Part shown: piece after piece, positions 1 through 64,000 of the stretch
Layout of the letters: every line of letters starts with the position of its first letter
Numbering within the stretch: position 1 is the first letter of the stretch
Assembly (NCBI GenBank): GCA_029553475.1
Contig: JAKPKV010000082.1
Span: forward strand, 1 to 64,000
DNA: 64,000 nucleotides
Direction of reading: 5' to 3'
From: Armatimonadota bacterium
Lineage (GTDB): Bacteria > Armatimonadota > Hebobacteria > CAIYQO01
Notes under the pieces: generated by a model
Databases searched by the model: none
Told to the model about the DNA's origin: nothing
The model's input: the letters and a program-made list of their open reading frames with translations, nothing else
Position numbers and translations under genes: made by a program

Positions 1-269
1 TCGGTCAGCACCTCCGGGTGCTCGCGCGCCTGGCGGCGCAAGCGACAAACCTGCCGGGGGGTGATCCGCAACTCGGCGGCAATCTGCGCCGCCGACCGTC
101 CCGCCTCCGTCAAACGCACCACCGCCAGCAGCGTTTCCGGTGGTCCCTGTCGATCTTTCACCGCCGGCACATAGAGCAGCATACCCTGTCCGTCCAGCTT
201 CTGCTGGATCAGTTTCACCAGGCTGGGCGGCAACACATCACCGGCGTTCACGATCTTGGTGACCGGCAT
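1..269 (-). CDS. HTH protein of Mor/CD3324-like type, 3' end cut by window edge
   Basis: The minus strand reads from an ATG at 269 off the left edge (89 codons visible). The protein begins MPVTKIVNAGDVLPPSLVKL, continues with a short strand region (GMLLYVPAV), and then an HTH-like stretch, AAQIAAELRITPRQVCRLRR, at about residues 60-80. This order resembles small Mor-activator or CD3324-type proteins (a 'DVLP' start, a 'YVP' strand, then a helix-turn-helix). That link is from memory of the family. GGAG lies 8 bases upstream of the ATG, and an extended -10 sits further upstream (303-311). The role is probably DNA binding, target unknown. The overlapping plus-strand frame has no such features and is treated as a shadow. 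Confidence 0.55.
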   Translation of the reverse strand, partial: MPVTKIVNAGDVLPPSLVKLIQQKLDGQGMLLYVPAVKDRQGPPETLLAVVRLTEAGRSAAQIAAELRITPRQVCRLRRQAREHPEVLT

Positions 270-302
270 CTGATCATCTCCACATCAACATTGCTGCTGA
301 CC

Positions 303-311
303 AATATACCA
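303..311 (-). promoter_or_regulatory. Extended -10 promoter for the left-edge HTH gene
   Basis: On the minus strand the sequence TGG-TATATT (TGn plus a -10 hexamer) lies about 34 bases before the ATG at 269. The -35 position is weak (TTTCGG at 17-bp spacing), so the call rests on the extended -10. The rest of 312-555 shows no gene or convincing signal. Confidence 0.35.
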
Positions 312-555
312 TACCTTTTCCGCCACCGAAAAATGGCCCAACACGCGGAACAGTGGTAAGCACGCGTTCACTAGGTGCGCCGAGGTATGGGCGAAAATCT
401 CCGGACCCACAGAAACAGAGAAAAATCGCCCTATCCGAGGCATTTTACGCTCAAATCGAGGGGGCGGCAGTCAACAGATAAGGGCGCGAAACGGGGCGTT
501 TCTACGCGTGAAACGGGCGAGATTGGGGTGGGCGGAGATTTGTTGGTGTAAAATG

Positions 556-632
556 TGGTACGCCGGGAGGGACTCGAACCCCCGACCCTCAGATCCGAAG
601 TCTGATGCTCTATCCAACTGAGCTACCGGCGC
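556..632 (-). tRNA. tRNA-Arg (anticodon TCG), CCA encoded
   Basis: On the minus strand a complete 77-nt cloverleaf can be folded: a 7-bp acceptor stem (GCGCCGG with CCGGCGT, a G-U pair at the end), D-arm GCTC/GAGC, anticodon stem TCAGA/TCTGA around loop CTTCGGA, a 5-nt variable loop, a T-arm with loop TTCGAGT, discriminator A, and an encoded CCA at 556-558. The anticodon TCG occupies 596-598, which gives arginine (CGN codons). Confidence 0.95.
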
Positions 633-641
633 GTGTCGTTC

Positions 642-670
642 ATTGTACCAGATTCACCCTGCCGGGACAA
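642..670 (-). promoter_or_regulatory. Promoter of tRNA-Arg
   Basis: Minus-strand TTGTCC (665-670), a 17-bp spacer and TACAAT (642-647). The -10 ends 9 bases before the first tRNA base, so transcription would start at or just before the mature 5' end. Confidence 0.6.
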
Positions 671-677
671 TGATGGG

Positions 678-2882
678 TCACGCCTCCTCCAGCAGGTAGC
701 ATTTCGTCTCCGGGGCGTCCAGCGCGCAGCGGATCTCCGCCGTCCGATCCGCGACGAGGGCGCCGGTGATGAGGTCGGTGACGCGGCGCGGGCCGGGGAG
801 GGCGAGGCGGCGCGGGCCGCTCTTCAGCGAGTGCAGCGCGAGCAGGCTGCTGTCGGCGAGGAGCACGTCATTTTCCTCGCAGTAGATGTGCGCGCCGGCG
901 AAGCGGGCGATGCCGCGCCAGAGCGCCGCCGGCAGCGGGGCGGCGGTGGTGAAGAGGGCGTGGTAGCCCGCGAACGATTTCAGCGCCAGCCCCACGTCGT
1001 CGCCGCCGAATTTCGACCAGGCCCAACCGAGCGGCGCGCCGTCCGTCGGGTAGAGCACCGGGCCGTAGCTGGCGGCGCCGCCGTAGATGGTGTCGGCGGG
1101 GAGGCCGGCGGTGATGGGGTGGGTGAAGTCGCAGAGCTGCACCCGCCGTGGGTAGTTCACCCGCTGACAGCTGAACTGGAAGCCCGTCAGCCGCGCCGCG
1201 TGGTCGGCGCTGATGGTGCGGCCGTCGCTGATGCCGGACCCCGGTCCCCACACGATCACCCGGCCATCGCGGCAGACTTTCTCGTGCAGCAGCGCCAGCC
1301 GGGCGTCATCCACCCGGTAGAGATTCGGGAAGTAGAGCACGCGGTGCGCGGGAAAATCGTCGCGCGCCAGATCATCCCACAGGTAGATGCGGTACGGCAC
1401 GCCGCAGCGGCTGATACCCTGCTTCTGCTCCCACATGATCGCCTCGTTCATCACGTGGCCGCTGCCGTTCGTTTCCAGGCTGGCCCGCTCGTCGAGGATC
1501 ATGGCGATGCCGGGCACGGCCGCGTGCGGCCAGTGTACCGAGGCTTTCAGCACCGCCAGCTGCCGCGCCACCACGTCGTGCATGGGCGGGTCGCTATAAT
1601 AGTCGGCGTTATGATCGGTCAGGTAGTTCATGAAGCCGCGGGTGAGCGCGGTGGCGAGGTCGCGCCAGGTGACGGCGGCGAACTCCCGCAGGTCGCGCGT
1701 CATGCCGCAGTTCCGCACGCCGCCGGCGTAGGTGCGGATGTCCTGCTCCACGAAGAAGAGCTTGTCCCCGCGTAAGGCGGTGCTGTCGGCGATGCCTTCC
1801 GGCTCAAAGATGCCGCCGGCGCCGCGGGCCTGGTAGTCATACGGCGTGCAGAGGCCGTCAATGGCGGGCAGCGCCAGCAGTGCCGTCACGTCCATATTGC
1901 CGGAGCCGGCGGCGGTTTCCGGGTAGACGATGGGCCAGGAGTCCGCCATGCTGAAGAAACCGTGATTGGACCACCCCTGCATGGGCAGTTTCAGCGTGTC
2001 GTGCAACTGCAGGCAGTGCGGCCCGCCGGCCTCGCGCGAGGCGTTCGCCTGCCGGGTGAGCAGGTCGGCGTAGAGCGTCTGTTGCAGCAGGAACCAGTCG
2101 CGCAGCGGGCGGTTCTCCCGCTCGTCCTGCCAGTAAAGCAGCGCCGCCACGTCACGGCGCGGGCCGTTGAGCCGATCGGTCGGCACGCCGATCGTCGCCA
2201 GCGACAGGTTGTCGTCGCCATACGCCCGGCGCAGCGCCGCATCGTCGCCGTAGCGCTCCGTCAAAAAACGCCGCCAGCGCGCCACCATGATCTCGCTGTG
2301 GTCGTACAGCCAGCCGCCGCAGAGCGGGCCGTGCGAGCCCTCGCACAGGTGGTAGTTGATGAAGCCCAGGCAGCGGCCCCCCCACGGGCGCGACAGGCAG
2401 AAGCGGATGTAGGCGGCGCAATAGTCGGCGGCCAGGTGCTGATGCAGGTCGGAGGCGAGCGACGGGTGGCGCTGGCGTTCGCCGGTCTCCAGCACGGCGC
2501 ACTGCTCCGGATGCAGATCATACCAGCTCTGCGGCGGGCGCGCCTGGAAGCGGATGATGAGGTAGGCATCGGGCCGCTGCGCCAGCACGAAGGCCGGCCC
2601 CTCGTCCAGCTTCTCCAGCGAGAGGTGCTGCGGCGCGGCGAAGATGGTGTCGCCCTCCCAGAAATTGTCCTGCGTGAACTTGTGCTCCCAGCGCTGCGGC
2701 ACGCTCATCAGGTAGATGTCCAAATCGTGCCGGGCGAAGCGGCGCACGCACGCGCGCCACACCGGGTCAAAGTCCGGCCGGCCCATCGCCGGCGGCGAAT
2801 ACATCGCCAGGTTGCGCGGCACGCCGTCAATGCTGACGAGGGTGCGGCCGTTCACGCAGGTGAGCTGGAGGGTGCTGCGCAT
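678..2882 (-). CDS. GH42-like beta-galactosidase-type glycoside hydrolase
   Basis: A 734-residue protein without a signal peptide, so probably cytoplasmic. The first ~400 residues look like a TIM barrel of the GH42/GH-A type. Candidate catalytic acids are Glu181 (in INYHLCEGSHG) and Glu379 (in LFFVEQDIRTY), the latter sitting where a nucleophile would be. Residues ~500-650 (HRVLYFPNLYRVDDARLALL, then VIVWGPGSGISDG) resemble the beta-galactosidase trimerisation (GATase-like) domain, and a short beta tail closes the protein. GGAGG lies just upstream of the ATG at 2882. It is transcribed alone toward the tRNA gene. The substrate cannot be read from the sequence; GH42 proteins act on beta-galactosides, but divergent members have other specificities. 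Confidence 0.75.
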   Translation of the reverse strand: MRSTLQLTCVNGRTLVSIDGVPRNLAMYSPPAMGRPDFDPVWRACVRRFARHDLDIYLMSVPQRWEHKFTQDNFWEGDTIFAAPQHLSLEKLDEGPAFVLAQRPDAYLIIRFQARPPQSWYDLHPEQCAVLETGERQRHPSLASDLHQHLAADYCAAYIRFCLSRPWGGRCLGFINYHLCEGSHGPLCGGWLYDHSEIMVARWRRFLTERYGDDAALRRAYGDDNLSLATIGVPTDRLNGPRRDVAALLYWQDERENRPLRDWFLLQQTLYADLLTRQANASREAGGPHCLQLHDTLKLPMQGWSNHGFFSMADSWPIVYPETAAGSGNMDVTALLALPAIDGLCTPYDYQARGAGGIFEPEGIADSTALRGDKLFFVEQDIRTYAGGVRNCGMTRDLREFAAVTWRDLATALTRGFMNYLTDHNADYYSDPPMHDVVARQLAVLKASVHWPHAAVPGIAMILDERASLETNGSGHVMNEAIMWEQKQGISRCGVPYRIYLWDDLARDDFPAHRVLYFPNLYRVDDARLALLHEKVCRDGRVIVWGPGSGISDGRTISADHAARLTGFQFSCQRVNYPRRVQLCDFTHPITAGLPADTIYGGAASYGPVLYPTDGAPLGWAWSKFGGDDVGLALKSFAGYHALFTTAAPLPAALWRGIARFAGAHIYCEENDVLLADSSLLALHSLKSGPRRLALPGPRRVTDLITGALVADRTAEIRCALDAPETKCYLLEEA

Positions 2883-3259
2883 GGGAGCCTCCGGTGTGCG
2901 AGTGAGCCGTGGTCATCTGTAATGACCAGGGAAACCTTCGCCGAAAGGGAGCGGGTTCCTGCCGGGGGCGTCGTGGAGCGGTGGGGACGGGCTGGTTGGG
3001 TTCGAGTACGATGGGCGACTACCCCTGTTACTCCCCGATGGCTTTTATGCGTTTTCGCGAAACGGGTGGCATGCGCATACAGGCCAGGTGACCAAACCAT
3101 CCCGTTCGTAGTGAGGCACGCAGCGGAGCGGAGTGCCGTGCGAGTATGGGAAAACGTACCGATTGCATAACTGAACGGCACTCCGCTCCGCTGCGTGCCT
3201 CACTACGAACGAGTTCTAGTGTTACCGGGGACGGAGGGGGATCCGCGCCGGCTCGCCCC
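2883..3259. other. Gene-free stretch carrying palindromic repeats
   Basis: A 377-base stretch between the GH42-like gene start and the end of lysS. It contains the perfect inverted repeat annotated separately (3103-3211). Just left of it, about 3085-3109, is a segment whose minus strand reads ACGAACGGGATGGT, a word that recurs at about 28957-28970. No coding region is supported. Confidence 0.6.
3103..3211. repeat. Perfect 37-bp inverted repeat, each arm a hairpin (family R1)
   Basis: The arms 3103-3139 and 3175-3211 are exact reverse complements separated by 35 bases. Each arm also folds on itself: GGCAC (3115-3119) pairs with GTGCC (3133-3137) around a 13-nt loop. A diverged single arm occurs at about 10168-10201 with a changed but still paired stem. 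It lies between the two minus-strand genes, GH42-like and lysS. Confidence 0.85.
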
Positions 3260-4753
3260 CTACGCCTCGTCCTCCTCCTCCGTCCCCTTCTCCGGCTTCA
3301 ATTGCGGAAAGAGGATGACGTCGCGGATGCTGGGGCTGTCGGTGAGGAGCATGACCAGGCGGTCAATGCCGATGCCGAGGCCGCCGGTGGGGGGGAGGCC
3401 GTATTCGAGGGCGCGGAGGTAGTCCTCATCCATCGGGTGGGCTTCTTCGTCGCCGGCGGCGCGCTCGCGCACCTGCTCTTCAAACCGCACGCGCTGGTCA
3501 AGGGGGTCGTTCAGCTCGCTGAAGGCGTTCGCCAGCTCGCGCCCGGCGGCGTAGACCTCAAAACGCTCGGCCATCTCCGGGTCGTCGCGCCGGCGTTTGG
3601 CCAATGGCGAGATGGCGGTGGGAAAATCGGTGATGAAGGTGGGCTGCACGATCTGCTCCTCGACGAATGCTTCGAAGAGGTTGTTGATGAGGGTGGACAG
3701 GGTGGCGCGCTCGTCCACGTGCACCCCCAGCGCGCGGCAGAGCGCCTGCGCCGACGCGAAATCGCGCAGCTTGGACGTGTCAATGCCGCCGAATTCGCGC
3801 AGCGAATCGAAGAGCGAGATGCGCCGCCAGGGCGGGGTGAGGTCAAGGGTCTGCCCCTGGTACGCGAAGACCAGCGTGCCCCGCGTCGCCAGCGCGGCGG
3901 CGGCGAAGAGCTCCTCGCACAGGCGCATCATGTCCTCGAAATTCGCGTAGGCCTCGTAGACCTCCAGCATGGTGAATTCGGGGTTGTGCTTGGTGCTGAT
4001 GCCCTCGTTGCGAAAATTGCGGTTGATCTCGTAGACCTTCTCCAGCCCGCCGACGATGAGGCGCTTCAGGTACAGCTCCGGGGCGATACGCAGGTACAGG
4101 TCAATGTCCAGCGCGTTGTGGTGGGTGATGAAGGGCCGCGCGGCGGCGCCGCCGGGAATGGCCTGCATCATCGGCGTCTCCACCTCCAGGAAGCCACGGC
4201 CGTCGAGCAGCGCGCGGAGGGCCTGCACGGCGCGGCTGCGCGCGATAAAGGTCTCGCGCACCTCCGGGTTGACGATCAGGTCCACGTAGCGCCGGCGGTA
4301 GCGCGTCTCCACGTCCTTCAGCCCGTGCCATTCTTCCGGCAGCGGGCGCAGCGCTTTGGTGAGAATGTCGAAGCTGCTGACATGCACGGAGATTTCCCCC
4401 GTGCGCGTGCGAAAGACGTAGCCCTCGATGCCCAGGATGTCGCCGATATCCACCAGCTTCAGGCGTTCGTAGGCGTCCGCGCCCAGGTCGTCGAAGCGGA
4501 AAAACCCCTGGATTTGCCCGGAGGCGTCCTGCAGGTGCATGAAGGTGACCTTGCCCTGGCCGCGGCGGCTCATCACCCGCCCGGCCACGCGCACCGTCTG
4601 GTGCTCCATCGCCTCGAAATTCTCGAGGATCTCCTTCGCCAGGTGCGTGCGCCGATACTCCGTCACTAGGAAGGGATTGCGCCCCTCCGCCTCCAGCGCC
4701 CGCAGCTTTGCCAGCCGCTGCGCCATGATCTCGTGCAATACGCCGTCCGCCAC
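3260..4753 (-). CDS. lysS: Lysine--tRNA ligase (class II)
   Basis: Charges tRNA-Lys with lysine in the cytoplasm. The 497-residue protein has the standard order: an N-terminal helix, an OB-fold anticodon-binding domain (~55-155, VRVAGRVMSRRGQGKVTFMH), then the class II catalytic core. The core contains motif 2 (NRNFRNEGISTKHNPEFT), preceded by RIAPELYLKRLIVGG, and motif 3 near the C-terminus (GGLGIGIDRLVMLL). Length is normal for the family. The start is a GTG at 4753 with AAGGGGAA about 8 bases upstream. A weak minus-strand promoter (GCGACA, 18 bp, TATAGT at 4805-4810) precedes it. It is divergent from the small gene at 5024. Confidence 0.97.
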   Translation of the reverse strand: MADGVLHEIMAQRLAKLRALEAEGRNPFLVTEYRRTHLAKEILENFEAMEHQTVRVAGRVMSRRGQGKVTFMHLQDASGQIQGFFRFDDLGADAYERLKLVDIGDILGIEGYVFRTRTGEISVHVSSFDILTKALRPLPEEWHGLKDVETRYRRRYVDLIVNPEVRETFIARSRAVQALRALLDGRGFLEVETPMMQAIPGGAAARPFITHHNALDIDLYLRIAPELYLKRLIVGGLEKVYEINRNFRNEGISTKHNPEFTMLEVYEAYANFEDMMRLCEELFAAAALATRGTLVFAYQGQTLDLTPPWRRISLFDSLREFGGIDTSKLRDFASAQALCRALGVHVDERATLSTLINNLFEAFVEEQIVQPTFITDFPTAISPLAKRRRDDPEMAERFEVYAAGRELANAFSELNDPLDQRVRFEEQVRERAAGDEEAHPMDEDYLRALEYGLPPTGGLGIGIDRLVMLLTDSPSIRDVILFPQLKPEKGTEEEDEA

Positions 4754-4852
4754 GTTCGTTCCCCTTACAGCAGGAAGGCGGCGCCGGGGCGCCGCACTGG
4801 CGATACTATAGCATAAAATGCGGAAATCTGTCGCCGCTGCCGCTGTTCGCTA

Positions 4853-4881
4853 TTGACATGGATACAGACGTTTGCTATAGT
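4853..4881 (+). promoter_or_regulatory. Near-consensus sigma-70-type promoter of the small gene at 5024
   Basis: TTGACA (4853-4858), a spacer of exactly 17 bases, and TATAGT (4876-4881). This is the strongest promoter I see in the window. The start site would be near 4888, leaving a leader of about 135 bases that contains the hairpin ACGCCT-GACGG-AGGCGT (4919-4935). Confidence 0.8.
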
Positions 4882-5023
4882 GCCGATACTACCGCTCAGC
4901 GAAGGGAGGGCAAGCCCGACGCCTGACGGAGGCGTGACGCACCTGATCGTTTGCGCCTGTGGATGACGAGGGCGGCGCCGTCCAGACGCGCGCGAGGCAT
5001 TGTGTGACGTGAGGAGGTACCCC

Positions 5024-5194
5024 ATGCAGCGAGTGATGATGGAAGTCCATCCCATCGAGGCCAATTTTTTGCGGCAGGTGCGCCGCTGGCGCTTCGGCAT
5101 CGTGAAGGAGATCAAAATCGAAGACGGGCTGCCCATGCTGGCGGAGTTCGTGCACGAGCGGGTGCGCTTTGACAAGGCCGCCGAGGAGCGGTGA
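5024..5194 (+). CDS. Small conserved-looking protein of unknown function (56 aa)
   Basis: The ATG at 5024 follows an ideal ribosome site, GAGGAGGT (5011-5018), and is served by the promoter at 4853-4881, so this very short gene is probably real. The protein (MQRVMMEVHPIEANFLRQ onward) has an amphipathic helix, then FGIVKEIKIEDGLPMLAE, then VHERVRFD. The pattern 'fG-x-v-x-x-I-x-I-x-D-G-x-p' recalls small YezD/DUF2292-type proteins, but the match is too loose to assign. No membrane segment or cysteine pair is visible. The long structured leader suggests regulation after initiation. Function unknown. Confidence 0.6.
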   Translation: MQRVMMEVHPIEANFLRQVRRWRFGIVKEIKIEDGLPMLAEFVHERVRFDKAAEER

Positions 5195-5255
5195 GCGCGG
5201 GGGCGGCGTTCTCCGCCGCCCAACCTCTCCCCAACCCCCATTTGCGTCAGCGCCC

Positions 5256-5528
5256 GTGCTCGTACTCGCATACGGGCTGCGCTTCTTCACCTCGCGTCTG
5301 ATCGCCAGGGGTAGCGGGTCGTCACCTTGTCCCGTGTCGTGTAGTCCGCGCCCTCCGCGGCGCGTGTGGCCAACATGCGACACCGTGTCCGACACCACCA
5401 TCGGCGGGCACGGTGTAGAAATGCGGAAACACGCGCCGCGGAGGGCGCGGACTACAGGGCAAGTAACACCGCGCTCGGCTTCAGCACACCGTTTCGAGCA
5501 CGAGTACGAGTTACGAGCACGAGTACGA
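5256..5528. repeat. R2 element: inverted GAGTACGAG/GAGCACGAG repeats
   Basis: CGTGCTCGTACTCG at the left (about 5255-5268) is complementary to the repeated CGAGCACGAGTACGAG at the right (5495-5510, and again 5514-5528). The same arrangement recurs at 32013-32122, where the right block again begins TTTCGAG. The short degenerate 6-mer units (CGAGNA) and the inverted layout at two distant loci indicate a dispersed element. Confidence 0.7.
5341..5455. repeat. R3 element: perfect 27-bp inverted repeat with internal hairpin
   Basis: The arms 5341-5367 and 5429-5455 are exact reverse complements. The 61-base interior carries an inner hairpin (5381-5415, CACCGTG with CACGGTG). The interior core (about 31 bases, 5383-5413) recurs at 20572-20602 with 2-3 mismatches, again preceded by GTAGTCCGC. 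This identifies a dispersed family. Confidence 0.8.
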
Positions 5529-5562
5529 AGGAGACGCGAACGGTATGGGCAGTCTCCCCACG

Positions 5563-6582
5563 TTAGACCCGTTCCGCGCTGAACGCTTCGTAGTCGTCGA
5601 GCATGGCGCGCAGCAGCGCCGGGGTATCGAGGCCGTAGGGGCAGTGATCGCGACAGTGGCCGCAGTCTACGCACGCGCGGATGCGGCCCATGTTGGCGCG
5701 CCAGTCGTCGGTGAGGAACTGCGCGAAGGGCATGCGGCGCAGCAGCAGCTTCATGCGGGCGGCCATGGGGATGGGGATGCCCGCCGGGCAGGGCAGGCAA
5801 TAGCCGCAGGCGCGGCAGAAGGCGCCGGCCAGGTCGTCGCGGTCGCGGGCGATGGCGGCTAGCGCCGCAGCGTCGAGGGCGGGCGGGTTCGCGTCGAGGG
5901 CGAGGAGCTCCTCCAGCTCATGCATGTGCTGGATGCCCCAGATCGGCACCACGGTGTCATACTGCCGCAGGAAGGCGAAAGCGGTGCGGGCGTGGGTGAG
6001 CAGGCCGCCGCAGAGCGGCTTCATGGCGATGAGGCCGACGTCATGCGCCGCGCAGTGGGCGATGATCGCCAGATCGTCGTCAGTGGAGAGGTGGCTCACC
6101 GGGAACTGCAGCGTGGCGTACAGGCCGGACGCCACCGCCGCCCGCGCGCGCTCCAGGCTGTGGTTGGAGATGCCGGGGAAGCGGATTTTCCCCTGGGCGC
6201 GCGCGTCCAGCAGCCCCGCGTAGGCCGAGTCGGGGTCATCCGGGTCGGGCAGCGGGCCGGGGTTGTGCAGCTGCAGGATATCCACGTAGTCGGTGCGCAG
6301 GCCGCGCAGGCTCGTCTCCAGGTCGGCGAGCACGCCGGCCTTCGTCGTCGCGCCGCTTTTCGTGGCGATGACGATGCGGTCGCGCACGTCGCCCAGCGCG
6401 CGGCCGATCTTCTCCTCGCTGTCGGTATAGGCGCGCGCGGTATCGTAGAAGGTGATGCCGGCGTCATACGCGCGCCGCAGGATATGCGTCGCTTCCGCGG
6501 CGTCGGTGCGCTGCAGCGGCAGCACGCCGAAGGCGGTGCGGGTGACGGTGAGGCCCGTTTTCCCGAGTCGGGTGGTGTGCAT
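5563..6582 (-). CDS. Aldo/keto reductase with C-terminal ferredoxin-type cysteines
   Basis: A 339-residue AKR-fold oxidoreductase. The AKR tetrad is visible: Asp47 and Tyr52 (FYDTARAY), Lys75 (IATKSG) and His106 (DILQLHN). The C-terminus adds two cysteine clusters, CRACGYCLPCP (from 256) and CVDCGHCRDHCP (from 304), the pattern of a 4Fe-4S-binding subgroup of AKRs. The second cluster is the fuller match to a CxxCxxCxxxCP ligand set. It probably reduces an aldehyde or sugar-derived carbonyl in the cytoplasm; the substrate is unknown. The start codon overlaps the stop of the upstream ORF6N gene by one base (TAATG), so the two are translationally coupled. Confidence 0.9.
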   Translation of the reverse strand: MHTTRLGKTGLTVTRTAFGVLPLQRTDAAEATHILRRAYDAGITFYDTARAYTDSEEKIGRALGDVRDRIVIATKSGATTKAGVLADLETSLRGLRTDYVDILQLHNPGPLPDPDDPDSAYAGLLDARAQGKIRFPGISNHSLERARAAVASGLYATLQFPVSHLSTDDDLAIIAHCAAHDVGLIAMKPLCGGLLTHARTAFAFLRQYDTVVPIWGIQHMHELEELLALDANPPALDAAALAAIARDRDDLAGAFCRACGYCLPCPAGIPIPMAARMKLLLRRMPFAQFLTDDWRANMGRIRACVDCGHCRDHCPYGLDTPALLRAMLDDYEAFSAERV

Positions 6583-7160
6583 TACCCGTCCGTTTCGTCG
6601 TCAACGCGAAAGCCGATGCGCCGTCGTGATGCTGTCGGAGGCGCCATCAGCGCGCGCACCGCTTCCAGCAACGCCTCAATGTGCGTTTCCACCGTATCCA
6701 GGCGGTCATCGTGTTCATGGATGAGCTGCAGGCTCGCGAGCAGCTTCCGCTCCAGCCGCTCCAGCTTCAGTGCCATTTCCCCATGCGCGGCCAGCATCGC
6801 CCGCTGCTGCACGAAGGCGCGCACGACGTAGACGCTCACCTCGACAGCCGTAGGGGTATTCAAAATAGATGCGGCCATCACCGCGCCGTGCTCGGTGAAG
6901 GCATAGGGTAGTGATGGCGAGAACTTGAGCCGGCTGAGGTTATCGCAAATTGCGATAACCTCAGCCTTTTCAGCCTCTGTGAGCTGAAACATGAAGTCTT
7001 CAGGGAATCGCTCACGATTACGCTTTACCTGCTCGTTAAGACGCATCGTGGATATCCCATACAGACGTGCTAAATCTCTGTCCAAGATCACCCGCTGTCC
7101 ACGGATGGTCAGGATCGTGGCCGAAATGGCATCAACCGGGACGAGTACGTGCTCCGTCAT
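6582..7160 (-). CDS. ORF6N-domain protein (phage antirepressor-like)
   Basis: A 192-residue protein whose first ~90 residues match the ORF6N/KilA-type pattern: TIRGQRVILDRDLARLYGI, then LNEQVKRNRERFPEDFMFQL, then LPYAFTEHGAVMAASIL. The second half is a predicted long helix or coiled coil. ORF6N domains are typical of phage-derived DNA-binding or antirepressor proteins and are also found scattered in chromosomes. No other phage gene is nearby. It couples by TAATG to the aldo/keto reductase and lies 99 bases after the toroid protein gene. There is no good ribosome site at the ATG (GGGGGCCACC precedes it), so the start is less certain than the fold. Confidence 0.85.
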   Translation of the reverse strand: MTEHVLVPVDAISATILTIRGQRVILDRDLARLYGISTMRLNEQVKRNRERFPEDFMFQLTEAEKAEVIAICDNLSRLKFSPSLPYAFTEHGAVMAASILNTPTAVEVSVYVVRAFVQQRAMLAAHGEMALKLERLERKLLASLQLIHEHDDRLDTVETHIEALLEAVRALMAPPTASRRRIGFRVDDETDG

Positions 7161-7259
7161 GGTGGCCCCCGCTCATCATGGCGCCGTTATGCAGCGTTGA
7201 TGTCAGGTTCTCTCTCGTCAGGAATAATTCCTTGTCGCATGCACGATGCCCGTGCGTGG

Positions 7260-8672
7260 TCACCGCGCCGTATAATCCGCCGCCAGCGGGCAGGCCTCGC
7301 GGTCCTCGGCGAGCAAGGCGGTGCGCGCCAGCCCGTGCAGCAGGAAGCCGGGGCCCATTTGCGACTCGTACCAGCCGATGCCCGCCGCGCCGCGGGGGAG
7401 CCGGGCCTCGCAGTAGATGGGCAGCAGCACGCCGGCGAGGGCGCGGGCGGCGTCGAGCCAGCGGCCGTCGCCGGTGACGGCGTAGAGGTCGGCGAGCAGG
7501 CCGAGCCCGAGGCCGGTGTCCATGGCGGGGACGGCCACGTCCGCCGGGAAGGGCTGCGCCGCGTAGCCGCGGCCGGCGGCGGCGGCCCAGCGGAGGAGGC
7601 GGTCATCACCGGTGAGGCGGTACGCGCAGAGGCAGGTGAGGGCGACGTAGGCGGCGGGCCAGAGGCCATAGCGGCTGCCCCAGATGGGCATGGTCTGTTT
7701 GGGCTCGTTGGCGCCGCAACTGCTCAGGATGACGAAGACGCCGTTGTCCGGGTCGTGCGGGGCGGCGAAGAAGCCGTCAAGGTAGACGCCGGCGCGCTCG
7801 CGCATGGCGGCCGCCAGCGCGGGCTGCGTCGCCTCCAGCAGCGCGGCGCCTTCCAGCAGGCTGGTCGCCAGGGAGAGCGTCTGGCCGGGGGCGTTGGTCT
7901 CGTGGAAATGCGCGTCCGCCTCCGGGGAGCGGCTCTCGATCCGCAGCAGGCCGCGGCTGTCGCGCTTCGTCCACCAGTAATCGAGGTAGGCCCACATCTG
8001 CGCGGCGAACTCGGCGCGCCCCGTCCGGCACAGGGCGAACGTGAGATCGCCGAGATAGAAGCCGCTGTGGCGGGGGAAATCGCAGGAACGGTCGGCGCGG
8101 GTGGGATGCACGCGTTCCTCGATGGGCGCGTGGCGGATATATTCGCGCGGCTCGCCCTCGACCCAGTGATACGCCAACCCCTCGGCGAAGCGCTCCACGC
8201 CGCGCGGGTTCAGCGCCCACAGCTTCTCCCACAGCCACCGCGGCGCGGCGCGCAGGTGGTCGTGAATGGCCGTGCCGCGGCGTGGGGCGCCGTAGTAGAC
8301 GTAACTATCCCCTACCCGGTCCTCGATCAGGTGCCAGAAGCTGTGCTCGCCCCAGGGGAAGAGGCCGGTGGCGGTCTCCGTACAGTGCGCCGCGAAGCGC
8401 TGCAGGTAGCGGTCGGCGGCGGCGGCGTAGCGCGGCTCCCCGCTGGCGGCGCTGACGGCGTAGAGGGTGAAAAGCGCCGGCTCATCGTGCATCAGGTTGC
8501 TGCCCAGGTGGGCGCGGTCGCCGTTGCGCTGGCCGGGGATGGGCTCCGGCAGCTCGGCGAGCATGGCGCCCGTCTCGCGGTCGAGCAGCGAGGGGAAAAG
8601 CCCGTCATAGGGCTCCCCGGCGGCGATGAGGGCATCGAGCATGGCGCGGACGCGCGCGAGCAGATCAGGCAT
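7260..8672 (-). CDS. Alpha/alpha-toroid protein, probable glycan-active enzyme of unknown family
   Basis: The start is placed at the ATG at 8672, where MPDLLARVRAMLDAL begins. It overlaps the upstream sulfatase stop by 8 bases, which indicates coupling. Codons further upstream in the same frame lie inside the sulfatase and read as shadow. The 470-residue protein is rich in Trp, His, Tyr and paired helices (GEHSFWHLIEDR, HSGFYLGDLTFAL, DYWWTKRDSRGLLRIESRSP, GSRYGLWPAAYVALTCLCAYR), the look of (alpha/alpha)6 toroid glycosidases, lyases or epimerases. No signal peptide. I cannot assign a CAZy family; linkage to the sulfatase suggests a sulfated or acidic sugar. Confidence 0.65.
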   Translation of the reverse strand: MPDLLARVRAMLDALIAAGEPYDGLFPSLLDRETGAMLAELPEPIPGQRNGDRAHLGSNLMHDEPALFTLYAVSAASGEPRYAAAADRYLQRFAAHCTETATGLFPWGEHSFWHLIEDRVGDSYVYYGAPRRGTAIHDHLRAAPRWLWEKLWALNPRGVERFAEGLAYHWVEGEPREYIRHAPIEERVHPTRADRSCDFPRHSGFYLGDLTFALCRTGRAEFAAQMWAYLDYWWTKRDSRGLLRIESRSPEADAHFHETNAPGQTLSLATSLLEGAALLEATQPALAAAMRERAGVYLDGFFAAPHDPDNGVFVILSSCGANEPKQTMPIWGSRYGLWPAAYVALTCLCAYRLTGDDRLLRWAAAAGRGYAAQPFPADVAVPAMDTGLGLGLLADLYAVTGDGRWLDAARALAGVLLPIYCEARLPRGAAGIGWYESQMGPGFLLHGLARTALLAEDREACPLAADYTAR

Positions 8673-10107
8673 CGGCGGTTTCCTCCAGGTAGTTGTGCGC
8701 CGGGTCGCCCGGCCAGGCTTCGGCGGGGTCGTCGGCGAAATCAAGACGGTTGAATTGGCCGATGAGATCGGTATGCTGGCGGGAGCGGGCAATGGCGCGC
8801 GCCATCGCCTCGCCGTCCCAGCGCTCGCCCAGCTCGGCCAGCAGCGCCGCGCGGCGCGCGGCATGGGCGGGGTCGCGGCCCAGGTCATGCTCCTCGCGCG
8901 GGTCGGCCCGCAGGTCAAAAAGCTGCGGCGGATGGCCGTGATAGGCCACCAGCTTCCAGCGCCCGCGGCGCAGCATGGCGAAGGGCACGTCCATGCGCAC
9001 CATCGCGATAACCGGACGCTCCGGATTCTCCGGCGTTTCCCCCGTCAGCAGGCCCCGGAGATCCTCGCCGTGGTAGGCGGGCAGCGGCGGCGCGTCCGTC
9101 AGCCCGATGAGCGTGGGCGCGAGGTCGAGCAGCGACACCGGCTGGGTGACGCGCCGGCCGGCGGACACGGCGGCGGGCCAGCGCACGAGCGCCGGCACGC
9201 GCGCAGATTCCTCATACATGGTGTGCTTGGCGAAGATGCCGTGCTCGCCGAGCATGTCGCCGTGGTCCGAGGTGTAGATGACCAGCGTGTCGTCGAGCTG
9301 CCCCCGCGTCGCCAGCGCCGCCAGCAGGCGGCCCAGGTGGCGGTCAATCAGCTCCACCATCCCGTAGTAGGCGGCGCGGGCACGGCGGATGGCCTCCGGC
9401 GGGGTGTCGGCCATCGCCCGCTGCTCATACATCTGCGCGGTCACCGGATGCTCCAGGTCGGGGTCGGGCACGGCAGGCATGGATATGCGGGGATAATAGT
9501 CGTCGAACAGGTCGCGGGGGCAGACGTACGGGCAGTGCGGGCCGTAGGTGCCCACCGTCAAAAAGAAGGGCGCGTCGGCATCATACTCGGCGAGGAACCG
9601 GCAGGCCTGCGCGATGACGGCGTCATCATAGGCCAGCACGTTGGTGTGCCCGGCGCCGGCGCGGTCCACGGAAAAGCGCGTGCCGCCGGTGGCGCCCAGC
9701 CAGCCCGGCCCGAAGGAGGGCGCATGATAACCTACCTGCGTGCCGGTGATGTCGGGAAAGATGCGGCGCCGGTAACCGTGCCGCTGATCCGGCCCCACGA
9801 AGTGCATGCGCCCGCAGAGCACGGTGTCATAGCCGGCCAGCGCCAGCGCGTGGGGGAAGGTGGCCATGTCGCTGGGCAGGCACTCGGCGTTGCCGTAGAC
9901 GCGCGTCTCGCTCGGCAGCAGCCCCGCCAGCGTGGACGCGCGGCTCGGCACGCACACCGTCGAGGGGCAGTAACAGGTCTCCAGCGTCGCGCCCTCCGCG
10001 CTCACGCGGTCCAGATGCGGCGTGCGCGCGACGGCATCGCCCATGTACCCGGCGACGAAGGGGTTGTGCTGGTCGGAGTGCATCCAGAGGATATTGGGTG
10101 TCGGCAT
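8665..10107 (-). CDS. Sulfatase (alkaline-phosphatase superfamily)
   Basis: A 480-residue cytoplasmic-type sulfatase starting at ATG 10107 (MPTPNILWMHSDQHNP). A longer start at 10218 would run into the R1 repeat and is rejected. The signature C-x-P-S-R is CVPSR with Cys52 as the residue to be converted to formylglycine. N-terminal metal ligands (SDQ), the later HGDMLGEHG segment (TSDHGDMLGEHGIFAKH) and the C-terminal WKLVAYHG are typical. It hydrolyses sulfate esters, probably on an imported oligosaccharide, since no signal peptide is present. It overlaps the next gene by 8 bases. Maturation needs an FGE or anSME; the SUMF1-family gene at 20881 lacks one of the expected active-site cysteines. 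Confidence 0.92.
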   Translation of the reverse strand: MPTPNILWMHSDQHNPFVAGYMGDAVARTPHLDRVSAEGATLETCYCPSTVCVPSRASTLAGLLPSETRVYGNAECLPSDMATFPHALALAGYDTVLCGRMHFVGPDQRHGYRRRIFPDITGTQVGYHAPSFGPGWLGATGGTRFSVDRAGAGHTNVLAYDDAVIAQACRFLAEYDADAPFFLTVGTYGPHCPYVCPRDLFDDYYPRISMPAVPDPDLEHPVTAQMYEQRAMADTPPEAIRRARAAYYGMVELIDRHLGRLLAALATRGQLDDTLVIYTSDHGDMLGEHGIFAKHTMYEESARVPALVRWPAAVSAGRRVTQPVSLLDLAPTLIGLTDAPPLPAYHGEDLRGLLTGETPENPERPVIAMVRMDVPFAMLRRGRWKLVAYHGHPPQLFDLRADPREEHDLGRDPAHAARRAALLAELGERWDGEAMARAIARSRQHTDLIGQFNRLDFADDPAEAWPGDPAHNYLEETADA

Positions 10108-10167
10108 AGGGGAGTAGTTCGGAGGGGGAGGGCGGGGTTCCTCCTCCGAAAATAGCATCCGCGTGTT

Positions 10168-10201
10168 GGTAGTGCGCCACGCAACGGAGTGGAGTGGCGC
10201 T
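10168..10201. repeat. Diverged single-arm copy of repeat R1
   Basis: GTAGTGCGCCACG, then a 13-nt loop, then GTGGCGC. Stem GCGCCAC (10174-10180) pairs perfectly with GTGGCGC (10194-10200). Compared with the copy at 3109-3137 the stem bases differ on both sides but stay paired, and the loop differs by two transitions. Confidence 0.75.
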
Positions 10202-10352
10202 GCTCCGGCCGTAATCATCGTGCCTGCGCCGGGGGACAGTCAACGCCTGGCCCGGTGAGGCTGACCGCGCGTCGCGGCGCGGGTCGGCAGGACGCGCCAG
10301 GTGGCGGCCAGGCGTCAACAGTCCCCCGTACCGGGGCGGTGAGCGCGGGGTA

Positions 10353-10361
10353 TGGTATAAT
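10353..10361 (+). promoter_or_regulatory. Extended -10 promoter for the MGH1-like gene
   Basis: TGG-TATAAT, a perfect -10 with TGn extension, no recognisable -35. It points toward the gene starting at 10486, about 120 bases downstream. Confidence 0.55.
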
Positions 10362-10485
10362 GCCGGCGGGGGGCGCGCGTGGCGCCCCGGCACAAACATT
10401 TTGACGATGTTGCAATGCGGCACACCGGCGCCGCGCCCGCGCGCCGGCAGCAGTTGCCCACACAGCGAAAGGCGGCCTGACCACC

Positions 10486-12060
10486 ATGCCGAGCGATGCG
10501 ACGATCTCTGCCGCCCGCGCGCTCATCGCCACCTTCACCGCCCGCGATACGGAGAGCGTGGTGAACGCCATCCCGAACGCGGAGGCGTGGGCGTGGCTGG
10601 AGGCGCACATCCCCTTCTTTGAGTGCCCCGATCCGGTGATTCAGACCGCGTATTACTTCCGCTGGTGGACGTTTCGGAAGCATATCCGACGGACGCCGGC
10701 GGGATACGTCATCACCGAGTTCCTCCCCGAGGTGAGCTGGGCGGGGGCGCATAATACCATCGCCTGTGCGGCCGGGCATCACCTGTACGAGGGGCGGTGG
10801 CTGCGCGAGCCGGGATTCGCGCGCGACTACCTGCGCTTCTGGTTCACCCCGGAGGCGGCGCCGCGCTTCTGCGCGTGGTGGGCGTCGGACGCCGCGCTGG
10901 CGCTGCACCGGGTGCATCCCGACCTCGGCTACCTGCGCGCGGTCCTGCCCGATCTGCTGGCGCACGACGCCGCGTGGGAGCGGCACTATCGCGATGCGAA
11001 CGGCCTCTTCTGGCACCTGGACACCCCGAACGAAGACGGCTGCAGCGGCGAGGGGATGGAGTACTCGCTGGGCGGCTCCGGCTGCCGGCCCTCCTTCAAC
11101 AGCTACATGTACGGCGACGCGCGGGCGCTGGCCGAGCTGGCGGAATTGGCCGGCGACGCGGCCACCGCCCGCGCCTATCGCGGAAAAGCCGCCGCGCTGA
11201 AGGCGCGCGTGCAGGCGCTGCTGTGGGACGACGACGCGCACTTTTTCAAAACGCTGCCCACCGAGACGGCGCTGGAACAGCACTGGCGCTGCGACGGCGC
11301 GGGGTATACCATTCGCCGGGACATCCTGCCGCGGCACGCGCCCGGCGCGCTGGTGGACGTGCGCGAGCTCATCGGCTACGTGCCGTGGTATTTCAATCTG
11401 CCCGACGCCGGCTATGAGGCGGCGTGGGCGCAGCTGCTCGATCCGCGGGGCTTCCTCGCCCCCTACGGCCCAACCACCTGCGAGCGGCGGCACCCGCTGT
11501 TCATGACCGACTACCTCCACGACTGCCTGTGGGACGGCCCGAGCTGGCCCTACGCCACCGCGCAGACGCTCACCGCGCTGGCGAATCTGCTGAACCATTA
11601 CGCACAGGCGGTCATCAGCGCGGAGGATTACCTGCGCCTGCTGCACGGCTACGCCCGCTCGCACCAGCTTGCCCGTCCCGACGGCCGCGTGGACTGGTGG
11701 ATTGACGAGAACCTGCACCCGGACACCGGCGTGTGGCTCGCCCGCCACGTGCACGAGACGCAGTGGGGCGATTGTTCCGAGCGCGGCAAGGACTACAACC
11801 ACTCCACCTTCTGCGACCTGGTCATCACCGGCGCCGCCGGCCTGCGCCCGCGCACCGATGGCGCGCTGGAGGTGAACCCCCTCGCCCGCGCCTGGGACTG
11901 GTTCCGCCTGGACGACGTCCCCTACCGCGGCCACGCCGTCACCATCACCTACGACCGCACGGGCGACCGCTACGGCGCCGGCCCCGGTCTGCGCGTGCTG
12001 GTGGACGGGGAGGTGGCGGCGGCGCGGGAGGCGATGGGCAAGATTATCGTGACGCTGTAA
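10486..12060 (+). CDS. MGH1-like (GH63/GH37 clan) glycoside hydrolase
   Basis: A 524-residue (alpha/alpha)6-toroid hydrolase without a signal peptide. The protein has TAYYFRWWTFRKHIR and FLPEVSWAGAHNTIACAAGHH near the N-terminus, a central GLFWHLDTPNEDGCSGEG, YDARALAELAELAG-like repeat helices, and near the C-terminus the ETQWGDCSERGKDYNHSTFC segment followed by a short beta-rich end. This order is typical of mannosylglycerate-hydrolase-like (MGH1-like) members of the GH63 group; Asp and Glu in NEDGCSGEG and the ERGKDYNHS region are the likely catalytic areas. It is divergent from the sulfatase operon, so probably part of the same sugar-use locus. It ends 17 bases from the converging pseudopilin gene. 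Confidence 0.8.
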   Translation: MPSDATISAARALIATFTARDTESVVNAIPNAEAWAWLEAHIPFFECPDPVIQTAYYFRWWTFRKHIRRTPAGYVITEFLPEVSWAGAHNTIACAAGHHLYEGRWLREPGFARDYLRFWFTPEAAPRFCAWWASDAALALHRVHPDLGYLRAVLPDLLAHDAAWERHYRDANGLFWHLDTPNEDGCSGEGMEYSLGGSGCRPSFNSYMYGDARALAELAELAGDAATARAYRGKAAALKARVQALLWDDDAHFFKTLPTETALEQHWRCDGAGYTIRRDILPRHAPGALVDVRELIGYVPWYFNLPDAGYEAAWAQLLDPRGFLAPYGPTTCERRHPLFMTDYLHDCLWDGPSWPYATAQTLTALANLLNHYAQAVISAEDYLRLLHGYARSHQLARPDGRVDWWIDENLHPDTGVWLARHVHETQWGDCSERGKDYNHSTFCDLVITGAAGLRPRTDGALEVNPLARAWDWFRLDDVPYRGHAVTITYDRTGDRYGAGPGLRVLVDGEVAAAREAMGKIIVTL

Positions 12061-12077
12061 CGTCAACTCCCCGATGT

Positions 12078-13289
12078 TCATTGCTCAAACGCCATAAACA
12101 TACCAAAATAGGCATTCGCATTGCCACCTGGCGGCCCGAAATGCAGGGTCAGTGGCGTGTCGGGCACCAGTGGCAGTGTCAGTAGATAGATGTTATGGTA
12201 ATCGCCAGTAGCGGTGAGCGTTGCGCCGTTTGTCACGGTCGCGGTTTTCGGGCCGTCGGCGGTGTCGTAGGTGACCGAGGCGCAGGGGAATGTGAATGCC
12301 GCGCCTCCGGACGATTTCGGCGCGTCACGTCGAAGTATGATCGCGACTGTGCGCGCGGTGTTGGCATGCACCTGCGGCACAATGCGGATGCTGCCCGCAA
12401 CCAGCCAGCTATAGGAGGTGCTGCCGTTGCCGGCCAGTGCGGCCTTTGCAGCCGTGACTCCGGGCGTATACGGGGCATTGGTGCCAGCCAGCAGCGTTGG
12501 CGGGGTAGTGCCGTCGTACCACCAGCCGAGCACCGCATTGGCATAATACTGGTCGTTATAGTCTACCAGTGACGGGGGGGCACGCATCCAGTCGGGCTGA
12601 GTGCCATACAGGATGACGGTTCCTGCGGTTTGCGCCGCCAGCAGGTTCGGCATCTTCAGCAAAGTCAAGAGATCTTTGACGGCGAAATTGACCGTCGGCC
12701 AGTTGCCGGAGGCGACATTCTCGGCTGCCACTTTGACTGCCAGTGTTTGCGGCACGCCAAAGATCACGACGTCATCGGCGTTGACGTGTTCGGCATGCCC
12801 GTCCGCATAGCTGACCACGACTTTGCCGAGGTGCCGTGCATCCAGGTGACTGCTGTCACCCACCGTGTAGGGCGTGCCACGCGTATTGGCCTGCATATCC
12901 GCGGTGATGACGGTGCTGGTGGGCCGTTCAATGTCGCCGAGTGCCATGCCGAACAGCCCGGCGTGAAAGCCATACTCCGGCGCGTCATTCGAGCCGCGCC
13001 CGGTTTTCGTCGGGCAGTCATAGATGCTGGGTTCGTTATAGATGTTCAGATAGCCACCCCAGGAGGTGGTCTTCGGATCAGGGAAGAGCGCTTCGCCATG
13101 ATCCTGAATATACATCATCACCGCGAGGGCGATCTGCCGTTGGTTGTTGAGGCAGGTATTCGTGCGCGCCTTCTCGCGTGCCTTTGCAAAGACGGGGAAG
13201 AGCATGGCCGCCAGCATCGCGATGATCGCGATGACGACGAGGAGCTCAATCAGCGTAAAGCCGCCCGGGCGGCGTGGCGTCGTCCACAT
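12078..13289 (-). CDS. Type II/IV pseudopilin, DUF1559-like (copy 1)
   Basis: A 403-residue exported protein with a class III prepilin signal: [20 protein letters not shown] (cleavage expected before Phe, Glu at +5), then [21 protein letters not shown] middle section ends with an [19 protein letters not shown] motif, the 'ADGH' signature common to DUF1559 pseudopilins. The last ~200 residues are Gly/Ser/Thr-rich beta structure without lysines in long runs, suggesting a surface-exposed sandwich. The first ~100 residues are almost the same as in the copy at 18085, while the C-termini differ completely. AAAGGAGA precedes the ATG. It is divergent from the LacI-type regulator at 13415. Confidence 0.9.
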
Positions 13290-13334
13290 CGGTCTCTCCT
13301 TTCAGATGCCGGCGCAGGGCAAAGATATGCTGCG

Positions 13335-13340
13335 ATAATA
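13335..13340 (-). promoter_or_regulatory. -10 element of pseudopilin copy 1
   Basis: Minus-strand TATTAT about 45 bases before the pseudopilin ATG. There is no clear -35 at 16-18 bp, which would fit a promoter needing an activator. The LacI-type operator lies about 45 bp upstream of it. Confidence 0.4.
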
Positions 13341-13351
13341 CCATGCGCGAT

Positions 13352-13381
13352 TTGACGGACAGCCGCGCGCGGCGCAATAAT
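13352..13381 (+). promoter_or_regulatory. Promoter of the LacI-type regulator gene
   Basis: TTGACG (13352-13357), 18-bp spacer, AATAAT (13376-13381); five of six bases match consensus in each box. The start site would fall near 13388, inside the operator palindrome. Confidence 0.65.
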
Positions 13382-13382
13382 G

Positions 13383-13399
13383 ACGCAACATTGTTGCGT
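13383..13399. promoter_or_regulatory. LacI-family operator palindrome, ACGCAACA-T-TGTTGCGT
   Basis: A perfect 17-bp palindrome with a single central base. It begins one base after the -10 box of the regulator's promoter and ends five bases before its ribosome site, so a bound protein would block transcription start. This is the classical place for autorepression. It could also influence the divergent pseudopilin promoter. Confidence 0.75.
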
Positions 13400-13414
13400 A
13401 ACCGGAGAAAGCCA

Positions 13415-14455
13415 TTGACAACCATTCGTTTTCTCGCCAAAATCGCCAACGTCGCGCCCTCTACGGTCAGCCGCGCCCTGCGCGACGACCCCTCGATCGG
13501 GCTCGCCATGCGGCAGCGAATCCGGGAACTGGCGCGGGAATACCATTACCATCCCAACCAGCTCATGCACGGCCTGCTGACCGGCCAGAGCGGGGTGATC
13601 GGCATTGTGCTGCCGCAGCTCACCGTCTCCTTTAACGCCCGCATGCTCTCCGCCATGCTCGACTCGGTGATGGATGCCGAGTACCGCAGCCTCATTTTCG
13701 AAACGTACGGGAATCCGGAGAAAGTCCAGTATGCGGTTCACGCCATGATCGAGCAGCGTGTAGACGGCGCGATTCTCTATACCGGTCGTGCCGCACCGCT
13801 GCCGCGTGAGCTGTTGTTTGGTTTGCGCAGCCACGGCATTCCCGCCATCAGCATTGACGCAACCGGGGAGACGGTGGAACTGGATACCGTACGAACGGAT
13901 GAGCGGGAACTGGTGGGGATCGCGGTAGATTACCTGATCTCACTGGGGCATCGGCACATTGCCTGGTTCAATACCGCGCCGAGTCTCCGCGGAGAGGCCG
14001 TGCGGCACCATCTGGCGCAGCGGCTGCTCTCAACGCGGTGGTGCTTCGATACGCCAGGCACGCCCGGTACCCCGGTGCAGGCGTCGGCCCTGCTCGATCT
14101 GCTATTGGTGGCGCGCCCGGGCCCCACCGCCGTCATTGCCGGGGACGATCATCTCGCGGCGACGATGCTGGCCGCTTGCCATGAGCGGGGAATCACGGTG
14201 CCCGGCGAGATGAGTATCATGGGTTGCGGCAATCTGACGGTCGGCGAATTTACCGCGCCCCGGTTGACGACCATTGACCAGCATCCTGAACAGATCAGCC
14301 GCACCGCCATGCGCCTGTTGCAGTCCCGCATGCGGGACCCGGATGACCCGCGTCCGCCGGCCACCTACTTTATCCCCTGCCAGCTTACGCCGCGAGCATC
14401 ATGTGGGCCCCCGGAGCAGGATCATGCGGGAGCGGGTGACGGCGGAGACAAATAG
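13415..14455 (+). CDS. LacI-family transcriptional regulator
   Basis: A 346-residue one-component regulator. The start is a TTG at 13415 with GGAG at 13404-13407, because the helix-turn-helix then begins in the usual place: LTTIRFLAKIANVAPSTVSR followed by ALRDDPSIG. Further hinge residues are YHYHPNQLMHGL. The C-terminal part is a periplasmic-binding-protein-like effector domain (SGVIGIVLPQLTVSFNARML, then VDGAILYTG, then AVIAGDDHLAATMLAACHERGI and MSIMGCGN), expected to bind a sugar or sugar derivative. The operator 13383-13399 lies on its own transcription start. It is divergent from pseudopilin copy 1, whose expression it may control. Confidence 0.93.
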   Translation: MTTIRFLAKIANVAPSTVSRALRDDPSIGLAMRQRIRELAREYHYHPNQLMHGLLTGQSGVIGIVLPQLTVSFNARMLSAMLDSVMDAEYRSLIFETYGNPEKVQYAVHAMIEQRVDGAILYTGRAAPLPRELLFGLRSHGIPAISIDATGETVELDTVRTDERELVGIAVDYLISLGHRHIAWFNTAPSLRGEAVRHHLAQRLLSTRWCFDTPGTPGTPVQASALLDLLLVARPGPTAVIAGDDHLAATMLAACHERGITVPGEMSIMGCGNLTVGEFTAPRLTTIDQHPEQISRTAMRLLQSRMRDPDDPRPPATYFIPCQLTPRASCGPPEQDHAGAGDGGDK

Positions 14456-14656
14456 TGCACTCCTCCGTTCTGTCGTGAACCGTGCGCGTGAGCGGCGGGG
14501 AGGGGAGGACGGGTGCGATGCGCGCGCCCTGGGGGGGTACGCCCGGTGTTGGCGATGTTCGGAGGAGCACACCCGTAACGGAGGAGTAATAGGAAAGAGG
14601 AGAAATGGGAAACAGCCTCCGCTGGCCCCGGGGTGTCCGCGCCGGTCTGCTCCTTG
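14456..14656. other. Gap between two converging regulator genes
   Basis: 200 bases, purine-rich in its second half. An 11-bp inverted repeat (ACTCCTCCGTT at 14459-14469 and AACGGAGGAGT at 14578-14588) is present, but there is no convincing terminator or gene. Confidence 0.4.
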
Positions 14657-17600
14657 TCACGCCGCCCACTCGATCACGAGATACGGCGTCGCCACGGCCA
14701 TGATCCACCAGGTATGCGTACGATTGATGGCGTTGCTGGTGAAGGCGGGATCCCCGCGGAAGTGCAGCGCGTCACGGGCATCGGGCGGACGCCAAAGATT
14801 CCAGCGATAGGGCGCGCCGGAGAGCCAGCGGATGTCGCCGCGCTCCCGGTCAATGTCCAGGCCCAAATGGTGGTACACCAGCGTATTGGCCAGCACCACG
14901 GTTGACAGGTAATGCCGCAGTTGCGCATACGTCTCCTCGGTGGCTGGACACACCAGGCAGCCGCCCTGCCATCGGCAGAACGCGATGGCCTCCTCGCGTG
15001 GAAGGTCGAGCGGCAGCGCCAGCACCTGCCGCTCCTCGATGCTGACCGCGAACGCGCGCAAGGCCTGGCGCGCCGCGGGGGCGCCGTGGGGATCGGCGCG
15101 CCAGGCCCGTACCGCCGCCAGCGCGGCGGGCGCCACCGCGCAGACATGGCCGCGCTCATGTCCGTTGATGGATTTGAGCGTCGCGTGCGCCTGTGCCAGC
15201 GCGAGCATCTCATCATCGAGCGTGCAGTATAACTCGCGCAGCGGCAGCGCCGTTAACGTCTCGGCATTGGCGGCATGCAGCGAGATGCGACCGATATGCA
15301 GCTCCGCCAGCGGCACGGTGGCGAGCGGCGTGAGATCGGTGATCGGGGTCTCCGCACAGTTCAACGCCGTCAACGGCATGGCCGCCACCGGGCCGAGATC
15401 GGTGACCGCGGTCCGGCTGCAGTTCAACGCGGTCAGCGCCAGCCCGGCGATGCCGCGCAGCGCGGTCACGCGCGTGGCCGCGCATTCCAGCACCGTGAGC
15501 GGGCACGACGCCAGCGGGGACAGGTCATGGAGAGGGTTGCCGGAGCAGATGAGGGTGCGCAGCGGCACGGATGCCAGCGGGGTGAGATCGGCAATCCGAT
15601 TGTCGTCACACAGCAACATGGTCAGCGGCAGCGTTGCCAACGGCGTCACATCGGTAATCAGGTTGTGGTCGCACAGTAAGGTGCGCAACGGCATCCCGGC
15701 GAGCGGGGTCACGTCCTGAATGCGGTTGTGTCCGCAATGGAGGGTGCGCAACGGCATCCCGGCGAGCGGAGCAAGATCCGTGATCGCGTTCTCCTGCACG
15801 TGACAGTCATACAGCGGCATCCCGGCCAGTGGCGTCAGGTCGCGCAGCCGATTGCGCCCGCAGTACAACCGCGTCAGCGCCATGCCGGCCAGCGGAGCGA
15901 GGTCAGCGATGTCGCCGGCGTGCGCCTGCAGCAGGGAGAGGCGCGCGCCGCGCACCGCCGTCAGGCGCGCGAGCGGGACGGGAATCGTGAGTTCGGTGAT
16001 CGGCAGCCGCGCCAGGTGCGCCAGGATGGTCTCATGCTGCGCCGGGTCAGCGGTCCGCAGGTATTCGAGGAGCTGCTGCGCCAGGTAGGGGTAGATGCCG
16101 TCATCCGGCGAGAGCCGATCCAATTGTTCGGCCACGTCGGCGGTGCCGGCGGCATCATGGCGCGCCGCGCGGTGCAAGGCTAACTCACATAACGCGCGCA
16201 CGCGGAAGGGGTGGTTAGCTTCCGTGATGATCCGCTGCAGCGCCGTTTCTTTCGCCGTGTCCGCGGCGGCCGGGATCGCCAGGGCCGCCAGGTACTGCGC
16301 TTCGTGCTGGGTGCTGATCTCGTGATGCTCGTCAGCGACACGGCGAAACCAGTCCAACGCCTCGTCATGATGCCCGAGGCGCAAGAGCAGCCGGCCCGGT
16401 TCCAGAATATCAACATACCGCGGCGTGCGCCGTTTCCAGATGTGGATACGGTCAATCGCGGCGTCACCGTAATCGCCGAAGCGCCCGATACCCAGGGAAC
16501 GGTGATCGGGACCATACGCCGCAAAGGGTTCGTGATACGTCATGATGCGCTGGCCGTCAACCTCGGCGTAAAAGACATTATTCGAGCGCCACAGCGTGAA
16601 CGTGTAGGCGTCCGCCGCCGGGTCAAGGGTGGTCTGGCAACGGTACAGCGGCTCCCAATACTGGCGGCGCACGGTCTCAAAGACGAGATGGTGGTACCAA
16701 CTGATGCGCAATCGGTACCCGGTGAAGACGTCTCCGGAGATGGCGATGGCCAGATTGAGGCCATCGGGCGCGCTATTCAAGACGCGCACGGCGATCTTCA
16801 CTTCCTCACCGAGGTCCTGGGTGTAGCGCAATGCCGTCCACACCGCGCTGGAGGGGGCGGTGATCCGCACATGGTCGCGCGCATAATTGACCGGGGCGAT
16901 CTCCCCATGGGGGACGGGGGCATCCGCCCCGAAATTCATCCGCTGCGACACCGCCCATTCCCGGGCAAAGGTCGTCGCGTCGGCAACGCTGTGGTCGGAG
17001 ACCAGCATCCAGCCTTCACGCGTCCACCGGGCGAGTTCCATGCCCCGGCGCTCTTCGGCAATGCGCGCCCGCGCGGCTTCCCCGCTCATGCCCTTCCGCA
17101 TGTCGGTGGGCCGCATGCCGAAGTGCCGGAGAAACAGCGTCGAAAAATGCCGATAATCGGCATAGCCCACCCGGTGCGCCACGTCCGCGATGGACAGGTT
17201 GTGGTCGCGCAGCAAGAAGCGCGCGTGCTCACAGCGCACCCGCTTCAGGTATTCCATCGCCGAGAGCTCAAAGTAATGTTTGAACATGCGGCAGAAATAT
17301 TGCGGCACCAGACAGGCGCGCTCGGCCAGCATCTCCAGGGTGATGGGGTCGGCGTAATGCTCATCCAGATACCGCTTAATCGCCAGCCAGGGCGCGGGGA
17401 TCGCGCGCGACGCTGCCGGGGCCTGCAGGAGACGCCGCACCTGGGTGAACCACAACGCCAGGACCTGGCGCGCCACCTCCGGATCCGGGGCGGGGCGGTA
17501 AAAACACTCCTGCCGCAGCGATTGGAAGAGCTGGTCGCATTCGCGGTCGCCATCGAGCGGCACAATGCGCTGGGTGGGCACCGACGATTTGGCGAGGAGA

Positions 17601-17908
17601 TCGAGCACAGCCGCCCCGGTGCAGTGCAGCCAGGAATACTCCCACTCGCCGCCGGCGTGGCCGTAATACTGCCGCTGGCCGGGCTCCCAGATCAGCAGGC
17701 TCGACGGCGGCACATGGTGCTCGACACCCTGGAGCCGCGCCATCGCCGCGGAGTGAAAATAGGTGATCAGGAATCCTTCAACGCCGAGCGGACGATGGAT
17801 GATGCGCGCGGTCGTGATGTCATGGCTGCCCATGCCGAGCACGCGCAAATCCGGCGCGCTCAACAGGGGACTGTCGCGATCGGGGTCATGCGTCTTCACA
17901 TCCGCCAC
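14657..17908 (-). CDS. AraC-family regulator fused to LamG-like, helical-repeat, LRR and C-type-lectin-like domains
   Basis: A 1083-residue protein without signal peptide or membrane segment. Residues 20-150 look like an AraC-type cupin sensor. Residues 176-273 are the double HTH (LDEHYADPITLEMLAERACL, then SIADVAHRVGYADYRHFSTLF). Residues ~300-495 look like a LamG/concanavalin fold (ending IDRIHIWKRR), ~500-650 are helical TPR-like repeats, and ~660-895 hold about ten 23-residue leucine-rich repeats of the form LxxLxCxxNxIxDLxPLAxMP. Residues ~955-1083 resemble a C-type-lectin fold (REEAIAFCRWQGGCLV, then DIRWLSGAPYRWNLW). Start is GTG 17908, very close to GGAGG; GTG 17899 is an alternative. 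It is divergent from pseudopilin copy 2. The domain reading is by eye. Confidence 0.88.
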   Translation of the reverse strand: MADVKTHDPDRDSPLLSAPDLRVLGMGSHDITTARIIHRPLGVEGFLITYFHSAAMARLQGVEHHVPPSSLLIWEPGQRQYYGHAGGEWEYSWLHCTGAAVLDLLAKSSVPTQRIVPLDGDRECDQLFQSLRQECFYRPAPDPEVARQVLALWFTQVRRLLQAPAASRAIPAPWLAIKRYLDEHYADPITLEMLAERACLVPQYFCRMFKHYFELSAMEYLKRVRCEHARFLLRDHNLSIADVAHRVGYADYRHFSTLFLRHFGMRPTDMRKGMSGEAARARIAEERRGMELARWTREGWMLVSDHSVADATTFAREWAVSQRMNFGADAPVPHGEIAPVNYARDHVRITAPSSAVWTALRYTQDLGEEVKIAVRVLNSAPDGLNLAIAISGDVFTGYRLRISWYHHLVFETVRRQYWEPLYRCQTTLDPAADAYTFTLWRSNNVFYAEVDGQRIMTYHEPFAAYGPDHRSLGIGRFGDYGDAAIDRIHIWKRRTPRYVDILEPGRLLLRLGHHDEALDWFRRVADEHHEISTQHEAQYLAALAIPAAADTAKETALQRIITEANHPFRVRALCELALHRAARHDAAGTADVAEQLDRLSPDDGIYPYLAQQLLEYLRTADPAQHETILAHLARLPITELTIPVPLARLTAVRGARLSLLQAHAGDIADLAPLAGMALTRLYCGRNRLRDLTPLAGMPLYDCHVQENAITDLAPLAGMPLRTLHCGHNRIQDVTPLAGMPLRTLLCDHNLITDVTPLATLPLTMLLCDDNRIADLTPLASVPLRTLICSGNPLHDLSPLASCPLTVLECAATRVTALRGIAGLALTALNCSRTAVTDLGPVAAMPLTALNCAETPITDLTPLATVPLAELHIGRISLHAANAETLTALPLRELYCTLDDEMLALAQAHATLKSINGHERGHVCAVAPAALAAVRAWRADPHGAPAARQALRAFAVSIEERQVLALPLDLPREEAIAFCRWQGGCLVCPATEETYAQLRHYLSTVVLANTLVYHHLGLDIDRERGDIRWLSGAPYRWNLWRPPDARDALHFRGDPAFTSNAINRTHTWWIMAVATPYLVIEWAA

Positions 17909-17962
17909 ACCTCCACATGACTAGCATGCGGCAAGAGCGCACCGAAAGTCAAGATCATACAC

Positions 17963-17976
17963 ATCTTCATGAAGAT
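17963..17976. promoter_or_regulatory. Perfect palindrome ATCTTCATGAAGAT, candidate regulator site
   Basis: A 14-bp perfect palindrome in the divergent gap between the AraC fusion gene and pseudopilin copy 2. It is upstream of a minus-strand TTGACT (17947-17952), a possible -35 for the araC gene. AraC sites are usually direct repeats, so a second regulator cannot be excluded. Confidence 0.4.
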
Positions 17977-18004
17977 CGCATACATGTGGCGGACCGCTGC
18001 CGCG

Positions 18005-18010
18005 TACAAT
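18005..18010 (+). promoter_or_regulatory. Possible -10 (TACAAT) of pseudopilin copy 2
   Basis: TACAAT about 75 bases before the ATG at 18085, without a matching -35 (ACATGT at 17 bp). A promoter lacking a -35 beside an AraC-type gene fits activator dependence. Confidence 0.35.
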
Positions 18011-18084
18011 GAGATCGGTTCGCGCCGCCGGGGGACAGCGACGGTCTGCGCTCTTGACGGCAAATCTTTTCCTGGGAGGTCGCC

Positions 18085-19293
18085 ATGCATGCATCCACAC
18101 GAGGCTTCACCCTCATCGAACTCCTGGTCGTGATCGCCATTATCGCGATTCTGGCCGCCATCCTCTTCCCGGTATTCGCCAAAGCGCGGGAGAAAGCGCG
18201 CACGAATACCTGCCTGAACAACCAGCGCCAGATCGCGCTGGCGGTCATGATGTATGTTCAGGATTACGAGGAAACCTTCTTCCCCGATCCGGGCAGCGCG
18301 TCCTGGGCGGGCTACCTGCGGGCGTATAACGAGCCCACCCTCTATGACTGCCCCACCAAGACCGGCAAAGGCAGCAGCGCCAGGCCGGAGTATGGCGTCA
18401 ACTACACGCTGTTCGGCAAAGCGCTCGGCGACATTGCCACCCCCTCCAGCGCGCTCTTGACCACCGACCTGGCGATGGCCGGGGCGCAGCCCAACTACGC
18501 GCTGAAAGACTATACGCAGGACCTGGACGCCCGGCATAACAAGGGCCTCGTGCTCTCCTGTATTGACGGGCACGTCGCGGTGGAGTCCCTCGACAAGAGC
18601 ACGCCCCCCATCTTCATCACGCTGATGAACCGCGGGTATGAGTTTTTCCCGGCGGCGGAGCTCGTCGCGACCTATCCGGGGCCCTACACCGCGGCCAATA
18701 GCGCCGCCAACATGTCGGCCCGCAAGGTCGGCCCGGATATCCCCGCCCAATTATTGAAAGCCGCGGACGGCACCGTCCCGGATATTCGCATCGAGCTGGA
18801 GATGTATGCCAACCGGTATACGAATGATAATCAGCGTCACGGCTTCACCGTCTTTGACCCCAGCACCACCTCCACCACGGTCACCAGCGACGCCAGCATG
18901 GCGTCCATCCTCCCCTGGGCCAATTGCGTGTTCGTCGGGCAAAACCTCTGGTCAACGGATCTGGTGCTGTGCGTGCGCGCATCCGGCATCACCAACTATA
19001 GCGCGCATACCGGCGCGCTGACGTCAGCCGCGGGAGGGACCGCCGCCGGATTGCCCGGCTATACCACGGCATCCGGGGTGTACTTCCGCTGGACCTACAC
19101 CCTGCTGGGCGGCAAGACCCACATCGCGGCCATTGGCCCCCTGGGGGGCGCCAATGTCTATTCGCTCGTCGCCACGGCCGATGTCAGCGCCATCATGGCC
19201 GCCCCCAACAACCACATTTGCTCCTACGTGGCCTCGAACACGGCCGGCAGCGTGCACTGTGCGCTCCGCAATCTCAAGTTCAGCGTGCTGTAA
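18085..19293 (+). CDS. Type II/IV pseudopilin, DUF1559-like (copy 2)
   Basis: A 402-residue exported protein starting at ATG 18085 behind GGGAGGT. It carries the prepilin signal [20 protein letters not shown] followed by [20 protein letters not shown], then [19 protein letters not shown], and the signature [20 protein letters not shown]. The last ~220 residues are a beta-rich, Thr/Ala/Gly-rich region unlike that of copy 1, with a [20 protein letters not shown] pair of cysteines. After cleavage by a prepilin peptidase (not in the window) it would join a pilus-like or secretion structure at the cell surface. It is divergent from the AraC fusion, the mirror image of the copy 1/LacI pair. Confidence 0.9.
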
Positions 19294-19411
19294 CCCCCGC
19301 GGCGGATGCCCGTGATGGCCGGACAACGCGGGGACAGCGGACGCTGTCCCCGCGTGCGTGGCTCCCGGCGTTATCCGGCGTTGCCTGGCGTTGCGGCGGG
19401 AGGGGGAGCTA

Positions 19412-19578
19412 AGAGGCCGTGTGGACAAGCCCGCAGCCCGATTCAGCGCCATCGTGTTCCGCCTGTCTTTGTCGTGAATTATTGCGCTATCGTCCGCTGA
19501 TAGGGCTGCGAATTCACTTCGCGACAGACGAAACAATCTGCCGCTGACTCGGACTCCGTGCTTGTCCACACGGCCTCT
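19412..19578. mobile_element. MITE-like element with perfect 19-bp terminal inverted repeats
   Basis: Termini 19412-19430 (AGAGGCCGTGTGGACAAGC) and 19560-19578 are exact reverse complements; the element is 167 bp and too small to code. The interior is lower in GC and shows a second, imperfect inverted region around GTGAATT/AATTCAC. The ends resemble those of IS4/IS5-type transposons (from memory). I see no clear target duplication: TA lies on the left but not the right. The right end abuts the stop of the next gene. Confidence 0.65.
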
Positions 19579-20545
19579 CAGAACGGTTTGGGGGGCATGG
19601 CGGCAAAGTGGGCCTGCAACCGCCGGCGGGCCTCTGCCAGTTCGGCCGGGCTATAGCGCGGCATCGTGACCGTTACGCTCCGCGCCGCCACCTCCACGCC
19701 GACATCAATGCCGGCCTTTGCCGCCAATTGCTCAAGCGCCACATCGCAGATCCGCAGGGAGCACCCGCCGGCGTCCGGACCCCCGCGATGGCTCGGGTAG
19801 ACCAAAATGACGGCCGTCCTGGTATCGTTGAGGCGATCAACTAACGCCAGCAGGAGAGCCGGGTCATCAAGAACCCGCGCGTTGGCGGCAATGAACGCCA
19901 CGTCAACCCGCGATGTCCCACCGATGATGCGATCGCGCGTACGCTGCGTGGCCTCGCGATTCCCCAGTCGCGCGAGCACCAGATCCATGGCGGCGGGCAC
20001 GTTCACGGCTTCGCCGATCGGGCCGCGCGTCTTCTCCAATGATCGGCTTGCCGCTAATTTGCCGAACTGCTCCTGCTCGCCGTCCCTGGGGGGCAACGTG
20101 GCGAGCAGGAGCAGTGCCTCGGCCGCCATCGTGGAGCGCTCGATCAAGCGGAGCAGGTTGTCACGGAGCTGCGCGCCTCCCCACCGCCGAACGTCGTGCT
20201 CGCTGTACCGCCCATACAGTGCCTGAACGGCCGCTGTGCCGATTTCGTCACGTCCTCATCAACGACTAATGCCGTTAAGATGCTCACCGCCCCCGGCGAT
20301 GTACTCCGGCGAGCGAGCGGAATGAGCATCCCGCGCACAGACGGGTCCGCATCGGTAATATATTTGGGCAGATACGGCAATGATGCGTGAATATCCAACT
20401 CGGCGAGAGCGCCGTTATCGCCTGTTTTCAGACGGGCAAACGCCTCGTCAACCCGTTGAGCAACCTGTTGATCCGGATCGCCGCCCGCCGCGTTCACCGG
20501 CGGACACATCATGCCGATGCCGAGGAGCGCTATGAGCGCCGTCAC
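19578..20545 (-). pseudogene. Secreted HEAT-like-repeat protein, disrupted by a one-base frameshift
   Basis: Two overlapping minus-strand frames form one protein. The first (from GTG 20545, with AAGGTG upstream) has a signal-peptide-like start, VTALIALLGIGMMCPPVNAA, and continues to DEDVTKSAQ. Shifting frame within 20231-20240 restores a natural continuation, AAVQALYGRYSEHDVRRWGG, then LRLIERSTMAAEALLLLATL, to the stop at 19578. Adding one G (giving GCA CAG GCG GCC) would join the frames, so a one-base deletion or a sequencing error explains it. Repeated helical pairs around DPSVRGMLIPLARRSTSPGA suggest HEAT-like repeats. The function is unknown. The MITE-like element ends at its stop codon. 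Confidence 0.7.
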
Positions 20546-20560
20546 CTCGCACCTTGCTCT

Positions 20561-20602
20561 GTAGTCCGCACCCGTGTCCGACACCACCATCATCGGGCAC
20601 GG
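20561..20602. repeat. Second copy of the R3 core
   Basis: Begins GTAGTCCGC like the copy at 5341; the 31 bases 20572-20602 match 5383-5413 with 2-3 mismatches. CCGTGTCC pairs with GGGCACGG (one G-T) around CACCACCATC. The long outer arms of the first copy are missing here. Confidence 0.75.
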
Positions 20603-20665
20603 GGGAGCAATGCGTCAAGTGTTTCCCTGGGAGCGCGGCCATTCGCCTGCGCGAGCTGACCAGTC

Positions 20666-20739
20666 GGACCGCCGGCATCCTGCCGGCACGCGGCCGGGAC
20701 GGTCGCGAGGACCCGTGGCCGGCTGGAAGCCGGCGGTCC
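20666..20739. repeat. REP-like inverted repeat with nested hairpins (R6)
   Basis: Arms 20666-20687 and 20718-20739 are complementary at 20 of 22 positions. Each arm contains its own hairpin: GCCGGC-ATCCT-GCCGGC (20671-20687) and GCCGGC-TGGAA-GCCGGC (20718-20734). The two mismatches lie in the hairpin loops. Confidence 0.7.
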
Positions 20740-20880
20740 CAGGGAGGGCAGCGACTGCTGAGCGCGTCCGCCCGACGCGGCATCGCGCAGCGTCGCGCGC
20801 TGATGTACCGGGCCATCCCTGGCCAGTGCGGCGCTCCCAGCGCCTGGTAAGGGGAAAAGGCGCTATGGGATAAGGGGAAA

Positions 20881-21681
20881 TTACGGTCCTGGCGAGAGCG
20901 CAACGCAACGGAACCCGAGGACCTCGACCCAGTAGTACGGGCTGTAGCCGCTGCTGAACGCGCAGCGGCAGCTGTACCCGATGCCGCTGTACCACGAGCC
21001 GCCCCGCAGCACGCGGCGCTCTCCCGTCGCCGGGCCGGACGGGTTCGTCACCGGCATGAAGGAATACGATCCCCGCCAGTCCGCGCACCACTCCCACACA
21101 TTCCCCGCCAGGTCGTGCGCCTCGCACCAACTCGCCCCCGCCGGGAAGCTGCCGGCCGGCCAGGTGCTGATGCCCTGATCGTGCGAGTTGTACCTGTTCG
21201 CGCACTTCGTCGGGTCCCACCCGTGTAACTCGTTACTCGCCGTCGCGACGCCGCCCCACGGGTAGTTGCGCCCTTCCGGCCCGCGCGCGGCGTATTCCCA
21301 CTGCGCCTCGGTGGGGAGTGCCACGCCCGCCCAATCCGTATACGCTTTGGCGCCGTGCCAGGTGATGTTCACGATGGGGTGGTTTTGCAGCGCCGGGTCG
21401 GCCCAGCCGGATTTGCCCGTCCAGCTATACCCTGACGGGAACTCCGGCAGCGCCCGCCCCGTCGCCGTACAGAAGGCGCGGTATTGCGCCACCGTCACCG
21501 CGTACTGGTAGATCCAGTAGCCGGAGAGCGTCACCGGGTGGGCGGGGCGTTCATCGTCACCCCCTACGCCGTCAATGCTGCCCATGGTGAATGTGCCCCC
21601 CGGCACCCACACCAGGGCCGCGCCATCACTGGCGTTCGTCTTCGCGCCGTAGATGGTGGCGCCGCCGCTGTCTGTCCGCAT
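20881..21681 (-). CDS. SUMF1/FGE-sulfatase domain protein
   Basis: A 266-residue single-domain protein of the formylglycine-generating-enzyme superfamily: VWVPGGTFTMGSIDGVGGDD, then YWIYQYAVTVAQYRAFC, VNITWHGAKAYTDWAG, LPTEAQWEYAARG, AHDLAGNVWEWCADW, RVLRGGSWYS and LGFRCVA. AAGGAGT precedes the ATG at 21681. In true FGE two cysteines five residues apart near the C-terminus bind copper; here the region reads YSCRCAF and the upstream position aligns with Gly, so oxidase activity is doubtful. It may be a non-catalytic or differently acting family member. A sulfatase with a CxPSR motif is encoded 11 kb away, but a link is only inference. Confidence 0.85.
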   Translation of the reverse strand: MRTDSGGATIYGAKTNASDGAALVWVPGGTFTMGSIDGVGGDDERPAHPVTLSGYWIYQYAVTVAQYRAFCTATGRALPEFPSGYSWTGKSGWADPALQNHPIVNITWHGAKAYTDWAGVALPTEAQWEYAARGPEGRNYPWGGVATASNELHGWDPTKCANRYNSHDQGISTWPAGSFPAGASWCEAHDLAGNVWEWCADWRGSYSFMPVTNPSGPATGERRVLRGGSWYSGIGYSCRCAFSSGYSPYYWVEVLGFRCVALSPGP

Positions 21682-21940
21682 CCGCGTACTCCTTAACAGG
21701 GTGTATCGGATAAGTGTAGCCGGTTGTCACGTCGCCATGTGCGTATCAGCGCGCGCTACGGTTTGCCTGGCACGCGACAACGTTGACGACTCACTACAGG
21801 TAAACTACAGGGGGCATTCGCCGCCGGCCGGCGTCTCTCTGCTGAGTGAGCGATCATTTTGAAAAACGCGGGGCCTCTCCGGCGCCCCCGCGTCATCACC
21901 ACCGCCATCTCACCGCGCTGATTGCCGGGCGCGCGGTATC

Positions 21941-22669
21941 TCACTCCCGTCGTTCCGTCACGCCCGCCGCGCGGAAGAGCGCCTGCACTTCCGCCGGGGA
22001 GAGGTCGCGCCATTTGCCCGCTTTGAGGTGGCCGAGGACGAGGGGGCCAAGGCTGACGCGGGTGAGGGAGATGACGGGGTGGCCGATGGCGGCGCACATG
22101 AGGCGCAGCTGGCGCTTGCGGCCTTCGTGGATGGTGATGGCGAGCAGGGTGCGGTGTTTGTCCACGCGCAGCACCTCCACCTGCGCCGGGGCGGTCTTCT
22201 TGCCCTCGATCTCCACGCCGGTCATCAGCACGCGCGCGGCGCGCTCGGTGGGCACCTCTTGCACCCAGACGTGGTAAGTCTTCTTCACCCGGTGGCGCGG
22301 GTGGGTGAGGGCGTTGGTCAGCGCGCCGTCATTGGTGAGGAGCAGCAGCCCGGTGGTGTCTTTGTCCAGCCGGCCGATGGGATGCAGGCCGGGGATCTCC
22401 GGCACCAGGCTCATCACCGTGTCGCGGGCGTGCGGGTCGCTGCGGGTGGTGAGGTAGCCGGCAGGCTTGTTGAGCATGAGGGTGCGCGGCGCGGGGGGCT
22501 GGATGGGGGTGCCATCCACCGCCACCACGTCCCGCGCCGGGTCCACCTTCGTGCCGAGCTGCGCGATGACCTCGCCGTTAACGGTCACCCGGCCGTCCAG
22601 GATGAGCTGCTCGGCGGCCCGCCGCGAGCTGACGCCGGCGGCGGCGAGCACTTTTTGCACGCGTTCCAT
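21941..22669 (-). CDS. 23S/16S rRNA pseudouridine synthase of the RsuA/RluB type
   Basis: Converts a specific rRNA uridine to pseudouridine. The 242-residue protein has an N-terminal S4 RNA-binding domain (MERVQKVLAAAGVSSRRAAE, then DGRVTVNGEVI), followed by the catalytic domain with the signature GLHPIGRLDKDTTGLLLLTN; the Asp in RLDKDT is the nucleophile. KKTYHVWV and EGRKRQLRLMCAAIGHPV complete the family pattern. The start is the ATG at 22669 with GGGGA 8 bases upstream; an earlier ATG would include the ribosome site. The 5' 92 bases overlap the 3' end of the carboxypeptidase gene in another frame. Confidence 0.95.
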   Translation of the reverse strand: MERVQKVLAAAGVSSRRAAEQLILDGRVTVNGEVIAQLGTKVDPARDVVAVDGTPIQPPAPRTLMLNKPAGYLTTRSDPHARDTVMSLVPEIPGLHPIGRLDKDTTGLLLLTNDGALTNALTHPRHRVKKTYHVWVQEVPTERAARVLMTGVEIEGKKTAPAQVEVLRVDKHRTLLAITIHEGRKRQLRLMCAAIGHPVISLTRVSLGPLVLGHLKAGKWRDLSPAEVQALFRAAGVTERRE

Positions 22670-23870
22670 AGATTTTCCCCACAATCACGATCAGCGCCAG
22701 CGCCCCCAGCGCATACCCGCCGGCGCGCAGCGCGCGCAGCCAGCCGGCCACCGGCACCGCCCGCAGCGCCACCGCCGGCGCCGAAATCAGCGCGCGGCCG
22801 TCGCGATACACCCACAACGTGCCGATCTCCTCGCCCCGCGCGATCGGCGCGCGCAGCGGGCGCGCCGGGATGAAGCGGAGCTCGTCGTCGGCGCCGCCGT
22901 CGCGAAATGACAGCTTCATCGCCGGCGCGCCCAGCGCGCCCTTCACGCCCACCGGCACGGCGCGCCGGGCGGCGCCGAAGGCCACCGGCGCCTCATACGC
23001 CGCCCCGGCTTCGTCGGCGTACGTGCGCCACTCGTACCGCGTGAAGCCGTAATGCAGCAGCGCCTTCGAATCCAGCCACATCGCCGGGCTGTTCAGCACC
23101 ACGCCGATGAGCTGCCAGCCCTGGCAGGTGGCGGAGGAGACCAGGCACGGCCCGGACAGCCGCACGTACCCCGTCTTCACCCCGTCGAACGCGGAGCCGG
23201 GCACTCCCGGCACCGTCTGGCCGAGCAGCTTGTTCCGGTTTTCCAGATTCACCGGACCGCGCGGCAGCGCCGGCACCTGCGTGAAGCGGATCTGCGCGAT
23301 TTCGCGAATGAGCGGATAGTTGGTCAACGCGTGCCGCGTCATCACCGCCAGGTCGCGCGCGCTGCTGTAATGGCCCTCCGCGTACAGCCCGTGCGTGTTG
23401 ACGAAGCGCGTATGCGTGAGCCCGAGCGCGTCGGCCTTATCGTTCATCCATCCGACGAACTCCGCCACCGTGTGCGACGGCGTCAGGTATTCGGCGGCGG
23501 CGATGGTCGCTTCGTTGGAGGAGCGAATGAGCGCGCCCTTCAGCAGGTCGCGCAGCGTCACCGTCTCTCCGGCGGCGAAGAGGCTGCTCCCCTCCACGGC
23601 GTCCGCCTGCTGGCTCAGCGTCACCGTCTCGTCCAGCCGGTCGCCGCCGTGGTCGAGGATCACCATCGCCGTCATGATCTTCGTCGTGCTCGCCATCGGC
23701 AGCCGCCAGTCGGCGTGCTTCTCCCACAGCACCAGCCCGGTTTGCCGGTCCATGAGGATGGCGGCCTTCGCCGAGACCAGCGGCGCCACGGGCTCCTCGG
23801 CAAGAAGCAGGACGGGGAGCAGCGCCAGCAGTACTAGCGCCAGCAGCACTACAGGGACGAGACGATTCAT
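22578..23870 (-). CDS. D-alanyl-D-alanine carboxypeptidase (PBP5/DacA type)
   Basis: Trims the terminal D-Ala of peptidoglycan peptides in the periplasm. The 430-residue protein has a signal peptide (MNRLVPVVLLALVLLALLPV), catalytic Ser61-x-x-Lys64 (STTK), Ser117-x-Asn119 (SSN), and Lys232-Thr-Gly (KTG). A PBP5-like C-terminal domain follows, then a membrane anchor (ALGALALIVIVG). The tail after the anchor is an Arg-rich run of about 30 residues that lies over the start of the rRNA pseudouridine synthase gene. It may be real or the product of a lost stop. The transcript should be leaderless, since TACAAT ends 8 bases before the ATG. Confidence 0.93.
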   Translation of the reverse strand: MNRLVPVVLLALVLLALLPVLLLAEEPVAPLVSAKAAILMDRQTGLVLWEKHADWRLPMASTTKIMTAMVILDHGGDRLDETVTLSQQADAVEGSSLFAAGETVTLRDLLKGALIRSSNEATIAAAEYLTPSHTVAEFVGWMNDKADALGLTHTRFVNTHGLYAEGHYSSARDLAVMTRHALTNYPLIREIAQIRFTQVPALPRGPVNLENRNKLLGQTVPGVPGSAFDGVKTGYVRLSGPCLVSSATCQGWQLIGVVLNSPAMWLDSKALLHYGFTRYEWRTYADEAGAAYEAPVAFGAARRAVPVGVKGALGAPAMKLSFRDGGADDELRFIPARPLRAPIARGEEIGTLWVYRDGRALISAPAVALRAVPVAGWLRALRAGGYALGALALIVIVGKIYGTRAKSARRRRRQLAAGRRAAHPGRPGDR

Positions 23871-23878
23871 GGCGCTCT

Positions 23879-23907
23879 ATTGTACCGGGTTCGGGGGGAG
23901 ATGTGAA
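23879..23907 (-). promoter_or_regulatory. Promoter giving a leaderless carboxypeptidase mRNA
   Basis: Minus-strand TTCACA (23902-23907), 17-bp spacer, TACAAT (23879-23884), then only 8 bases to the ATG. The RNA would start at or within a base or two of the start codon; no ribosome site is present. Confidence 0.65.
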
Positions 23908-23973
23908 GACGGGATCGCGCGTGGTCCAGGCTTTCCACCGCGCCGGCTTGGAACGTGCGCGCCGGCCTGGAAC

Positions 23974-24005
23974 TTGACAACAATTCCCACAATCTGTGTT
24001 ATACT
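23974..24005 (+). promoter_or_regulatory. Extended -10 promoter of the CNNM/CorC gene
   Basis: TGT-TATACT (23997-24005), an extended -10. TTGACA at 23974-23979 is perfect but 20 bp from the hexamer, longer than usual. Confidence 0.5.
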
Positions 24006-24031
24006 GGTGATGGAGGTATGGCCACGCCCGC

Positions 24032-25504
24032 ATGCGCGGGCAGCGAACAGCTATGGACGACGGCAGTAGTATAGCCCACTTATGGTTGGCGCAGGTGGGC
24101 GCCACCCCTCCTGTGCCCGGTCACTCCGACGACGGTCTGCAGACCGCGCTCCTCGTGCTGCTCACGATTTTCCTCGTGCTGCTGAACGGTTTTTTCGTCG
24201 CGACGGAATTCGCCATCGTGAAAGTGCGCAGCACGCGCATCAAGGAGCTGGCCGACGGCGGCAACGCCACCGCGAAAGTCGCGCTGCGCGCCATCCGCCA
24301 GCTCGACGCCTACCTTTCCGCCACCCAGCTCGGCATCACCATGGCCAGCTTGGCGCTGGGCTGGGTGGGCGAGCCCGTGGTGTCGCACCGGCTGGTGGAG
24401 CCGCTGCTGACGCTGCTCGGCCAGCAGCTCGACCCGGGAACGATCCAGCTCATTTCGTTCGCGATTGCCTTCCTGCTCATCACCTTCGCGCACATCGTCT
24501 ACGGCGAGCTGGCGCCGAAATCGCTGGCGATCCAACAGGCGGAGGCGGTCACGCTGTGGGTGGCGCGGCCCATCACCGCCTTTTACTGGCTCTTCCGCCC
24601 CTTCATCATCGCCCTCACCTGGGTGGCGAACGCCACGCTATGCCTTTTTGGCCTCCAGCCCGCCAGCGAGCACGAGCTGGCGCACTCCGAAGAGGAGCTG
24701 CGCATGATCATCACCGCCAGCGGCTCGGAAAACGGCGGCACGCTGCGCGAGACGCAGGCGGAGCTGCTCGACAACGTCTTCGCATTCGGCCATCGGCTGG
24801 CGCGCCAGGTGATGACCCACCGCACGGAAATCATCGCGCTCGATATCGACGATACGCTGGAGGAGAACCTGCGCATCGCCGGCGAAGGCGAGCACTCGCG
24901 CTATCCGGTCATCCAGGGCGATATTGATACCGTCATCGGCTTCGTGCACACGAAAGATCTCTACGCGTTGGCGCACGACAACCCGGAAGGCGACCTGCGG
25001 AGCATCATGCGCGACATGCTGCTGGTGCCGGAGACGATCCGCGTGGACCTGCTGCTGAAACAGATGCAGCGCCGCCGCCAGCACGTGGCCGTGCTGGTGG
25101 ACGAATACGGCGGCACGCTGGGGCTGGTGACGCTGTATGACCTGCTGGAAGAGCTGGTGGGCGAGCTGCCCGACGAATTCGAGCCGGCGGAGGCCGCGTG
25201 GATCATCCCGGCGGGCGAGCGCGTCTGGCAGGTGGACGGCCGCCTGCCGATGAGCGACCTGGAAGAAGCCGCCGGCCGCGAGATCCCCTGTGAGGAAGCC
25301 TGCGACACCGTGGGCGGCTACGCTTTCTGGGCCTTCGGCCGCATCCCCGCCGTCGGCGACGTCACCGCCCGCGACGGCGTCACCCTGAAAGTGCTGGAAA
25401 TGGACGGCCGCCGCGTCAGCCGCCTGGAAATCACCGCCGCCCGCCCGCCGGAATCCGAGGAGGAAGACGCCGATGATGGGGTGCTCCTCCGCGGAAGCCG
25501 CTGA
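24032..25504 (+). CDS. CNNM/CorC (hemolysin-like) membrane protein
   Basis: A 490-residue inner-membrane protein. Residues ~40-220 are the DUF21/CNNM domain with four hydrophobic segments (ALLVLLTIFLVLLNGFFVAT, ITMASLALGWVGEPVVS, LISFAIAFLLITFAHIVYGE with the conserved ELAPKSLA, and ITAFYWLFRPFIIALTWVA). Two CBS repeats follow (~235-360, VMTHRTEIIALD to VDEYGGTLGLVTLYDLLEEL), and a CorC_HlyC domain closes the protein (IIPAGERVWQVDGRLPMSDL onward). CNNM proteins are linked to Mg2+ and Co2+ efflux. The start is uncertain between the ATGs at 24032 and 24053, neither having an ideal ribosome site. It is divergent from the carboxypeptidase gene. Confidence 0.92.
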   Translation: MRGQRTAMDDGSSIAHLWLAQVGATPPVPGHSDDGLQTALLVLLTIFLVLLNGFFVATEFAIVKVRSTRIKELADGGNATAKVALRAIRQLDAYLSATQLGITMASLALGWVGEPVVSHRLVEPLLTLLGQQLDPGTIQLISFAIAFLLITFAHIVYGELAPKSLAIQQAEAVTLWVARPITAFYWLFRPFIIALTWVANATLCLFGLQPASEHELAHSEEELRMIITASGSENGGTLRETQAELLDNVFAFGHRLARQVMTHRTEIIALDIDDTLEENLRIAGEGEHSRYPVIQGDIDTVIGFVHTKDLYALAHDNPEGDLRSIMRDMLLVPETIRVDLLLKQMQRRRQHVAVLVDEYGGTLGLVTLYDLLEELVGELPDEFEPAEAAWIIPAGERVWQVDGRLPMSDLEEAAGREIPCEEACDTVGGYAFWAFGRIPAVGDVTARDGVTLKVLEMDGRRVSRLEITAARPPESEEEDADDGVLLRGSR

Positions 25505-25552
25505 GCTTCCGCGGAGGCGGCAAGGCCAGCGAGCCGGGGGGCATCGTGCGCG

Positions 25553-28021
25553 TCAGCGCCGCTCCACCAGCGGGCGGGCGGGCGCGGGGGGCGTCGCCGG
25601 TGCCGGCTCCCCGGCATCCAGCAGCGTGAGCGTGCGTTCCACTTCAGCGGCGGGGCGTTGGTAGACGCGGAAGATGCGGCGCACCTGGTCTTTCAGCGCC
25701 GCCCGCCGCTCCGGCTCCAGCCGCGCCCCGGTCCGGATCGCGTCGCTCACCTGCCCGGCGAGGAAGAGGTTGGTGGCATACACGAGCAGGTCTTCCTGGC
25801 TTAGTGCCAGCCCCAGTTGCTCCGCCCGCGCGTAATTGCGGCAGATCGCCAGCACCAGGTTGGGGGTGTCCGCGCTGCCGCGCGCCACCTGCTCGTTCTG
25901 GTAGGCCGCCAGCACGGCGAAGGCCTCGGGGAAGGTGGGGTCAATGGTGGTGGCGCGGTCGGCGTAGACTTCGGCCTCGGCGTAGGCGCTCAACGCCGCC
26001 GCCGTGTTGTCGTGCGCCTTCATCCCCTGAATCCCCGCCAGGTCCGCCTCCAGCAGATACACCTCGGCGCTGAACGGCTCGAAGCGATGCAGCGTCTCGA
26101 TGGCCGCGTGGGCGCGGGTGGTCGCCGCCAGCAGCCGTGTTTCGTCCGCCAGCCCCACGGCGATCTTCGCGTCCTGCAGGTGCTGCTGTGCCAGGTCGCG
26201 CAGGATGAACGGGTCGCGGTCGAGCAGGCGCAGCCCGCGCGCCGTCACCGCGGCAAAGCGCGTCGCGGTGCGGTCGTATTCCGCCGTGTTGCGGGAGAGG
26301 AAGGCGGCGAAACTCTCGGGGGTGGGGTCAGGTTTCAGCCAGTCGAGGCGGGTGCGCAGCACCTTCGTCCAGATCTGGTAGGTCTTCACGTCCCCCGCCT
26401 CCATGCCCCGCCAGCCCGGCCGCGCGGTGAAGGGCAGCGAGCGGCGCAGCGCGCGTTCGGCGGCGTCGAGGGCGGCGAAGGCGCCTTGCGGGTCGCGGCC
26501 GAGCAGCGCGCCGGCGCGCGCCAGGTGGCGCGTCGCCGACAGCGTCAGCGCCGACGCGGTGAGCTCGGTGCCCACGTGCAGCAGCGTGCCGAGCAGGATC
26601 ACCACCCCGGCCAGCGTCACGCCGCGTGCGGACGCACGGCTGAGTGGCGCCGCCAGCGGCCGGTCCGCGGCGGAGAGCGCCGCCAGCAGCCCCAGCGCCA
26701 GCCAGCAGCCGCTCAGGGTGACGGCGTTGTCGAAGGTGAAGAGGTTCGTCGCGAGGTAGGCGGTGAGCAAACCGAGCAGGCCGAGGGCGAGAGAGGCCGG
26801 GCGTGGCGCGCCGGTGAACAGGCGCCCGCCGGCGATGAAGGCCGACACGATGAGCCAACCGAACGCGGCAAAGCCGAGCAGGCCGGTCTCCGCCAGCAGT
26901 TGCAGCGGCAGGTTGTGCGGCTGGGCGGTGCTGTAGCCGCGGTCCAGCGCCATCCCCTGCTCGCGCGCGGTGCTGGCGGGACGGAACTGCGGAAAGACGG
27001 CGCGGATAGCGCCGATGCCCCAGCCCTGTACCGGGCGTTCCCCGAACGCGCGCGCCGCCCCGGTCATATAGACGAGGCGGGTGCCTACGGTCGCGTCTTC
27101 CATGTTCACCATGGATGCCACGCGCTGGCGTACGGCCGGCATCACCAGCGCGATGGCGACCACCAGGATGCCGCCGGCGAGCAGCGCCGCCCACGCTGCG
27201 CGGGTGAGCGCGCGGTGCCGGCCGGGCACCTTGCCCACCATCCACAGGAAGATGGGGATCGTCACCGCCAGCCCCACCCACGCCGCGCGCGCCTGGGTGA
27301 GCAGCAGCGCCGGCAGCATCACCAGCACCGCGCCGAGCAGCGCCGCCCGGCGCTGCGGGGAGGTTGCCGCCAGGCCCGCGCCCATCCCCAGCGGGATGAG
27401 CATGGCGAGATACGTGCCGGTGAACATCGGATTGCCGAGGGTGGCGACCAGCCGGAGGCCGGAGAAGGCGGGGCTCAAGCCGGGGTAGCCCGGCAGGTGC
27501 AGCGCCACCGCCAGGAAATCCGCCAGGCCGATCACCGCCACCAGCCCGCCGGCCAGCACGGCGGCGGCCGCGGCCCGCTCCACATCGGCAACGGTGGGCA
27601 AGAAATGCTTCGCGCCCACGTAGAGCAGCACCATGGTCACCAAATACAGCAGGCCATCATGGTTCCACAGCGGCCCCCAGAGCGAGATGGCGGGATAGGC
27701 GCCGGCGACGGCGGAGATGAGCACAGCCAGCGTGAACAGACCCACCGGCAGGTCGAGGGGGTGCCACCGCCAGACGAGACGCCCGCGCCGCCCCCAGGCC
27801 AACACCAGGAGAGCCGCCAGCGCGCCGGCGATCGCGAGCAGCAGCAGCCGGCGCGGGGTGTCGAGGGCGTTGATGAATCCCACGCGCGGCGGCAGTACCA
27901 ACAGGGGCGTCACCGCGATCGCCAGCAGCACGAGCGTGCGGCCGAGCCGGGACAGCGGCGCCGGCATCACCGGGATGGCGGCGCCAGGCGCGGACTCACG
28001 CGTTGAAGGTGTCATGGGCAT
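25553..28021 (-). CDS. O-antigen ligase/polymerase (WaaL/Wzy family) with TPR tail
   Basis: About 822 residues from the ATG at 28021 (a second ATG follows at 28015). The first ~500 residues have ten or more hydrophobic segments and the family region ending in TAQPHNLPLQLLAETGLLGF, with the conserved His before the Asn and Glu-Thr-Gly. The last ~300 residues are hydrophilic helices resembling TPRs (FEPFSAEVYLLEADLAGIQG, ALSAYAEAEVYADRATTIDP). Such proteins join or polymerise lipid-linked polysaccharide at the outer face of the inner membrane. A sugar transferase at 46.7 kb could supply precursors. The gene lies 104 bases downstream of rsmE on the same strand. Confidence 0.88.
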   Translation of the reverse strand: MPMTPSTRESAPGAAIPVMPAPLSRLGRTLVLLAIAVTPLLVLPPRVGFINALDTPRRLLLLAIAGALAALLVLAWGRRGRLVWRWHPLDLPVGLFTLAVLISAVAGAYPAISLWGPLWNHDGLLYLVTMVLLYVGAKHFLPTVADVERAAAAAVLAGGLVAVIGLADFLAVALHLPGYPGLSPAFSGLRLVATLGNPMFTGTYLAMLIPLGMGAGLAATSPQRRAALLGAVLVMLPALLLTQARAAWVGLAVTIPIFLWMVGKVPGRHRALTRAAWAALLAGGILVVAIALVMPAVRQRVASMVNMEDATVGTRLVYMTGAARAFGERPVQGWGIGAIRAVFPQFRPASTAREQGMALDRGYSTAQPHNLPLQLLAETGLLGFAAFGWLIVSAFIAGGRLFTGAPRPASLALGLLGLLTAYLATNLFTFDNAVTLSGCWLALGLLAALSAADRPLAAPLSRASARGVTLAGVVILLGTLLHVGTELTASALTLSATRHLARAGALLGRDPQGAFAALDAAERALRRSLPFTARPGWRGMEAGDVKTYQIWTKVLRTRLDWLKPDPTPESFAAFLSRNTAEYDRTATRFAAVTARGLRLLDRDPFILRDLAQQHLQDAKIAVGLADETRLLAATTRAHAAIETLHRFEPFSAEVYLLEADLAGIQGMKAHDNTAAALSAYAEAEVYADRATTIDPTFPEAFAVLAAYQNEQVARGSADTPNLVLAICRNYARAEQLGLALSQEDLLVYATNLFLAGQVSDAIRTGARLEPERRAALKDQVRRIFRVYQRPAAEVERTLTLLDAGEPAPATPPAPARPLVERR

Positions 28022-28125
28022 ACCACGGTAGTATTTCACCGGAAATGGCGGCATCCCTGCCTGTACGGCACTGTGCCCTGCCGCTCCGACCTGCTCCGCG
28101 CTATCTTTCCCCGTCGGCGGGCGCC

Positions 28126-28869
28126 TCACACCTGCGGGCGCGCCAGGTCGCCCCACAGGTACTGCGCCAGCGTCACCGCCGCGATGCTCGCCGTCTCCGC
28201 GCGCAGCACGCGGCCGCCCAGGTGCACGGGCTGCGCGCCGGCGTCGCGCAGCCGCGCGGCTTCCGCGTCCGTCCAGCCGCCTTCCGGCCCGAGATACAGC
28301 GTCACGGCGTCGAGGCGCGGGTAGGCGGCGGCGATCTCCGGCAGCGCGCGCCCCGCGCGCTCGTGCAGCAGCAGGCTCGGCCCATCAGGGGGCGGATCGG
28401 GCAGCGGCGCGGGGGGCAGCACCCGCAGCGGCAGGCTGCGCTCGCACTGCTCGGCGGCGGACTCGGCGATGCGCGCCCAGCGCGCGGCGCGCTCGCGGGC
28501 CTGTGCCGCCGTCCAGCGCGGCACGCTGCGCGCGGCGAACACGGGCGCCAGCGTGTGTGCCCCCAGCTCGCTGGCCTTCTGCACCACCAGCTCCATCTTC
28601 TCGCCCTTCAACACCGCCTGGCACAGGGTGATACGGCAGGGCGACACCCCGGCGGGCGGCTCGACGGCGAGCACATGCGCGACGACCGCCGTCGCCGTCA
28701 CCCCCGTCACCGCGGCGCGCAGCACGCGGCCGTCCGGCAGCGCCGCGCGCAGGAGCTCGCCCGCCGCCACCCGCCGCACCCGCGCCAGGTGATGCGCGCG
28801 CGCCCCGCCGATGGTCAGCGTGTCATCTCGCCACGCGTCCGGTGTGATGAACAGGAATGTCGCCGGCAT
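28126..28869 (-). CDS. rsmE: 16S rRNA (uracil(1498)-N3)-methyltransferase
   Basis: Methylates N3 of U1498 in 16S rRNA with SAM. The 247-residue protein has the PUA-like N-terminal domain (HHLARVRRVAAGELLRAALP) and a SPOUT fold at the C-terminus with LYLGPEGGWTDAEAARLRDA, then VHLGGRVLRAETASIAAV, both highly diagnostic. The start is set at ATG 28869; the in-frame extension upstream is repeat-like sequence. A minus-strand TTTACA/TACAAT pair lies so close that the RNA should be nearly leaderless. Confidence 0.95.
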   Translation of the reverse strand: MPATFLFITPDAWRDDTLTIGGARAHHLARVRRVAAGELLRAALPDGRVLRAAVTGVTATAVVAHVLAVEPPAGVSPCRITLCQAVLKGEKMELVVQKASELGAHTLAPVFAARSVPRWTAAQARERAARWARIAESAAEQCERSLPLRVLPPAPLPDPPPDGPSLLLHERAGRALPEIAAAYPRLDAVTLYLGPEGGWTDAEAARLRDAGAQPVHLGGRVLRAETASIAAVTLAQYLWGDLARPQV

Positions 28870-28879
28870 CTTCGCGCAG

Positions 28880-28909
28880 ATTGTAATCGCCGAAGGGAAC
28901 ACCTGTAAA
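28880..28909 (-). promoter_or_regulatory. Promoter of rsmE, nearly leaderless
   Basis: TTTACA (28904-28909), 18-bp spacer and TACAAT (28880-28885) on the minus strand, then 10 bases to the ATG at 28869. No ribosome site is visible. Confidence 0.55.
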
Positions 28910-29082
28910 GCGCGGCCCGCACCCTGGGCGGGCGAGCGTCCCCGCGAGCCATCATGCGCACGACGAACGGGATGGTGTGGGACCCGGGATTGCAGAGTGC
29001 GCGCCATCTGAGCGATAGTTGGTGCGGCACAGGGCAGGACTCACGGCGCGGCGGCGGCCCGCGCGCAGAGGAGGAAGACAGC

Positions 29083-30618
29083 ATGTCCCGAATTCCGGCG
29101 CTCCTCGCCGCGCTGGTGCTGACGGCGGGCCTGGCGCAGGCGCTGACCATCACGCGCGTCATGCGGAAACCCGACGGCGCGCCCGCCGCCGGGGCGGTCG
29201 TGATCGTCCGCACGCTCACCGCCGCCGGCGCGCTGAAAGAGGAACGGCGGGTGATCGCCGACGCGCGCGGCGCCATCGCCGTCGAGATGGCGGAGGAGAC
29301 GCCGCCGCTCGCCGGATTCCGCGCCGGCTACCTGCTCATCGCCGTGCCGGGCTGCGCGCTGACGCTGGCGGAGCTCTCCCCCGCCGGGGACGCGCCTCCC
29401 GGTCGTCCCGATACGCTCCGCCTCTTCCCCGCGTATCGCTTGCCGGGCACGGTGCAGACCGCGGCGGGCACGCCGGTCGCCGGCGCCGCGGTGACGGTGC
29501 ACGTGCTCGGCCCCAACGCGTCGCTCGGCTTTCAGACGTGTCCGGTCAACGCCCCGGCGGCGCGCCTCAGCACCCCGGCGTTGACGGCGGCGAGCGGCCC
29601 GGACGGCGCGTTCACCCTCCCCGGCGTGGTCATCGCGCGGCCGGAGGGATATCGGCGCGATGGCGGCGAGGCGATCCCCATCTCCGTCTCCGCGCGGGCG
29701 GCCGGCGCTGACGGGGTGCTGGCGGGCGAAGCGCGCCTGACCTTCCATCCCGGTCCGCTGCGCCCCGGCGACCGCGTGGGGGAGAACCGCATCGTCGCGC
29801 AGCCGGCAATGGCGCTGCGCGGCACAGTGCTGCATGCCGTCACCGGCCTGCCGGTGGCGGGGGCAGCGGTGCGGCTGACCGCCCCGCTGGATAGCATCGA
29901 GACCCGTCCGCCGGTGGTGACGAAGGCGGACGGCACGTTTGACTGTCCCGACGTGCCCGCCGACGTGCGTATCTTCGCGGTGGCGACGCATCCGCAGCTC
30001 GCCTCCGCCTGGCGGCGTCTCACCGAGCCGGCGGATGATGGCGCACCGCGCCGGTGCGCGCAGACGACGCTGCTCCTGCGTCCGCTGGCCCAGGTGCGCG
30101 GCGCGCTGCTGGATCCGGTGACCCGCCGCGCGCCAGCGGCGCCCATCACCGTCATCGCCACCGCTGACGAAGGGTATCACGACGGGATCGTCTCCGTGGG
30201 GCGCGCCAGCGTCGCGGTACGCACCGGGGCGGACGGCGCCTTCGCGTTCACCACCGCCATCGGCGGCACGACCCTCACCGCCATCGGACCGGGCTATCGC
30301 TCGGCGGCCGGCTTGCTGGCGGTGGGCGTGCCGCTAAACGGACTGGAAGGCGTGTCCATCCCGCTGGCGCGCGAACAGGGCCTCCTCTGCCGGCTGGACG
30401 CGGAGACGCTGGCCGGCCTGACCGTGGAGGTGCGCCTGCCGGGCGCGGACCGCACCCTCGGCGGCGTGCCCGGGGTGAAGGCGGACGGCTGGTGGTTCTA
30501 CCCGCTGGCGGACGGCGCGGTGGAGGTGCGCGTGCTGCGCTACGGCATGCCGGTCACCCCGTGGCAGGCGCTCGCCGTAGAGGAGGCGGACTGGCCGGTG
30601 ATCCTCGCCGTGCCGTAG
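29083..30618 (+). CDS. Secreted protein with carboxypeptidase-regulatory-like (Ig-type) repeats
   Basis: The ATG at 29083 follows an ideal GAGGAGGAAG. A signal peptide is evident (MSRIPALLAALVLTAGLAQA, cut before LTITR). The remaining ~490 residues are four or more beta-sandwich repeats of the CarboxypepD_reg type, each with a 'G-x-V-x-x-x-x-G-x-P-V-A-G-A-x-V' start: PDGAPAAGAVVIV, AAGTPVAGAAVTV, VTGLPVAGAAVRL, and later one at RRAPAAPITV. Each is followed by an ADGTFDCPDVP- or PDGAFTLPGV-type strand. It probably sits outside the cytoplasmic membrane as a binding or structural protein. No catalytic motif is seen. It is divergent from rsmE and converges on the cysteine desulfurase gene. Confidence 0.75.
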   Translation: MSRIPALLAALVLTAGLAQALTITRVMRKPDGAPAAGAVVIVRTLTAAGALKEERRVIADARGAIAVEMAEETPPLAGFRAGYLLIAVPGCALTLAELSPAGDAPPGRPDTLRLFPAYRLPGTVQTAAGTPVAGAAVTVHVLGPNASLGFQTCPVNAPAARLSTPALTAASGPDGAFTLPGVVIARPEGYRRDGGEAIPISVSARAAGADGVLAGEARLTFHPGPLRPGDRVGENRIVAQPAMALRGTVLHAVTGLPVAGAAVRLTAPLDSIETRPPVVTKADGTFDCPDVPADVRIFAVATHPQLASAWRRLTEPADDGAPRRCAQTTLLLRPLAQVRGALLDPVTRRAPAAPITVIATADEGYHDGIVSVGRASVAVRTGADGAFAFTTAIGGTTLTAIGPGYRSAAGLLAVGVPLNGLEGVSIPLAREQGLLCRLDAETLAGLTVEVRLPGADRTLGGVPGVKADGWWFYPLADGAVEVRVLRYGMPVTPWQALAVEEADWPVILAVP

Positions 30619-30696
30619 CGCGGCAAAAATAGCAAAAATAGGGACAGTCACCTCTCTTATAGACACCGCGAACCGCGACGCTTGCACAGAGCGGCG

Positions 30697-31866
30697 TTAC
30701 GCGGCGCAGCCGTCGCTGTCGGTGGGGCGTTCCGCGCCCCCGTGGCGGCGCAGGTGGCTGACCAGCCGGCGGACGATCTCCACGGTGCGGTCAATCTCCT
30801 CGGCCGTCGTGCCGCGGCCCAGCGAAAAGCGCACCGCCTCGCGCGCGCGCACGCGGTCATAGCCCAGCGCCTGGATCACGTGCGACGGCTCCACCGCGCC
30901 CGCCGCGCAGGCCGCGCCGGTGCCGGCGGCGATGCCCTCCAGGTCCAGCGCCAGCACCAGCGTCTCGCCGGCCACCCCGGCGAAGGCGACGTTGGCGTTG
31001 TTCGCCAGCCGCTGTGAGCGCGACCCGTGCAGCCGGCTGTCGGGGATGGCCAGCAGGCCGTCCAGCAGGCGATCGCGCCGCGCGCGCAGGCGGGCGATCT
31101 CGTCCGCGTCGGGCATGCCGCGCAGCGCTTCGGCGAAGCCGACGATGCCGGCCACGTTCTCCGTGCCCGCCCGGCGCTCGTGCTCCTGCCCGCCGCCGTC
31201 CAGCAGCGGCTGCAGGCGCGTGCCGCCGCGCGCGTACAGCGCGCCGACGCCCTTCGGGCCATACAGCTTGTGCGCGGAGACGGTGAGCAGGTCTACCGAG
31301 AGCTCGCGCACGCGCACCGGCAGCTCGCCGGCGGCCTGCACGGCGTCGGTGTGGAAGACGACGCGGCGCGCGCGGCACAGCCGCCCGATCTCCGCGATGG
31401 GCTGAATGGTGCCGATTTCGTTGTTGGCCATCATCACCGAGACGAGGATCGTCTCCGGGGTGAGGGCCGCCGCCACCTGGTCGGGGGAGATCAGGCCGTC
31501 GCGGTCGGGGGACAGGTACGTCACCTGAAAGCCGTCCCGCGTCAGCGCCGCGCAGCTCTCCAGCACGGCATGGTGCTCGACGGCGGTGGTGATCACGTGC
31601 GTGCCCCGGCTCCGCAGCGCCCGCGCGGCGCCCTTCAGCGCCAGGTTGTCGCTCTCCGTGCCGCCCGAGGTGAAGATGACGTCACTGATTGAACAGCCCA
31701 GCCAGTCGGCGACGGTGTCGCGGGCGCCGTCCAGCGCCGCCCGCGCCGCCCGCCCGGCGGCGTGCAGGCTGGACGGATTGCCGAACGCCGCCCGCGCGAA
31801 GGGCGCCATCGCCGCCTCCGCCCGCGGGTCCAGCGGCGTGGTGGCCGCGTAATCCAGGTAAATCAC
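30697..31866 (-). CDS. Cysteine desulfurase (NifS/IscS family)
   Basis: A PLP enzyme that moves sulfur from cysteine to an acceptor for Fe-S cluster or thio-tRNA synthesis. The 389-residue protein has MIYLDYAATTPLDPRAEAAM, the GGTESDNLALKG motif, VEHHAVLE with the His, TDAVQAAGELPV, PLP Lys200 (SAHKLYGPKG), and active Cys320 (GTGAACAAGAVEPSHV, in place of the usual SACSSG). It starts at GTG 31866. TATAAT (31888-31893 minus) lies 21 bases upstream. MiaB (Fe-S, thiolation) is encoded 12 kb away but not in the same operon. No scaffold gene is adjacent. Confidence 0.94.
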   Translation of the reverse strand: MIYLDYAATTPLDPRAEAAMAPFARAAFGNPSSLHAAGRAARAALDGARDTVADWLGCSISDVIFTSGGTESDNLALKGAARALRSRGTHVITTAVEHHAVLESCAALTRDGFQVTYLSPDRDGLISPDQVAAALTPETILVSVMMANNEIGTIQPIAEIGRLCRARRVVFHTDAVQAAGELPVRVRELSVDLLTVSAHKLYGPKGVGALYARGGTRLQPLLDGGGQEHERRAGTENVAGIVGFAEALRGMPDADEIARLRARRDRLLDGLLAIPDSRLHGSRSQRLANNANVAFAGVAGETLVLALDLEGIAAGTGAACAAGAVEPSHVIQALGYDRVRAREAVRFSLGRGTTAEEIDRTVEIVRRLVSHLRRHGGAERPTDSDGCAA

Positions 31867-31887
31867 GGTAACAGACGCTCCCCGGAT

Positions 31888-31893
31888 ATTATA
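31888..31893 (-). promoter_or_regulatory. Perfect -10 (TATAAT) of the cysteine desulfurase gene
   Basis: Minus-strand TATAAT, 21 bases before the GTG start codon; the -35 region (TCCCCC) does not match. Confidence 0.45.
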
Positions 31894-31910
31894 CCGGGAA
31901 ACGCCCGATG

Positions 31911-31980
31911 GGGGGATGAGGGGGTGACGGGGGTGAAGAGGTGAAGAGGTGAGGGGGTGAAGGGGTGAAGGGGTGCGGGG
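31911..31980. repeat. Purine-rich short tandem repeat (GAGGTGAAG-like)
   Basis: Irregular 8-9 base units of GGTGAAGG, GGTGAAGA and GGTGAGGG in tandem. All G-rich on one strand. Confidence 0.65.
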
Positions 31981-32012
31981 GCATATGCGTCACGATAGGG
32001 TTCGCGTATCCT

Positions 32013-32122
32013 TCGTACTCGTACTCGCAATAGTTCGGCGCCCGGCGCTGTGATCGGAACAATGGTGACGGCGTCTCGCCCGCCAGAGGATTTCGAGTAC
32101 GAGCACGAGCACGAGTACGAGA
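32013..32122. repeat. Second R2 element: inverted GAGTACGAG repeats
   Basis: Left block TTCGTACTCGTACTCGC (about 32012-32028) faces right block TTTCGAGTACGAGCACGAG continuing to 32122. The right block has five 6-mer units (CGAGTA/CGAGCA). The layout equals the element at 5256-5528. Confidence 0.7.
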
Positions 32123-32525
32123 CGAGCGCTGACGCGCGGATGACGCGTGTGGGGTGAGGGGGTAAACACGCGATCTACGCACTCCCTCGCCCCCCAAGCT
32201 CATCGCCCGGCGTCGGCGTCGGCGCTTCCGGGTACGGTAGCTATGGACGCACAGGGGACCAAAATCGTGGTGACGAAAAAAATTGTCAGGGCTGGAGAAG
32301 GAAATTTCCAGGAAAAAACGACGGAAGGACAAAAAAGCCTTGACGCTTGCCTGCCGCACTCTCTATAATTTCCCCGTGATTCGAAGTGAGGGATCACATG
32401 CGTGCAGCTTCCCCGAGTGTCGTAAAGAGGACGGTATTCCCCTTTGTCAGAGCGGGCTCCCGGGCCATCCCTGACCAGTCACGCGGTTCACACGGGAATC
32501 TTGGGTAGAATTGGAGGGCGATTCT

Positions 32526-33173
32526 ATGCAGCTGCCGGCTCGCGGACACTTCATGAACTTCCACGGGATGGGAGATGAAGAGGTCGTCGTGTACGCCAAG
32601 GAGGGGTGCCAGCAGGCCACTGAACACCTCCTGTGCAAATATCGCGGCATCGTCGAAGGCAAGGCCCGCTCCTACTTCCTCGTCGGCGCGGACCATGAAG
32701 ACATTGTGCAGGAAGGGATGATCGGGCTTTTCAAGGCGATCCGCGATTTCCGCGGAGATCGCATGCTCCCGTTCCGCGCCTTCGCCGAGCTGTGCATCAG
32801 CCGGCAGATCTTCACCGCCATCAAAGCCGCCACGCGGCAAAAACACATCCCGCTGAACTCCTACGTCAGCCTGCACGCCAGCCTCTTCGACGCCGACTCC
32901 GACCGCACGCTGATGGATACGCTGGCGGAAACCGCCACCAGCGACCCCGAAGAAGTGGTCATCACCCAGCAATTCTCCGACGATCTGCGCAAACGCATCA
33001 AGCGCGAGCTCTCCAGCCTGGAGAGCGCCGTGCTGCGCAGCCATCTGGAAGGCAAGTCCTACCAGGAGATCGCCGTGGAGCTGAACCGCCGGGTGAAATC
33101 CATTGACAACGCCCTGCAGCGCGCGAAACGCAAAATCGGCAAGTCGCTGCGCAGCATGATGGTCGTGGCGTAA
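32526..33173 (+). CDS. RNA polymerase sigma factor, SigH-like (sigma-70 family)
   Basis: A 215-residue sigma factor beginning at the ATG at 32526, 7 bases after GGAGGG. An earlier TTG at 32511 precedes the ribosome site and is rejected. Region 2 is clear: LLCKYRGIVEGKARSYFLVG, then DHEDIVQEGMIGLFKAIRDF, then FRAFAELCISRQIFTAIKAA, followed by TRQKHIPLNSYVSL, wording typical of the SigH branch (sporulation/competence sigma in Firmicutes). Region 4 is LSSLESAVLRSHLEGKSYQE followed by VKSIDNALQRAKRKIG. A SpoIIM-like gene lies at 56.8 kb, but no other sporulation gene is present; the regulon is unknown. Confidence 0.93.
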   Translation: MQLPARGHFMNFHGMGDEEVVVYAKEGCQQATEHLLCKYRGIVEGKARSYFLVGADHEDIVQEGMIGLFKAIRDFRGDRMLPFRAFAELCISRQIFTAIKAATRQKHIPLNSYVSLHASLFDADSDRTLMDTLAETATSDPEEVVITQQFSDDLRKRIKRELSSLESAVLRSHLEGKSYQEIAVELNRRVKSIDNALQRAKRKIGKSLRSMMVVA

Positions 33174-33193
33174 GGGGTTTCAAGTTTCCGAGG

Positions 33194-33219
33194 CCGCCGC
33201 ATGGGTGAGCATGCGGCGG
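33194..33219. terminator. Hairpin between converging sigma and LamG genes
   Basis: CCGCCGCATG (33194-33203), loop GGTGAG, CATGCGGCGG (33210-33219): a perfect 10-bp stem in the 115-base gap between two converging genes. No U-run follows, as is common in high-GC genomes. Confidence 0.6.
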
Positions 33220-33288
33220 TGGGTATTATCCCGCAGGATCCCCACCTCCCCACCACAGGTTCGCGCGTTGCCGCGCCACCCGCAACTG

Positions 33289-36200
33289 TTATCGCCCCCG
33301 CGCCGCCGGCCCCGCCCGGTAGTGGCGCTCCACCTGCTCCGGCGGCAGCGGCCGGTCGTGGATGGCCACCAGGTAGAAAGTGCCCAGGTAGCCGTGCGCG
33401 CCGGTGGCGGTGTTGCCGAGGAGCAGCGGGGCGGTGAGATCCCAGTCGGCCTCGTTCCAGGCGGCGGCGCGCGGCGCGATGAGCTGCCCGTCGCGGTAGC
33501 AGCGGGTGGTGGTGCCGTCCCAGGTGAGCACCCAGTGGTGCAGATTCGTGCGGAAATGCGGGCCGATGACGAAATTCCGCGCGTCCTCCATCGCCAGCCG
33601 GTGGCCGCGCGGCGCGTGGAAGAGCGTGTAGGAATGGTGCGCCAGCGCGAAGTTCGGCAGGTTGGCGGCGCCTTCCCAGCTCAGGATATTCCCCGTCCAC
33701 ACCTGCATGGGCGGCGGATAGAGCGATTCCGTGGACAGCCACAGCTCCAGCGTGCATTTCCGGTCGAAGGCGATGGCCGACAGCTTCTCGCCCGCGGCGG
33801 CGCGCAGCGCCGGCCCCCCATGATAGGACAATCCGCGCCCCGGCAGCCAGGTGGCGTTGCCGTTGGCGGGGATGGTCAGGTCGGCGGTGGGCGTGGCGGC
33901 GGCGCGGTCATGCACCACCGTCCCGCTCCCTTCATCGAACCGATACAGCAGCAGCGCGTGGCGGTCGTCGCGGCCCACCTCCGGGGTGAAGACGGGGGCG
34001 AAGAGGTGGAAGCTCGGCGAGCGATGGTCGCCGGCGACCGCGTTGACCTGATACCAGTGCTCCCCCGGCGCCGTCGGGGCGAAGGTCAGGCGCCCGTCCC
34101 GCGCCACCGGCGCGGTCGCGCCCGTCGGCGCCTGGCGCGTCTCCACCCGCAGCGTCACCGGGGCGCCGCTGGTGGCGCACCGGTTCGGGAAGTCGAGGGT
34201 ATACGTCGTCCCGATATCGAACCACTCCGGATACCACGGATCATCGAGCATCACCTGTGGCGTTGCCCGCGGCGCCGGCGGATTGGCGAACAGCAGCCGC
34301 GCCCGCGCCAGCATGATGCCGTTGTTCGTCGTCCACACCGCGGGCACGCCGCCCGCCAGCGGCTCCGGGTCCGTGTACCGGATGATCGGCGCCCCTTCGA
34401 CCCACACCTCCACGGTCGCGCCGCGCTTGCGCAGCTCCACCTCATACCAGGCCTGGTGGCCGGCGTTCGTATAGGGCCAGCCGGTGAAGACGTTGTCGCG
34501 CCCGCCCACCTCCACGCCGTTGCGCAGCAGTACCGCGCGGCGGGTGGGGCGGCCGGCGGCGTCGGGCGCGCCGCAGACGGCGGTGTAGCCGACGCGGGGG
34601 TCCACGCCGTCGCCGCAGAGGGTGATGTTCAGGTCGCGGTAGTGCTGCTCCAGATAAATGTGCGTCTCGCGCGGGTATTCCATCTTCGGCGCGAGGTACG
34701 CCTGGAAGGTCTGGTCGCCGGTGAAGCGCTGCTTGTGCCAGAGCACGGCGTCGCCGCGGCTCCAGCCGCCGAAGAAGGACCACTGCGGCGCGCAGGCCCA
34801 GCGGATGCTCGGCGCCCAGGCGCCGTCGGCGACCCAGTCCACCGGCGCGTCGGCGAAGGTGTAATCGAGCACGTTGCGCCCCAGCACGATCGGGTCTTCG
34901 ACGCGGCGATAGCAGCCCTCGGCGTGATAGGCGGGGCGCAGGCCGGCCGCCGGCGCGTCTATGTTCGCCTGCACGATGGTCTGCCCGTCAATCTCCAGCC
35001 GCAGCATCCCGCGCTCGCGCCAGAAGCGCACGGCATACCGGTCGTCGGGCGGCATGGTCAGCCCGGTGGTCGCCGCGAGCGCTGTCTCGTTGTGGTAGAT
35101 GGCGTAGCGCGCATTGCCGGTCTCGTTCGGCTCGATCACCGCGCGGTAGCCGCTGGTGGTGCGCGCGCCATCGGTATTCAGCGCCAGCCAGAGCCGCCCG
35201 GCGCCCGCCGTCGGGGTGACCACCAGCGCCAGCCGGTGGTCACCGAAGAACTCCTGGCGATGGAAGACATCGCCGTTGCCGGCCGCCGTCCAGTCGCCGC
35301 GCGGCGCCCATTCGGCGGCGGCGCGGTCATGCTTCATGCGCTGGCTCACGCTCACCTGCTGCTCTTCGTAGAGCAGATCGGTATTCAGCGCCCGGCCGTA
35401 GACGGTGACGTCGTCGAAGGTGGCCGCGCCGTCCCCCGCCACAAACAGGCCGACGCCGCCCCGCCAGGGCGTCACGGTGCGCAGCGCGAGGCGCTCCTGC
35501 CCATCCACCAGCACGCGCACCTCGCCCAGGCTGGACACCACCGACAGGCGCGCCCATTGCCCGGGCACGCAGCCGCCGGGCACGCTCTTCAGCAGCGAGA
35601 GTTTGCCGTCGGCCAGCGCGTAGAGGCCCAGCGCGTTGCCGCGCGCGCCGCGGTCGGCGGCGGAGCTCCAGCGCACCAGCAGGCCGCGCGCCGGCGTCGC
35701 CAGGTTCACCGCCAGCCCCACGGACGCGGCGTCCCGCGGACACACGGCGGCGGAGACGGTGTAATCTTCCCAGGCGGCGTCGCCGGTGGTGCAGAGGGCG
35801 TATTGGTTGGCGCCCGGCTGCGCGCGCCCCGTCCAGGCGAAGGGGTTCTGCGCGAAGATGGCGTTGGCGAAGCGCTGCGCGGCGCCGCGCGGATCGTCGT
35901 CCCACACCGACGCCAGGCGCCAGTCGCCGCTCCGCGTGATCCACCCGCCCGATTCTTCCTTGCCGCGCATGAAATTATCGGCGAAGCTCACCGGCTCCAG
36001 GCGCTGCACGGACGCCGCCGTCACCGTCCAGCCGCGGTCGGCGGAGATGCCCGCCAGCGCGCCCACGGCGCGGGGCACGGCCCCGTGAAAGAGCAGCGTC
36101 TCGCCCGCGCGCAGCCCGAGCAGCGTCCCGCGGCGATGCACGGTCAGCGCCAGCGGCGCGCCCGGCCGCACCGCCAGCTTTGCCGTGCCGGCGAGCACGC

Positions 36201-36489
36201 GCCGCCCGCCGGCGATGGTCTCGATGCGGCATTGCGCGCGGGTGAACGTCAGGCGGGTGCAATCATTGGTTCCGCGCCAGTCCAGCAGCAGCGTTACCGT
36301 CGCGGCGGCGGACAGCCGCGACGCCGGCGCCAGGGTGATCCGGCAGTCATACGCGTCGGTATCCAGCTCGTCGCTGAACAGCCCCGGCGGCTCCGCCGCG
36401 CGCCCCGCCGCCGCCAGCAGCAGCACGGCCAGCACCAGCAGCCCGCGCGGGATCGCCCCGATTCGCCACGCCCCTCCGACACTCCACAT
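33289..36489 (-). CDS. Large secreted multi-domain LamG/concanavalin-like protein
   Basis: A 1066-residue exported protein. The start is ATG 36489, where a twin-charge start and hydrophobic stretch (GAIPRGLLVLAVLLLAAAGR) form a signal peptide ending in AAA-like residues; an in-frame extension upstream overlaps the MFS gene and is ignored. Several jelly-roll units follow: VDGQERLALRTVTPWRGGVG, LRLEIDGQTIVQANIDAPAA and VEVWVEGAPIIRYTDPEPLA are of the DUF1080/LamG kind. A C-terminal LamG_3-type domain (LLYRFDEGSGTVVHDRAA, then TLELWLSTESL, then HHWVLTWDGTTTRCYRDGQ) closes it. It probably binds or processes polysaccharide outside the cell. It follows the MFS gene by 32 bases in an operon. Confidence 0.75.
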   Translation of the reverse strand: MWSVGGAWRIGAIPRGLLVLAVLLLAAAGRAAEPPGLFSDELDTDAYDCRITLAPASRLSAAATVTLLLDWRGTNDCTRLTFTRAQCRIETIAGGRRVLAGTAKLAVRPGAPLALTVHRRGTLLGLRAGETLLFHGAVPRAVGALAGISADRGWTVTAASVQRLEPVSFADNFMRGKEESGGWITRSGDWRLASVWDDDPRGAAQRFANAIFAQNPFAWTGRAQPGANQYALCTTGDAAWEDYTVSAAVCPRDAASVGLAVNLATPARGLLVRWSSAADRGARGNALGLYALADGKLSLLKSVPGGCVPGQWARLSVVSSLGEVRVLVDGQERLALRTVTPWRGGVGLFVAGDGAATFDDVTVYGRALNTDLLYEEQQVSVSQRMKHDRAAAEWAPRGDWTAAGNGDVFHRQEFFGDHRLALVVTPTAGAGRLWLALNTDGARTTSGYRAVIEPNETGNARYAIYHNETALAATTGLTMPPDDRYAVRFWRERGMLRLEIDGQTIVQANIDAPAAGLRPAYHAEGCYRRVEDPIVLGRNVLDYTFADAPVDWVADGAWAPSIRWACAPQWSFFGGWSRGDAVLWHKQRFTGDQTFQAYLAPKMEYPRETHIYLEQHYRDLNITLCGDGVDPRVGYTAVCGAPDAAGRPTRRAVLLRNGVEVGGRDNVFTGWPYTNAGHQAWYEVELRKRGATVEVWVEGAPIIRYTDPEPLAGGVPAVWTTNNGIMLARARLLFANPPAPRATPQVMLDDPWYPEWFDIGTTYTLDFPNRCATSGAPVTLRVETRQAPTGATAPVARDGRLTFAPTAPGEHWYQVNAVAGDHRSPSFHLFAPVFTPEVGRDDRHALLLYRFDEGSGTVVHDRAAATPTADLTIPANGNATWLPGRGLSYHGGPALRAAAGEKLSAIAFDRKCTLELWLSTESLYPPPMQVWTGNILSWEGAANLPNFALAHHSYTLFHAPRGHRLAMEDARNFVIGPHFRTNLHHWVLTWDGTTTRCYRDGQLIAPRAAAWNEADWDLTAPLLLGNTATGAHGYLGTFYLVAIHDRPLPPEQVERHYRAGPAARGR

Positions 36490-36521
36490 GGTTCGCTTAG
36501 ACACGGCAGCGGGTGGAAAGT

Positions 36522-37841
36522 TCACGCGGGGGCGGTCTCCTCTTCGCCGGCGCGTCCCCCCGCCCGCGGCTCCGGCAGCGCGCGCGTGAGGAAGAACGCG
36601 CCCAGCAGCACGGCGGCGGCGAGGAGGAAGATGGGGGTGTAGCCCACGGCGGTGAGCGCCAGCCCGCCGACCATGGGCAGCACGATGGCGGGCAGGTTCA
36701 GGGCGTTGGTGACGGCGATATACGCGGGCCGGTCGTGCTCGGGGGCGATCTCCAGCAGGTAATTCGTCACCCCCATCCAGGTGCTGCCCAGCAGCGCGCC
36801 GTAGCCGAAGAAGGTGGGCGCGAAGAGCAGGTAGACGCGCCACGCCGGCGCCGCCTCCCCCGCGATGAGCCCGGCGAGCACGGCGCACAGCGGCACCAGC
36901 GCGTGCAGCAGCGCCAGCGCGCGCAAGAGCAGGCGGTTGCCGCGCCGGTCGGCCAGGTGGCCGAGCAGCGCGTTGCCGACGATCATCCCCCCCGTCTGGA
37001 TGGCGAGGAAGATGCCCACCCCCGGCGCCGCGCCGGCGGCCGGCGCGGCGCGCAGCAGCCCGGAGGCGTAGAGGATGTAGAGCGGCGCCGGCATCACCGC
37101 GAAGCCGAAGAGCGCCTGCACCAGCACCAGCAGGCGGAAGGGCGCCGACCCGCGCAGCAGGTTGGGGATATCCTTCACCAGCGCCCACGCCGAGTAGCGC
37201 TCCTCGGTGGGCGGGCTGGGCGGCTCGCGCAGCAGCGCCAGCGCGAGGGTGGAGATGGCCAGGCCGCCGATCGCCAGCAGGAAGATGACCCCATACGCGC
37301 GGGGGAAGGCGAAGCCGGGATGCTCCAGCAGGCCGCGCACCAAAAAGCCGGCGGCGATGCCCAGCACCCCGCCGATGATGTGCATGAGCGCGAAGAGGCG
37401 GCCGCGGCGGGTGGGCGGCACGGTTTTGCCCAGCATGTCCGTCCACGGCACGATGGAGAGGCCCTCGCTCACCCAGAAGGCGAGGTAGGCGAGCAAGATG
37501 GCCGTCACCGTGAGGGAGGGGGAGGGCGCGCCGAAGAGGAGCAGCGCCGCCGGCCAGAGCAGCAGCAGCCGGCCCGGTATCGCCACGCGCACGTAAAAGG
37601 CCTTGCGCGTGGGCCGGCCGGACACGAGCGCGGCGGCGAGCAGTTGCGGCAGCGTCTGCCCGCCGTAGCGGATGCTGATGATGAGGCTGGCGAGGAAGGG
37701 GGAATCGGAGAGCGCCAGCACCAGCACCGGCAGCACGGTGGTGCTGTCAATGAAGGCGGTGGCGAAGACCCAGGCGGCGGTCTCCACCGTCCACAGCGAA
37801 AAGTTCCGGCGGTAGTGCTGCCAGCTCGCGGGAAGGGTCAT
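36522..37841 (-). CDS. MFS transporter
   Basis: A 439-residue integral membrane protein with about 12 hydrophobic segments in two halves (ETAAWVFATAFIDSTTVLPVL, PGRLLLLWPAALLLFG, LTVTAILLAYLAFWVSEGLS ..., VGIFLAIQTGGMIVGNALLG, YGALLGSTWMGVTNYLLEI, PIFLLAAAVLLGAFFLTRA). The conserved loop VPPTRRGRLFALM after helix 4-5 and LADRRGNRLLLR between the middle helices match MFS signatures. It overlaps the LolA-like gene by 4 bases (ATGA) and is followed by the LamG protein, so it may move a saccharide or related product. The substrate is not deducible. Confidence 0.9.
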   Translation of the reverse strand: MTLPASWQHYRRNFSLWTVETAAWVFATAFIDSTTVLPVLVLALSDSPFLASLIISIRYGGQTLPQLLAAALVSGRPTRKAFYVRVAIPGRLLLLWPAALLLFGAPSPSLTVTAILLAYLAFWVSEGLSIVPWTDMLGKTVPPTRRGRLFALMHIIGGVLGIAAGFLVRGLLEHPGFAFPRAYGVIFLLAIGGLAISTLALALLREPPSPPTEERYSAWALVKDIPNLLRGSAPFRLLVLVQALFGFAVMPAPLYILYASGLLRAAPAAGAAPGVGIFLAIQTGGMIVGNALLGHLADRRGNRLLLRALALLHALVPLCAVLAGLIAGEAAPAWRVYLLFAPTFFGYGALLGSTWMGVTNYLLEIAPEHDRPAYIAVTNALNLPAIVLPMVGGLALTAVGYTPIFLLAAAVLLGAFFLTRALPEPRAGGRAGEEETAPA

Positions 37842-38971
37842 GGGCCGGTCGCCGCGGGTGTCTCCGTCGGTGACCGGTGCGTGACGGCGCCGGCGGGCGC
37901 CGGGGCGGGCGTGGCAGGCTCCAGCAGGCAGTTGGTATAGGTGCGGATGGTGCGCACCCAGCGATGGTCCTCGCCGGTGAGCAGTACTTCGCTGCGCAGC
38001 ACGGTGTTGCGCCGGCGATCAATGTCCAGCGTCAGCACCATCGCCTCTTCGGGAAAGGTGAGCGTCATCCGCACCTGCTGATGCGGGGGGATGTCCTGCA
38101 CCGCGGAGAGCGCCAGGTAGTCGGCGCCATCCGGCAGCGTTTCGCCGAAGAGGATGCGCGCCAGCGGGTCGGCGCGCAGCTCCGGCACCGTCTCCAGCGT
38201 GAGGGCGCCGTCAATGGGGCGCGTCTCGTCGTCGCGGCCCTGGCGCGAGACGACCAGCGCGCCGTCCGTCGTGACGATGCCCAGCCCCCGGGTCTCGCCC
38301 ACCGCCGCGCTGAGCGTCAGCGTCGCCGGGCGGGTGAAGTCCACCTGCCAGGTCAAGATCGGCGGGGGCGCGCGCAGCCCGTCGGCCATCGCGTCCGACA
38401 ATTCGGTGCGCTGCTCCACGGTGAAGGCGACGCGGCGGGCGTCCCGGTAGGTGGCCATCACCTCGGCGTAGACGCGCACCACGCGCAGCTCCGCGGCGGT
38501 CAGCGCGCGCGGCGGAATGGTGAACTGCTGGATGCGCTCCAGGCGCACATGGCAGGTCTGCTCCCGCGGGGTGATGACGGCCAGCCGCAGGTTGTCGGCG
38601 GTGCCGCTGGTCAGCGTCACTTCGCCGGTCTCCGCGTTCGTCTCGCGGGCGGCGCCGTCGCCCAGCGCGCGGGCGTACACCGCCGCCACCGCCTCCGGCG
38701 CGCTCACGGTGATGAAGGTGACGCGCGCCATGCGCAGCACGTCGCGCCGCTTGCGGTCGCGCACGCGGTAGACGAAGCTCTCGTCAGTGAGCGCGCCGGG
38801 AAACAGCGGCATTTCCAGGTCATCCGCGGCCGCGGGCGCGCGGTGATACACGATGAACGTGCCCCAGGGCGTGCGCGACACCTCGCGCGTGAACGGCACC
38901 GGGGGGTCTCCCCCCCGCGCCGCCGCGCCAAGCAGGCAGCCGAGCAGGAGCGCGAGCATGCGAACAGGCAT
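37838..38971 (-). CDS. Secreted LolA-fold/DUF2092-like protein
   Basis: 377 residues from the ATG at 38971, preceded by AAGGGA at the right distance. A signal peptide (MPVRMLALLLGCLLGAAARG) is followed by a ~120-residue N-terminal region (VPFTREVSRTPWGTFIVYHR, LFPGALTDESFVYRVRDRKR). The second half reads YRDARRVAFTVEQRTELSDA, then WQVDFTRPATLTLSAAVGE, then GALVVSRQGRDDETRPI and DIDRRRNTVLRSEVLL. This is the beta-sheet pattern of LolA/DUF2092 proteins, which carry or sense lipids or lipoproteins at the outer membrane. The 3' end has an Ala/Pro tail. It is the first gene of the LolA-MFS-LamG operon. Confidence 0.65.
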   Translation of the reverse strand: MPVRMLALLLGCLLGAAARGGDPPVPFTREVSRTPWGTFIVYHRAPAAADDLEMPLFPGALTDESFVYRVRDRKRRDVLRMARVTFITVSAPEAVAAVYARALGDGAARETNAETGEVTLTSGTADNLRLAVITPREQTCHVRLERIQQFTIPPRALTAAELRVVRVYAEVMATYRDARRVAFTVEQRTELSDAMADGLRAPPPILTWQVDFTRPATLTLSAAVGETRGLGIVTTDGALVVSRQGRDDETRPIDGALTLETVPELRADPLARILFGETLPDGADYLALSAVQDIPPHQQVRMTLTFPEEAMVLTLDIDRRRNTVLRSEVLLTGEDHRWVRTIRTYTNCLLEPATPAPAPAGAVTHRSPTETPAATGP

Positions 38972-39131
38972 GAGAATGTCCCTTGCGCGAAATGTCCTAC
39001 CCTCTTCGCCCGCGCGGGGAAAACCTCCTGCCGGAGGAAGGGGCGCCGTCGCGACATCGGGACCAGGATGCCGGCCCGCACGGCCGCGCGGGGGGCCCTG
39101 CCCCGCCCGCCTCTTCCGGCGCGCCATCATG

Positions 39132-39518
39132 TCAGGCCTCCGGAACCGGCGCGCCGAGGAGGCGATTCACGACGGCGAGGAGATGCTGACGGGTGAAGGG
39201 CTTCGTCACGTATTCATCGGCCTGCACCACTTCCAGACCGATCACGCGGTCCAGCGGCTGCGCGCGCACGGTGAGGATGAGCACCGGGGTATCGCCGGCC
39301 CGGGGATGGCACTTGATCTGGCGGCACACTTCCCACCCGTCCATCTCCGGCATCATGATGTCGAGGATGATGAGATCGTAGGACTCGCGGCTCAACCGCT
39401 CGATCCCGTCTTTGCCGCCGTTCACTTCGTCAACATGGTACCCCTCCGTGGTCAGCATGACCGCCAGCAGGGAGCGAATGTCGGGTTCGTCGTCAATGAT
39501 CAGGATGCGTTGTGCCAT
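39132..39518 (-). CDS. Single-domain response regulator (CheY-like)
   Basis: 128 residues from the ATG at 39518 behind AGAAAGGG. It consists only of a receiver domain: acidic pocket Asp9/Asp10 (ILIIDDEPDIR), phosphorylation site Asp53 (LIILDIMMPEMDGW), Thr83 (LILTVRAQ) and Lys106 (YVTKPF). There is no output domain, so it must act through a partner, such as a histidine kinase or motility protein. No kinase is encoded in the window, so it is an orphan here. It could take part in pilus control, but that is a guess. Confidence 0.93.
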   Translation of the reverse strand: MAQRILIIDDEPDIRSLLAVMLTTEGYHVDEVNGGKDGIERLSRESYDLIILDIMMPEMDGWEVCRQIKCHPRAGDTPVLILTVRAQPLDRVIGLEVVQADEYVTKPFTRQHLLAVVNRLLGAPVPEA

Positions 39519-39799
39519 GAATACCCTTTCTCGAATCTGCACCGTGCGGGGCTGTCGGTATGGAACGCCACGGACTGCGACGGGCTCGCCGCCCGCGCGC
39601 TGGCCCGGGTCGCGCCGGGCGGTGGGAGAGGGGTGACCTGCGGCCGCCTGCGGCTGCTGGCGGTCTTCAGACCCCCGCGAACATCCGCCTCGCCCGTCGT
39701 GATCTCGCCGCCGCGCGCTGACGACGCTCCCGTTCGAGACCGTTTAAGTATTGTACCGCGAACCCGCCATTCTCGTTGTCCCAGATCTCACCCATGGCG

Positions 39800-40882
39800 T
39801 TACCCGCACACCGGTAATTCCTCCGGCTTCGGGGCGGCGGTGAGCACGTCGCAGCCCTCCGCGGTGAGCACCACCAGATCCTCGATGCGCACGCCGCCGA
39901 ACTCCGGCAGGTAAATGCCCGGCTCCAGCGTGACGGCGGCGCCGGCCGGCAGCACGGTGTCCACCCCCGGCCGCAGGCGCGGCTCTTCGTGCACCGCCAG
40001 CCCGACGCCGTGGCCGGTGCCGTGGCCGAAATAGTCGCCGAAACCGGCATCCTCGATCACCGCGCGGCACAGACGGTCGGCGTCATGGCCGGTCATGCCG
40101 GCGCGGATGCCCTCCACGCCCGCCTGCTGGGCCTGGCGGCACAGGCGATACAACGCGCGCGCGCGGGGGAGCGCTGCCGCCACGGCGACGGTGCGCGTCA
40201 GGTCTGCGCAGTAGTGGTCCAGCTCCGCGCCCAGGTCGATCACCAGCAAATCACCCGCCTGCAGCGGGCGGTCGGTCGGCTGGGCGTGCGGCAGCGCGCT
40301 GCGCGGGCCGGCCGCCACGATGAGGTCAAAGGCGACGCGCGTGGCGCCGTGGGTGCGCATGAACCACTCGGCGCCCAGCGCCAGTTCGCGCTCGGTGACG
40401 CCGGCGCGCACGCGGCTGATCAGGTCGGCGCAGGCGGCGTCGGTGAGCGCCGCGGCGGCACGCATGCGCGCCAGCTCCGCCGGCGACTTCACCAGCCGCA
40501 TCGCGGTCAGGAGACCCGGTTCCGGGCAGAGGCGGAACGGCAGCGCCGGGTCGTCGCCGCCGAGCTGGGCATACTGCGCCAGCGTCACCTGGGTGGCGTC
40601 GTAGCCCACCGTCGCGACGCCGGCCTCCGCCAGCCGCGCGCGCAGCGCGGGAAACAGCGGGCCGTCCGCCTGCCGAAACGGCCAGTCCGGCGCCTCCAGC
40701 GCCGCCTGGCCGGTGTAGCGGAAGTCGCTGACCAGCAGCCGCGCGTCGGCGGTGACCAGCAGCGCGCCGGCCGAGCCGGTGAAGCCGGAGAGGTAGTAGA
40801 TATCCTCGCGCCCCGTCACCAGCAGGGCATCGAGCGACGCGCTCGCCAGGCGGGTGCGCAAGTCGTGCAGGCGGGAACACAT
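39800..40882 (-). CDS. Xaa-Pro aminopeptidase (peptidase M24)
   Basis: A 360-residue cytoplasmic metallopeptidase that removes N-terminal residues before proline. It has the creatinase-like N-terminal domain (LDALLVTGREDIYYLSGFTG, then ARLLVSDFRYTGQA) and the pita-bread catalytic domain with the metal ligands in place: DLGAELDHYCADLTRTV (two Asp), FGHGTGHGVGLAVHEEPRL (His), LEPGIYLPEFGGVRIED (two Glu). AAGGA precedes the ATG at 40882. It follows aroQ by 10 bases on the same strand, an operon often seen in Terrabacteria, upstream of elongation factor P (absent here). Confidence 0.95.
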   Translation of the reverse strand: MCSRLHDLRTRLASASLDALLVTGREDIYYLSGFTGSAGALLVTADARLLVSDFRYTGQAALEAPDWPFRQADGPLFPALRARLAEAGVATVGYDATQVTLAQYAQLGGDDPALPFRLCPEPGLLTAMRLVKSPAELARMRAAAALTDAACADLISRVRAGVTERELALGAEWFMRTHGATRVAFDLIVAAGPRSALPHAQPTDRPLQAGDLLVIDLGAELDHYCADLTRTVAVAAALPRARALYRLCRQAQQAGVEGIRAGMTGHDADRLCRAVIEDAGFGDYFGHGTGHGVGLAVHEEPRLRPGVDTVLPAGAAVTLEPGIYLPEFGGVRIEDLVVLTAEGCDVLTAAPKPEELPVCG

Positions 40883-40892
40883 GGCGCAATCC

Positions 40893-41342
40893 TTATTCGG
40901 GATACGTGTGCGCGAGAAAGTCTACCAGCGCCCGCAGCGCCAGCAGGTAGCTGTTCGGGCCAAAACCGCAGATTTGTCCGACGCAGACGCGGCTGAGGTA
41001 GCTGTGATGCCGGAAGGCCTCGCGCGCGTAAATGTTGCTCACGTGCACTTCAACCGCCGGCAGGCGCACGCCCTGCACGGCGTCCGGAATGGCGATGCTG
41101 GTGTGCGTGTAGGCGCCGGCGTTGATGAGCAGGCCATCGGCCCACGATGCCGCGTCCTGAATGAGCGAGACGATCTCCCCTTCGCTGTTGGACTGCCGCG
41201 CCCGCACCTCGACGCGCAGCTCGCGCGCGAGCTGCGCCAGGCGGGCGTTGAGATCCTCCAGCGTCGCCGAGCCGTAAATCTCCGGCTCGCGCGTGCCCAG
41301 CAGGTTCAGATTCGGACCATGGATGACGCAAATGATCGGCAT
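40893..41342 (-). CDS. aroQ: 3-dehydroquinate dehydratase, type II
   Basis: Converts 3-dehydroquinate to 3-dehydroshikimate in the shikimate pathway. A 149-residue flavodoxin-like dodecamer subunit with all signatures: MPIICVIHGPNLNLLGTREP (Arg18, Tyr23 in EIYG), QSNSEGEIVSLIQDA, LLINAGAYTHTSIAIPDAV, VEVHVSNIYAREAFRHHSYL (catalytic His) and GFGPNSYLLALRALV. Two TATAGT/TATACT-like -10 words are visible upstream on the minus strand (within 41365-41390). Confidence 0.97.
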   Translation of the reverse strand: MPIICVIHGPNLNLLGTREPEIYGSATLEDLNARLAQLARELRVEVRARQSNSEGEIVSLIQDAASWADGLLINAGAYTHTSIAIPDAVQGVRLPAVEVHVSNIYAREAFRHHSYLSRVCVGQICGFGPNSYLLALRALVDFLAHTYPE

Positions 41343-41590
41343 AGGCTTATGTCTGGATACACATCCGGCAGTATACCACGCAGACTATACCATAGTGTGT
41401 CTGAGGAAACAAGCAAGCGTCGGCTCCCGCGCACTCCCGCGGCGTGTGCGGCGCGCCGGCGTCTCGCCCGCCGGGAGATGAGGGAGGGGAATCCGGGGGA
41501 TCTCCCGGCGCCGGCCTTGTCCGGAAGGAACGCGGGCTTGGGCGGCGAAAACGGGCATTGGCGGCGAAAACGAGAGTAGATATCCGCTGC

Positions 41591-41630
41591 CGTGCGTATC
41601 CCATCGGCGCCGTGCGTATCCCATCGGCGT
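41591..41630. repeat. Two tandem copies of a 20-bp unit
   Basis: CGTGCGTATCCCATCGGCGC (41591-41610) is repeated at 41611-41630 with one difference at the last base. It lies just upstream of the ribosome site of the gene at 41642. A further 13-base word, GGCGGCGAAAACG, is repeated at 41541-41553 and 41560-41572. Confidence 0.85.
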
Positions 41631-41641
41631 GAGGAGTGAGA

Positions 41642-42310
41642 ATGACGCTGCCCATTTATACCTGTCCCCGTCTTGCGCGCGACCTGGCGCTGTCCGGCAA
41701 GGTAGATGACCCGCTGTGGGCCGAGGCCGCGCCCGCGGTGCTGGTGGATCCCGTCACCGGCGGCCCGAAGCCGTACCGCACCACCGTGCGGATGCTCTAC
41801 AACGCGCGCTATCTCTATATCGGTTTCGTCTGCGAGGACGCGTTCGTCTGGGGCACCTATACCGAGCGCGACGATCCCATCTACGCGCAGGAGTGCGTGG
41901 AAGCGTTCATCTGCCCGTCCGGCCGTGTCCGGCAGTATTACGAGCTCAACGTGAGCCCGCGCAACACCGTCTTCGATTCCTTCGTCCTCAACGGGCGGCC
42001 CATCGAGGCGGGGTGGCGCAAGTTCACCGCCTTCAACGAGTTCACCTGCGAGGGGATGCTCACCGTCACGCATATTGACGGCGAGCTGGGCCAGCCGGGG
42101 GCGACGGGCTGGTCGGCGGAATACGCCATCCCTTTCGAATCGCTCATCGGCGCGGACCATCTCGTCCCCGAGCCGGGCGATGAGTGGCGCATCAACCTCT
42201 ACCGCATTGATTCGGTGGAGCAGAATGTCCTCGACCTCTACGCCTGGTCGCCGCCGGGCGTGAACGACTTCCACATCCCCTGGAAGTTCGGCATTCTGCG
42301 CTTCGCCTAG
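41642..42310 (+). CDS. CBM9/DUF1083-like carbohydrate-binding protein
   Basis: 222 residues from the ATG at 41642, following GAGGAG. No signal peptide. The pattern LSGKVDDPLWAEAAPAVLVD, then RTTVRMLYNARYLYIGFVCE, then DPIYAQECVEAFICPSGRVR, then YYELNVSPRNTVFDSFV, then GWSAEYAIPFESLIGADHLV and DEWRINLYRID is that of family 9 carbohydrate-binding modules and the related DUF1083/endoxylanase-associated domain. It likely recognises a saccharide and may act as a stand-alone module. Tandem repeats lie directly upstream. The role is unknown. Confidence 0.85.
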   Translation: MTLPIYTCPRLARDLALSGKVDDPLWAEAAPAVLVDPVTGGPKPYRTTVRMLYNARYLYIGFVCEDAFVWGTYTERDDPIYAQECVEAFICPSGRVRQYYELNVSPRNTVFDSFVLNGRPIEAGWRKFTAFNEFTCEGMLTVTHIDGELGQPGATGWSAEYAIPFESLIGADHLVPEPGDEWRINLYRIDSVEQNVLDLYAWSPPGVNDFHIPWKFGILRFA

Positions 42311-42408
42311 CCGAAAGGTTTAGGCGCGCGTGCCGCGGTAATATCCCTGTAGGGGGAAGACGCCGGGCCGGCCTCTCCCCGCACTCACAGCCGGGGTAGC
42401 ACGACACG

Positions 42409-43218
42409 ATGCGGCACGGATGGACAATCATGATCGGGATGGCGCTGGTCCTCGGGCTGTGCGCGGGGGCGCGGGCCGGCAGTCCCGCGTCCAGCGTGTC
42501 CTATCAGATCCTCACGGCGGCGGGGGTGCGGGCGCACGTCGTCACCGCCGACCTGCGCAATCCCGCGCTGCTGGTGAAGCCGGCGGTCGCGTACGACAGG
42601 CCGGGACGCGGGCAGAGCTTCCTCCGTTTTCTGGCCGACCACCAGCCGCTGGCGCAAATCAGCGGCAGCTACTTCTCGCTGAACAACTGGCTGCCGATTG
42701 GCGATCTCGTCATTGACGGCACGCTCCGCTATCGTGGGCAGGTGGGCACGGCGCTGGCGGTCCGTCCCGACAATACGGTGGAATTGGTAGACATCCCCAA
42801 AGGCTGGAAATATTCCTGGCCGGGGTATGAGCAGGTGCTGCGCGGCGGCATCCGCCTGCTGCGGCAGGGGGCATATGCGGCGAACCCGCATGCGCAGGGC
42901 TTTCGCGATCCCGGCCTCTTCCGCCCCACCGCGCGCACGGCGGTGGGCCTCACCGCGCGCCGCCGCCTGCTGCTGGTCGCCACCGCGCAGGCCGTCACCA
43001 TCGCGCAAATGGCGTCGGTGATGAAAGGGCTGGGCTGCACAGAGGCCATGACGCTGGACGGCGGCACCTCCACCGGCCTCGCCTACGGCAGCAGCGTCAT
43101 CATCGCGCCCGGCCGCATGCTCTCCAACGTGCTGCTGATCACTGAGCGGCCCGCCCCGCCTGATCCGCCCGCCGCCCAAGCGCGGGCGACCCCCCCGCCG
43201 CCGACGGCCGCGGAGTAG
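42409..43218 (+). CDS. Secreted phosphodiester glycosidase (NAGPA domain) protein
   Basis: A 269-residue protein with a signal peptide (MIGMALVLGLCAGARAG). It has the NAGPA/DUF2233 pattern: VVTADLRNPALLVKPAVA, ISGSYFSLNNWLPIGDLVI, RTAVGLTARRRLLLVATAQA, VTIAQMASVMKGLGCTEAM and LDGGTSTGLAYGSSVI, with conserved Gly/Ser/Tyr/Phe loops and the LDGG segment. In characterised relatives it removes N-acetylglucosamine-1-phosphate; in bacteria it acts on cell-envelope glycans. The tail is Pro/Ala-rich. It is tandem with the CBM9-like gene, 98 bases apart, so may be co-transcribed. Confidence 0.88.
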   Translation: MRHGWTIMIGMALVLGLCAGARAGSPASSVSYQILTAAGVRAHVVTADLRNPALLVKPAVAYDRPGRGQSFLRFLADHQPLAQISGSYFSLNNWLPIGDLVIDGTLRYRGQVGTALAVRPDNTVELVDIPKGWKYSWPGYEQVLRGGIRLLRQGAYAANPHAQGFRDPGLFRPTARTAVGLTARRRLLLVATAQAVTIAQMASVMKGLGCTEAMTLDGGTSTGLAYGSSVIIAPGRMLSNVLLITERPAPPDPPAAQARATPPPPTAAE

Positions 43219-43411
43219 CGAATCGGACGGCGCCGCGCCCGGCACCGGGCCCGCTGGGACCGACCCGTGACGCGCGCCGCCATCAAGCTCTGCTTGGCCT
43301 GGCACCACCCGACCCTATCTGCGCTCCGCCTGGGACAGCGGCGTGGTGGAGTTGGCGCAGGGCGCCCGCCGGCAGGTGCTCGACTTCACGCGCCGGGCGT
43401 GACGCGCGCCC

Positions 43412-43441
43412 TTGTCAACTGGCCGCGAATTCCGCTACAGT
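43412..43441 (+). promoter_or_regulatory. Promoter of miaB, nearly leaderless
   Basis: TTGTCA (43412-43417), 18-bp spacer, TACAGT (43436-43441), then 9 bases to the ATG at 43451. The RNA would begin within a few bases of the start codon; no ribosome site is present. Confidence 0.6.
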
Positions 43442-43450
43442 ACACCCCGT

Positions 43451-44791
43451 ATGACGGCGGGAAAAACCTATCACATCGAAATATGGGGCTGCCAGATGAA
43501 CGTGGCCGACGCGGCGGCGGCGGCGCGGCGGCTGGAGTCGCTGGGCTACACGGAAGTGCCGGACCCGGCGGACGCCGACCTAGTGCTGCTGGAGACGTGC
43601 TGCGTGCGCGAGAAACCGGAGCACAAAGTCTACAGCCGGCTGGGCGAGCTGCGCCGCTTCAAGGAGGCGCGGCCGGGGATGAAGCTGGGCGTGTGCGGCT
43701 GCATGGCGGAGAAAGAAGGCCGGACGATCCTGCGCCACGCCCCCTTCGTGGATCTCGTCATCGGCCCGCGGCGGCTGGCGCGGCTGCCGGAGATCCTCGC
43801 CGAGCTGGCGGAGAGCGACGAGCCGCTGGTGGAGACGGGCGTGGACGGCGAGCCGGAACCGGAAGACGCGCAGGACTTCAGCCGCTACACCCGCGCCGGC
43901 GAGATCAAGGCCTTCGTGAACATCATCGAGGGGTGCAACTACCGCTGCGCCTACTGCATCGTGCCCGCCGTGCGCGGCGCGTTCAGCAGCCGCGCGCCGG
44001 ACGCGGTGGCTGACGAGGTGCGCCGGCTGGTGGACGCGGGCGTGCGCGAGGTGACGCTGCTCGGGCAGAGCGTGCTCGCCTATGGCCGCGACCGCGGGAA
44101 AGCCTTCGATATCGTCACCCTCTTCGCGCAACTGCAGGAGATCGAGGGATTGGCGCGCATCCGCTTCACCACCAATCACCCGCTGGAGGTGACCGACCGC
44201 ATCATTGACGCGGTGGCGGCGATGCCGAAGGTGATGGAGCACTTTCACATGCCCATTCAGGCGGGCGAGGACAGCCTGCTGACGGCGATGAAGCGCGGCT
44301 ACACGGTGGCGCGCTACGCGGAGCTGCTCGGCCGCATCCGCGCGCGCATCCCCGGCGTCAGCGTCACCAGCGACGTCATCGTCGGCTTCCCCGGCGAGAC
44401 GGACGCCATCTTCGAGACCTGCCTGGAGACGTATGCGCGGCTGCGCTTCGACCAGCAGTTCATGTTCGTCTACAGCCCGCGCCCGGGCACGCCGGCGGCG
44501 ACGCGGCCTGATCAGGTGCCGCCGGCGGTCAGGGTGGCGCGCATGCAGCGGCTGGTGGAGCTGCAGAATGCCATCAGCACGGCGATCACCGCCGCCGCCG
44601 CCGGGCAGACCTTCGACGTGCTGGTCGAAGGTCCGAGCGAGCGCGACCCCGCCCGCTACGCCGGACGCGCCCGCAACGACAAGGCGATGGTCTTCACCGC
44701 CGAGCAGGGGCCGCGGCGCGGCGAGCTCGTGCGGGTGGTCGCGGAGCAGGGGCACCTGTGGGGGTGCAGCGGGCGGCTGGCGGCGCGTTAA
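43451..44791 (+). CDS. miaB: tRNA-2-methylthio-N6-dimethylallyladenosine synthase
   Basis: A radical-SAM Fe-S enzyme that adds a methylthio group at A37 of tRNAs. 446 residues with three parts: an UPF0004 domain with cluster cysteines Cys14 (IEIWGCQMN), Cys50 (LETCCVREKPEHK) and Cys84 (GVCGCMAEKEG), a radical-SAM core with Cys162, Cys166, Cys169 (GCNYRCAYCIVP), and a C-terminal TRAM-like region (FDVLVEGPSERDP, then AMVFTAEQG). The ATG is at 43451, 9 bases after the promoter; an in-frame GTG at 43421 region is discounted. It converges on the amidase gene, overlapping by 4 bases. Confidence 0.95.
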   Translation: MTAGKTYHIEIWGCQMNVADAAAAARRLESLGYTEVPDPADADLVLLETCCVREKPEHKVYSRLGELRRFKEARPGMKLGVCGCMAEKEGRTILRHAPFVDLVIGPRRLARLPEILAELAESDEPLVETGVDGEPEPEDAQDFSRYTRAGEIKAFVNIIEGCNYRCAYCIVPAVRGAFSSRAPDAVADEVRRLVDAGVREVTLLGQSVLAYGRDRGKAFDIVTLFAQLQEIEGLARIRFTTNHPLEVTDRIIDAVAAMPKVMEHFHMPIQAGEDSLLTAMKRGYTVARYAELLGRIRARIPGVSVTSDVIVGFPGETDAIFETCLETYARLRFDQQFMFVYSPRPGTPAATRPDQVPPAVRVARMQRLVELQNAISTAITAAAAGQTFDVLVEGPSERDPARYAGRARNDKAMVFTAEQGPRRGELVRVVAEQGHLWGCSGRLAAR

Positions 44792-46494
44792 TTCGCGGCT
44801 GCGGCGACGACCACGTCGTCATCGAAGCGCTCGCCGCGGCGGAGTTTCCAGCTCTTGGTGGCCGCGTAGCGGCGAATCCCCTCGACGATGCCCTGCGCGG
44901 CCTGCTGGCGGAATTCGGGGGTCAGGAGCAGCGCTTCATCGCGGGAGTGGTTCAGGTAGCCGAGCTCCAGCAGCACGGACGGCATGGTGCTCTCGCGGAT
45001 GACCAGGAAATTCGCCACGCGCACGCCGTTATTCTTCAGCTTCAGCGCCTTCAGCATCTCGGCGTGGATGATGGCGGCGAATTGCGCGCTGCGCGGCGTC
45101 TTGTAGTAGGTCTCGGTGCCGGTGGCGGAGTTGCGCTTCGGCGTCGAGTTGCAGTGCACGGAGATGAAGAGGTCGGCGCCGTTGCGGTTGCCCGGCACCG
45201 GCCGCTGCTGCAGTTGAATGAAGGTGTCGTCGCGGCGGGTGAGGATCACCGTCGCGCCGGCGGCTTTCAGCAGCTTCTCCGCCCGCAGCACCACGTCGAG
45301 GTTGATGTCTTTTTCGCGGGTGCCGTTGGGGCTGATGGCGCCGGTGTCGTGGCCGCCGTGGCCGGCGTCGAGCACGATGGTCATGTCGGCGATGCTGAAG
45401 GCGCCGATGAGCAGGCGCACGCGCGTCGCGTCGCGGTCAATGAGGTAGCCGGAGTCGGCTTTCAGCGAGACGAGCAGTTTCGCGCCCGGCGTCTCCGCGC
45501 TGCCGGTCGCTTCCATCTTCGCGACGATGGCATTCGCCTTCACCGCCAGCGCCGCGGCGGGCAGCGTGTTCAGCCCGTTCGGGAAGGTGAGGGTGAGCAG
45601 GCGCGCGCCGCTGTCATACGCGCATTCCACCAGCGGCGCGCCGTCCGTCTCCACGGTGAGCTCGACCTGCTGCGTCCCCTGCGGGGCGAGGGCGAGGCCG
45701 AGCAGCTTCACCGGGGCGGCGGGCGCGCCGGGCAGGCCGGGCGCCGCCGGCTCCGGCTCCGGCTCCGGCGCTCTCGGCGCCAGCGTCACGGTGGCCAGCC
45801 GGCCGCCGTCGCTGACGGCGGTCTGCATCGTCGCCGGACCGGTCAGGTCCACCACCAGCCGCACGGCGCCGTCCGCGCCGCCGTCGCGCGACAGCCGCAG
45901 CCGCCGCACCGGGTCGGTGTCCACCGCCATTTGCTGTTCCGCCATCCCCAGGCCGGTGTGCTTGAAATCCAGGTAGCAGCGGTCGGGATCCTGCAACTGC
46001 CCGCTGGTATACTGCAACGGCGCGGCGCAGCGCACCAGCACGGCCACGCCGCCCTCGCGCGTTTCGTAGGCCACGGTGACGAGCGGGGAGAGGGTGAGGG
46101 TGCGGGTCTCGGCGTCGTAGCGCGCCTCGGCGTTGAGGATGGGCGCCAGCGCGCGCGCCGGCAGGTACAGCTCGTCGTCCACCGCGCGCGGGGCGACGGG
46201 CAGGGTGAAGCGCCGCCCATCGTTCGTCGCCTCGCGGGCGCCGAGGGTGAGTCGCACGTCGCGCCGCCCGCCGGCGGCGGTGGGCGCCTGGATGGTGACG
46301 GTGTTGCCGTTGACGGCGACGTGCGCGCCCAGCAGGCGCAGGGACGGCGCCACTGGCGCCAGGACCTCGGTACCCTCGGTGATGAGCGGCGCGGCCAGCG
46401 TCTGCGCGCGCCCGGCCACCACCAGGGTATCGGCCGTGGCGCCAAGTATACAGCAAAGGCCGATAAGCCAGCAGATAAGCAGTCGCGAACCCAT
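44788..46494 (-). CDS. N-acetylmuramoyl-L-alanine amidase with AMIN domains (AmiC-like)
   Basis: Cleaves the amide between muramic acid and L-Ala in peptidoglycan. 568 residues: signal peptide (LLICWLIGLCCILGATADT), two copper-amine-oxidase-N-like stalk strands (APLITEGTEVLAPVAPSLRL and AVDDELYLPARALAPILNA), then AMIN-type domains (~145-255, ~280-390, as judged by YLDFKHTGLGMAEQQM and LTFPNGLNTLP), and the zinc amidase_3 domain at the C-terminus (IVLDAGHGGHDTGAISPNGT with His, EKDINLDVV with Glu, LFISVHCNSTP with His, LLELGYLNHSRDE with the catalytic Glu). GAGGAGG is 10 bases before ATG 46494. It overlaps miaB's stop by 4 bases. Confidence 0.94.
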   Translation of the reverse strand: MGSRLLICWLIGLCCILGATADTLVVAGRAQTLAAPLITEGTEVLAPVAPSLRLLGAHVAVNGNTVTIQAPTAAGGRRDVRLTLGAREATNDGRRFTLPVAPRAVDDELYLPARALAPILNAEARYDAETRTLTLSPLVTVAYETREGGVAVLVRCAAPLQYTSGQLQDPDRCYLDFKHTGLGMAEQQMAVDTDPVRRLRLSRDGGADGAVRLVVDLTGPATMQTAVSDGGRLATVTLAPRAPEPEPEPAAPGLPGAPAAPVKLLGLALAPQGTQQVELTVETDGAPLVECAYDSGARLLTLTFPNGLNTLPAAALAVKANAIVAKMEATGSAETPGAKLLVSLKADSGYLIDRDATRVRLLIGAFSIADMTIVLDAGHGGHDTGAISPNGTREKDINLDVVLRAEKLLKAAGATVILTRRDDTFIQLQQRPVPGNRNGADLFISVHCNSTPKRNSATGTETYYKTPRSAQFAAIIHAEMLKALKLKNNGVRVANFLVIRESTMPSVLLELGYLNHSRDEALLLTPEFRQQAAQGIVEGIRRYAATKSWKLRRGERFDDDVVVAAAAN

Positions 46495-46527
46495 TCGCGG
46501 CGTGCCTCCTCAAGGCGGGTAACTCTC

Positions 46528-46556
46528 AGTCTACCACGGGGTTGCCGGTTTGGCAA
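46528..46556 (-). promoter_or_regulatory. Promoter of the amidase gene
   Basis: Minus-strand TTGCCA (46551-46556), exactly 17 bp, TAGACT (46528-46533). Start site near 46521, giving a leader of about 27 bases with the ribosome site. Confidence 0.65.
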
Positions 46557-46688
46557 TCGCCGTCGCGCGCCCGGACAGGGCAGCGTTGGTGTACCCGTCA
46601 CCCATGCCGGGGAAACGGCGGGGGGCGCGTTCAGCGGGGAATACGCGGCGGGCCGGCGGAAAGTTGCACGCGATGCCGGGGGGATGGC

Positions 46689-47315
46689 TCACCCACCCGA
46701 CTTTCGCCGTCCGCGAAGGATGGCAACCGGCGTGACCAGCAAAATATACAGGTCGAGGGCGAGAGAGCGGCGGCGGAGGTAGTCACGGTCGCGGACGAGC
46801 CAGTTTTCGAAATCCGTTTCCGGCTCCGGGCTGATCTGCCAGAGGCCGGTGAGGCCGGGGGGGACGGTCTGGCGGGCCCGGGCCCAGTCCGCGCGGCGGG
46901 CGCGCTCGGCGGCATCGGCGATCGCCAGCCAGGCCGGGTGGGCCAGGTCCGCCACCGGCAGCGGGCGCGGGCCGACGAGCGACATCTCGCCGCGCAGCAC
47001 GTTCCAGAGCTGCGGCAGCTCGTCCAGCGCGGCGCGCCGCAGCAGGCGGCCCAGCGGCGTGATGCGCGGGTCGGCGTGATCCTTGCGCACGGGCCGCGCG
47101 TCCGGCGGGGCGGGCGCGCCGTCCATCATCGTGCGAAACTTCAGCAGCAGGAAGGGGGCGCCGTCCCGCCCCACGCGCGGCTGGCGAAAAAACACCGGCC
47201 GCCCCTGGGTGATGCGCAGCGCCACCGCCACCGCCAGCAGCAGCGGCGCGAGCGCGATCACCGCCATGCCGGCGATGAGCAGATCGGCGATGCGTTTAGC
47301 GCGCGGGTAATTCAC
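46689..47315 (-). CDS. Undecaprenyl-phosphate sugar-1-phosphate transferase
   Basis: A 208-residue monotopic enzyme that loads the first sugar phosphate onto a lipid carrier for polysaccharide synthesis. It has one N-terminal membrane helix (IADLLIAGMAVIALAPLLLA) and the family signatures GRPVFFRQPRVGRDGAPFLL, KFRTM, DPRITPLGRLLRR, DELPQLWNVLRGEMSLVGPR and PGLTGLWQ. It starts at GTG 47315 and lies 42 bases after the giant heparinase-like gene. The O-antigen ligase at 25.5 kb may use its product. Confidence 0.94.
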   Translation of the reverse strand: MNYPRAKRIADLLIAGMAVIALAPLLLAVAVALRITQGRPVFFRQPRVGRDGAPFLLLKFRTMMDGAPAPPDARPVRKDHADPRITPLGRLLRRAALDELPQLWNVLRGEMSLVGPRPLPVADLAHPAWLAIADAAERARRADWARARQTVPPGLTGLWQISPEPETDFENWLVRDRDYLRRRSLALDLYILLVTPVAILRGRRKSGG

Positions 47316-47357
47316 GCGGCTAGTAGTTTGCCGTTGCGGGGGAATATCCCTGCATGG

Positions 47358-50300
47358 TTACTTCCCCGTCAGCATCGGCGCGAACTGGCGGTCCCAGACC
47401 GCGTTATACGCGCGATTGCGGATGACCAGCTCATGCGCGCCGTCGCGGGTGGCGACGGCCATCAGGGCGGTGTTTTTCATCTTGCCCCAGTTGGAGGAGG
47501 CTTCGTCGCTCCAGTAGGCCATCCACTCCTGGCCGTCGAGGAACAGCTGCGGCTGCCAGATGAACGGCGGGCGGGTGACGGTGAAGACGCGGGCGCGGCC
47601 CTGGGTGTTGATGCGGATGGTCTCGCCATCCAGCCTCGCCTCGAAGGGCGCCTCGCCGGTGACGGTGATGCCGGGGGCGATCTCGCGGGCGATGATCTCC
47701 TTCGCGTAGCCGCCCTCGATCTGCGTCGTGCCCGGCTTCAGGTCGGCGGTCTTCACCGCGCGTTCAAAGGGCCCGTGCCCTTCGAAAACCATGCCCTGGT
47801 AGCCGATCTGTCCGCTGCCGCTGGTCATGCAGAAGACGACGCGGTCGGGGAAGACGCGCACGGCGCCGGCCGTGCCGGTGAAGCGCACGCCGTCTTTGTC
47901 ATAGTTCAGCGGGGTGTCGCCGGCAAAGACGTAGTCGGTCGCCTCCGCGGTGACGATCTTCAGCACGCCGTCGGCGAGCGGCGTCACCTGCGGCACCGCC
48001 TCGCCGTCTTTGCGCGGATAGACCACGTAGAAAAAGTCCTCACCCGGCTGGCCGGCAAGCTGATAGATCGTCTTCCGCTCTTTGTCCTCCTGCCCGGGCA
48101 CGCCCATTTCCTTCCAGAAGGCGCGGTGATGGTAGTTCGGCGCCATCTCGTACTCAAAGGTCGTCACGACTTTGCCGGGATGGGCGCGGGTGAACCAGAA
48201 CCAGGTGCCGGCGCCGTACTTCGTCTTCATCTCCAGCGTGTTGCCCTGCTGCTGGATATTCTCCGGGCCGTCCAGATTCAGCCAGTGCCACCAGGTGGCG
48301 CGGTCCTGGCCGCCGGGGAAGGTGTCGCGCAGCACGAAGTAGTTGGCGCCCGCCGGGTTCGCGCTCTTCAGGAAGAGGATATGCCGGCGCCACTCCATCT
48401 CGCCCTTACCGTCGGCGAAGTATTCCGGCGGATAATACTCGCGGCCCACGGCATAGTCGGCGTGAGGGCCAAAACCGTAGTCCTGGATGACGTTCTCGCA
48501 GCGGCCAAAGGGCTCCGGGGCGTTCAGCGCGCCCACCTTCACCCGGTTGTGGGTGATGGCATTATCTTTCATCGCCGGGCCGTAGTAGTACTGGTACCCC
48601 GTGCCCGGCGAGAGCGGCGCGCCTTTGCCGTAGAGGATGGTGTTCAGGTCGTCCATGTCCCAGTGGCTCTTGTTGTAGCCGCAGCGGAAGAGCAGCGCCG
48701 TCTCCTCCGGCGTGCCGTAGTGCGCGCGGAAGGCCACGCCGTAGCCGGTGATGAAGGTGGTGCCCAGCGGGCGCGGCTTCTCCGGCACGTCGGGCAGCAG
48801 CAGCGTGGTGTAGCCGGTGCCCTCGCCGCCGCCGCTGACTTTCCGGTTGCCGCTGGCCAGCCGGTGCAGGTATTGGAAATAGCCGGCCGTATCGGGGTCG
48901 GCGCCGTCCATCACGCCCACCGCGTGTCCCCACACCGCCTCCAGCGTGTTGCCGCTGTTGCCCATGCCGGGCAGGATGCGCCAGCCGTTGAAGCGCACGT
49001 CCGGCATCGTGAGATTGGCGTTATACTCCAGCGCTTTCGCGTGCCAGCCGCGCGTCGCCAGGTCGGCGTAGCCGGCGTTCTTCAGCGTGAACTGCGCGAG
49101 GGCCAGCGCGCGGGTGGGGCCGTACATCTGATAGGTGGGCGGCTCGAACCACGCCCCGCCCGGCTCGGTGAGCGCCGCCAGCTTGAAGGCGGTATAGTCC
49201 TTGAGCTGGCGCATCCAGTAGCCGTATTGTGGGTGATCGGGCAGGATGGGCGCGAATTCCGCCAGCGCCTGCGTGCGGCCGATGGGCATGTTCGGATTGC
49301 CCAGGTGCATGCCCGCGCCGCGCGGGTTGCGGTCCGGCTCGGAGAAGAGATACGAATACAGCGCCAGGTAGCGGCGCACCTCTTTCCGCAGCTCGGGCGT
49401 CATTTCCTCGTCCGGACAGGCCAGCGCGTCATCCGCGTAGATGGCGCAATGGAACCAATAGGCGGCGATGTAGGCGGTGAGGCCGCAGGCCTGCCAGTCA
49501 TTCACATACGGATCTTTCGCCAGGCTGATGAATCGCTTCGCGCTGTTCACCGCCGACTCCGGCTTGCCGTTGATGAGGTAGAGCTCCCGCAGCAGCTCCT
49601 TGTCCGGGTGCTGCTCCAGCGTCTTTTTCAGGCGCTCCGCGAGGGCGGGGGTGGCGAAGGCGCGGGGGTAGTCGCCCGGCTTCGCCGTCTCCGGCCAGTC
49701 AAGAATCCACTCTTTGTAGCGGTCCAGCCCGATGTAGCCGAGGATGGCGCGGGTCTTCACGAAGGGGTCGGTCATTTCCCCCTGGGTGAGTGCCGGCCAG
49801 AGCTGCGGCGCGACGTGCGGGAGATCAAACCCCAGCGCCCACACCCGGCGGCCGAAGGTGGCGGGCAGCTCCGGGTCGTGCTCGTGCGAGGAGAAGGGCG
49901 ACTCGTCGTCGGAGAGTTCCAGATACCAGCGGATGGGCCGCATGCTGATGGGCAGCGCGAGCTGCACGCCGTGCTGCGGGTCGTGCCAGAGCGTCAGCGC
50001 CAGCGCCCGCCGCCAGGAGCCGTGGAAGGCGGGCATCGCCGAGATGATGCTCTCCCGCCCGGCGGCGGGGTCTTTCGCGCGCAGGTCCACCCCCGCCTTC
50101 GGTCCCCAGACGCCGGTGGCGGTGATCTTTTCCAGCAGGGTGAATCCCTCGGCGGGCGCGGGGGGCAGGGGCGGCATGTTGCTGCTCACGTTGCCGACGA
50201 CCGTATTGCCTTCGGCGAGCTTTTTTTCCAGGTAGGGCGCCAGCGGTTGCACCTCGGTGCGCTCGTTGACGGTGGTGCCGATCTGCTCCGGCTGCCAGCT

Positions 50301-51050
50301 CTCGCCCAACCCCAGCAGCAGGAAATCCTTGCCATCCGTCACTTCGCCGAAGTCGAATTCCTCGGTGATGAGCGCCTGCGGCACGCCGGGCGTCACCCGG
50401 ACCTGCCAGACGTATTCGCCCTTCGGCGCGAAGGTGTAGCGCACGCGGTAGGTGATGCACGCCGGGCCCTTCGCCACCCAGCTTGCCTGGCGCCCGGTCA
50501 CCTGGCGCGCGGTGGCGAAGCGGGCGTTGCCCACCCAGCCGAACCCGGCCTGCCGCCACTTCAGGATGGGCGGCGTCACCTGCGCGGCATCGCGCGGCGG
50601 CTTGTAGCTCACGGCGCCCGCCAGCGGCAGCATCAGCGTGAAGTACTCGTTGCCCACCTCGGCGCCGGTGCGCGTCTCGCGGTAGCTCAGCGTGCTCCCT
50701 TCCCCGCTGCGGTCTTTCGGCGAGTCGGCCAGCCGGTAGACGGACGTGCCGCCCTTCGCCACCGCCGCCACGAACACCAGCACCGTCCCCTTCGGCGTTT
50801 TCTGGAGCTGGAAGGGCACCGCCTGCCCGGCGTCGTTCAGCAGCACCAACTTCCCCGGCTTGAAGCGCGCGGTGTCCAGCGTGTAGCGCACCAGCTCCGG
50901 CCCCCACTCGCGGAAGCCGTAATCAGTGAGGGTGATCACGCCGTCCTCGGGCACCGGCGCGTAGTGCTCGGCGTATCCCTGGGCGGACACCAGCGCCGCG
51001 CCGGCCAGCAGCGCGCTCACGACCAATAAACGGATCATACGGAACAGCAT
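47358..51050 (-). CDS. Giant secreted heparinase II/III-like protein
   Basis: 1230 residues with a signal peptide (MIRLLVVSALLAGAALVSAQ) from ATG 51050, which is preceded by GGAG. The first ~400 residues are beta-rich, probably two jelly rolls (LTLWHDPQHGVQLALPISMR). Residues ~450-720 look like an alpha/alpha toroid (LTAYIAAYWFHCAIYADDAL, GAWFEPPTYQMYGPTRALAL). The rest is a beta-sandwich (LLFRCGYNKSHWDMDDLNTI, VLRDTFPGGQDRATWWHW), the order of heparinase II/III and PL8/PL21-type lyases. Tyr/His/Asn in YNKSHWDMDD are candidate active-site residues (seen in relatives, inferred here). It would attack an acidic polysaccharide outside the cell, but could be a divergent binding protein. Confidence 0.75.
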   Translation of the reverse strand: MLFRMIRLLVVSALLAGAALVSAQGYAEHYAPVPEDGVITLTDYGFREWGPELVRYTLDTARFKPGKLVLLNDAGQAVPFQLQKTPKGTVLVFVAAVAKGGTSVYRLADSPKDRSGEGSTLSYRETRTGAEVGNEYFTLMLPLAGAVSYKPPRDAAQVTPPILKWRQAGFGWVGNARFATARQVTGRQASWVAKGPACITYRVRYTFAPKGEYVWQVRVTPGVPQALITEEFDFGEVTDGKDFLLLGLGESWQPEQIGTTVNERTEVQPLAPYLEKKLAEGNTVVGNVSSNMPPLPPAPAEGFTLLEKITATGVWGPKAGVDLRAKDPAAGRESIISAMPAFHGSWRRALALTLWHDPQHGVQLALPISMRPIRWYLELSDDESPFSSHEHDPELPATFGRRVWALGFDLPHVAPQLWPALTQGEMTDPFVKTRAILGYIGLDRYKEWILDWPETAKPGDYPRAFATPALAERLKKTLEQHPDKELLRELYLINGKPESAVNSAKRFISLAKDPYVNDWQACGLTAYIAAYWFHCAIYADDALACPDEEMTPELRKEVRRYLALYSYLFSEPDRNPRGAGMHLGNPNMPIGRTQALAEFAPILPDHPQYGYWMRQLKDYTAFKLAALTEPGGAWFEPPTYQMYGPTRALALAQFTLKNAGYADLATRGWHAKALEYNANLTMPDVRFNGWRILPGMGNSGNTLEAVWGHAVGVMDGADPDTAGYFQYLHRLASGNRKVSGGGEGTGYTTLLLPDVPEKPRPLGTTFITGYGVAFRAHYGTPEETALLFRCGYNKSHWDMDDLNTILYGKGAPLSPGTGYQYYYGPAMKDNAITHNRVKVGALNAPEPFGRCENVIQDYGFGPHADYAVGREYYPPEYFADGKGEMEWRRHILFLKSANPAGANYFVLRDTFPGGQDRATWWHWLNLDGPENIQQQGNTLEMKTKYGAGTWFWFTRAHPGKVVTTFEYEMAPNYHHRAFWKEMGVPGQEDKERKTIYQLAGQPGEDFFYVVYPRKDGEAVPQVTPLADGVLKIVTAEATDYVFAGDTPLNYDKDGVRFTGTAGAVRVFPDRVVFCMTSGSGQIGYQGMVFEGHGPFERAVKTADLKPGTTQIEGGYAKEIIAREIAPGITVTGEAPFEARLDGETIRINTQGRARVFTVTRPPFIWQPQLFLDGQEWMAYWSDEASSNWGKMKNTALMAVATRDGAHELVIRNRAYNAVWDRQFAPMLTGK

Positions 51051-51425
51051 GGCGAACTCCTGCAACGAGAGACTGCACTGTCAGGGCTTTCGCGGCATCC
51101 CCCGCTGCCGGGGGCGAGGGCCGAACGCCTACGCGAAAGTCCGCTTACACTCTTTGACGCCGCGCGCGCGTAATGGTTTTCCGCCTGACGCGGGCGCGCC
51201 ATACCCCCATCGCGCCATCGCGCGGCCCGTTCCCGTGGTACCATGACAGGGCGGCACCCCTTTCCGGGAGGGCAGGGAATGGCTGTTGCTGATGGCCCCG
51301 CCGGGCGGGGTGCTGATGACGTAGGTTTCACCGCAGAGCGCGCGGAGTGCGCAGAGAAGAGCGGACATTTCCATTTGAAAGACAACTCACTCCTCTGCGC
51401 GCTCCGCGCGCTCTGCGGTGCAACA
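51051..51425. other. Gene-free stretch with repeat R4
   Basis: 375 bases between two minus-strand genes. It has a 28-bp inverted repeat at 51329-51356/51393-51420 (R4), annotated separately. Upstream, two copies of a CTTTCGCG-like word in inverted orientation (around 51070 and 51130) are seen. No gene. Confidence 0.55.
51329..51420. repeat. R4 inverted repeat, CACCGCAGAGCGCGCGGAG type
   Basis: Arms 51329-51356 and 51393-51420 are complementary at 27 of 28 positions (one G-T). The 36-base spacer is A-rich. The right arm ends 5 bases before the 3' end of the next gene, so it could act as its terminator. Confidence 0.7.
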
Positions 51426-53000
51426 CTACATCCGCTCCAGCACCCGCCTCCGCCGCGCGAGGATCCACCCGGCGTCCTTCGGGAAGTCCTGGTAGTCGGC
51501 GATCGCCGCGAGCAGCGGGTCGTCGGGGGCGATGCCGGCGGCCTGCAGCAGGGTGTAGTCCTGCAGGCTGTCGGCGAAGACTTCCCAGCGCAGGCTGTCC
51601 AGGGGGCCGTCGGGGCCGGGGTAGACCAGAAACGTGTCGCCGTGCGACCAGCCGGGCCAGGCGAGGCCGTCGGCCACGGTGAAGGGGTCAATGAGCTGCT
51701 GGGTCTGCGATTTGAACCAGTAGTTGTACCCCCAGTGCAGGAAACCGCGCGCGCCGGTGCGGTAGAAAAGCCAGCCGGACATGGCGATTTTCGGCAGCGG
51801 GGTGTCGAAGAGGCGATTGAGGAAGCGCCCGCGCGGGCCGCAGCAGAAATACGCCCAGGCGGGGAAGCCCTCGGCGAGGAAGTCCATGGCGGTGCTGATG
51901 CTGGGGATGGGCACGTCGGTGAGCCCTTGCCGCGCGAAGGCGATCTCGCTCAGCGCGTCCATGGTGCGCATCCACGGCGCCAGCGCGTGCAGCAGCGCGC
52001 GGGCGGCGCGATAATTCGCCAGGTGCTCCTCGCCGTGCGGCTCGTCGGAGACGTGGAAGAAGCTGCGCTCCAGCAGGCCCGCCTCGGTGAGGAAGCCGTG
52101 CAGCTGCGGCAGGAATTGGGCGAGAAAATTGCGGTAGGTGTCCGAGGTGGCGTCCGTCTCCGGCGCCCACAGCAGCGGGCCGTCATGCCCTTCGTAGACG
52201 CGGATGGCGTGCCGCGCGCCCCACTGGGTGAAGAGGTGCGTCCACTCGAAACGCGTCAAGCCGGCGGCCTGCGCGGCGGCGATCCAGCGGCGCACCGGCG
52301 CCCAGTCGAAGCGGTACGTCTCCCCCTCCCGCGTCACGTGCAGCAGTTGGGTGGGGCGCTTCACGCCGTCCAGCGGCGGGGTGAAGACCGGCACGTAGAT
52401 GGTATCCTGCCCGTGCTCGGCCACGTCGGCGAAGTAGGCATCCAGGATCGGCCAGAACGCCTCCTCGAACGGCCGCAGCCGGTACCACTCCAACAGCGCA
52501 TCGGCATAGAACCAGTGCGTCACCGGGAAATCCTGCCGGGCGGGCAGCACGGCGGCGTGCACGCGCGCGGTCGCCGTCAGCGTCGCCTGCTCTTCGCCGG
52601 CGGTCAGCGTCACCGCCACCGGGTAATCGCCGGGCGCGGCATCGGCCGGCACGCGCACGGTGAGCCAGAAGGCGTTCGTCTCGAACGGCCCGGCGACGAT
52701 CTCCGCCTCCGGAAAGAGCGGGTCCGGCACGTAGCCCGGCAGGTGCGCCAGCCCCTCGATCTCGTCCGGCGGAGTCTGGGTATTCACATGCGGCATCGGC
52801 ACGTACCCCACCCGCCGCACCTGCACCGGCAGCGCGCTCTCCACCGCCGCGGCCACCGTCAGCGGCGCGTCCTCCGTGCGGAAGGCGACCTGAAACGCCC
52901 CCCGCCCCCCGCGCGGGAGGTCGAGGATCAGCTCGGTCTGACCATCAAGGACGGACCGCGGGTAGAACCGCCGCAGGTTGGTGGCGAGTGTGGTTTGCAT
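51426..53000 (-). CDS. DUF4091/GH123-like glycoside hydrolase
   Basis: 524 residues from the ATG at 53000 (GGGAG upstream), no signal peptide. An N-terminal beta domain (~1-170, GPFETNAFWLTVRVPADAAP) precedes a TIM barrel (HWFYADALLEWYRLRPFEEA, FEWTHLFTQWG, FFHVSDEPHGEEHLANYRAA, then AMSGWLFYRTGARGFLHWGY with NYWFKSQTQQ). The adjacent Asp-Glu in HVSDEPH fits the catalytic pair known for GH123 (beta-N-acetylgalactosaminidase with substrate-assisted catalysis); the link is by family analogy. Its gene ends right at repeat R4 and starts 87 bases downstream of the isomerase. Confidence 0.75.
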   Translation of the reverse strand: MQTTLATNLRRFYPRSVLDGQTELILDLPRGGRGAFQVAFRTEDAPLTVAAAVESALPVQVRRVGYVPMPHVNTQTPPDEIEGLAHLPGYVPDPLFPEAEIVAGPFETNAFWLTVRVPADAAPGDYPVAVTLTAGEEQATLTATARVHAAVLPARQDFPVTHWFYADALLEWYRLRPFEEAFWPILDAYFADVAEHGQDTIYVPVFTPPLDGVKRPTQLLHVTREGETYRFDWAPVRRWIAAAQAAGLTRFEWTHLFTQWGARHAIRVYEGHDGPLLWAPETDATSDTYRNFLAQFLPQLHGFLTEAGLLERSFFHVSDEPHGEEHLANYRAARALLHALAPWMRTMDALSEIAFARQGLTDVPIPSISTAMDFLAEGFPAWAYFCCGPRGRFLNRLFDTPLPKIAMSGWLFYRTGARGFLHWGYNYWFKSQTQQLIDPFTVADGLAWPGWSHGDTFLVYPGPDGPLDSLRWEVFADSLQDYTLLQAAGIAPDDPLLAAIADYQDFPKDAGWILARRRRVLERM

Positions 53001-53087
53001 GATGACTCCCGACGATAGTGATGCGTGGCGCACGTCCCTCCGCGGCGGGAGGTACAATGTCGGCCCTCCAGATGGGGGGCGCTAATT

Positions 53088-53879
53088 TTACCTGACGTTC
53101 AACAGCGCCCGCAGCGACGCCATCTCCGCTTGCGCTAATTCCACGGGCGGCAGGTCGCTTCCTTCCGGGAGGAATTCGAGCATCGCCCAGCCGTCGAACG
53201 CCGCTTCCGCGAGCAGCGGGGGCCAGTCGTCGTAGCGGATGATGCCCTCCGCCAGCGGGGCGCGTGTCAGCGCCTCCGCGCGGTAATTTTGCACGTGGAT
53301 GTGCGCGCTCACCGGCAGGTGCCGGCGCAGGTCGGCGGCGAGGTCGGCGTAGCCCCCGGCGGGCGGCGGGTAGGGCACCTGGTAATTCAGCCGCACCGCG
53401 GGCAGGTTCACGCGGTCAATGAGGCGGCGGGCGGTATCGCCGTAGTCGGTGAGGGTGTTGCCGTGGCGCTCCACCACCAGCGTGATGCCGCGGTCGGCCG
53501 CCAGCGCCCCCCAGCGCCGCAGCGCCTCAATCACCGCCTGCCAATCGGCCGCCGTCGCCGCCGCGCTGCCCGTCGTCCCCGCCCACACGCGCACCCGCGG
53601 CGCCCCCAGCCCGGCGGCGATGTCGAGGACGCGCCCAAAACGTTCCGGCGTCCACTCCGCCGCCCCCGCGCGGGCATACGACCCGTAACAGGCCATCTCC
53701 AGCCCGCGCTCCTCCGCCAGCGCCCGCACCCGCGCTACCGCGCCGTCGGGCGCCTCCGCCGGCAGATGCCCCCGCCCCCACAGCTCAATCCCCCGCGCCT
53801 CCGCCGCCGCGCACCAGGCGAGCGCGGTCTCAACCGGCTGATCGTGAAAGCAGATAGTGGCGATGCCGACGTGGAGCAT
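53088..53879 (-). CDS. Sugar phosphate isomerase/epimerase family (xylose-isomerase-like TIM barrel)
   Basis: 263 residues from the ATG at 53879, AAAGGAG upstream. The fold is AP-endonuclease-2/xylose-isomerase-like: MLHVGIATICFHDQPVETAL, AAEARGIELWGRGHLPAEAP, GAPRVRVWAG, ITLVVERHGNTLTDYGDTAR (metal-ligand Glu), SAHIHVQNYRAE (His) and GWAMLEFLPEG (Glu). These residues mark a divalent-metal site. The reaction is unknown; such proteins isomerise or epimerise sugars or cleave related compounds. It lies beside the GH123-like gene. Confidence 0.85.
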   Translation of the reverse strand: MLHVGIATICFHDQPVETALAWCAAAEARGIELWGRGHLPAEAPDGAVARVRALAEERGLEMACYGSYARAGAAEWTPERFGRVLDIAAGLGAPRVRVWAGTTGSAAATAADWQAVIEALRRWGALAADRGITLVVERHGNTLTDYGDTARRLIDRVNLPAVRLNYQVPYPPPAGGYADLAADLRRHLPVSAHIHVQNYRAEALTRAPLAEGIIRYDDWPPLLAEAAFDGWAMLEFLPEGSDLPPVELAQAEMASLRALLNVR

Positions 53880-54005
53880 GGGGCACTCCTTTCGTAACCA
53901 CACGGTTAATTCGGCTATGCCGGCGAGAAACCTGCCGAGCGCCCCTGATATCGGGAGGCAAGAGCAGAGAGAACCGGTATAGCTCCAGTCACAATCTTTC
54001 TGCTT

Positions 54006-54617
54006 TCACCCCTCCAGAAACACCCGCGCCGGCGCCCCGTCCGCGCCCTGCAGCTTCAATGGCGCGCAGAGCAGCGTGTAGTCGCCGGGGGGCACGGCGG
54101 CGAGGGCGAGGCCTTCGAGGAGGATGATGTTGGCGCCGAGGAGCGTCGTGTGGACTTCGCCGGTGATGGGCGGCGCCTCGATGGAGAGGCTGTCTATGCC
54201 GACGAGCTGCACGCCGAGGTCGCGCAGCAGGCGGGCGGCGGAGGGATCGAGGCCGACGAAGTCCTCGGGGAAGACGTGCGGCGCGCGGCGCCAGTGCTCG
54301 GAGGTGCGCGTGCGCAGCAGCAGGCGGGAGACGCCGGCGAGGGGGTGCGCCGCCAGCGCCGCCGCCGTCACGCGCGGAACATCGGGCAGGTGCAGCAGGC
54401 GGCAGGGGCCGATGAGCGCGTCGGGGTCGAGGGCGTCCACCGTGCCCGGCCCGGCGGAGAAGTGGCGCGGGGCGTCCACGTGGGTGCCGGCGTGGCTGCC
54501 CAGGCACCAGCGGGAGACCCGCACGGTGCCGACGTCGAGATGCTCCGCCGTCACCGGCGGATCGCCCGGCCACACCGCCATCGCCGGCGAAATGGCAAGG
54601 GTCACGTCATAGCGCAT
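54006..54617 (-). CDS. Cyclase family protein (kynurenine-formamidase-like hydrolase)
   Basis: A 203-residue metal-dependent hydrolase. The signature H-x-G-T-H-x-D-x-P-x-H-F is complete: SHAGTHVDAPRHFSAGPGTV. Further family segments are LAISPAMAVWPGDPPV, FVGLDPSAARLLRDLGVQLV, GIDSLSIEAPPITGEVHTTL and LEGLALAAVPPGDYTLLCAP. The substrate is not fixed; relatives act on N-formylkynurenine or polyketide-like esters. It is divergent from the ABC-F gene. Confidence 0.9.
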   Translation of the reverse strand: MRYDVTLAISPAMAVWPGDPPVTAEHLDVGTVRVSRWCLGSHAGTHVDAPRHFSAGPGTVDALDPDALIGPCRLLHLPDVPRVTAAALAAHPLAGVSRLLLRTRTSEHWRRAPHVFPEDFVGLDPSAARLLRDLGVQLVGIDSLSIEAPPITGEVHTTLLGANIILLEGLALAAVPPGDYTLLCAPLKLQGADGAPARVFLEG

Positions 54618-54665
54618 GCCCGCAGTGTAGCGGCCGGCGCTCGCGCTGTAAAGGGGGCGGCCCGG

Positions 54666-54694
54666 CAGACACGCGCGCGGAAATCCGCTATACT
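54666..54694 (+). promoter_or_regulatory. Promoter of the ABC-F gene, short leader
   Basis: CAGACA (54666-54671), 17-bp spacer, TATACT (54689-54694), then 15 bases to the ATG at 54710. The leader would be about 8 bases with no ribosome site. Confidence 0.55.
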
Positions 54695-54709
54695 ATCGCG
54701 GTTTTCACC

Positions 54710-56674
54710 ATGGCCGCTGTCTACCTGCAACTCCAGAACGTCTGCAAAGCCTTCGGCGAGGACGAGATCCTCGCTGACGTCTCGCTGCAGGTGCGCGAGG
54801 GGCAGTGTTTCGGCCTCATCGGGCCGAACGGCGCGGGAAAATCCACGCTCTTGCGCATCGTCACCGGCGAGGAGCACGCGGACAGCGGCGAGGTCATCGT
54901 GCCGCGCGGGGTGACGGTGGGCTACCTGGCGCAGGACACCGCTGTGGAGGACGGCGGCACGGTGCTGGCGGCGCTGCTCGCCTCGCGGGAGGACGTCGCG
55001 GCGGTCGGCGCGCGCATGCACGCGCTGGAAGCGGCGCTGGCCGCGCCGGGGGCGCACGATGACGCGCGGGCGCATGATCGCCTGCTGCACGAGCACGCGC
55101 GGCTGGCGGAGGAGTTCCACCGGCTGGGCGGCGACACGCTGCGGGGCGACGCGGTGCGGCTGCTGCGCGGCGTCGGGCTGGACGCGTCCTTCGACGACGC
55201 CGAGGTGCGCACCCTCTCCGGCGGCCAGAAGCGCCGGCTGGCGCTGGCGATGCTGCTCGTCGCGCAGCCCGACCTGCTGCTGCTGGACGAGCCGACGAAC
55301 CACCTGGATCTGGCCGCCCTCACCTGGCTGGAAGACTACCTGCGCGCCTCGCGCCGCGCCATCTTGCTCATCACCCACGACCGCTACCTGCTGGACCGGC
55401 TGGCCGACCACATCGCGGAGATCGAGGGGGCGCAGCTGCGCCAGTATGACGGCAACTACACCGCCTACCACGCGAAGAAGGCGGCGGAAGACGCGGTGAT
55501 GCTGAAGCGCGCCGAGTCCATCGCGCGGGAGAAGGCGCGGCTGGCGGAGACGGTGCAGCGGCTCTTCAGCTTCCGCCAGTTCACCCGCATGCGCAGCGTA
55601 CAGAAGCGGCTGTGGAAGCTGGAGACGCTCCGCCTGCCGGGCGAGGCGGAGCAGACGAAGATGGCCTTCACGCCGGCGCGCAAGAGCGCCCGCGAGGTGC
55701 TCACCGTGCGAGAGCTGCGGAAACGCTTCGCGCCGGATACGCCGCTCATCGAGGGCCTCTCCTTCACCCTCTGGCGCGGCGAGCGGGCGGCGCTGCTGGG
55801 GCCGAACGGCTGCGGGAAGACGACGCTGCTGCGCCTGCTCACCGGCGCATTGCCGCCGGACGGCGGCGCGGCGCTGCTCGGCCAGCACGTGCTGCCCTAC
55901 TACTACGAGCAGGAGGGGCGCGGCCTGGATCCGGCGCGCACCGTGCTGCAGGAGGTGTGGAGCGCCTGCCCGCAGCGCGGGCAGACGGAGGTGCGCGGGG
56001 CGCTGGCGCGCTTCCTCATCTTCGGCGAGGACGTGGAGCGGCCCATCGGCACCCTCTCCGGCGGCGAGCGCAGCCGCGTGCAGTTGACGAAGATGTTCCT
56101 CTCCGGCGCCAATCTGCTGCTGCTGGACGAGCCGACGAACCACCTGGACATCGAGGGCAAAGAGGCGCTGGAAGAGGCGCTGGTGGAGTACCCCGGCACC
56201 GTGCTGATGGTCTCCCACGACCGGTATTTCATTGACCGCGTGGCCACGCGCGTGCTGGAGATGGCGGACGGGGCGCTGCGCGATGACCTGGGCAACTATA
56301 CCGACGTCATGGCGAAAAAAGCGCGACAGACAGCAGAGCCGGCGCCCGCCCCCGCGCCCAAACCCCCGCCGAAGGCCGCCCCGGCGCCGGCAGCGGCGGG
56401 GAAACGCTCCCTGCAATACTGGCAGCGCCGGCAGGGCGAGGTGGAAGCGCGCATCGCCGGGCTGGAGGCGACGACGGTGGAGCTGGAAGCGCTGCTGGCG
56501 GACCCCGCCCTCTACGCCGACGGCGCGCGCGCGCGCGCCGTCACCGACGACCACCAGGCCGCCGCCGCCGCCCGCGACGCCGCCTACGCCGAGTGGGAGC
56601 GGATCTCGGAGGAAATCCTCGCGCGGGAAGCGGAGGCGGACGCGGCGCGGGTGGCGCGCCTGGAGAAGCGGTGA
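54710..56674 (+). CDS. ABC-F family ATPase (Uup/Ettetype)
   Basis: A 654-residue soluble protein with two ABC domains, which acts on ribosomes. Domain 1: Walker A GPNGAGKST (~40), signature LSGGQKRRLALAM, Walker B LLLLDEPTNHLD. Inter-domain linker (PtIM) rich in Arg/Lys. Domain 2: Walker A GPNGCGKTT, LSGGERSRVQLTKMF, LLLLDEPTNHLDIEGKEAL. The end is Pro/Ala-rich then a coiled coil (EVEARIAGLEATTVELEALL). Members protect or modulate translation, and Uup-like ones have such coiled C-termini. A promoter lies just upstream, giving an almost leaderless RNA. Confidence 0.94.
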   Translation: MAAVYLQLQNVCKAFGEDEILADVSLQVREGQCFGLIGPNGAGKSTLLRIVTGEEHADSGEVIVPRGVTVGYLAQDTAVEDGGTVLAALLASREDVAAVGARMHALEAALAAPGAHDDARAHDRLLHEHARLAEEFHRLGGDTLRGDAVRLLRGVGLDASFDDAEVRTLSGGQKRRLALAMLLVAQPDLLLLDEPTNHLDLAALTWLEDYLRASRRAILLITHDRYLLDRLADHIAEIEGAQLRQYDGNYTAYHAKKAAEDAVMLKRAESIAREKARLAETVQRLFSFRQFTRMRSVQKRLWKLETLRLPGEAEQTKMAFTPARKSAREVLTVRELRKRFAPDTPLIEGLSFTLWRGERAALLGPNGCGKTTLLRLLTGALPPDGGAALLGQHVLPYYYEQEGRGLDPARTVLQEVWSACPQRGQTEVRGALARFLIFGEDVERPIGTLSGGERSRVQLTKMFLSGANLLLLDEPTNHLDIEGKEALEEALVEYPGTVLMVSHDRYFIDRVATRVLEMADGALRDDLGNYTDVMAKKARQTAEPAPAPAPKPPPKAAPAPAAAGKRSLQYWQRRQGEVEARIAGLEATTVELEALLADPALYADGARARAVTDDHQAAAAARDAAYAEWERISEEILAREAEADAARVARLEKR

Positions 56675-56720
56675 GGACGCCCCGAAGGGATGCGTGACGA
56701 CCCGCTACAGCTCGCATCTG

Positions 56721-56737
56721 CCGCCCCGTCGGGGCGG
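56721..56737 (+). terminator. Hairpin after the ABC-F gene
   Basis: CCGCCCC-GTC-GGGGCGG, a perfect 7-bp stem 46 bases after the stop and before the converging spoIIM gene. No U-run. Confidence 0.5.
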
Positions 56738-56762
56738 GGTGATCGCGATGCCTGCTGACTTT

Positions 56763-57779
56763 TCACACCGGCGGCAGCGGCGTCATCAGCTCGCCGAAGG
56801 GGTGTTGGGCCGTCCGGGCGTCCGTCGCGGGGCCGCGGCCGGCGAGGAGAAAGTAGCTGACCATGAGGATGCCGAGGCTCATCGCCACGGTGAATTTGAT
56901 CGCCTCGTTGATGACCATGGGCGAGAAGAAGCCTTCAATCAGGCCGGCCACCACCAGCATGGCGGCGACGCCGAGCATGAGTTTCAGCGCTTCGGCGCCG
57001 GCGCGGCGCAGGGCGATGCGCCGCGGCAACGTGCCCGGATTGATGAGCGCGTAGCCCAGCAAGAGGCCCGCCCCGCAGGCGATGAAGATGGCCGGCAGCT
57101 CCAGGATGCCGTGCGGCGCGACGAACCCCCAAAAACTCATGGCGGTGGACGGCCCGTCCGCCGCCACCCCCGCCGCGGTAATGCCGAGCATCAGCCCATT
57201 GGTGATGAGCAGGTAGATCGTGACCAGTCCGGCGGTCATGCCCCCGGCGAAGCCGAAGATGGAGACCTGGATATTGTTCGTCATGATGAAGCTGGCCGCC
57301 ATCGGGCGATCCTGCGCCTTCAGCCAGTCATCGGACGCGTGGTGGCGGTCTATCTGCTCGGCGATGCCGTGGAGCAGTCGCGTGGGCAGCACCTGGTAGG
57401 CGATGGCGCGGTCCGTCCAGGTGAGCCAGTAGCCGATGGCCGCCGGGATGAGCGAGAGCATGGTGGCGAGGAGGATCCAGCCGAAGTGGCGGCGCACCGC
57501 GCGCGGGAAATCGGCGGCGAAAAAGCGGGCGGCGCTGGGCCACGGCGTGCGCGGGGCGGTGTAGACGTACGGGTAGCACCGGCCCAGCAGGTCGTTGAGG
57601 AACGCCACCCGCAGCGGGTCGGCCTCGTGCGTGCGGTGGAAAGACAACTCCGCCGCCGCCCGCCGGTACAGCTTGCCGAACTCGATGATCTCGTCGGCCT
57701 CCAGCCGGTCAAACCCCTGTGACGACACGATCTCCAGCAGGTCCACCAGCCGCTTCCATTCGGGGTAGGTCTGTGCCAT
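56763..57779 (-). CDS. Stage II sporulation protein M-like membrane protein
   Basis: A 338-residue protein of the SpoIIM/DUF95 family: MAQTYPEWKRLVDLLEIVSS, then GFDRLEADEIIEFGKLYRRA, then about six hydrophobic segments (FGWILLATMLSLIPAAIGYW, IFGFAGGMTAGLVTIYLLIT, GILELPAIFIACGAGLLLGY, LMLGVAAMLVVAGLIEGFFS, FTVAMSLGILMVSYFLLAG). In Firmicutes SpoIIM acts in engulfment; relatives in non-sporulating phyla have an unknown envelope role. No spore genes are nearby apart from the SigH-like factor. Confidence 0.88.
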   Translation of the reverse strand: MAQTYPEWKRLVDLLEIVSSQGFDRLEADEIIEFGKLYRRAAAELSFHRTHEADPLRVAFLNDLLGRCYPYVYTAPRTPWPSAARFFAADFPRAVRRHFGWILLATMLSLIPAAIGYWLTWTDRAIAYQVLPTRLLHGIAEQIDRHHASDDWLKAQDRPMAASFIMTNNIQVSIFGFAGGMTAGLVTIYLLITNGLMLGITAAGVAADGPSTAMSFWGFVAPHGILELPAIFIACGAGLLLGYALINPGTLPRRIALRRAGAEALKLMLGVAAMLVVAGLIEGFFSPMVINEAIKFTVAMSLGILMVSYFLLAGRGPATDARTAQHPFGELMTPLPPV

Positions 57780-57848
57780 GACGGTATTATAGCATATTCG
57801 GCCACCCGCGCGGAGGCGCTGCCGGAGCGCAACGCGGCCCTCACCCCC

Positions 57849-57877
57849 TTCCCCCTCTCCCAGCGGGAGAGGGGGAA
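57849..57877. repeat. Perfect 13-bp hairpin TTCCCCCTCTCCC-AGC-GGGAGAGGGGGAA
   Basis: Arms 57849-57861 and 57865-57877, 3-base loop, in the gap between two minus-strand genes. This wording is a widely dispersed palindrome in bacterial genomes (from memory). It may serve as a terminator of the VIT1-like gene. Confidence 0.65.
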
Positions 57878-57910
57878 AGCGTCATGGAACCGCACACGTC
57901 GCGCGGCGCA

Positions 57911-58456
57911 TCACCCCGTCGTCCCCACCAGTGCCCGCAGCGCCCAGCCCGTCAGATAGGCCACCGCCGCCGCCAGCGCGCCGACGAGGAACATGCTCAC
58001 CCCGGCGGCCCACCAGCGCCGGGGGAGGATGAGGGCGCGCGCGGCGCCCACGCTGAAGAGGGTGATGCCGGTGAGCGCGATGGTGGCGGGGAAGCGCAGC
58101 GCCTCGGCGAGGGGCAGCAGGTAGGCGAGCAGGGGCACGATGCCGGCGGCGACGAAAGCCAGCAGCGTGGCGACGCCGCTGCCCAGCGCCCGCGCCCGCT
58201 GCGCCGGCAGCGGGCAGTCGGCGTTGTGCACCGCCTGCGCCGAGCGCGACCCCAGGTAGTTGCTGGCGCCCATGGAGATGCCGTCCGCCAGCAGGTTGGC
58301 GATGCCGAGGACGATGACCACGCTCCCCGGCAGCCGCGCCCCCGCCACCCCGGCGACCACGGCGAAGGTGGTGATGATGCCGTCGTTGGCGCCGAGGATG
58401 ATGTCGCCGAGATAGTGGCCGAAGAGCAGCCGCCAGCGCCGGGGCGCGTCATCCAT
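57911..58456 (-). CDS. VIT1/CCC1-family iron/manganese transporter-like protein
   Basis: 181 residues from the ATG at 58456 (MDDAPRRWRLLFGHYLGDII). It has the VIT signatures LGANDGIITTFAVVAGVAGA, then GIANLLADGISMGASNYLGS, then HNADCPLPAQRARALGSGVA and three further hydrophobic segments (VATLLAFVAAGIVPLLAYLL, TIALTGITLFSVGAARALIL, VSMFLVGALAAAVAYLTGWA). The short loop between helices 2 and 3 is without the cytoplasmic metal-binding domain of plant VIT1, as in short bacterial members. It would export or store Fe2+ or Mn2+. Upstream in-frame sequence overlaps the divergent CBS gene and is ignored. Confidence 0.88.
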   Translation of the reverse strand: MDDAPRRWRLLFGHYLGDIILGANDGIITTFAVVAGVAGARLPGSVVIVLGIANLLADGISMGASNYLGSRSAQAVHNADCPLPAQRARALGSGVATLLAFVAAGIVPLLAYLLPLAEALRFPATIALTGITLFSVGAARALILPRRWWAAGVSMFLVGALAAAVAYLTGWALRALVGTTG

Positions 58457-58606
58457 CGCGGATATCGTACCGGCATCGGCGCGGGCGCACGTGCGCGATT
58501 TCGCCGCGCCGGGCCGTTCTTGTCGGAAAACCCGCGCCCGCCGCGCGCCCGCCGCCGCGCATAATATCCGCGAGTCATCACCGCGATGACACGGGAAGGA
58601 GGCGCC

Positions 58607-59053
58607 ATGCAAGCGCGTGAGATCATGACGGAGAACCCCGTCTGCGTCACCCCCGCGGAGGGCCTGCAAATGGCCGCCCGCCAGATGGTGGAGTACAACT
58701 GCGGCTTCCTGCCGGTGGTGGACAGCCAGGAGAGCGGCCATCTGGTGGGCGTCGTCACCGACCGCGATATCGTCGCCCGCGTGGTGGCGCGCGGCATGGA
58801 CTGCAACGCGTCCACCGTGGGGGACGCCATGACCACCGGCAAACTCTGGAGCGTCACCCCCGAGGCCTCGGTGGATGAAGTGATCGAGAAGATGGAGGAA
58901 GGCCAGGTGCGCCGCATCCCGGTGGTGGACGCGGACAACTGCGTCGTCGGCGTCATTGCCACCGCCGATATCGCGCTGGAGCTGGACGAAACGGATGAGA
59001 TCGCCGAGGTGTTCGAGGAAATTTCCGAACCGACGAATATTCCGCACGCGTGA
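58607..59053 (+). CDS. Stand-alone CBS-domain pair protein
   Basis: 148 residues from the ATG at 58607, 5 bases after AAGGAGG. It is two CBS motifs only: MQAREIMTENPVCVTPAEGL to VGVVTDRDIVARVVARGM, and VGDAMTTGKLWSVTPEASVD to VVGVIATADIALEL. The end is acidic (DETDEIAEVFEEI). CBS pairs bind adenosyl nucleotides and regulate partner proteins; none is identifiable here. It is divergent from the VIT1-like gene. Confidence 0.92.
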   Translation: MQAREIMTENPVCVTPAEGLQMAARQMVEYNCGFLPVVDSQESGHLVGVVTDRDIVARVVARGMDCNASTVGDAMTTGKLWSVTPEASVDEVIEKMEEGQVRRIPVVDADNCVVGVIATADIALELDETDEIAEVFEEISEPTNIPHA

Positions 59054-59064
59054 GGCGTGACCAT

Positions 59065-59105
59065 CCCCCCCCGGCCCTCCTCCCGGCACCGGGGAGGGCC
59101 GGGGG
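59065..59105 (+). terminator. GC-rich hairpin after the CBS gene
   Basis: CCCCGGCCCTCC-T-CCCGG pairs with CCGGGGAGGGCCGGGG around a short loop (one bulged base), 12-52 bases after the CBS stop. No U-run. Confidence 0.5.
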
Positions 59106-59208
59106 ACGCCGCGCCGGCCCCGGCGCGCACGCGCCTGTCCGGTCATCCCCAGTGGCAGGCCGGCCGTTTCGCGCGGGGCCCGGGCCTCGCGCGCGAAAGG
59201 AGCGACCC

Positions 59209-59814
59209 GTGTATCACCGTCAACCACAACCCGAGGAGATCCCGGGCTATACGTATGGCTCGCCCGCGCTGCCGTCTTCGCCCGTCACGCTGGAGGAGCT
59301 GGAGAAGCTGAAGGCGGCGGTGATGTTCAGCGATGACGATGTCGCCGCCCTGCGCATGGCCGGCGACGTGTTGGCCACCCAGCTCGACGACATCCTGGAT
59401 GTCTGGTACGGCTTCATCGAGGCGAACCCGTTTCTGCTCCACTACTTCAGCACGCCGGACGAGCAGCCGATCAGCGACTACCTGCGGCACGTGCGCGCCC
59501 GCTTCGGCATGTGGATCCTCGACACCTGTTATCGCCCCTACGATCAGGCATGGCTGGATTACCAGTACGAAATCGCCCAGCGCCACTACCGCACGAAGAA
59601 GAATACCACGGACCACGTCAACTCGACGCCGCTCATCAACTATCACTACATCGTCGCCCTCATCTATCCCATCACCGCCACCGTCAAACCGTTCCTCTCC
59701 AACCGCGGCCACTCGGCCGATGACGTGGAGCGCATGTATCGCGCCTGGTGCAAATCGGTGACGATGCAGGTGGCGCTGTGGGGCTCCCCGTTCATGAACG
59801 CGGACGCGTTCTGA
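59209..59814 (+). CDS. Protoglobin-domain protein
   Basis: 201 residues. The start is GTG 59209 with AAAGGAG 6 bases upstream; a longer reading frame passes through the hairpin after the CBS gene and is rejected. The protoglobin fold is indicated by IPGYTYGSPALPSSPVTLEE, LAATQLDDILDVWYGFIEAN-like helices, HYFSTPDEQPISDYLRHVRA, WLDYQYEIAQRHYRTKKNTT and LINYHYIVALIYPITATVKP. One His in RHYRTKKN or NYHYI is the likely heme ligand (inference). No output domain is attached, so it would bind O2, CO or NO as a sensor or scavenger module. Confidence 0.85.
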   Translation: MYHRQPQPEEIPGYTYGSPALPSSPVTLEELEKLKAAVMFSDDDVAALRMAGDVLATQLDDILDVWYGFIEANPFLLHYFSTPDEQPISDYLRHVRARFGMWILDTCYRPYDQAWLDYQYEIAQRHYRTKKNTTDHVNSTPLINYHYIVALIYPITATVKPFLSNRGHSADDVERMYRAWCKSVTMQVALWGSPFMNADAF

Positions 59815-59911
59815 ACCGCGCCGGCGTACGGCGGGGTCGCCGCTTTCCCGGCAGGAGTTTTGCCGCGCGCCGGGGAATCGGAAGGAAAACGTCTCGCCGA
59901 AGGAGCTCCCC

Positions 59912-62900
59912 ATGCGCATCGTCTCTTGGTTCCTGCTCGGCCTCGCCGTCGCGGCGGGGGCGCAGCAGCTCGTCATCACCGGCGCCGAAATGGCCGGCAT
60001 CAGCGGCTTCCGCGCCTACTGGGATACGCCGGTCGTCGTCACCGAGGACGGTGCCACGCGCATGAAGGATCACGGCGCCTTCGGCAAGGGGCTGGTGGCG
60101 GACTGGTCCACCGGCCAGCCCGGCGCGCCGGTCTTCGACGCCGTGCACCGCGGCCTGCTGGTGCGCTTCCCCGGCGCGGCGGAGCGGATTGCCGAACAGG
60201 TGCGGCAGGGCAAAGTCGTGCAGACGGTGGAGATCGTCCTCCCCTACGTGGATACGGAGATGTATCCGCTGGACTACCAGATGCCCGCCGGCATGTCCTT
60301 TCTGGGCGACCTGTGGGTGCGCGAGAAACCGCAGTGGCACGCCGTGGCCTGGGCGCTGCGCAAACCGTGGAGGGCCGATCCCCGGCTCGGCCCCACCTTC
60401 AACGCCCACGTGAACGGCGTCAGCTACTGGGGCCGTTTCGGCGCGCAGGATGAGCAGGCCGACCGCTTCCCCGCCCGGTTCGGCCCCACCGAGGTGTCCT
60501 ACCAGCGGACGGAAGGCCGCATGGACGTGACCGCGCTGCTGGCCGATCCCGCCTTCGGCAACACGCTGGCCGCGCGGCTGCGCACCCTCAGCGACTGTGG
60601 CTTCCTCGTCAAAAAATGGGAAACGTACGACGCCCGCTTCAACCACGGCGGCTACGAATACGGCGGCGCGCCCGGACACCGCGGCATCCGCATCAAGGCA
60701 CCGACGCTGGTGGTCACCTTCGCCCCCGGCCAGGCCGACCTCGGCGCGCTGCCGCCGGCGGCGGACATCACCGCCGTGGCCCCCGGCGGCACGCCCACCG
60801 CGGTGATGCCCACCCCGCAGGAGCTGCGCGGGTATATCGAGCGCTATCGCTTCAAGCAGCCGAAGGACATGCCGGAGTGGCAGTGGCGGCGCACCAAAGA
60901 CCTCTTCAGCCTGAGCGACTCCGGCGGCGGCTTCCCCACCAGCGCCGACGCCTATGCCGCCTGGGTGGATGGCCTGCTGGCGATGCCCTACCGCATGTTC
61001 ACCGGCCACCACACGCCGCTGACCACGCACACCTATCTCCTCTACCGGGACGGCATGCCCGAGGTGCTGCGCGAGCACCTGCGCAACTACTGGGCCGCCT
61101 GGCTCATGCCCGGACGCCCGTACACCGAGCTGCAGCACAACCAGTGGGGCATCTGGACGAAGCCGGAGAACAGCTATTACGCGAAGACCGGCGACTGGCG
61201 CGGCAACCACAGCTTCTTCCGCGACTCCTACACCCGCTTCATGAGCACGATGAACTTCAATAACAACGCGGCGCAGGCGGCGCTGCTCGGTGGGGCGATC
61301 ATCAACGACCCCTGCGCCATTGACGACGGCCGCTTCGCGCTGGAGCATATCCTGCTGCGCCTGTGGTCCTGGTACGACGGCACCACCCAGGAGTCCATTG
61401 ACCACTACTACCTCGGCCTGTCGCTCTACGCGCAAAAAGCCTTCGCCGATCTCGGCCCCACCGAGCTGGACCGCATGATGGGCCGCAACATGCTGCTGAA
61501 GACGATGGACGAGCTGGCCTCCTGCTATCACCCGGCCACCCGGCGCTTCACCGCCGTCTCCGGCCGCACCGGCGTGGCGGAGATGCTCGGCATCAACGAG
61601 GGCGTCAACGCCATCATGCACACCGTGTCGAAGAAGGGCGCGCTGCACGATGTCTACAATCCCGATCGGCTGGGCATGCCCGCCGCCGGCCACGACCTGC
61701 CGCCCGATCTGGTGGCGCGCCAGCAGCTCGTCGGCCCGTGGATGCCGCGGTGGATGGGCAACATCGTGGACGACAAGCCGCTGCCCTTCCAACTGACCGC
61801 CGCCGACCGCCAGTACGGCAATCAGCGCGAGTACCCCTTCTGGAAGCGCAGCTACCTCGGCCGCCACTACGGCCTGGCCACGCTGGACATCGGCTGCGGC
61901 AACCCCACCATCCCGGTGATGGCGCAGTGGGCGCGCGCGGAGGCGCCGGCCGACAACCTGCAGGAAACGGGCCTGCTGCTCATGCGTTTCGGCCTCAACA
62001 CCACCGAGTTCTACGACAGCCTCTACCACGGCACCAAACAGTCCAACGCCAACGGCAGCGTGGGCACCCAGGGCGGGCCGGTCTGCGCGGTGCAGCACCA
62101 GAACAAGGCGCTCGTCTTCACCACGCCCAACCTGCACTTCGCCGACTACCACCGAGCGATGCCGGAGACGATCACCAGCATCCAATCCACCATCGCGCTG
62201 GCGAACTACCAGCCGACGCCGACGTGGAAGCTCTACGTTGACGGCAAGCCCGTGCCGATGACGTTGCCGATCCGCGCGAAGCAGCGCAGCCGCATCACCA
62301 TCCACGACGGCGTCACCTATCTCGGGCTCATCCCCATCCCGGCGACGAACCTGGGGCGCTCCGAGGAGATCCTCATTACCGACGGCGGCGCGCCGGTGGA
62401 CCTGCAGGGCGGCGGCAAAGCCGCGCCCACGCTGCTCGTGAACAGCTACTACTACTTCAATCCGAACCAGCCGTTCGACCCGAAAACCGCCGACTGGACG
62501 AAGACCGACCGCGCCTACGGCGGCTTCGTCATCGAGATGGGCGACGAGGCGGAATACGGCAGCTTCCAGAATTTTCAGAAGCACGTCGCGTCGGCGAAAC
62601 TCACCCTGAAGTGGGATGAGGCGGCGGGCGTGCTGCACACCGTCTACCAGAGCGGGAAAGACACCATCGAAGCGGGCTTCCGGCCGGAATATGACGGCGC
62701 CTGGAGCAAGAACGTGCCGAGCATCGCGTGCTTCCCCTACCGGCGCGTCAATGGCCAGTGGCCGTATCTCGCCCCCGGCGTGGAGCGCGAGACGACGCTC
62801 TCCATCCAGGGCACCGCCGGCACGCTGGCGAAAAACGGCGCCGTGCTGCGGCATCAGCCCGGCCTGATGGCTTACCTGCTCACCGAGCCGATCAGCGGCA

Positions 62901-63742
62901 CCTATCTCTTCAGCAATCCGCTGCCCGATCCCCAGTACCTGGAAATCACCGTGCCCGGCGGCATGACCATCACCGCCGACGGCCGGCTGGCGCTGGCGCA
63001 ATGCACCGCCAACACGGCCGCGAGCACGCTGGACGTGCGCTACGCGGCAAAGGAAGGCCAGGTGGGCGACGACATGGCGGCCGCGCTCGTCCTCACCGGC
63101 TGCGCGACGGCGCCCAAGGTGACGGTGAACGACAAAGCGATCACGCCGGTGGAAATGACGTGCGACGGGGCGCCGGCGCTGGTGGTGCCGCTCACGGCGG
63201 CGAAGATCACCGAGGCCTTCGCCGCGCGCTACGCCGCCAGCCGCGCCGTGCAGGCTGCCGCGCTGACGACGACGGTGGCGGCGCAGGCGTGGCTGCGCTA
63301 CAAAGCCAAGCAGGAGCACTACGTCCTCACCGAGCCGCGTAGCGGCGCCTTCTCCTTCTGGCGCCAGTGGCCGGGCAACTGCGCCATCGAGGCGGGCATC
63401 CCCGGCGGGATGGTCGTCGCCACCGACGGCGACATCGCCCTGCAGCGCCTCATCCTCAGCGCCCGCGAGCGGCGGGTGGAGGTGGACTACGCGCCGTACC
63501 TGCAGCAGGACCGCGACGGCAACCCCATCCCCAACCGCGCGAAAGCCCTGCTCGTCTTCGGGCTGGACCAGCCGCCCAGCGTCCGCCTGCATCACGACGA
63601 GTACACGGGGGCGGTGGAGCGCGTGACGATCAACGGCACGCCCGCCTACCTCATCCCGCTTTTCGGCGATGACCCGGCGGCGCTGAAAGCGGGCGTGGAG
63701 CAGCGCTACGCGGAGGCGATGGCGACGCTGCCGCCGCGGTGA
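59912..63742 (+). CDS. Giant secreted protein, probable polysaccharide-active, family unknown
   Basis: 1276 residues starting at ATG 59912, AAGGAG upstream. A signal peptide (MRIVSWFLLGLAVAAGAQQL) leads into an N-terminal beta region (FPGAAERIAEQVRQGKVVQT, YPLDYQMPAGMSFLGDLWVR). The central ~500 residues look like an alpha/alpha toroid (SADAYAAWVDGLLAMPYRMF, GDWRGNHSFFRDSYTRFMST, DGRFALEHILLRLWSWYDGT). Residues 700-1276 are beta-rich with a repeated element (GLMAYLLTEPISGTYLFSN and EHYVLTEPRSGAFSFW), each followed by ITVPGGM / AGIPGGM. The layout resembles the heparinase-like protein at 47-51 kb, but the sequences differ. It may act on a polysaccharide outside the cell; no catalytic motif can be named. 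Confidence 0.65.
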   Translation: MRIVSWFLLGLAVAAGAQQLVITGAEMAGISGFRAYWDTPVVVTEDGATRMKDHGAFGKGLVADWSTGQPGAPVFDAVHRGLLVRFPGAAERIAEQVRQGKVVQTVEIVLPYVDTEMYPLDYQMPAGMSFLGDLWVREKPQWHAVAWALRKPWRADPRLGPTFNAHVNGVSYWGRFGAQDEQADRFPARFGPTEVSYQRTEGRMDVTALLADPAFGNTLAARLRTLSDCGFLVKKWETYDARFNHGGYEYGGAPGHRGIRIKAPTLVVTFAPGQADLGALPPAADITAVAPGGTPTAVMPTPQELRGYIERYRFKQPKDMPEWQWRRTKDLFSLSDSGGGFPTSADAYAAWVDGLLAMPYRMFTGHHTPLTTHTYLLYRDGMPEVLREHLRNYWAAWLMPGRPYTELQHNQWGIWTKPENSYYAKTGDWRGNHSFFRDSYTRFMSTMNFNNNAAQAALLGGAIINDPCAIDDGRFALEHILLRLWSWYDGTTQESIDHYYLGLSLYAQKAFADLGPTELDRMMGRNMLLKTMDELASCYHPATRRFTAVSGRTGVAEMLGINEGVNAIMHTVSKKGALHDVYNPDRLGMPAAGHDLPPDLVARQQLVGPWMPRWMGNIVDDKPLPFQLTAADRQYGNQREYPFWKRSYLGRHYGLATLDIGCGNPTIPVMAQWARAEAPADNLQETGLLLMRFGLNTTEFYDSLYHGTKQSNANGSVGTQGGPVCAVQHQNKALVFTTPNLHFADYHRAMPETITSIQSTIALANYQPTPTWKLYVDGKPVPMTLPIRAKQRSRITIHDGVTYLGLIPIPATNLGRSEEILITDGGAPVDLQGGGKAAPTLLVNSYYYFNPNQPFDPKTADWTKTDRAYGGFVIEMGDEAEYGSFQNFQKHVASAKLTLKWDEAAGVLHTVYQSGKDTIEAGFRPEYDGAWSKNVPSIACFPYRRVNGQWPYLAPGVERETTLSIQGTAGTLAKNGAVLRHQPGLMAYLLTEPISGTYLFSNPLPDPQYLEITVPGGMTITADGRLALAQCTANTAASTLDVRYAAKEGQVGDDMAAALVLTGCATAPKVTVNDKAITPVEMTCDGAPALVVPLTAAKITEAFAARYAASRAVQAAALTTTVAAQAWLRYKAKQEHYVLTEPRSGAFSFWRQWPGNCAIEAGIPGGMVVATDGDIALQRLILSARERRVEVDYAPYLQQDRDGNPIPNRAKALLVFGLDQPPSVRLHHDEYTGAVERVTINGTPAYLIPLFGDDPAALKAGVEQRYAEAMATLPPR

Positions 63743-63796
63743 CGGGCGCGGCCGTGGCCGGCTTCCAGACCGTGCTGGCCTTCGCTCACAACGATG

Positions 63797-63833
63797 ACGG
63801 CCCACGGCCCCCCGGCGGGGGGCTGTGGGCCGT
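63797..63833. terminator. 17-bp hairpin between converging genes
   Basis: Arms 63797-63813 and 63817-63833 pair with a single G-T, 3-base loop. It lies between the giant secreted gene (+) and the truncated gene (-), fitting a bidirectional terminator, though without a U-run. Confidence 0.6.
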
Positions 63834-63866
63834 GGTGCCGTGGAAAAAGGGGCACGGGGCGATGTC

Positions 63867-64000
63867 CTACGACTCCTCTTCAATCATCCGGTCGTAAAAC
63901 GCCACGTAATCGTCCGGATGGGCGCCTTCGCGCATGGCGATGGCGGTGCGCGGGTGCATGTTCATCTGCCCGGTGAGCATGTAGGGGATGCGGTAGCCCC
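63867..64000 (-). CDS. C-terminal end of an aldolase-like (DRE-TIM) enzyme, cut by window edge
   Basis: The last 43 codons before the TAG at 63867 read GYRIPYMLTGQMNMHPRTAI, then AMREGAHPDDYVAFYDRMIE, then EES. 'PYxLTGxxNxHPRxAI...DYVxFYDxM' recalls the C-terminus of 4-hydroxy-2-oxovalerate-type or related pyruvate-dependent aldolases of the HMGL-like superfamily. The match is from memory and only the tail is visible. Confidence 0.35.
   Translation of the reverse strand, partial: GYRIPYMLTGQMNMHPRTAIAMREGAHPDDYVAFYDRMIEEES

Follow-up and report, generated by a model that had tools for sequence, protein, structure and literature searches.

A probable REPIN in an Armatimonadota genome, and GTAG-tagged REPs matched to a clade of RAYT genes in several phyla

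The feature at positions 3103–3211 of the window, by which we mean the whole 64,000-nucleotide stretch of Armatimonadota DNA analysed here, is very probably a REPIN, in which two inverted GTAG-tagged REP hairpins surround a short interior and which is probably moved by a RAYT encoded elsewhere. REPINs as a kind of element are already known, and the main interest lies in the matched set of REPs and RAYTs that spans several phyla. The relevant parts of the window are as follows.

3085..3102, plus strand: left flank, CAGGTGACCAAACCAT-CC, a repeated sequence
3103..3139, plus strand: REP arm 1, with tag GTTCGTAGT and full arm CGTTCGTAGTGAGGCACGCAGCGGAGCGGAGTGCCGT; GTAG at 3108–3111, stem GGCAC at 3115–3119, 13-nt loop at 3120–3132, stem GTGCC at 3133–3137
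3140..3174, no strand: REPIN interior, 35 nt
3175..3211, minus strand: REP arm 2, the exact reverse complement of arm 1
10165..10200, plus strand: diverged single REP arm of subtype R1v, with tag GTTGGTAGT; 7-bp stem GCGCCAC at 10174–10180, 13-nt loop at 10181–10193, stem GTGGCGC at 10194–10200

The initial annotation had described a perfect 37-bp inverted repeat at 3103–3211 whose arms are themselves hairpins, and the window sequence agrees, with the two arms complementary at 37 of 37 positions, extendable to 46 nt at 91%, and each able to form a 5-bp stem with a 13-nt loop. The diverged arm that it had placed near 10168–10201, with the stem GCGCCAC/GTGGCGC, perfect pairing and a 13-nt loop, is likewise present, at 10165–10200. 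In both the 3103 and the 10165 arms GTAG stands at one end of the short palindrome. Folded as DNA, the 109-nt unit forms a single long hairpin of −57 kcal/mol (z −16.2), and folded as RNA it reaches −89.1 kcal/mol (z −16.0), and in neither case did any of 200 shuffles fold as well. The hairpin of a lone arm (GGCAC/13 nt/GTGCC) is of unremarkable stability given its composition (z −1.45 as DNA and −0.34 as RNA), so that the folding energy of a lone arm is by itself no evidence.

The window also contains a second inverted repeat at 5328–5468, with GTAG near its outer ends and 64-nt arms that are 78% complementary and separated by 13 nt; because the congeneric genome G001 has matches to parts of it at several places, it is probably another REPIN family. 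Just past the 10165 arm, at 10230–10328, lies the inverted repeat CGGGGGACAGTCAACGCCTGGCC / GGCCAGGCGTCAACAGTCCCCCG.

The genome that the window comes from (G000; 5.27 Mb in 194 contigs) carries dozens of copies of these arms. A blastn search with the element gave 100 matches at E<=10, counting both strands and both arms, among the 40 of 89 first-look candidates that were scored, and the best non-self match had an E value of 9e-40. A pattern that fixes the tag and loop but leaves the stem free, allowing at most one mismatch, found 53 arms in G000 and none with the reversed control, and in the window together with 37 further stretches of the same genome 62 matches differ from the window arm at 11 positions or fewer. 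Sixty-eight arms in G000 have the tagged left part: 24 are paired, 8 are short single hairpins, 16 have a GGGGACTGTCCCC-type module after them, 8 have a loop that contains a CTTGTCCCCCGTAGC-type module, and 12 are arranged otherwise. The inverted doublet with an interior is thus a frequent unit in this genome, as the 24 paired arms show. Interiors resembling 3140–3174, with an RGTTACCG core, are present by eye in other doublets, and the left flank has 18 genome matches at up to two mismatches, the majority of which directly adjoin REP arms. Single arms such as that at 10165 are probably decayed remains.

The two modules occupy near-constant positions, that of the CTTGTCCCCCGTAGC type lying at offset 28 within the REP loop in 6 of 8 cases and that of the GGGGACTGTCCCC type just past the REP arm, at offset 41–42, in 13 of 16 (L041–L077). 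These hairpin modules may be site-specific insertions, or they may be parts of one composite that has spread. We also considered whether the conserved left and right flanks delimit a larger MITE and set this aside, as the right flank resembles the interior of the R1c REPIN; because of this resemblance, judged by eye and uncounted, the copies look like mosaics. Three REP subtypes can be told apart in G000, namely R1a (the 3103 doublet), R1v (the 10165 arm) and R1c; counting by hand from the matches to another pattern gives 28 R1a-like, 15 R1v and 16 R1c arms and 5 others, although this pattern is unspecific (64 matches, with 34 found by the reversed control).

Covariation between the 3103 and 10165 arms had been put forward as a sign that the structure matters. 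Two copies alone are weak evidence of this kind because these arms differ in REP subtype, and the argument is carried instead by the wider set of arms. At least 112 stretches from a named genome collection hold 179 arms, of which 88 are distinct, and 65 of the 88 distinct arms among the matches listed have a full Watson-Crick 5-bp stem, compared with 20.0 on average and at most 32 when the 3′ halves are shuffled 2000 times. The commonest stems among the distinct arms are GCCAC/GTGGC (24), GGCAC/GTGCC (23) and GCGAC/GTCGC (9), with GCTAC/GTAGC (5), CGCAC/GTGCG (3) and GTTAC/GTAAC (1) being rarer; the remaining 23 have at least one stem position that is not a Watson-Crick pair. Adding the two window arms gives a table of 90 rows (89 distinct), in which 95.5% of stem cells are paired against 79.7% in shuffles, and in which there are 56 two-sided stem changes where shuffles lead one to expect 16.7, figures that are not probabilities because the shuffles ignore relatedness. 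Control structures slid by one to three columns reach at most 53.9% paired and at most 15 two-sided changes, and at pair 15-31 all deviations are mispairings (15 of 89). The alternative stem types are spread over several phyla in the listed arms; the pattern fixes both tag and loop, which accounts in part for their conservation among these arms. Compensatory changes that keep the REP stem are therefore seen well beyond the window, which bears out the claim of the initial annotation: the copies are neither limited to these two nor without covariation.

A search for a transposase with PF01797 (Y1_Tnp) pointed at first in a different direction. It found ten Y1 genes in G000, none of them with a REP arm beside it, and across 59 Y1 loci from 12 arm-bearing genomes and G023 no strict arm was found, with one loose arm match and three tag-only matches; by the same profile there is no Y1 gene in G022 or in 6 of the 14 named-record genomes. 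Clustering of the ORFs near about 314 arms yielded no recurrent transposase, mostly repeat-derived frames and ordinary genes. These negatives, together with the conservation of flanking sequence on both sides of the doublet, would suit a MITE mobilised by a non-Y1 transposase unrelated to RAYTs. That explanation is largely refuted already, and we regard it as scarcely credible, since the negative was obtained with an unsuitable profile and since R1-type arms do lie beside RAYTs in four genomes (G000, G064, G067 and G068). In two Verrucomicrobia, ORFs situated between arms encode RAYT-like proteins (L179 and L200), each directly flanked on both sides by R1-type arms. Both score above the 80-bit curated cut-off of the RAYT model NF047646 (90.7 and 93.8), as do L326 (93.1) and L325 (94.5), and neither L179 nor L200 is matched by PF01797. 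The idea of REPs without a RAYT was thereby overturned by NF047646 matches flanked by arms; the earlier negative was a fault of the profile, because PF01797 is too narrow for this group of RAYTs and misses them.

The search of G000 with NF047646 gives five matches, two of which have REPs on both sides and neither of which is among the PF01797 matches in that genome.

C90 RAYT: ORF L351:1072-1881, minus strand, with R1v doublets on both sides, GTTGGTAGTGCGCCAC-13-GTGGCGC
C4 RAYT: L352/L342, the protein starting from 2124 in L352, flanked on each side by R1c doublets

C4 scores 82.3–83 bits, above the cut-off, and C90 76.7–78.5, just under it. The HUH motif (HYH) and the tyrosine of YxHxNP (Y145) are invariant in all eight aligned proteins of the clade to which both belong; we take these to be the catalytic residues, as in NF047646 proteins generally. 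Each of the two genes is bracketed by its own REP subtype, C90 by REPINs of the subtype of the 10165 arm and C4 by R1c doublets of the form GTTCGTAGT-CGCGCC-GCAGCCGCAGCAA-GGCGCG, whose tag GTTCGTAGT is common to R1c and R1a. In G000 none of the RAYTs found has REPs of exactly the 3103–3211 subtype, R1a, on both sides. The RAYT for R1a may be C4, with which it has the tag in common, or C90, with which it has the loop in common, or one that has been lost or is unassembled. The RAYT-like gene that the initial annotation had suggested looking for is thus present, as C90 and C4 in this genome and as others in other phyla.

A profile built from four seeds (C90, C4, L179 and L200) separates nine RAYTs, at 135–350 bits, from all others, which score at most 61.8, and in a tree of the 36 proteins scoring at least 30 bits (of 43 distinct) a branch with support 100/98 sets the nine apart from the rest. 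In the same tree C90 is joined to L326 from Chloroflexota (96/94), apart from C4. Within 700 bp, a GTTNGTAGT tag with a hairpin accompanies seven of the nine clade RAYTs (L179, L200, C90, C4, L326, L325 and L348, the exceptions being L256 and L327) compared with none of 34 others, a linkage that is partly selected because four of the nine are seeds and two were found by their flanks; L179 and L200 are not independent evidence, having been discovered through the flanking arms. Among the five non-seed members of the clade three are flanked. L326 has REP arms on one side alone, and the REPs beside L325 (Chloroflexota) and L348 (Poribacteria, partial) have 4-nt loops. The bare GTTNGTAGT tag lies near 2 of the 34 RAYTs outside the clade. 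Across 22 arm-bearing genomes, NF047646 has a match at E<=0.001 in 17, of which 12 exceed the cut-off, and none in G059, G065, G070, G072 and G121; the two RAYT-less genomes with a stated completeness are 61–63% complete.

The arms themselves are patchily distributed. Among 291 Armatimonadota genomes the pattern occurs in eight, with 53 arms in G000, 49 in G022, 24 in G001, 3 in G077 and a single arm each in G002, G044, G059 and G121. The at least 112 stretches of the named collection are mostly from Anaerolineae and other Chloroflexota, with smaller groups from Verrucomicrobia, Lentisphaerae, Poribacteria and Armatimonadetes, and two Rhodothermus marinus plasmids have an arm that agrees with a typed consensus at 97% over 34 nt. 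Searches of phage and viral collections brought up little, with 10 weak phage records, the best at E 0.1, and one viral contig.

Several of these occurrences differ in layout. The Rhodothermus marinus plasmids (L282:6001-6084 and L283) carry a facing pair of dissimilar REP arms, next to which lies a gene of unknown function; in one uncultured Anaerolineae genome (CALDFY; L160:27-257 and L162:5025-6814) R1-type arms are arrayed head to tail with a period of about 40 nt; and in the JAUQQB and Thermoflexus sinensis records (L157, L158 and L159) an R1-type arm is framed by a GAAAAGCCCTTT ... AAAAAG(GGC) inverted repeat, a short framing that differs from the doublet arrangement.

Four sites were compared with G001, and no copy was seen there at any of them. 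At the place orthologous to 10165, where both flanks lie on one G001 contig, the arm is missing together with the block that follows it, including the 10230–10328 inverted repeat. The flanks of the 3103 doublet are on different G001 contigs with no arm in the stretches examined, and for two further doublets (C126) the comparison is one-sided or split, again with no arm. Of the four orthologous junctions, one has both flanks on a single contig; these differences represent turnover, in which insertion and deletion are indistinguishable. Relative to window positions 2880–3270, the neighbours are separated on the G001 contigs C144 and C59, with another gene beside one of them, and because gene order differs in this way a rearrangement boundary may fall in the intergenic stretch that holds the 3103 doublet.

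Where the copies lie relative to genes raises the question of whether the doublet is mainly a functional RNA, a bidirectional 3′-end stabiliser or terminator under host selection whose spread is incidental. Gene calls came from a rough codon-usage script, by which about 80% of bases are predicted to be coding, and they put 41 of the 43 merged sites between predicted genes and 2 inside one; the intergenic sites comprise 24 in tandem, 12 convergent and 5 divergent. The window copy lies between two minus-strand predicted genes, 221 bp from the start of one and 49 bp from the end of the other (3260–4753), and, as noted above, the doublet would be very stable as RNA. The intergenic placement, the excess of convergent over divergent sites and the proximity to a gene end all speak for this role, against which stand the occurrence in only 8 of 291 Armatimonadota genomes, the lack of a copy at the four orthologous G001 junctions and the linkage of REPs to RAYTs. 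We consider it improbable that such a role is the main one, and note that the functional-RNA and REPIN readings are compatible rather than exclusive.

The same data bear on whether these doublets are inert relics of past RAYT activity, now subject only to duplication, recombination and decay. No in-clade RAYT was found in G022, with its 49 arms, or in G001, with 24 arms in an assembly that is 78% complete, and many copies in G000 are composite or truncated, all of which a relic population would display. Identical or near-identical doublet arms at many sites, and two RAYT genes in G000 that keep the catalytic residues, argue the other way, and we think it rather unlikely, if a serious possibility, that mobility has ceased altogether.

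The likeliest mechanism for the probable REPIN is mobilisation in trans, by a RAYT, as single-stranded DNA. In single-stranded DNA, such as that of the lagging strand, the two arms would each fold into a separate hairpin; a RAYT encoded elsewhere, as an HUH Y1 endonuclease, would recognise GTAG and the hairpin, cleave beside it and transfer the doublet to another intergenic position. An alternative, more stable fold of the doublet sequence would be the full-length 37-bp foldback.

This scheme follows precedents in other bacteria, for each of which we draw on excerpts of the published account. According to the excerpt of PMC8266576, the TnpA-REP of E. coli and others binds single-stranded REP DNA with GTAG and cleaves beside the hairpin. 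The elements described here resemble that system in having a GTAG that precedes a hairpin whose upper stem is interrupted, and in RAYTs with HUH and Tyr (PMC8266576); the stem and loop sequences are different, and the transposase similarity is weak, C90 and C4 each matching E. coli TnpA-REP (PDB 4er8) at E ~1e-4. As set out in the excerpt of PMC3116915, it is the REPIN doublet that moves, lone REPs are remnants, and every group of REPINs adjoins its own RAYT. The likeness to the REPINs of Pseudomonas fluorescens SBW25, as far as that excerpt describes them, extends to the inverted doublet with an interior, several groups each next to a RAYT, singlets as remnants, and a long hairpin or ‘clover’ as alternative folds (PMC3116915). 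The differences lie in the sequences, the phylum, the RAYT clade and the 13-nt loops found here, and in that R1a has no assigned RAYT.

The families surveyed by Di Nocera et al. (2013), in the excerpt of PMC3733652, share with ours the GTAG end, the stem-loop, the occurrence as singles, dimers and groups and the link to RAYTs. That survey reports GTAG repeats in Proteobacteria, Cyanobacteria, Chloroflexi and the PVC group, and Armatimonadota are not named in the excerpt. The GTAG-15 family is reported to have large loops of 9–15 nt (PMC3733652, excerpt); R1 may be identical to another of the published families, for which 24 consensus sequences exist. The survey includes a GTAG family of Thermomicrobium roseum, and GTAG repeats on a plasmid of this species were rejected as members of the R1 family on 140 kb of the 918-kb plasmid, R1 differing from their 9-bp stem and 3-nt loop. 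A weak search of the openly licensed literature gave no REP paper that pairs with Armatimonadetes or Anaerolineae, and a text search for the letters of the tag gave, among the matches listed, titles unrelated to bacterial repeats.

These observations place REPIN/RAYT systems in Armatimonadota, and they carry a caution for surveys of mobile elements, as PF01797 used alone misses the RAYT group of C90, C4, L179 and L200 and scans that rely on it risk a false report of no transposase. As to how the pattern arose, we hold only tentatively, at somewhat less than even chances, that matched sets of clade RAYTs and GTTNGTAGT-tagged REPs, mostly with 13-nt loops, have moved between phyla (Armatimonadota, Chloroflexota and Verrucomicrobiota, with the Rhodothermota plasmids included by their arms alone), and that REPINs persist or multiply where there is no in-clade RAYT, as in G022, whose sole RAYT falls outside the nine-member clade. 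If this is so, REPINs of the G022 type would be either orphan populations or served by a RAYT of another clade. Genomes with REPINs in which no matching RAYT was found offer a test case for REPIN persistence without a RAYT, and the matching of REP subtypes with RAYTs in at least three phyla allows the rules of recognition, in tag, stem and 13-nt loop, to be compared.

Follow-up and report, generated by a model that had tools for sequence, protein, structure and literature searches.

An AraC-type regulator of an Armatimonadota bacterium carries, in the same polypeptide, a large four-part tail. By profile comparison, this tail is homologous to that of Verrucomicrobiota Hanks serine/threonine kinases, and its parts stand in the same order. 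The gene lies on the minus strand at 14657-17908 of the window, the whole stretch of 64,000 nucleotides that was analysed, and is placed head-to-head with a pilin-like gene. Copies of it occur in two species of one genus. The novelty lies in the union of this tail with a DNA-binding output, as the parts themselves are of known kinds. DNA binding, the ligand and the direction of control we infer, and these are worded below as predictions.

Anatomy of the Fusion Protein

An earlier note on this DNA had singled out an unusual AraC-type open reading frame of 1083 residues, and the frame 14657-17908 (minus) is confirmed. The GC content at its codon positions is 68/48/83%, and GC3 is even across all three thirds, so the whole length is a single coding frame. 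The annotated protein has 1083 residues. Since the sequence GGAGG lies only 1 nt 5' of the annotated GTG and 10 nt 5' of the next in-frame GTG (codon 4, at 17899), and since a paralog likewise begins with 'MK' at the position matching codon 4, translation probably begins at 17899, for a protein of 1080 residues. No transmembrane segment or signal peptide is evident from 19-residue hydropathy over the 1083 residues, because the maximum mean is 1.3; here the earlier note had reached the same view.

The order of domains is AraC cupin, AraC helix-turn-helix (HTH), concanavalin (ConA)/LamG-like sandwich, tetratricopeptide (TPR)-like helices, ten leucine-rich repeats (LRRs) of 21 residues, short helices and a C-type-lectin-like domain (CTLD). 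The N-terminal cupin or ligand-binding domain (residues 15-165, 17414-17866, minus) has a Pfam AraC_binding match at 58-132 with an E value of 3.4e-7, which exceeds the Pfam curated cut-off, and AraC N-domain chains appear weakly in a PDB search. The AraC/XylS double HTH (residues 175-274, 17087-17386, minus) is matched by HTH_18 at 2e-21 and HTH_AraC at 2.5e-15 over residues 194-272. Both hallmarks of AraC/XylS regulators, cupin and double HTH, are therefore present, as is the placement divergent to a probable target. Typical members of that family have about 300 residues and a C-terminal HTH, which is true of most, not all. The nearest relatives of the fusion protein are open frames of about 270-330 residues from Armatimonadota (L018) and Verrucomicrobiota (L212-L240), whereas the fusion protein has its HTH in mid-protein, followed by about 800 extra residues.

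The first part of the tail is a concanavalin/LamG-like beta sandwich (residues 301-497, 16418-17008, minus). An AlphaFold2 model of residues 274-618 with four homologs (the A2 model, pLDDT 81.5) shows a jelly-roll sandwich followed by helical hairpins, and Foldseek places this region among the concanavalin-like lectins and carbohydrate-binding modules of the PDB, with the L-type lectin VIP36 (1.8e-8), CBM66 and galectin-8. By sequence, Pfam LamG does not match the fusion protein. The hairpins, helices 225-344 of the A2 model with weak Pfam TPR matches, form the TPR-like part (residues 498-645, 15974-16417, minus).

The LRR region (residues 657-887, 15248-15940, minus) comprises ten clear repeats at 657-866 and one degenerate repeat. 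These are tandem LxxLxLxxN units, exemplified by LRTLHCGHNRIQDVTPLAGMP, with a Pfam LRR_4 match at 5e-18. Autocorrelation gives 102 identities at lag 21 against 10 at lag 23. The PDB search finds LRR similarity to internalin (1o6s, E 1e-28) and to a Roco protein (5il7, E 1e-39). Internalins are secreted or lie on the cell surface, and Roco proteins contain a GTPase; the fusion protein differs from them in its period of 21 and its DNA-binding output.

Post-LRR helices (residues 888-955, 15044-15247, minus), seen in a second AlphaFold2 model, lead to the CTLD (residues 956-1083, 14660-15043, minus). This A3 model covers residues 893-1083, was built with five homologs and is of intermediate confidence (pLDDT 76, pTM 0.79; other models 52-62). 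The Foldseek matches listed are all C-type lectin domains (mannose receptor CRD4 at 3.5e-4, mincle, collectins; probability 1.00). Pfam Lectin_C is weak in three of the five homologs, at best 0.0066, and the fold assignment draws on the predicted structure together with homology to kinase tails that match Lectin_C at 1e-10. The EPN/QPD and WND motif for Ca2+ and sugar of C-type lectins is not conserved in the alignment of the five homologs, so Ca2+-dependent sugar binding by the CTLD is not supported, and on this ground a protein partner would be at least as likely for the tail as an internalised glycan.

The domain identities proposed in the earlier note thus held at the level of fold: LamG-like for 300-495, helical repeats before the LRRs, and lectin-like for 955-1083. 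Its count of about ten LRRs stood; its repeat length of 23 residues gave way to 21.

The Pfam scan of the fusion protein gave no Pkinase match, AraC standing in its place, and no NACHT/NB-ARC NTPase. The protein resembles NLR/STAND intracellular receptors in its working, as a cytosolic LRR recognition region joined to an output domain, and is no member of that group; unlike them, it has no NTPase domain match and its predicted output is direct DNA binding.

Copies Within the Genus

A full-length paralog on another contig of the same genome (G000:C76) shares 52% identity over residues 12-1082, and a full-length copy in another MAG, from a second species of the genus (UR.bin144, "Armatimonadetes"; G001:C763), shares 41% over 12-1083. 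These copies rule out an assembly join or chimera of two genes, which the earlier note had allowed for. The second species also has two partial copies: C28, interrupted by a frame change, and C318, truncated at a contig end. The split copy occupies L020 1474-3984 and 4136-4750, with the frame change in the LRR region, and is either a sequencing error or a pseudogene. Identity between the window protein and the C76 paralog runs at 47-59% across the main domains (HTH 59%, ConA part 53%). By their AraC halves, the four fused copies group as a single, moderately supported clade (89/89), which fits one fusion with later duplication; by this phylogeny, an AraC ancestor probably gained the tail once and was then duplicated.

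Among 291 Armatimonadota genomes, full-length matches to the profile of sandwich and helices are confined to the two genomes of the genus, four other genomes matching weakly in the TPR-like part only. Likewise, only these two match the CTLD profile. An LRR query finds high similarity only in the same two genomes of the phylum; two further genera have LRR proteins that match less well. No AraC-linked tail was found elsewhere among the 291 genomes, and a search of one literature collection found no description of AraC-LRR fusions or of tailed Verrucomicrobiota kinases.

Within the LRR unit, the paralogs differ most on the presumed recognition surface. Between the window protein and the C76 paralog, the five exposed beta-strand (concave) positions of the repeats are identical at 5/50 sites, about the level found between repeats within one protein (12%). 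The three exposed convex-side positions are identical at 14/30 sites and the scaffold positions at 56/70. The contrast has a Fisher P of 3e-4, in a post hoc test on one protein pair. Against the more distant C763 copy both exposed classes are saturated, so that significant divergence is seen in one paralog pair only. Since the concave face has diverged while scaffold and HTH are kept, the pattern fits paralogs tuned to different partners.

The Same Tail on Kinases of Verrucomicrobiota

LRR modules of the 'LxCxxNxIxDLxPLxGMP' type occur on serine/threonine kinases of Lentisphaerota and Planctomycetota. The earlier note had pointed to this link. In the Verrucomicrobiota sample it holds for the entire tail, which Hanks kinases carry with its parts in unchanged order. 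In 388 genomes of this phylum, that of Pelagicoccus mobilis, the LRR profile matches 89 genomes, many of the matches lying in open frames some 1000-1250 residues long. Most of the 49 such proteins extracted have a Hanks kinase motif, and the AraC profile matches none of the 49. The complete series of ConA-like sandwich, TPR-like helices, 21-residue LRR, helices and CTLD is found on kinases L118, L127, L128 and L148, all without a TM-like run. L130, L131 and L135, read as kinases by eye, also have the complete tail and no TM-like run. Pfam identifies Pkinase in L127 and L118 (3e-36 and 2e-35), with LRR_4 and Lectin_C (1e-10 and 1e-5).

Two kinds of profile search join the families. Tail profiles used in hmmsearch reach E values of 3e-8 and 8e-7, both on L118. 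By hhalign, the window family aligns with the kinases over 205 columns of the sandwich/TPR region (probability 96, E 4.4e-9) and over 120 columns of the CTLD (probability 97.5, E 5.1e-12); for mismatched pairs and for 40 column-shuffled controls, E was never below 0.03. The four named kinases share with the fusion protein the four modules and their order, and have the LRR consensus LxxLxCxxNxIxxLxPLxGMP. Their open frames are of about 1040-1190 residues, several without an evident membrane segment. They differ in output, a protein kinase in place of AraC cupin and HTH; the fusion protein thus has the tail of these kinases and no kinase domain.

With a profile of the full-length fused protein, the matches listed from the 388 Verrucomicrobiota genomes fall into two sets, and none among them spans both parts: matches to the AraC part lie for the most part in open frames of 270-330 residues, and those to the tail mainly in long proteins. 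A search for the architecture across phyla, proposed in the earlier note, therefore yields the tail on Verrucomicrobiota kinases and, among the matches listed, the AraC-linked version only in the two genomes of the genus (388 Verrucomicrobiota and 291 Armatimonadota genomes). One Verrucomicrobiota genome (G455) has at least five kinases or kinase-like proteins with the complete tail (L107, L127, L128, L135, L148), a paralog expansion for which no functional description was found. L142, a 780-residue Verrucomicrobiota open frame without a kinase motif, has ConA-LRR-CTLD-like parts that follow one membrane segment, and by this example the tail may also exist without a catalytic output.

The Pilin-like Neighbor and a Candidate Operator

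The fusion gene is separated by 176 bp from a divergent gene with Pfam N_methyl and DUF1559 matches (18085-19293, plus), its probable target, and the same head-to-head layout recurs at C76 and at G001:C763. The copy on G001:C28 faces a long open frame and not a pilin-like gene (L205 3501-6197, minus, against L205 6435-8966, plus), which starts with a hydrophobic secretion-like N terminus and a stretch resembling LamG. Pilin-like matches in the genome number 117. Among its 16 AraC loci found, six stand head-to-head with a pilin-like gene, where about 0.2 such pairs would be expected by chance (from our own estimate of roughly 4,700 genes), and one more of the 16 lies just upstream of a pilin-like gene in the same direction.

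The intergenic region contains a direct repeat, AAGATCATACACAT / AAGATCGCATACAT (17951-17985, plus), as candidate paired AraC half-sites, matching at 11/14 positions with a start-to-start distance of 21 bp (shuffle P = 0.0015 at spacing 21 and 0.014 over spacings 20-22). This is the spacing of classical AraC half-sites. Comparison of the two paralogs gave the candidate operator TCGCATACATGTGGC (17976-17990, plus), which is the second of the two repeats; ATCGCATACAT is common to the window and C76 intergenic regions, 109 and 108 bp before the respective pilin ATG (11-mer shuffle P 0.01). It falls within 17909-18084, the region that the earlier note had proposed for a test of DNA binding. The 5.27 Mb genome holds three exact copies of TCGCATACATNNGGC, two of them in these two intergenic regions. 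The third copy (C151) was considered as an operator and discounted as chance, being inside a PQQ-like coding frame. The 21-bp repeat is not clear in C76, and the candidate operator was not found at the G001 copies. By eye, it sits at about the -35 position relative to TACAAT/TAAAAT; a promoter and terminator consensus scan found neither.

The pilin-like genes facing fused regulators differ at their C-terminus, with a weak F5/8-type match (L002 5025-6119), a weak DUF4082 match (L017 117-1127) and no Pfam match (window 18085-19293). Judged by sequence, the set looks like surface adhesins that vary downstream of an unchanging pilin N terminus. Elsewhere in the window, the genes at 12078-13289 (minus) and 13274-14455 (plus) form another head-to-head pair, of a pilin-like gene and a LacI-family regulator. 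Pilin-like genes paired with a dedicated regulator seem to recur in this genome. Two overlapping short frames at 19578-20593 (minus) may be one frame-shifted protein; they adjoin an FGE-sulfatase-domain gene (20881-21681).

Proposed Mechanism and Alternatives

The reading that we favor, and consider reasonably probable, is a one-component cytosolic receptor of AraC ancestry, whose tail would recognize a partner and control the adjacent surface-protein gene. The HTH pair would bind the intergenic element at 17951-17990, adjoining or overlying the pilin -35 region. The LRR concave face and both lectin-type folds would hold the partner, in all likelihood a protein or polymer, and its binding would change AraC dimerization or HTH exposure, by which the pilin-like gene would be switched. 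The N-terminal cupin may provide a second, small-molecule input or a dimer interface. Paralogs would read different ligands and act on different target genes.

It is conceivable, if rather doubtful, that the tail is a scaffold and not a sensor. It would then fasten the regulator to some other cytosolic complex, or tie several regulators together, and the response would depend on the small-molecule cupin alone, as it does in ordinary AraC proteins. In favor of this, the cupin has been retained with its motifs, LRR and TPR modules often bind proteins, and no sugar motif is conserved in the CTLD. However, a concave face fully diverged between paralogs on a kept scaffold suits different partners better than one common partner, and on the kinases the same tail would be the sole evident input region.

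Sensing of an imported polysaccharide, with both lectin-type folds binding glycans in the cytosol and inducing a surface protein that captures the same glycan, we regard as unlikely. The nearest folds of the ConA-like part are lectins and CBM66, a sulfatase, an MGH1-like glycosidase and the LacI regulator lie in the neighborhood, and the weak F5/8-type and DUF4082 matches of the pilin-like targets would suit such a role; yet the canonical EPN/QPD motif is not conserved, intact polymers are not usually imported, and ConA-like folds often have no sugar site. That the fusion has no function, as an assembly accident or a decaying gene, is very improbable: the frame-shifted G001:C28 copy and the origin of the data in MAGs speak for it, but it is contradicted by independent full-length copies, with three intact frames over two MAGs, similar identity in all main domains and little divergence of LRR scaffold sites relative to exposed ones.

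Significance

Returning to the one-component receptor, a broader claim may be made tentatively, with somewhat less than even expectation: that a bacterial intracellular pattern-recognition receptor can be the transcription factor itself. Here LRRs and lectin folds, with a concave surface diversified by duplication, would switch a dedicated surface-protein gene without a kinase, an NTPase or a second component, and evolution would have swapped the tail module between kinase and DNA-binding outputs.

One large recognition tail has two outputs in different phyla, a kinase and a promoter. Because the output of the fusion protein would be a neighboring promoter, the ligand of the whole tail family, kinases included, becomes testable by a simple reporter assay. 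The finding also bears on how bacteria rich in pilin-like surface genes may pair single genes with dedicated regulators.
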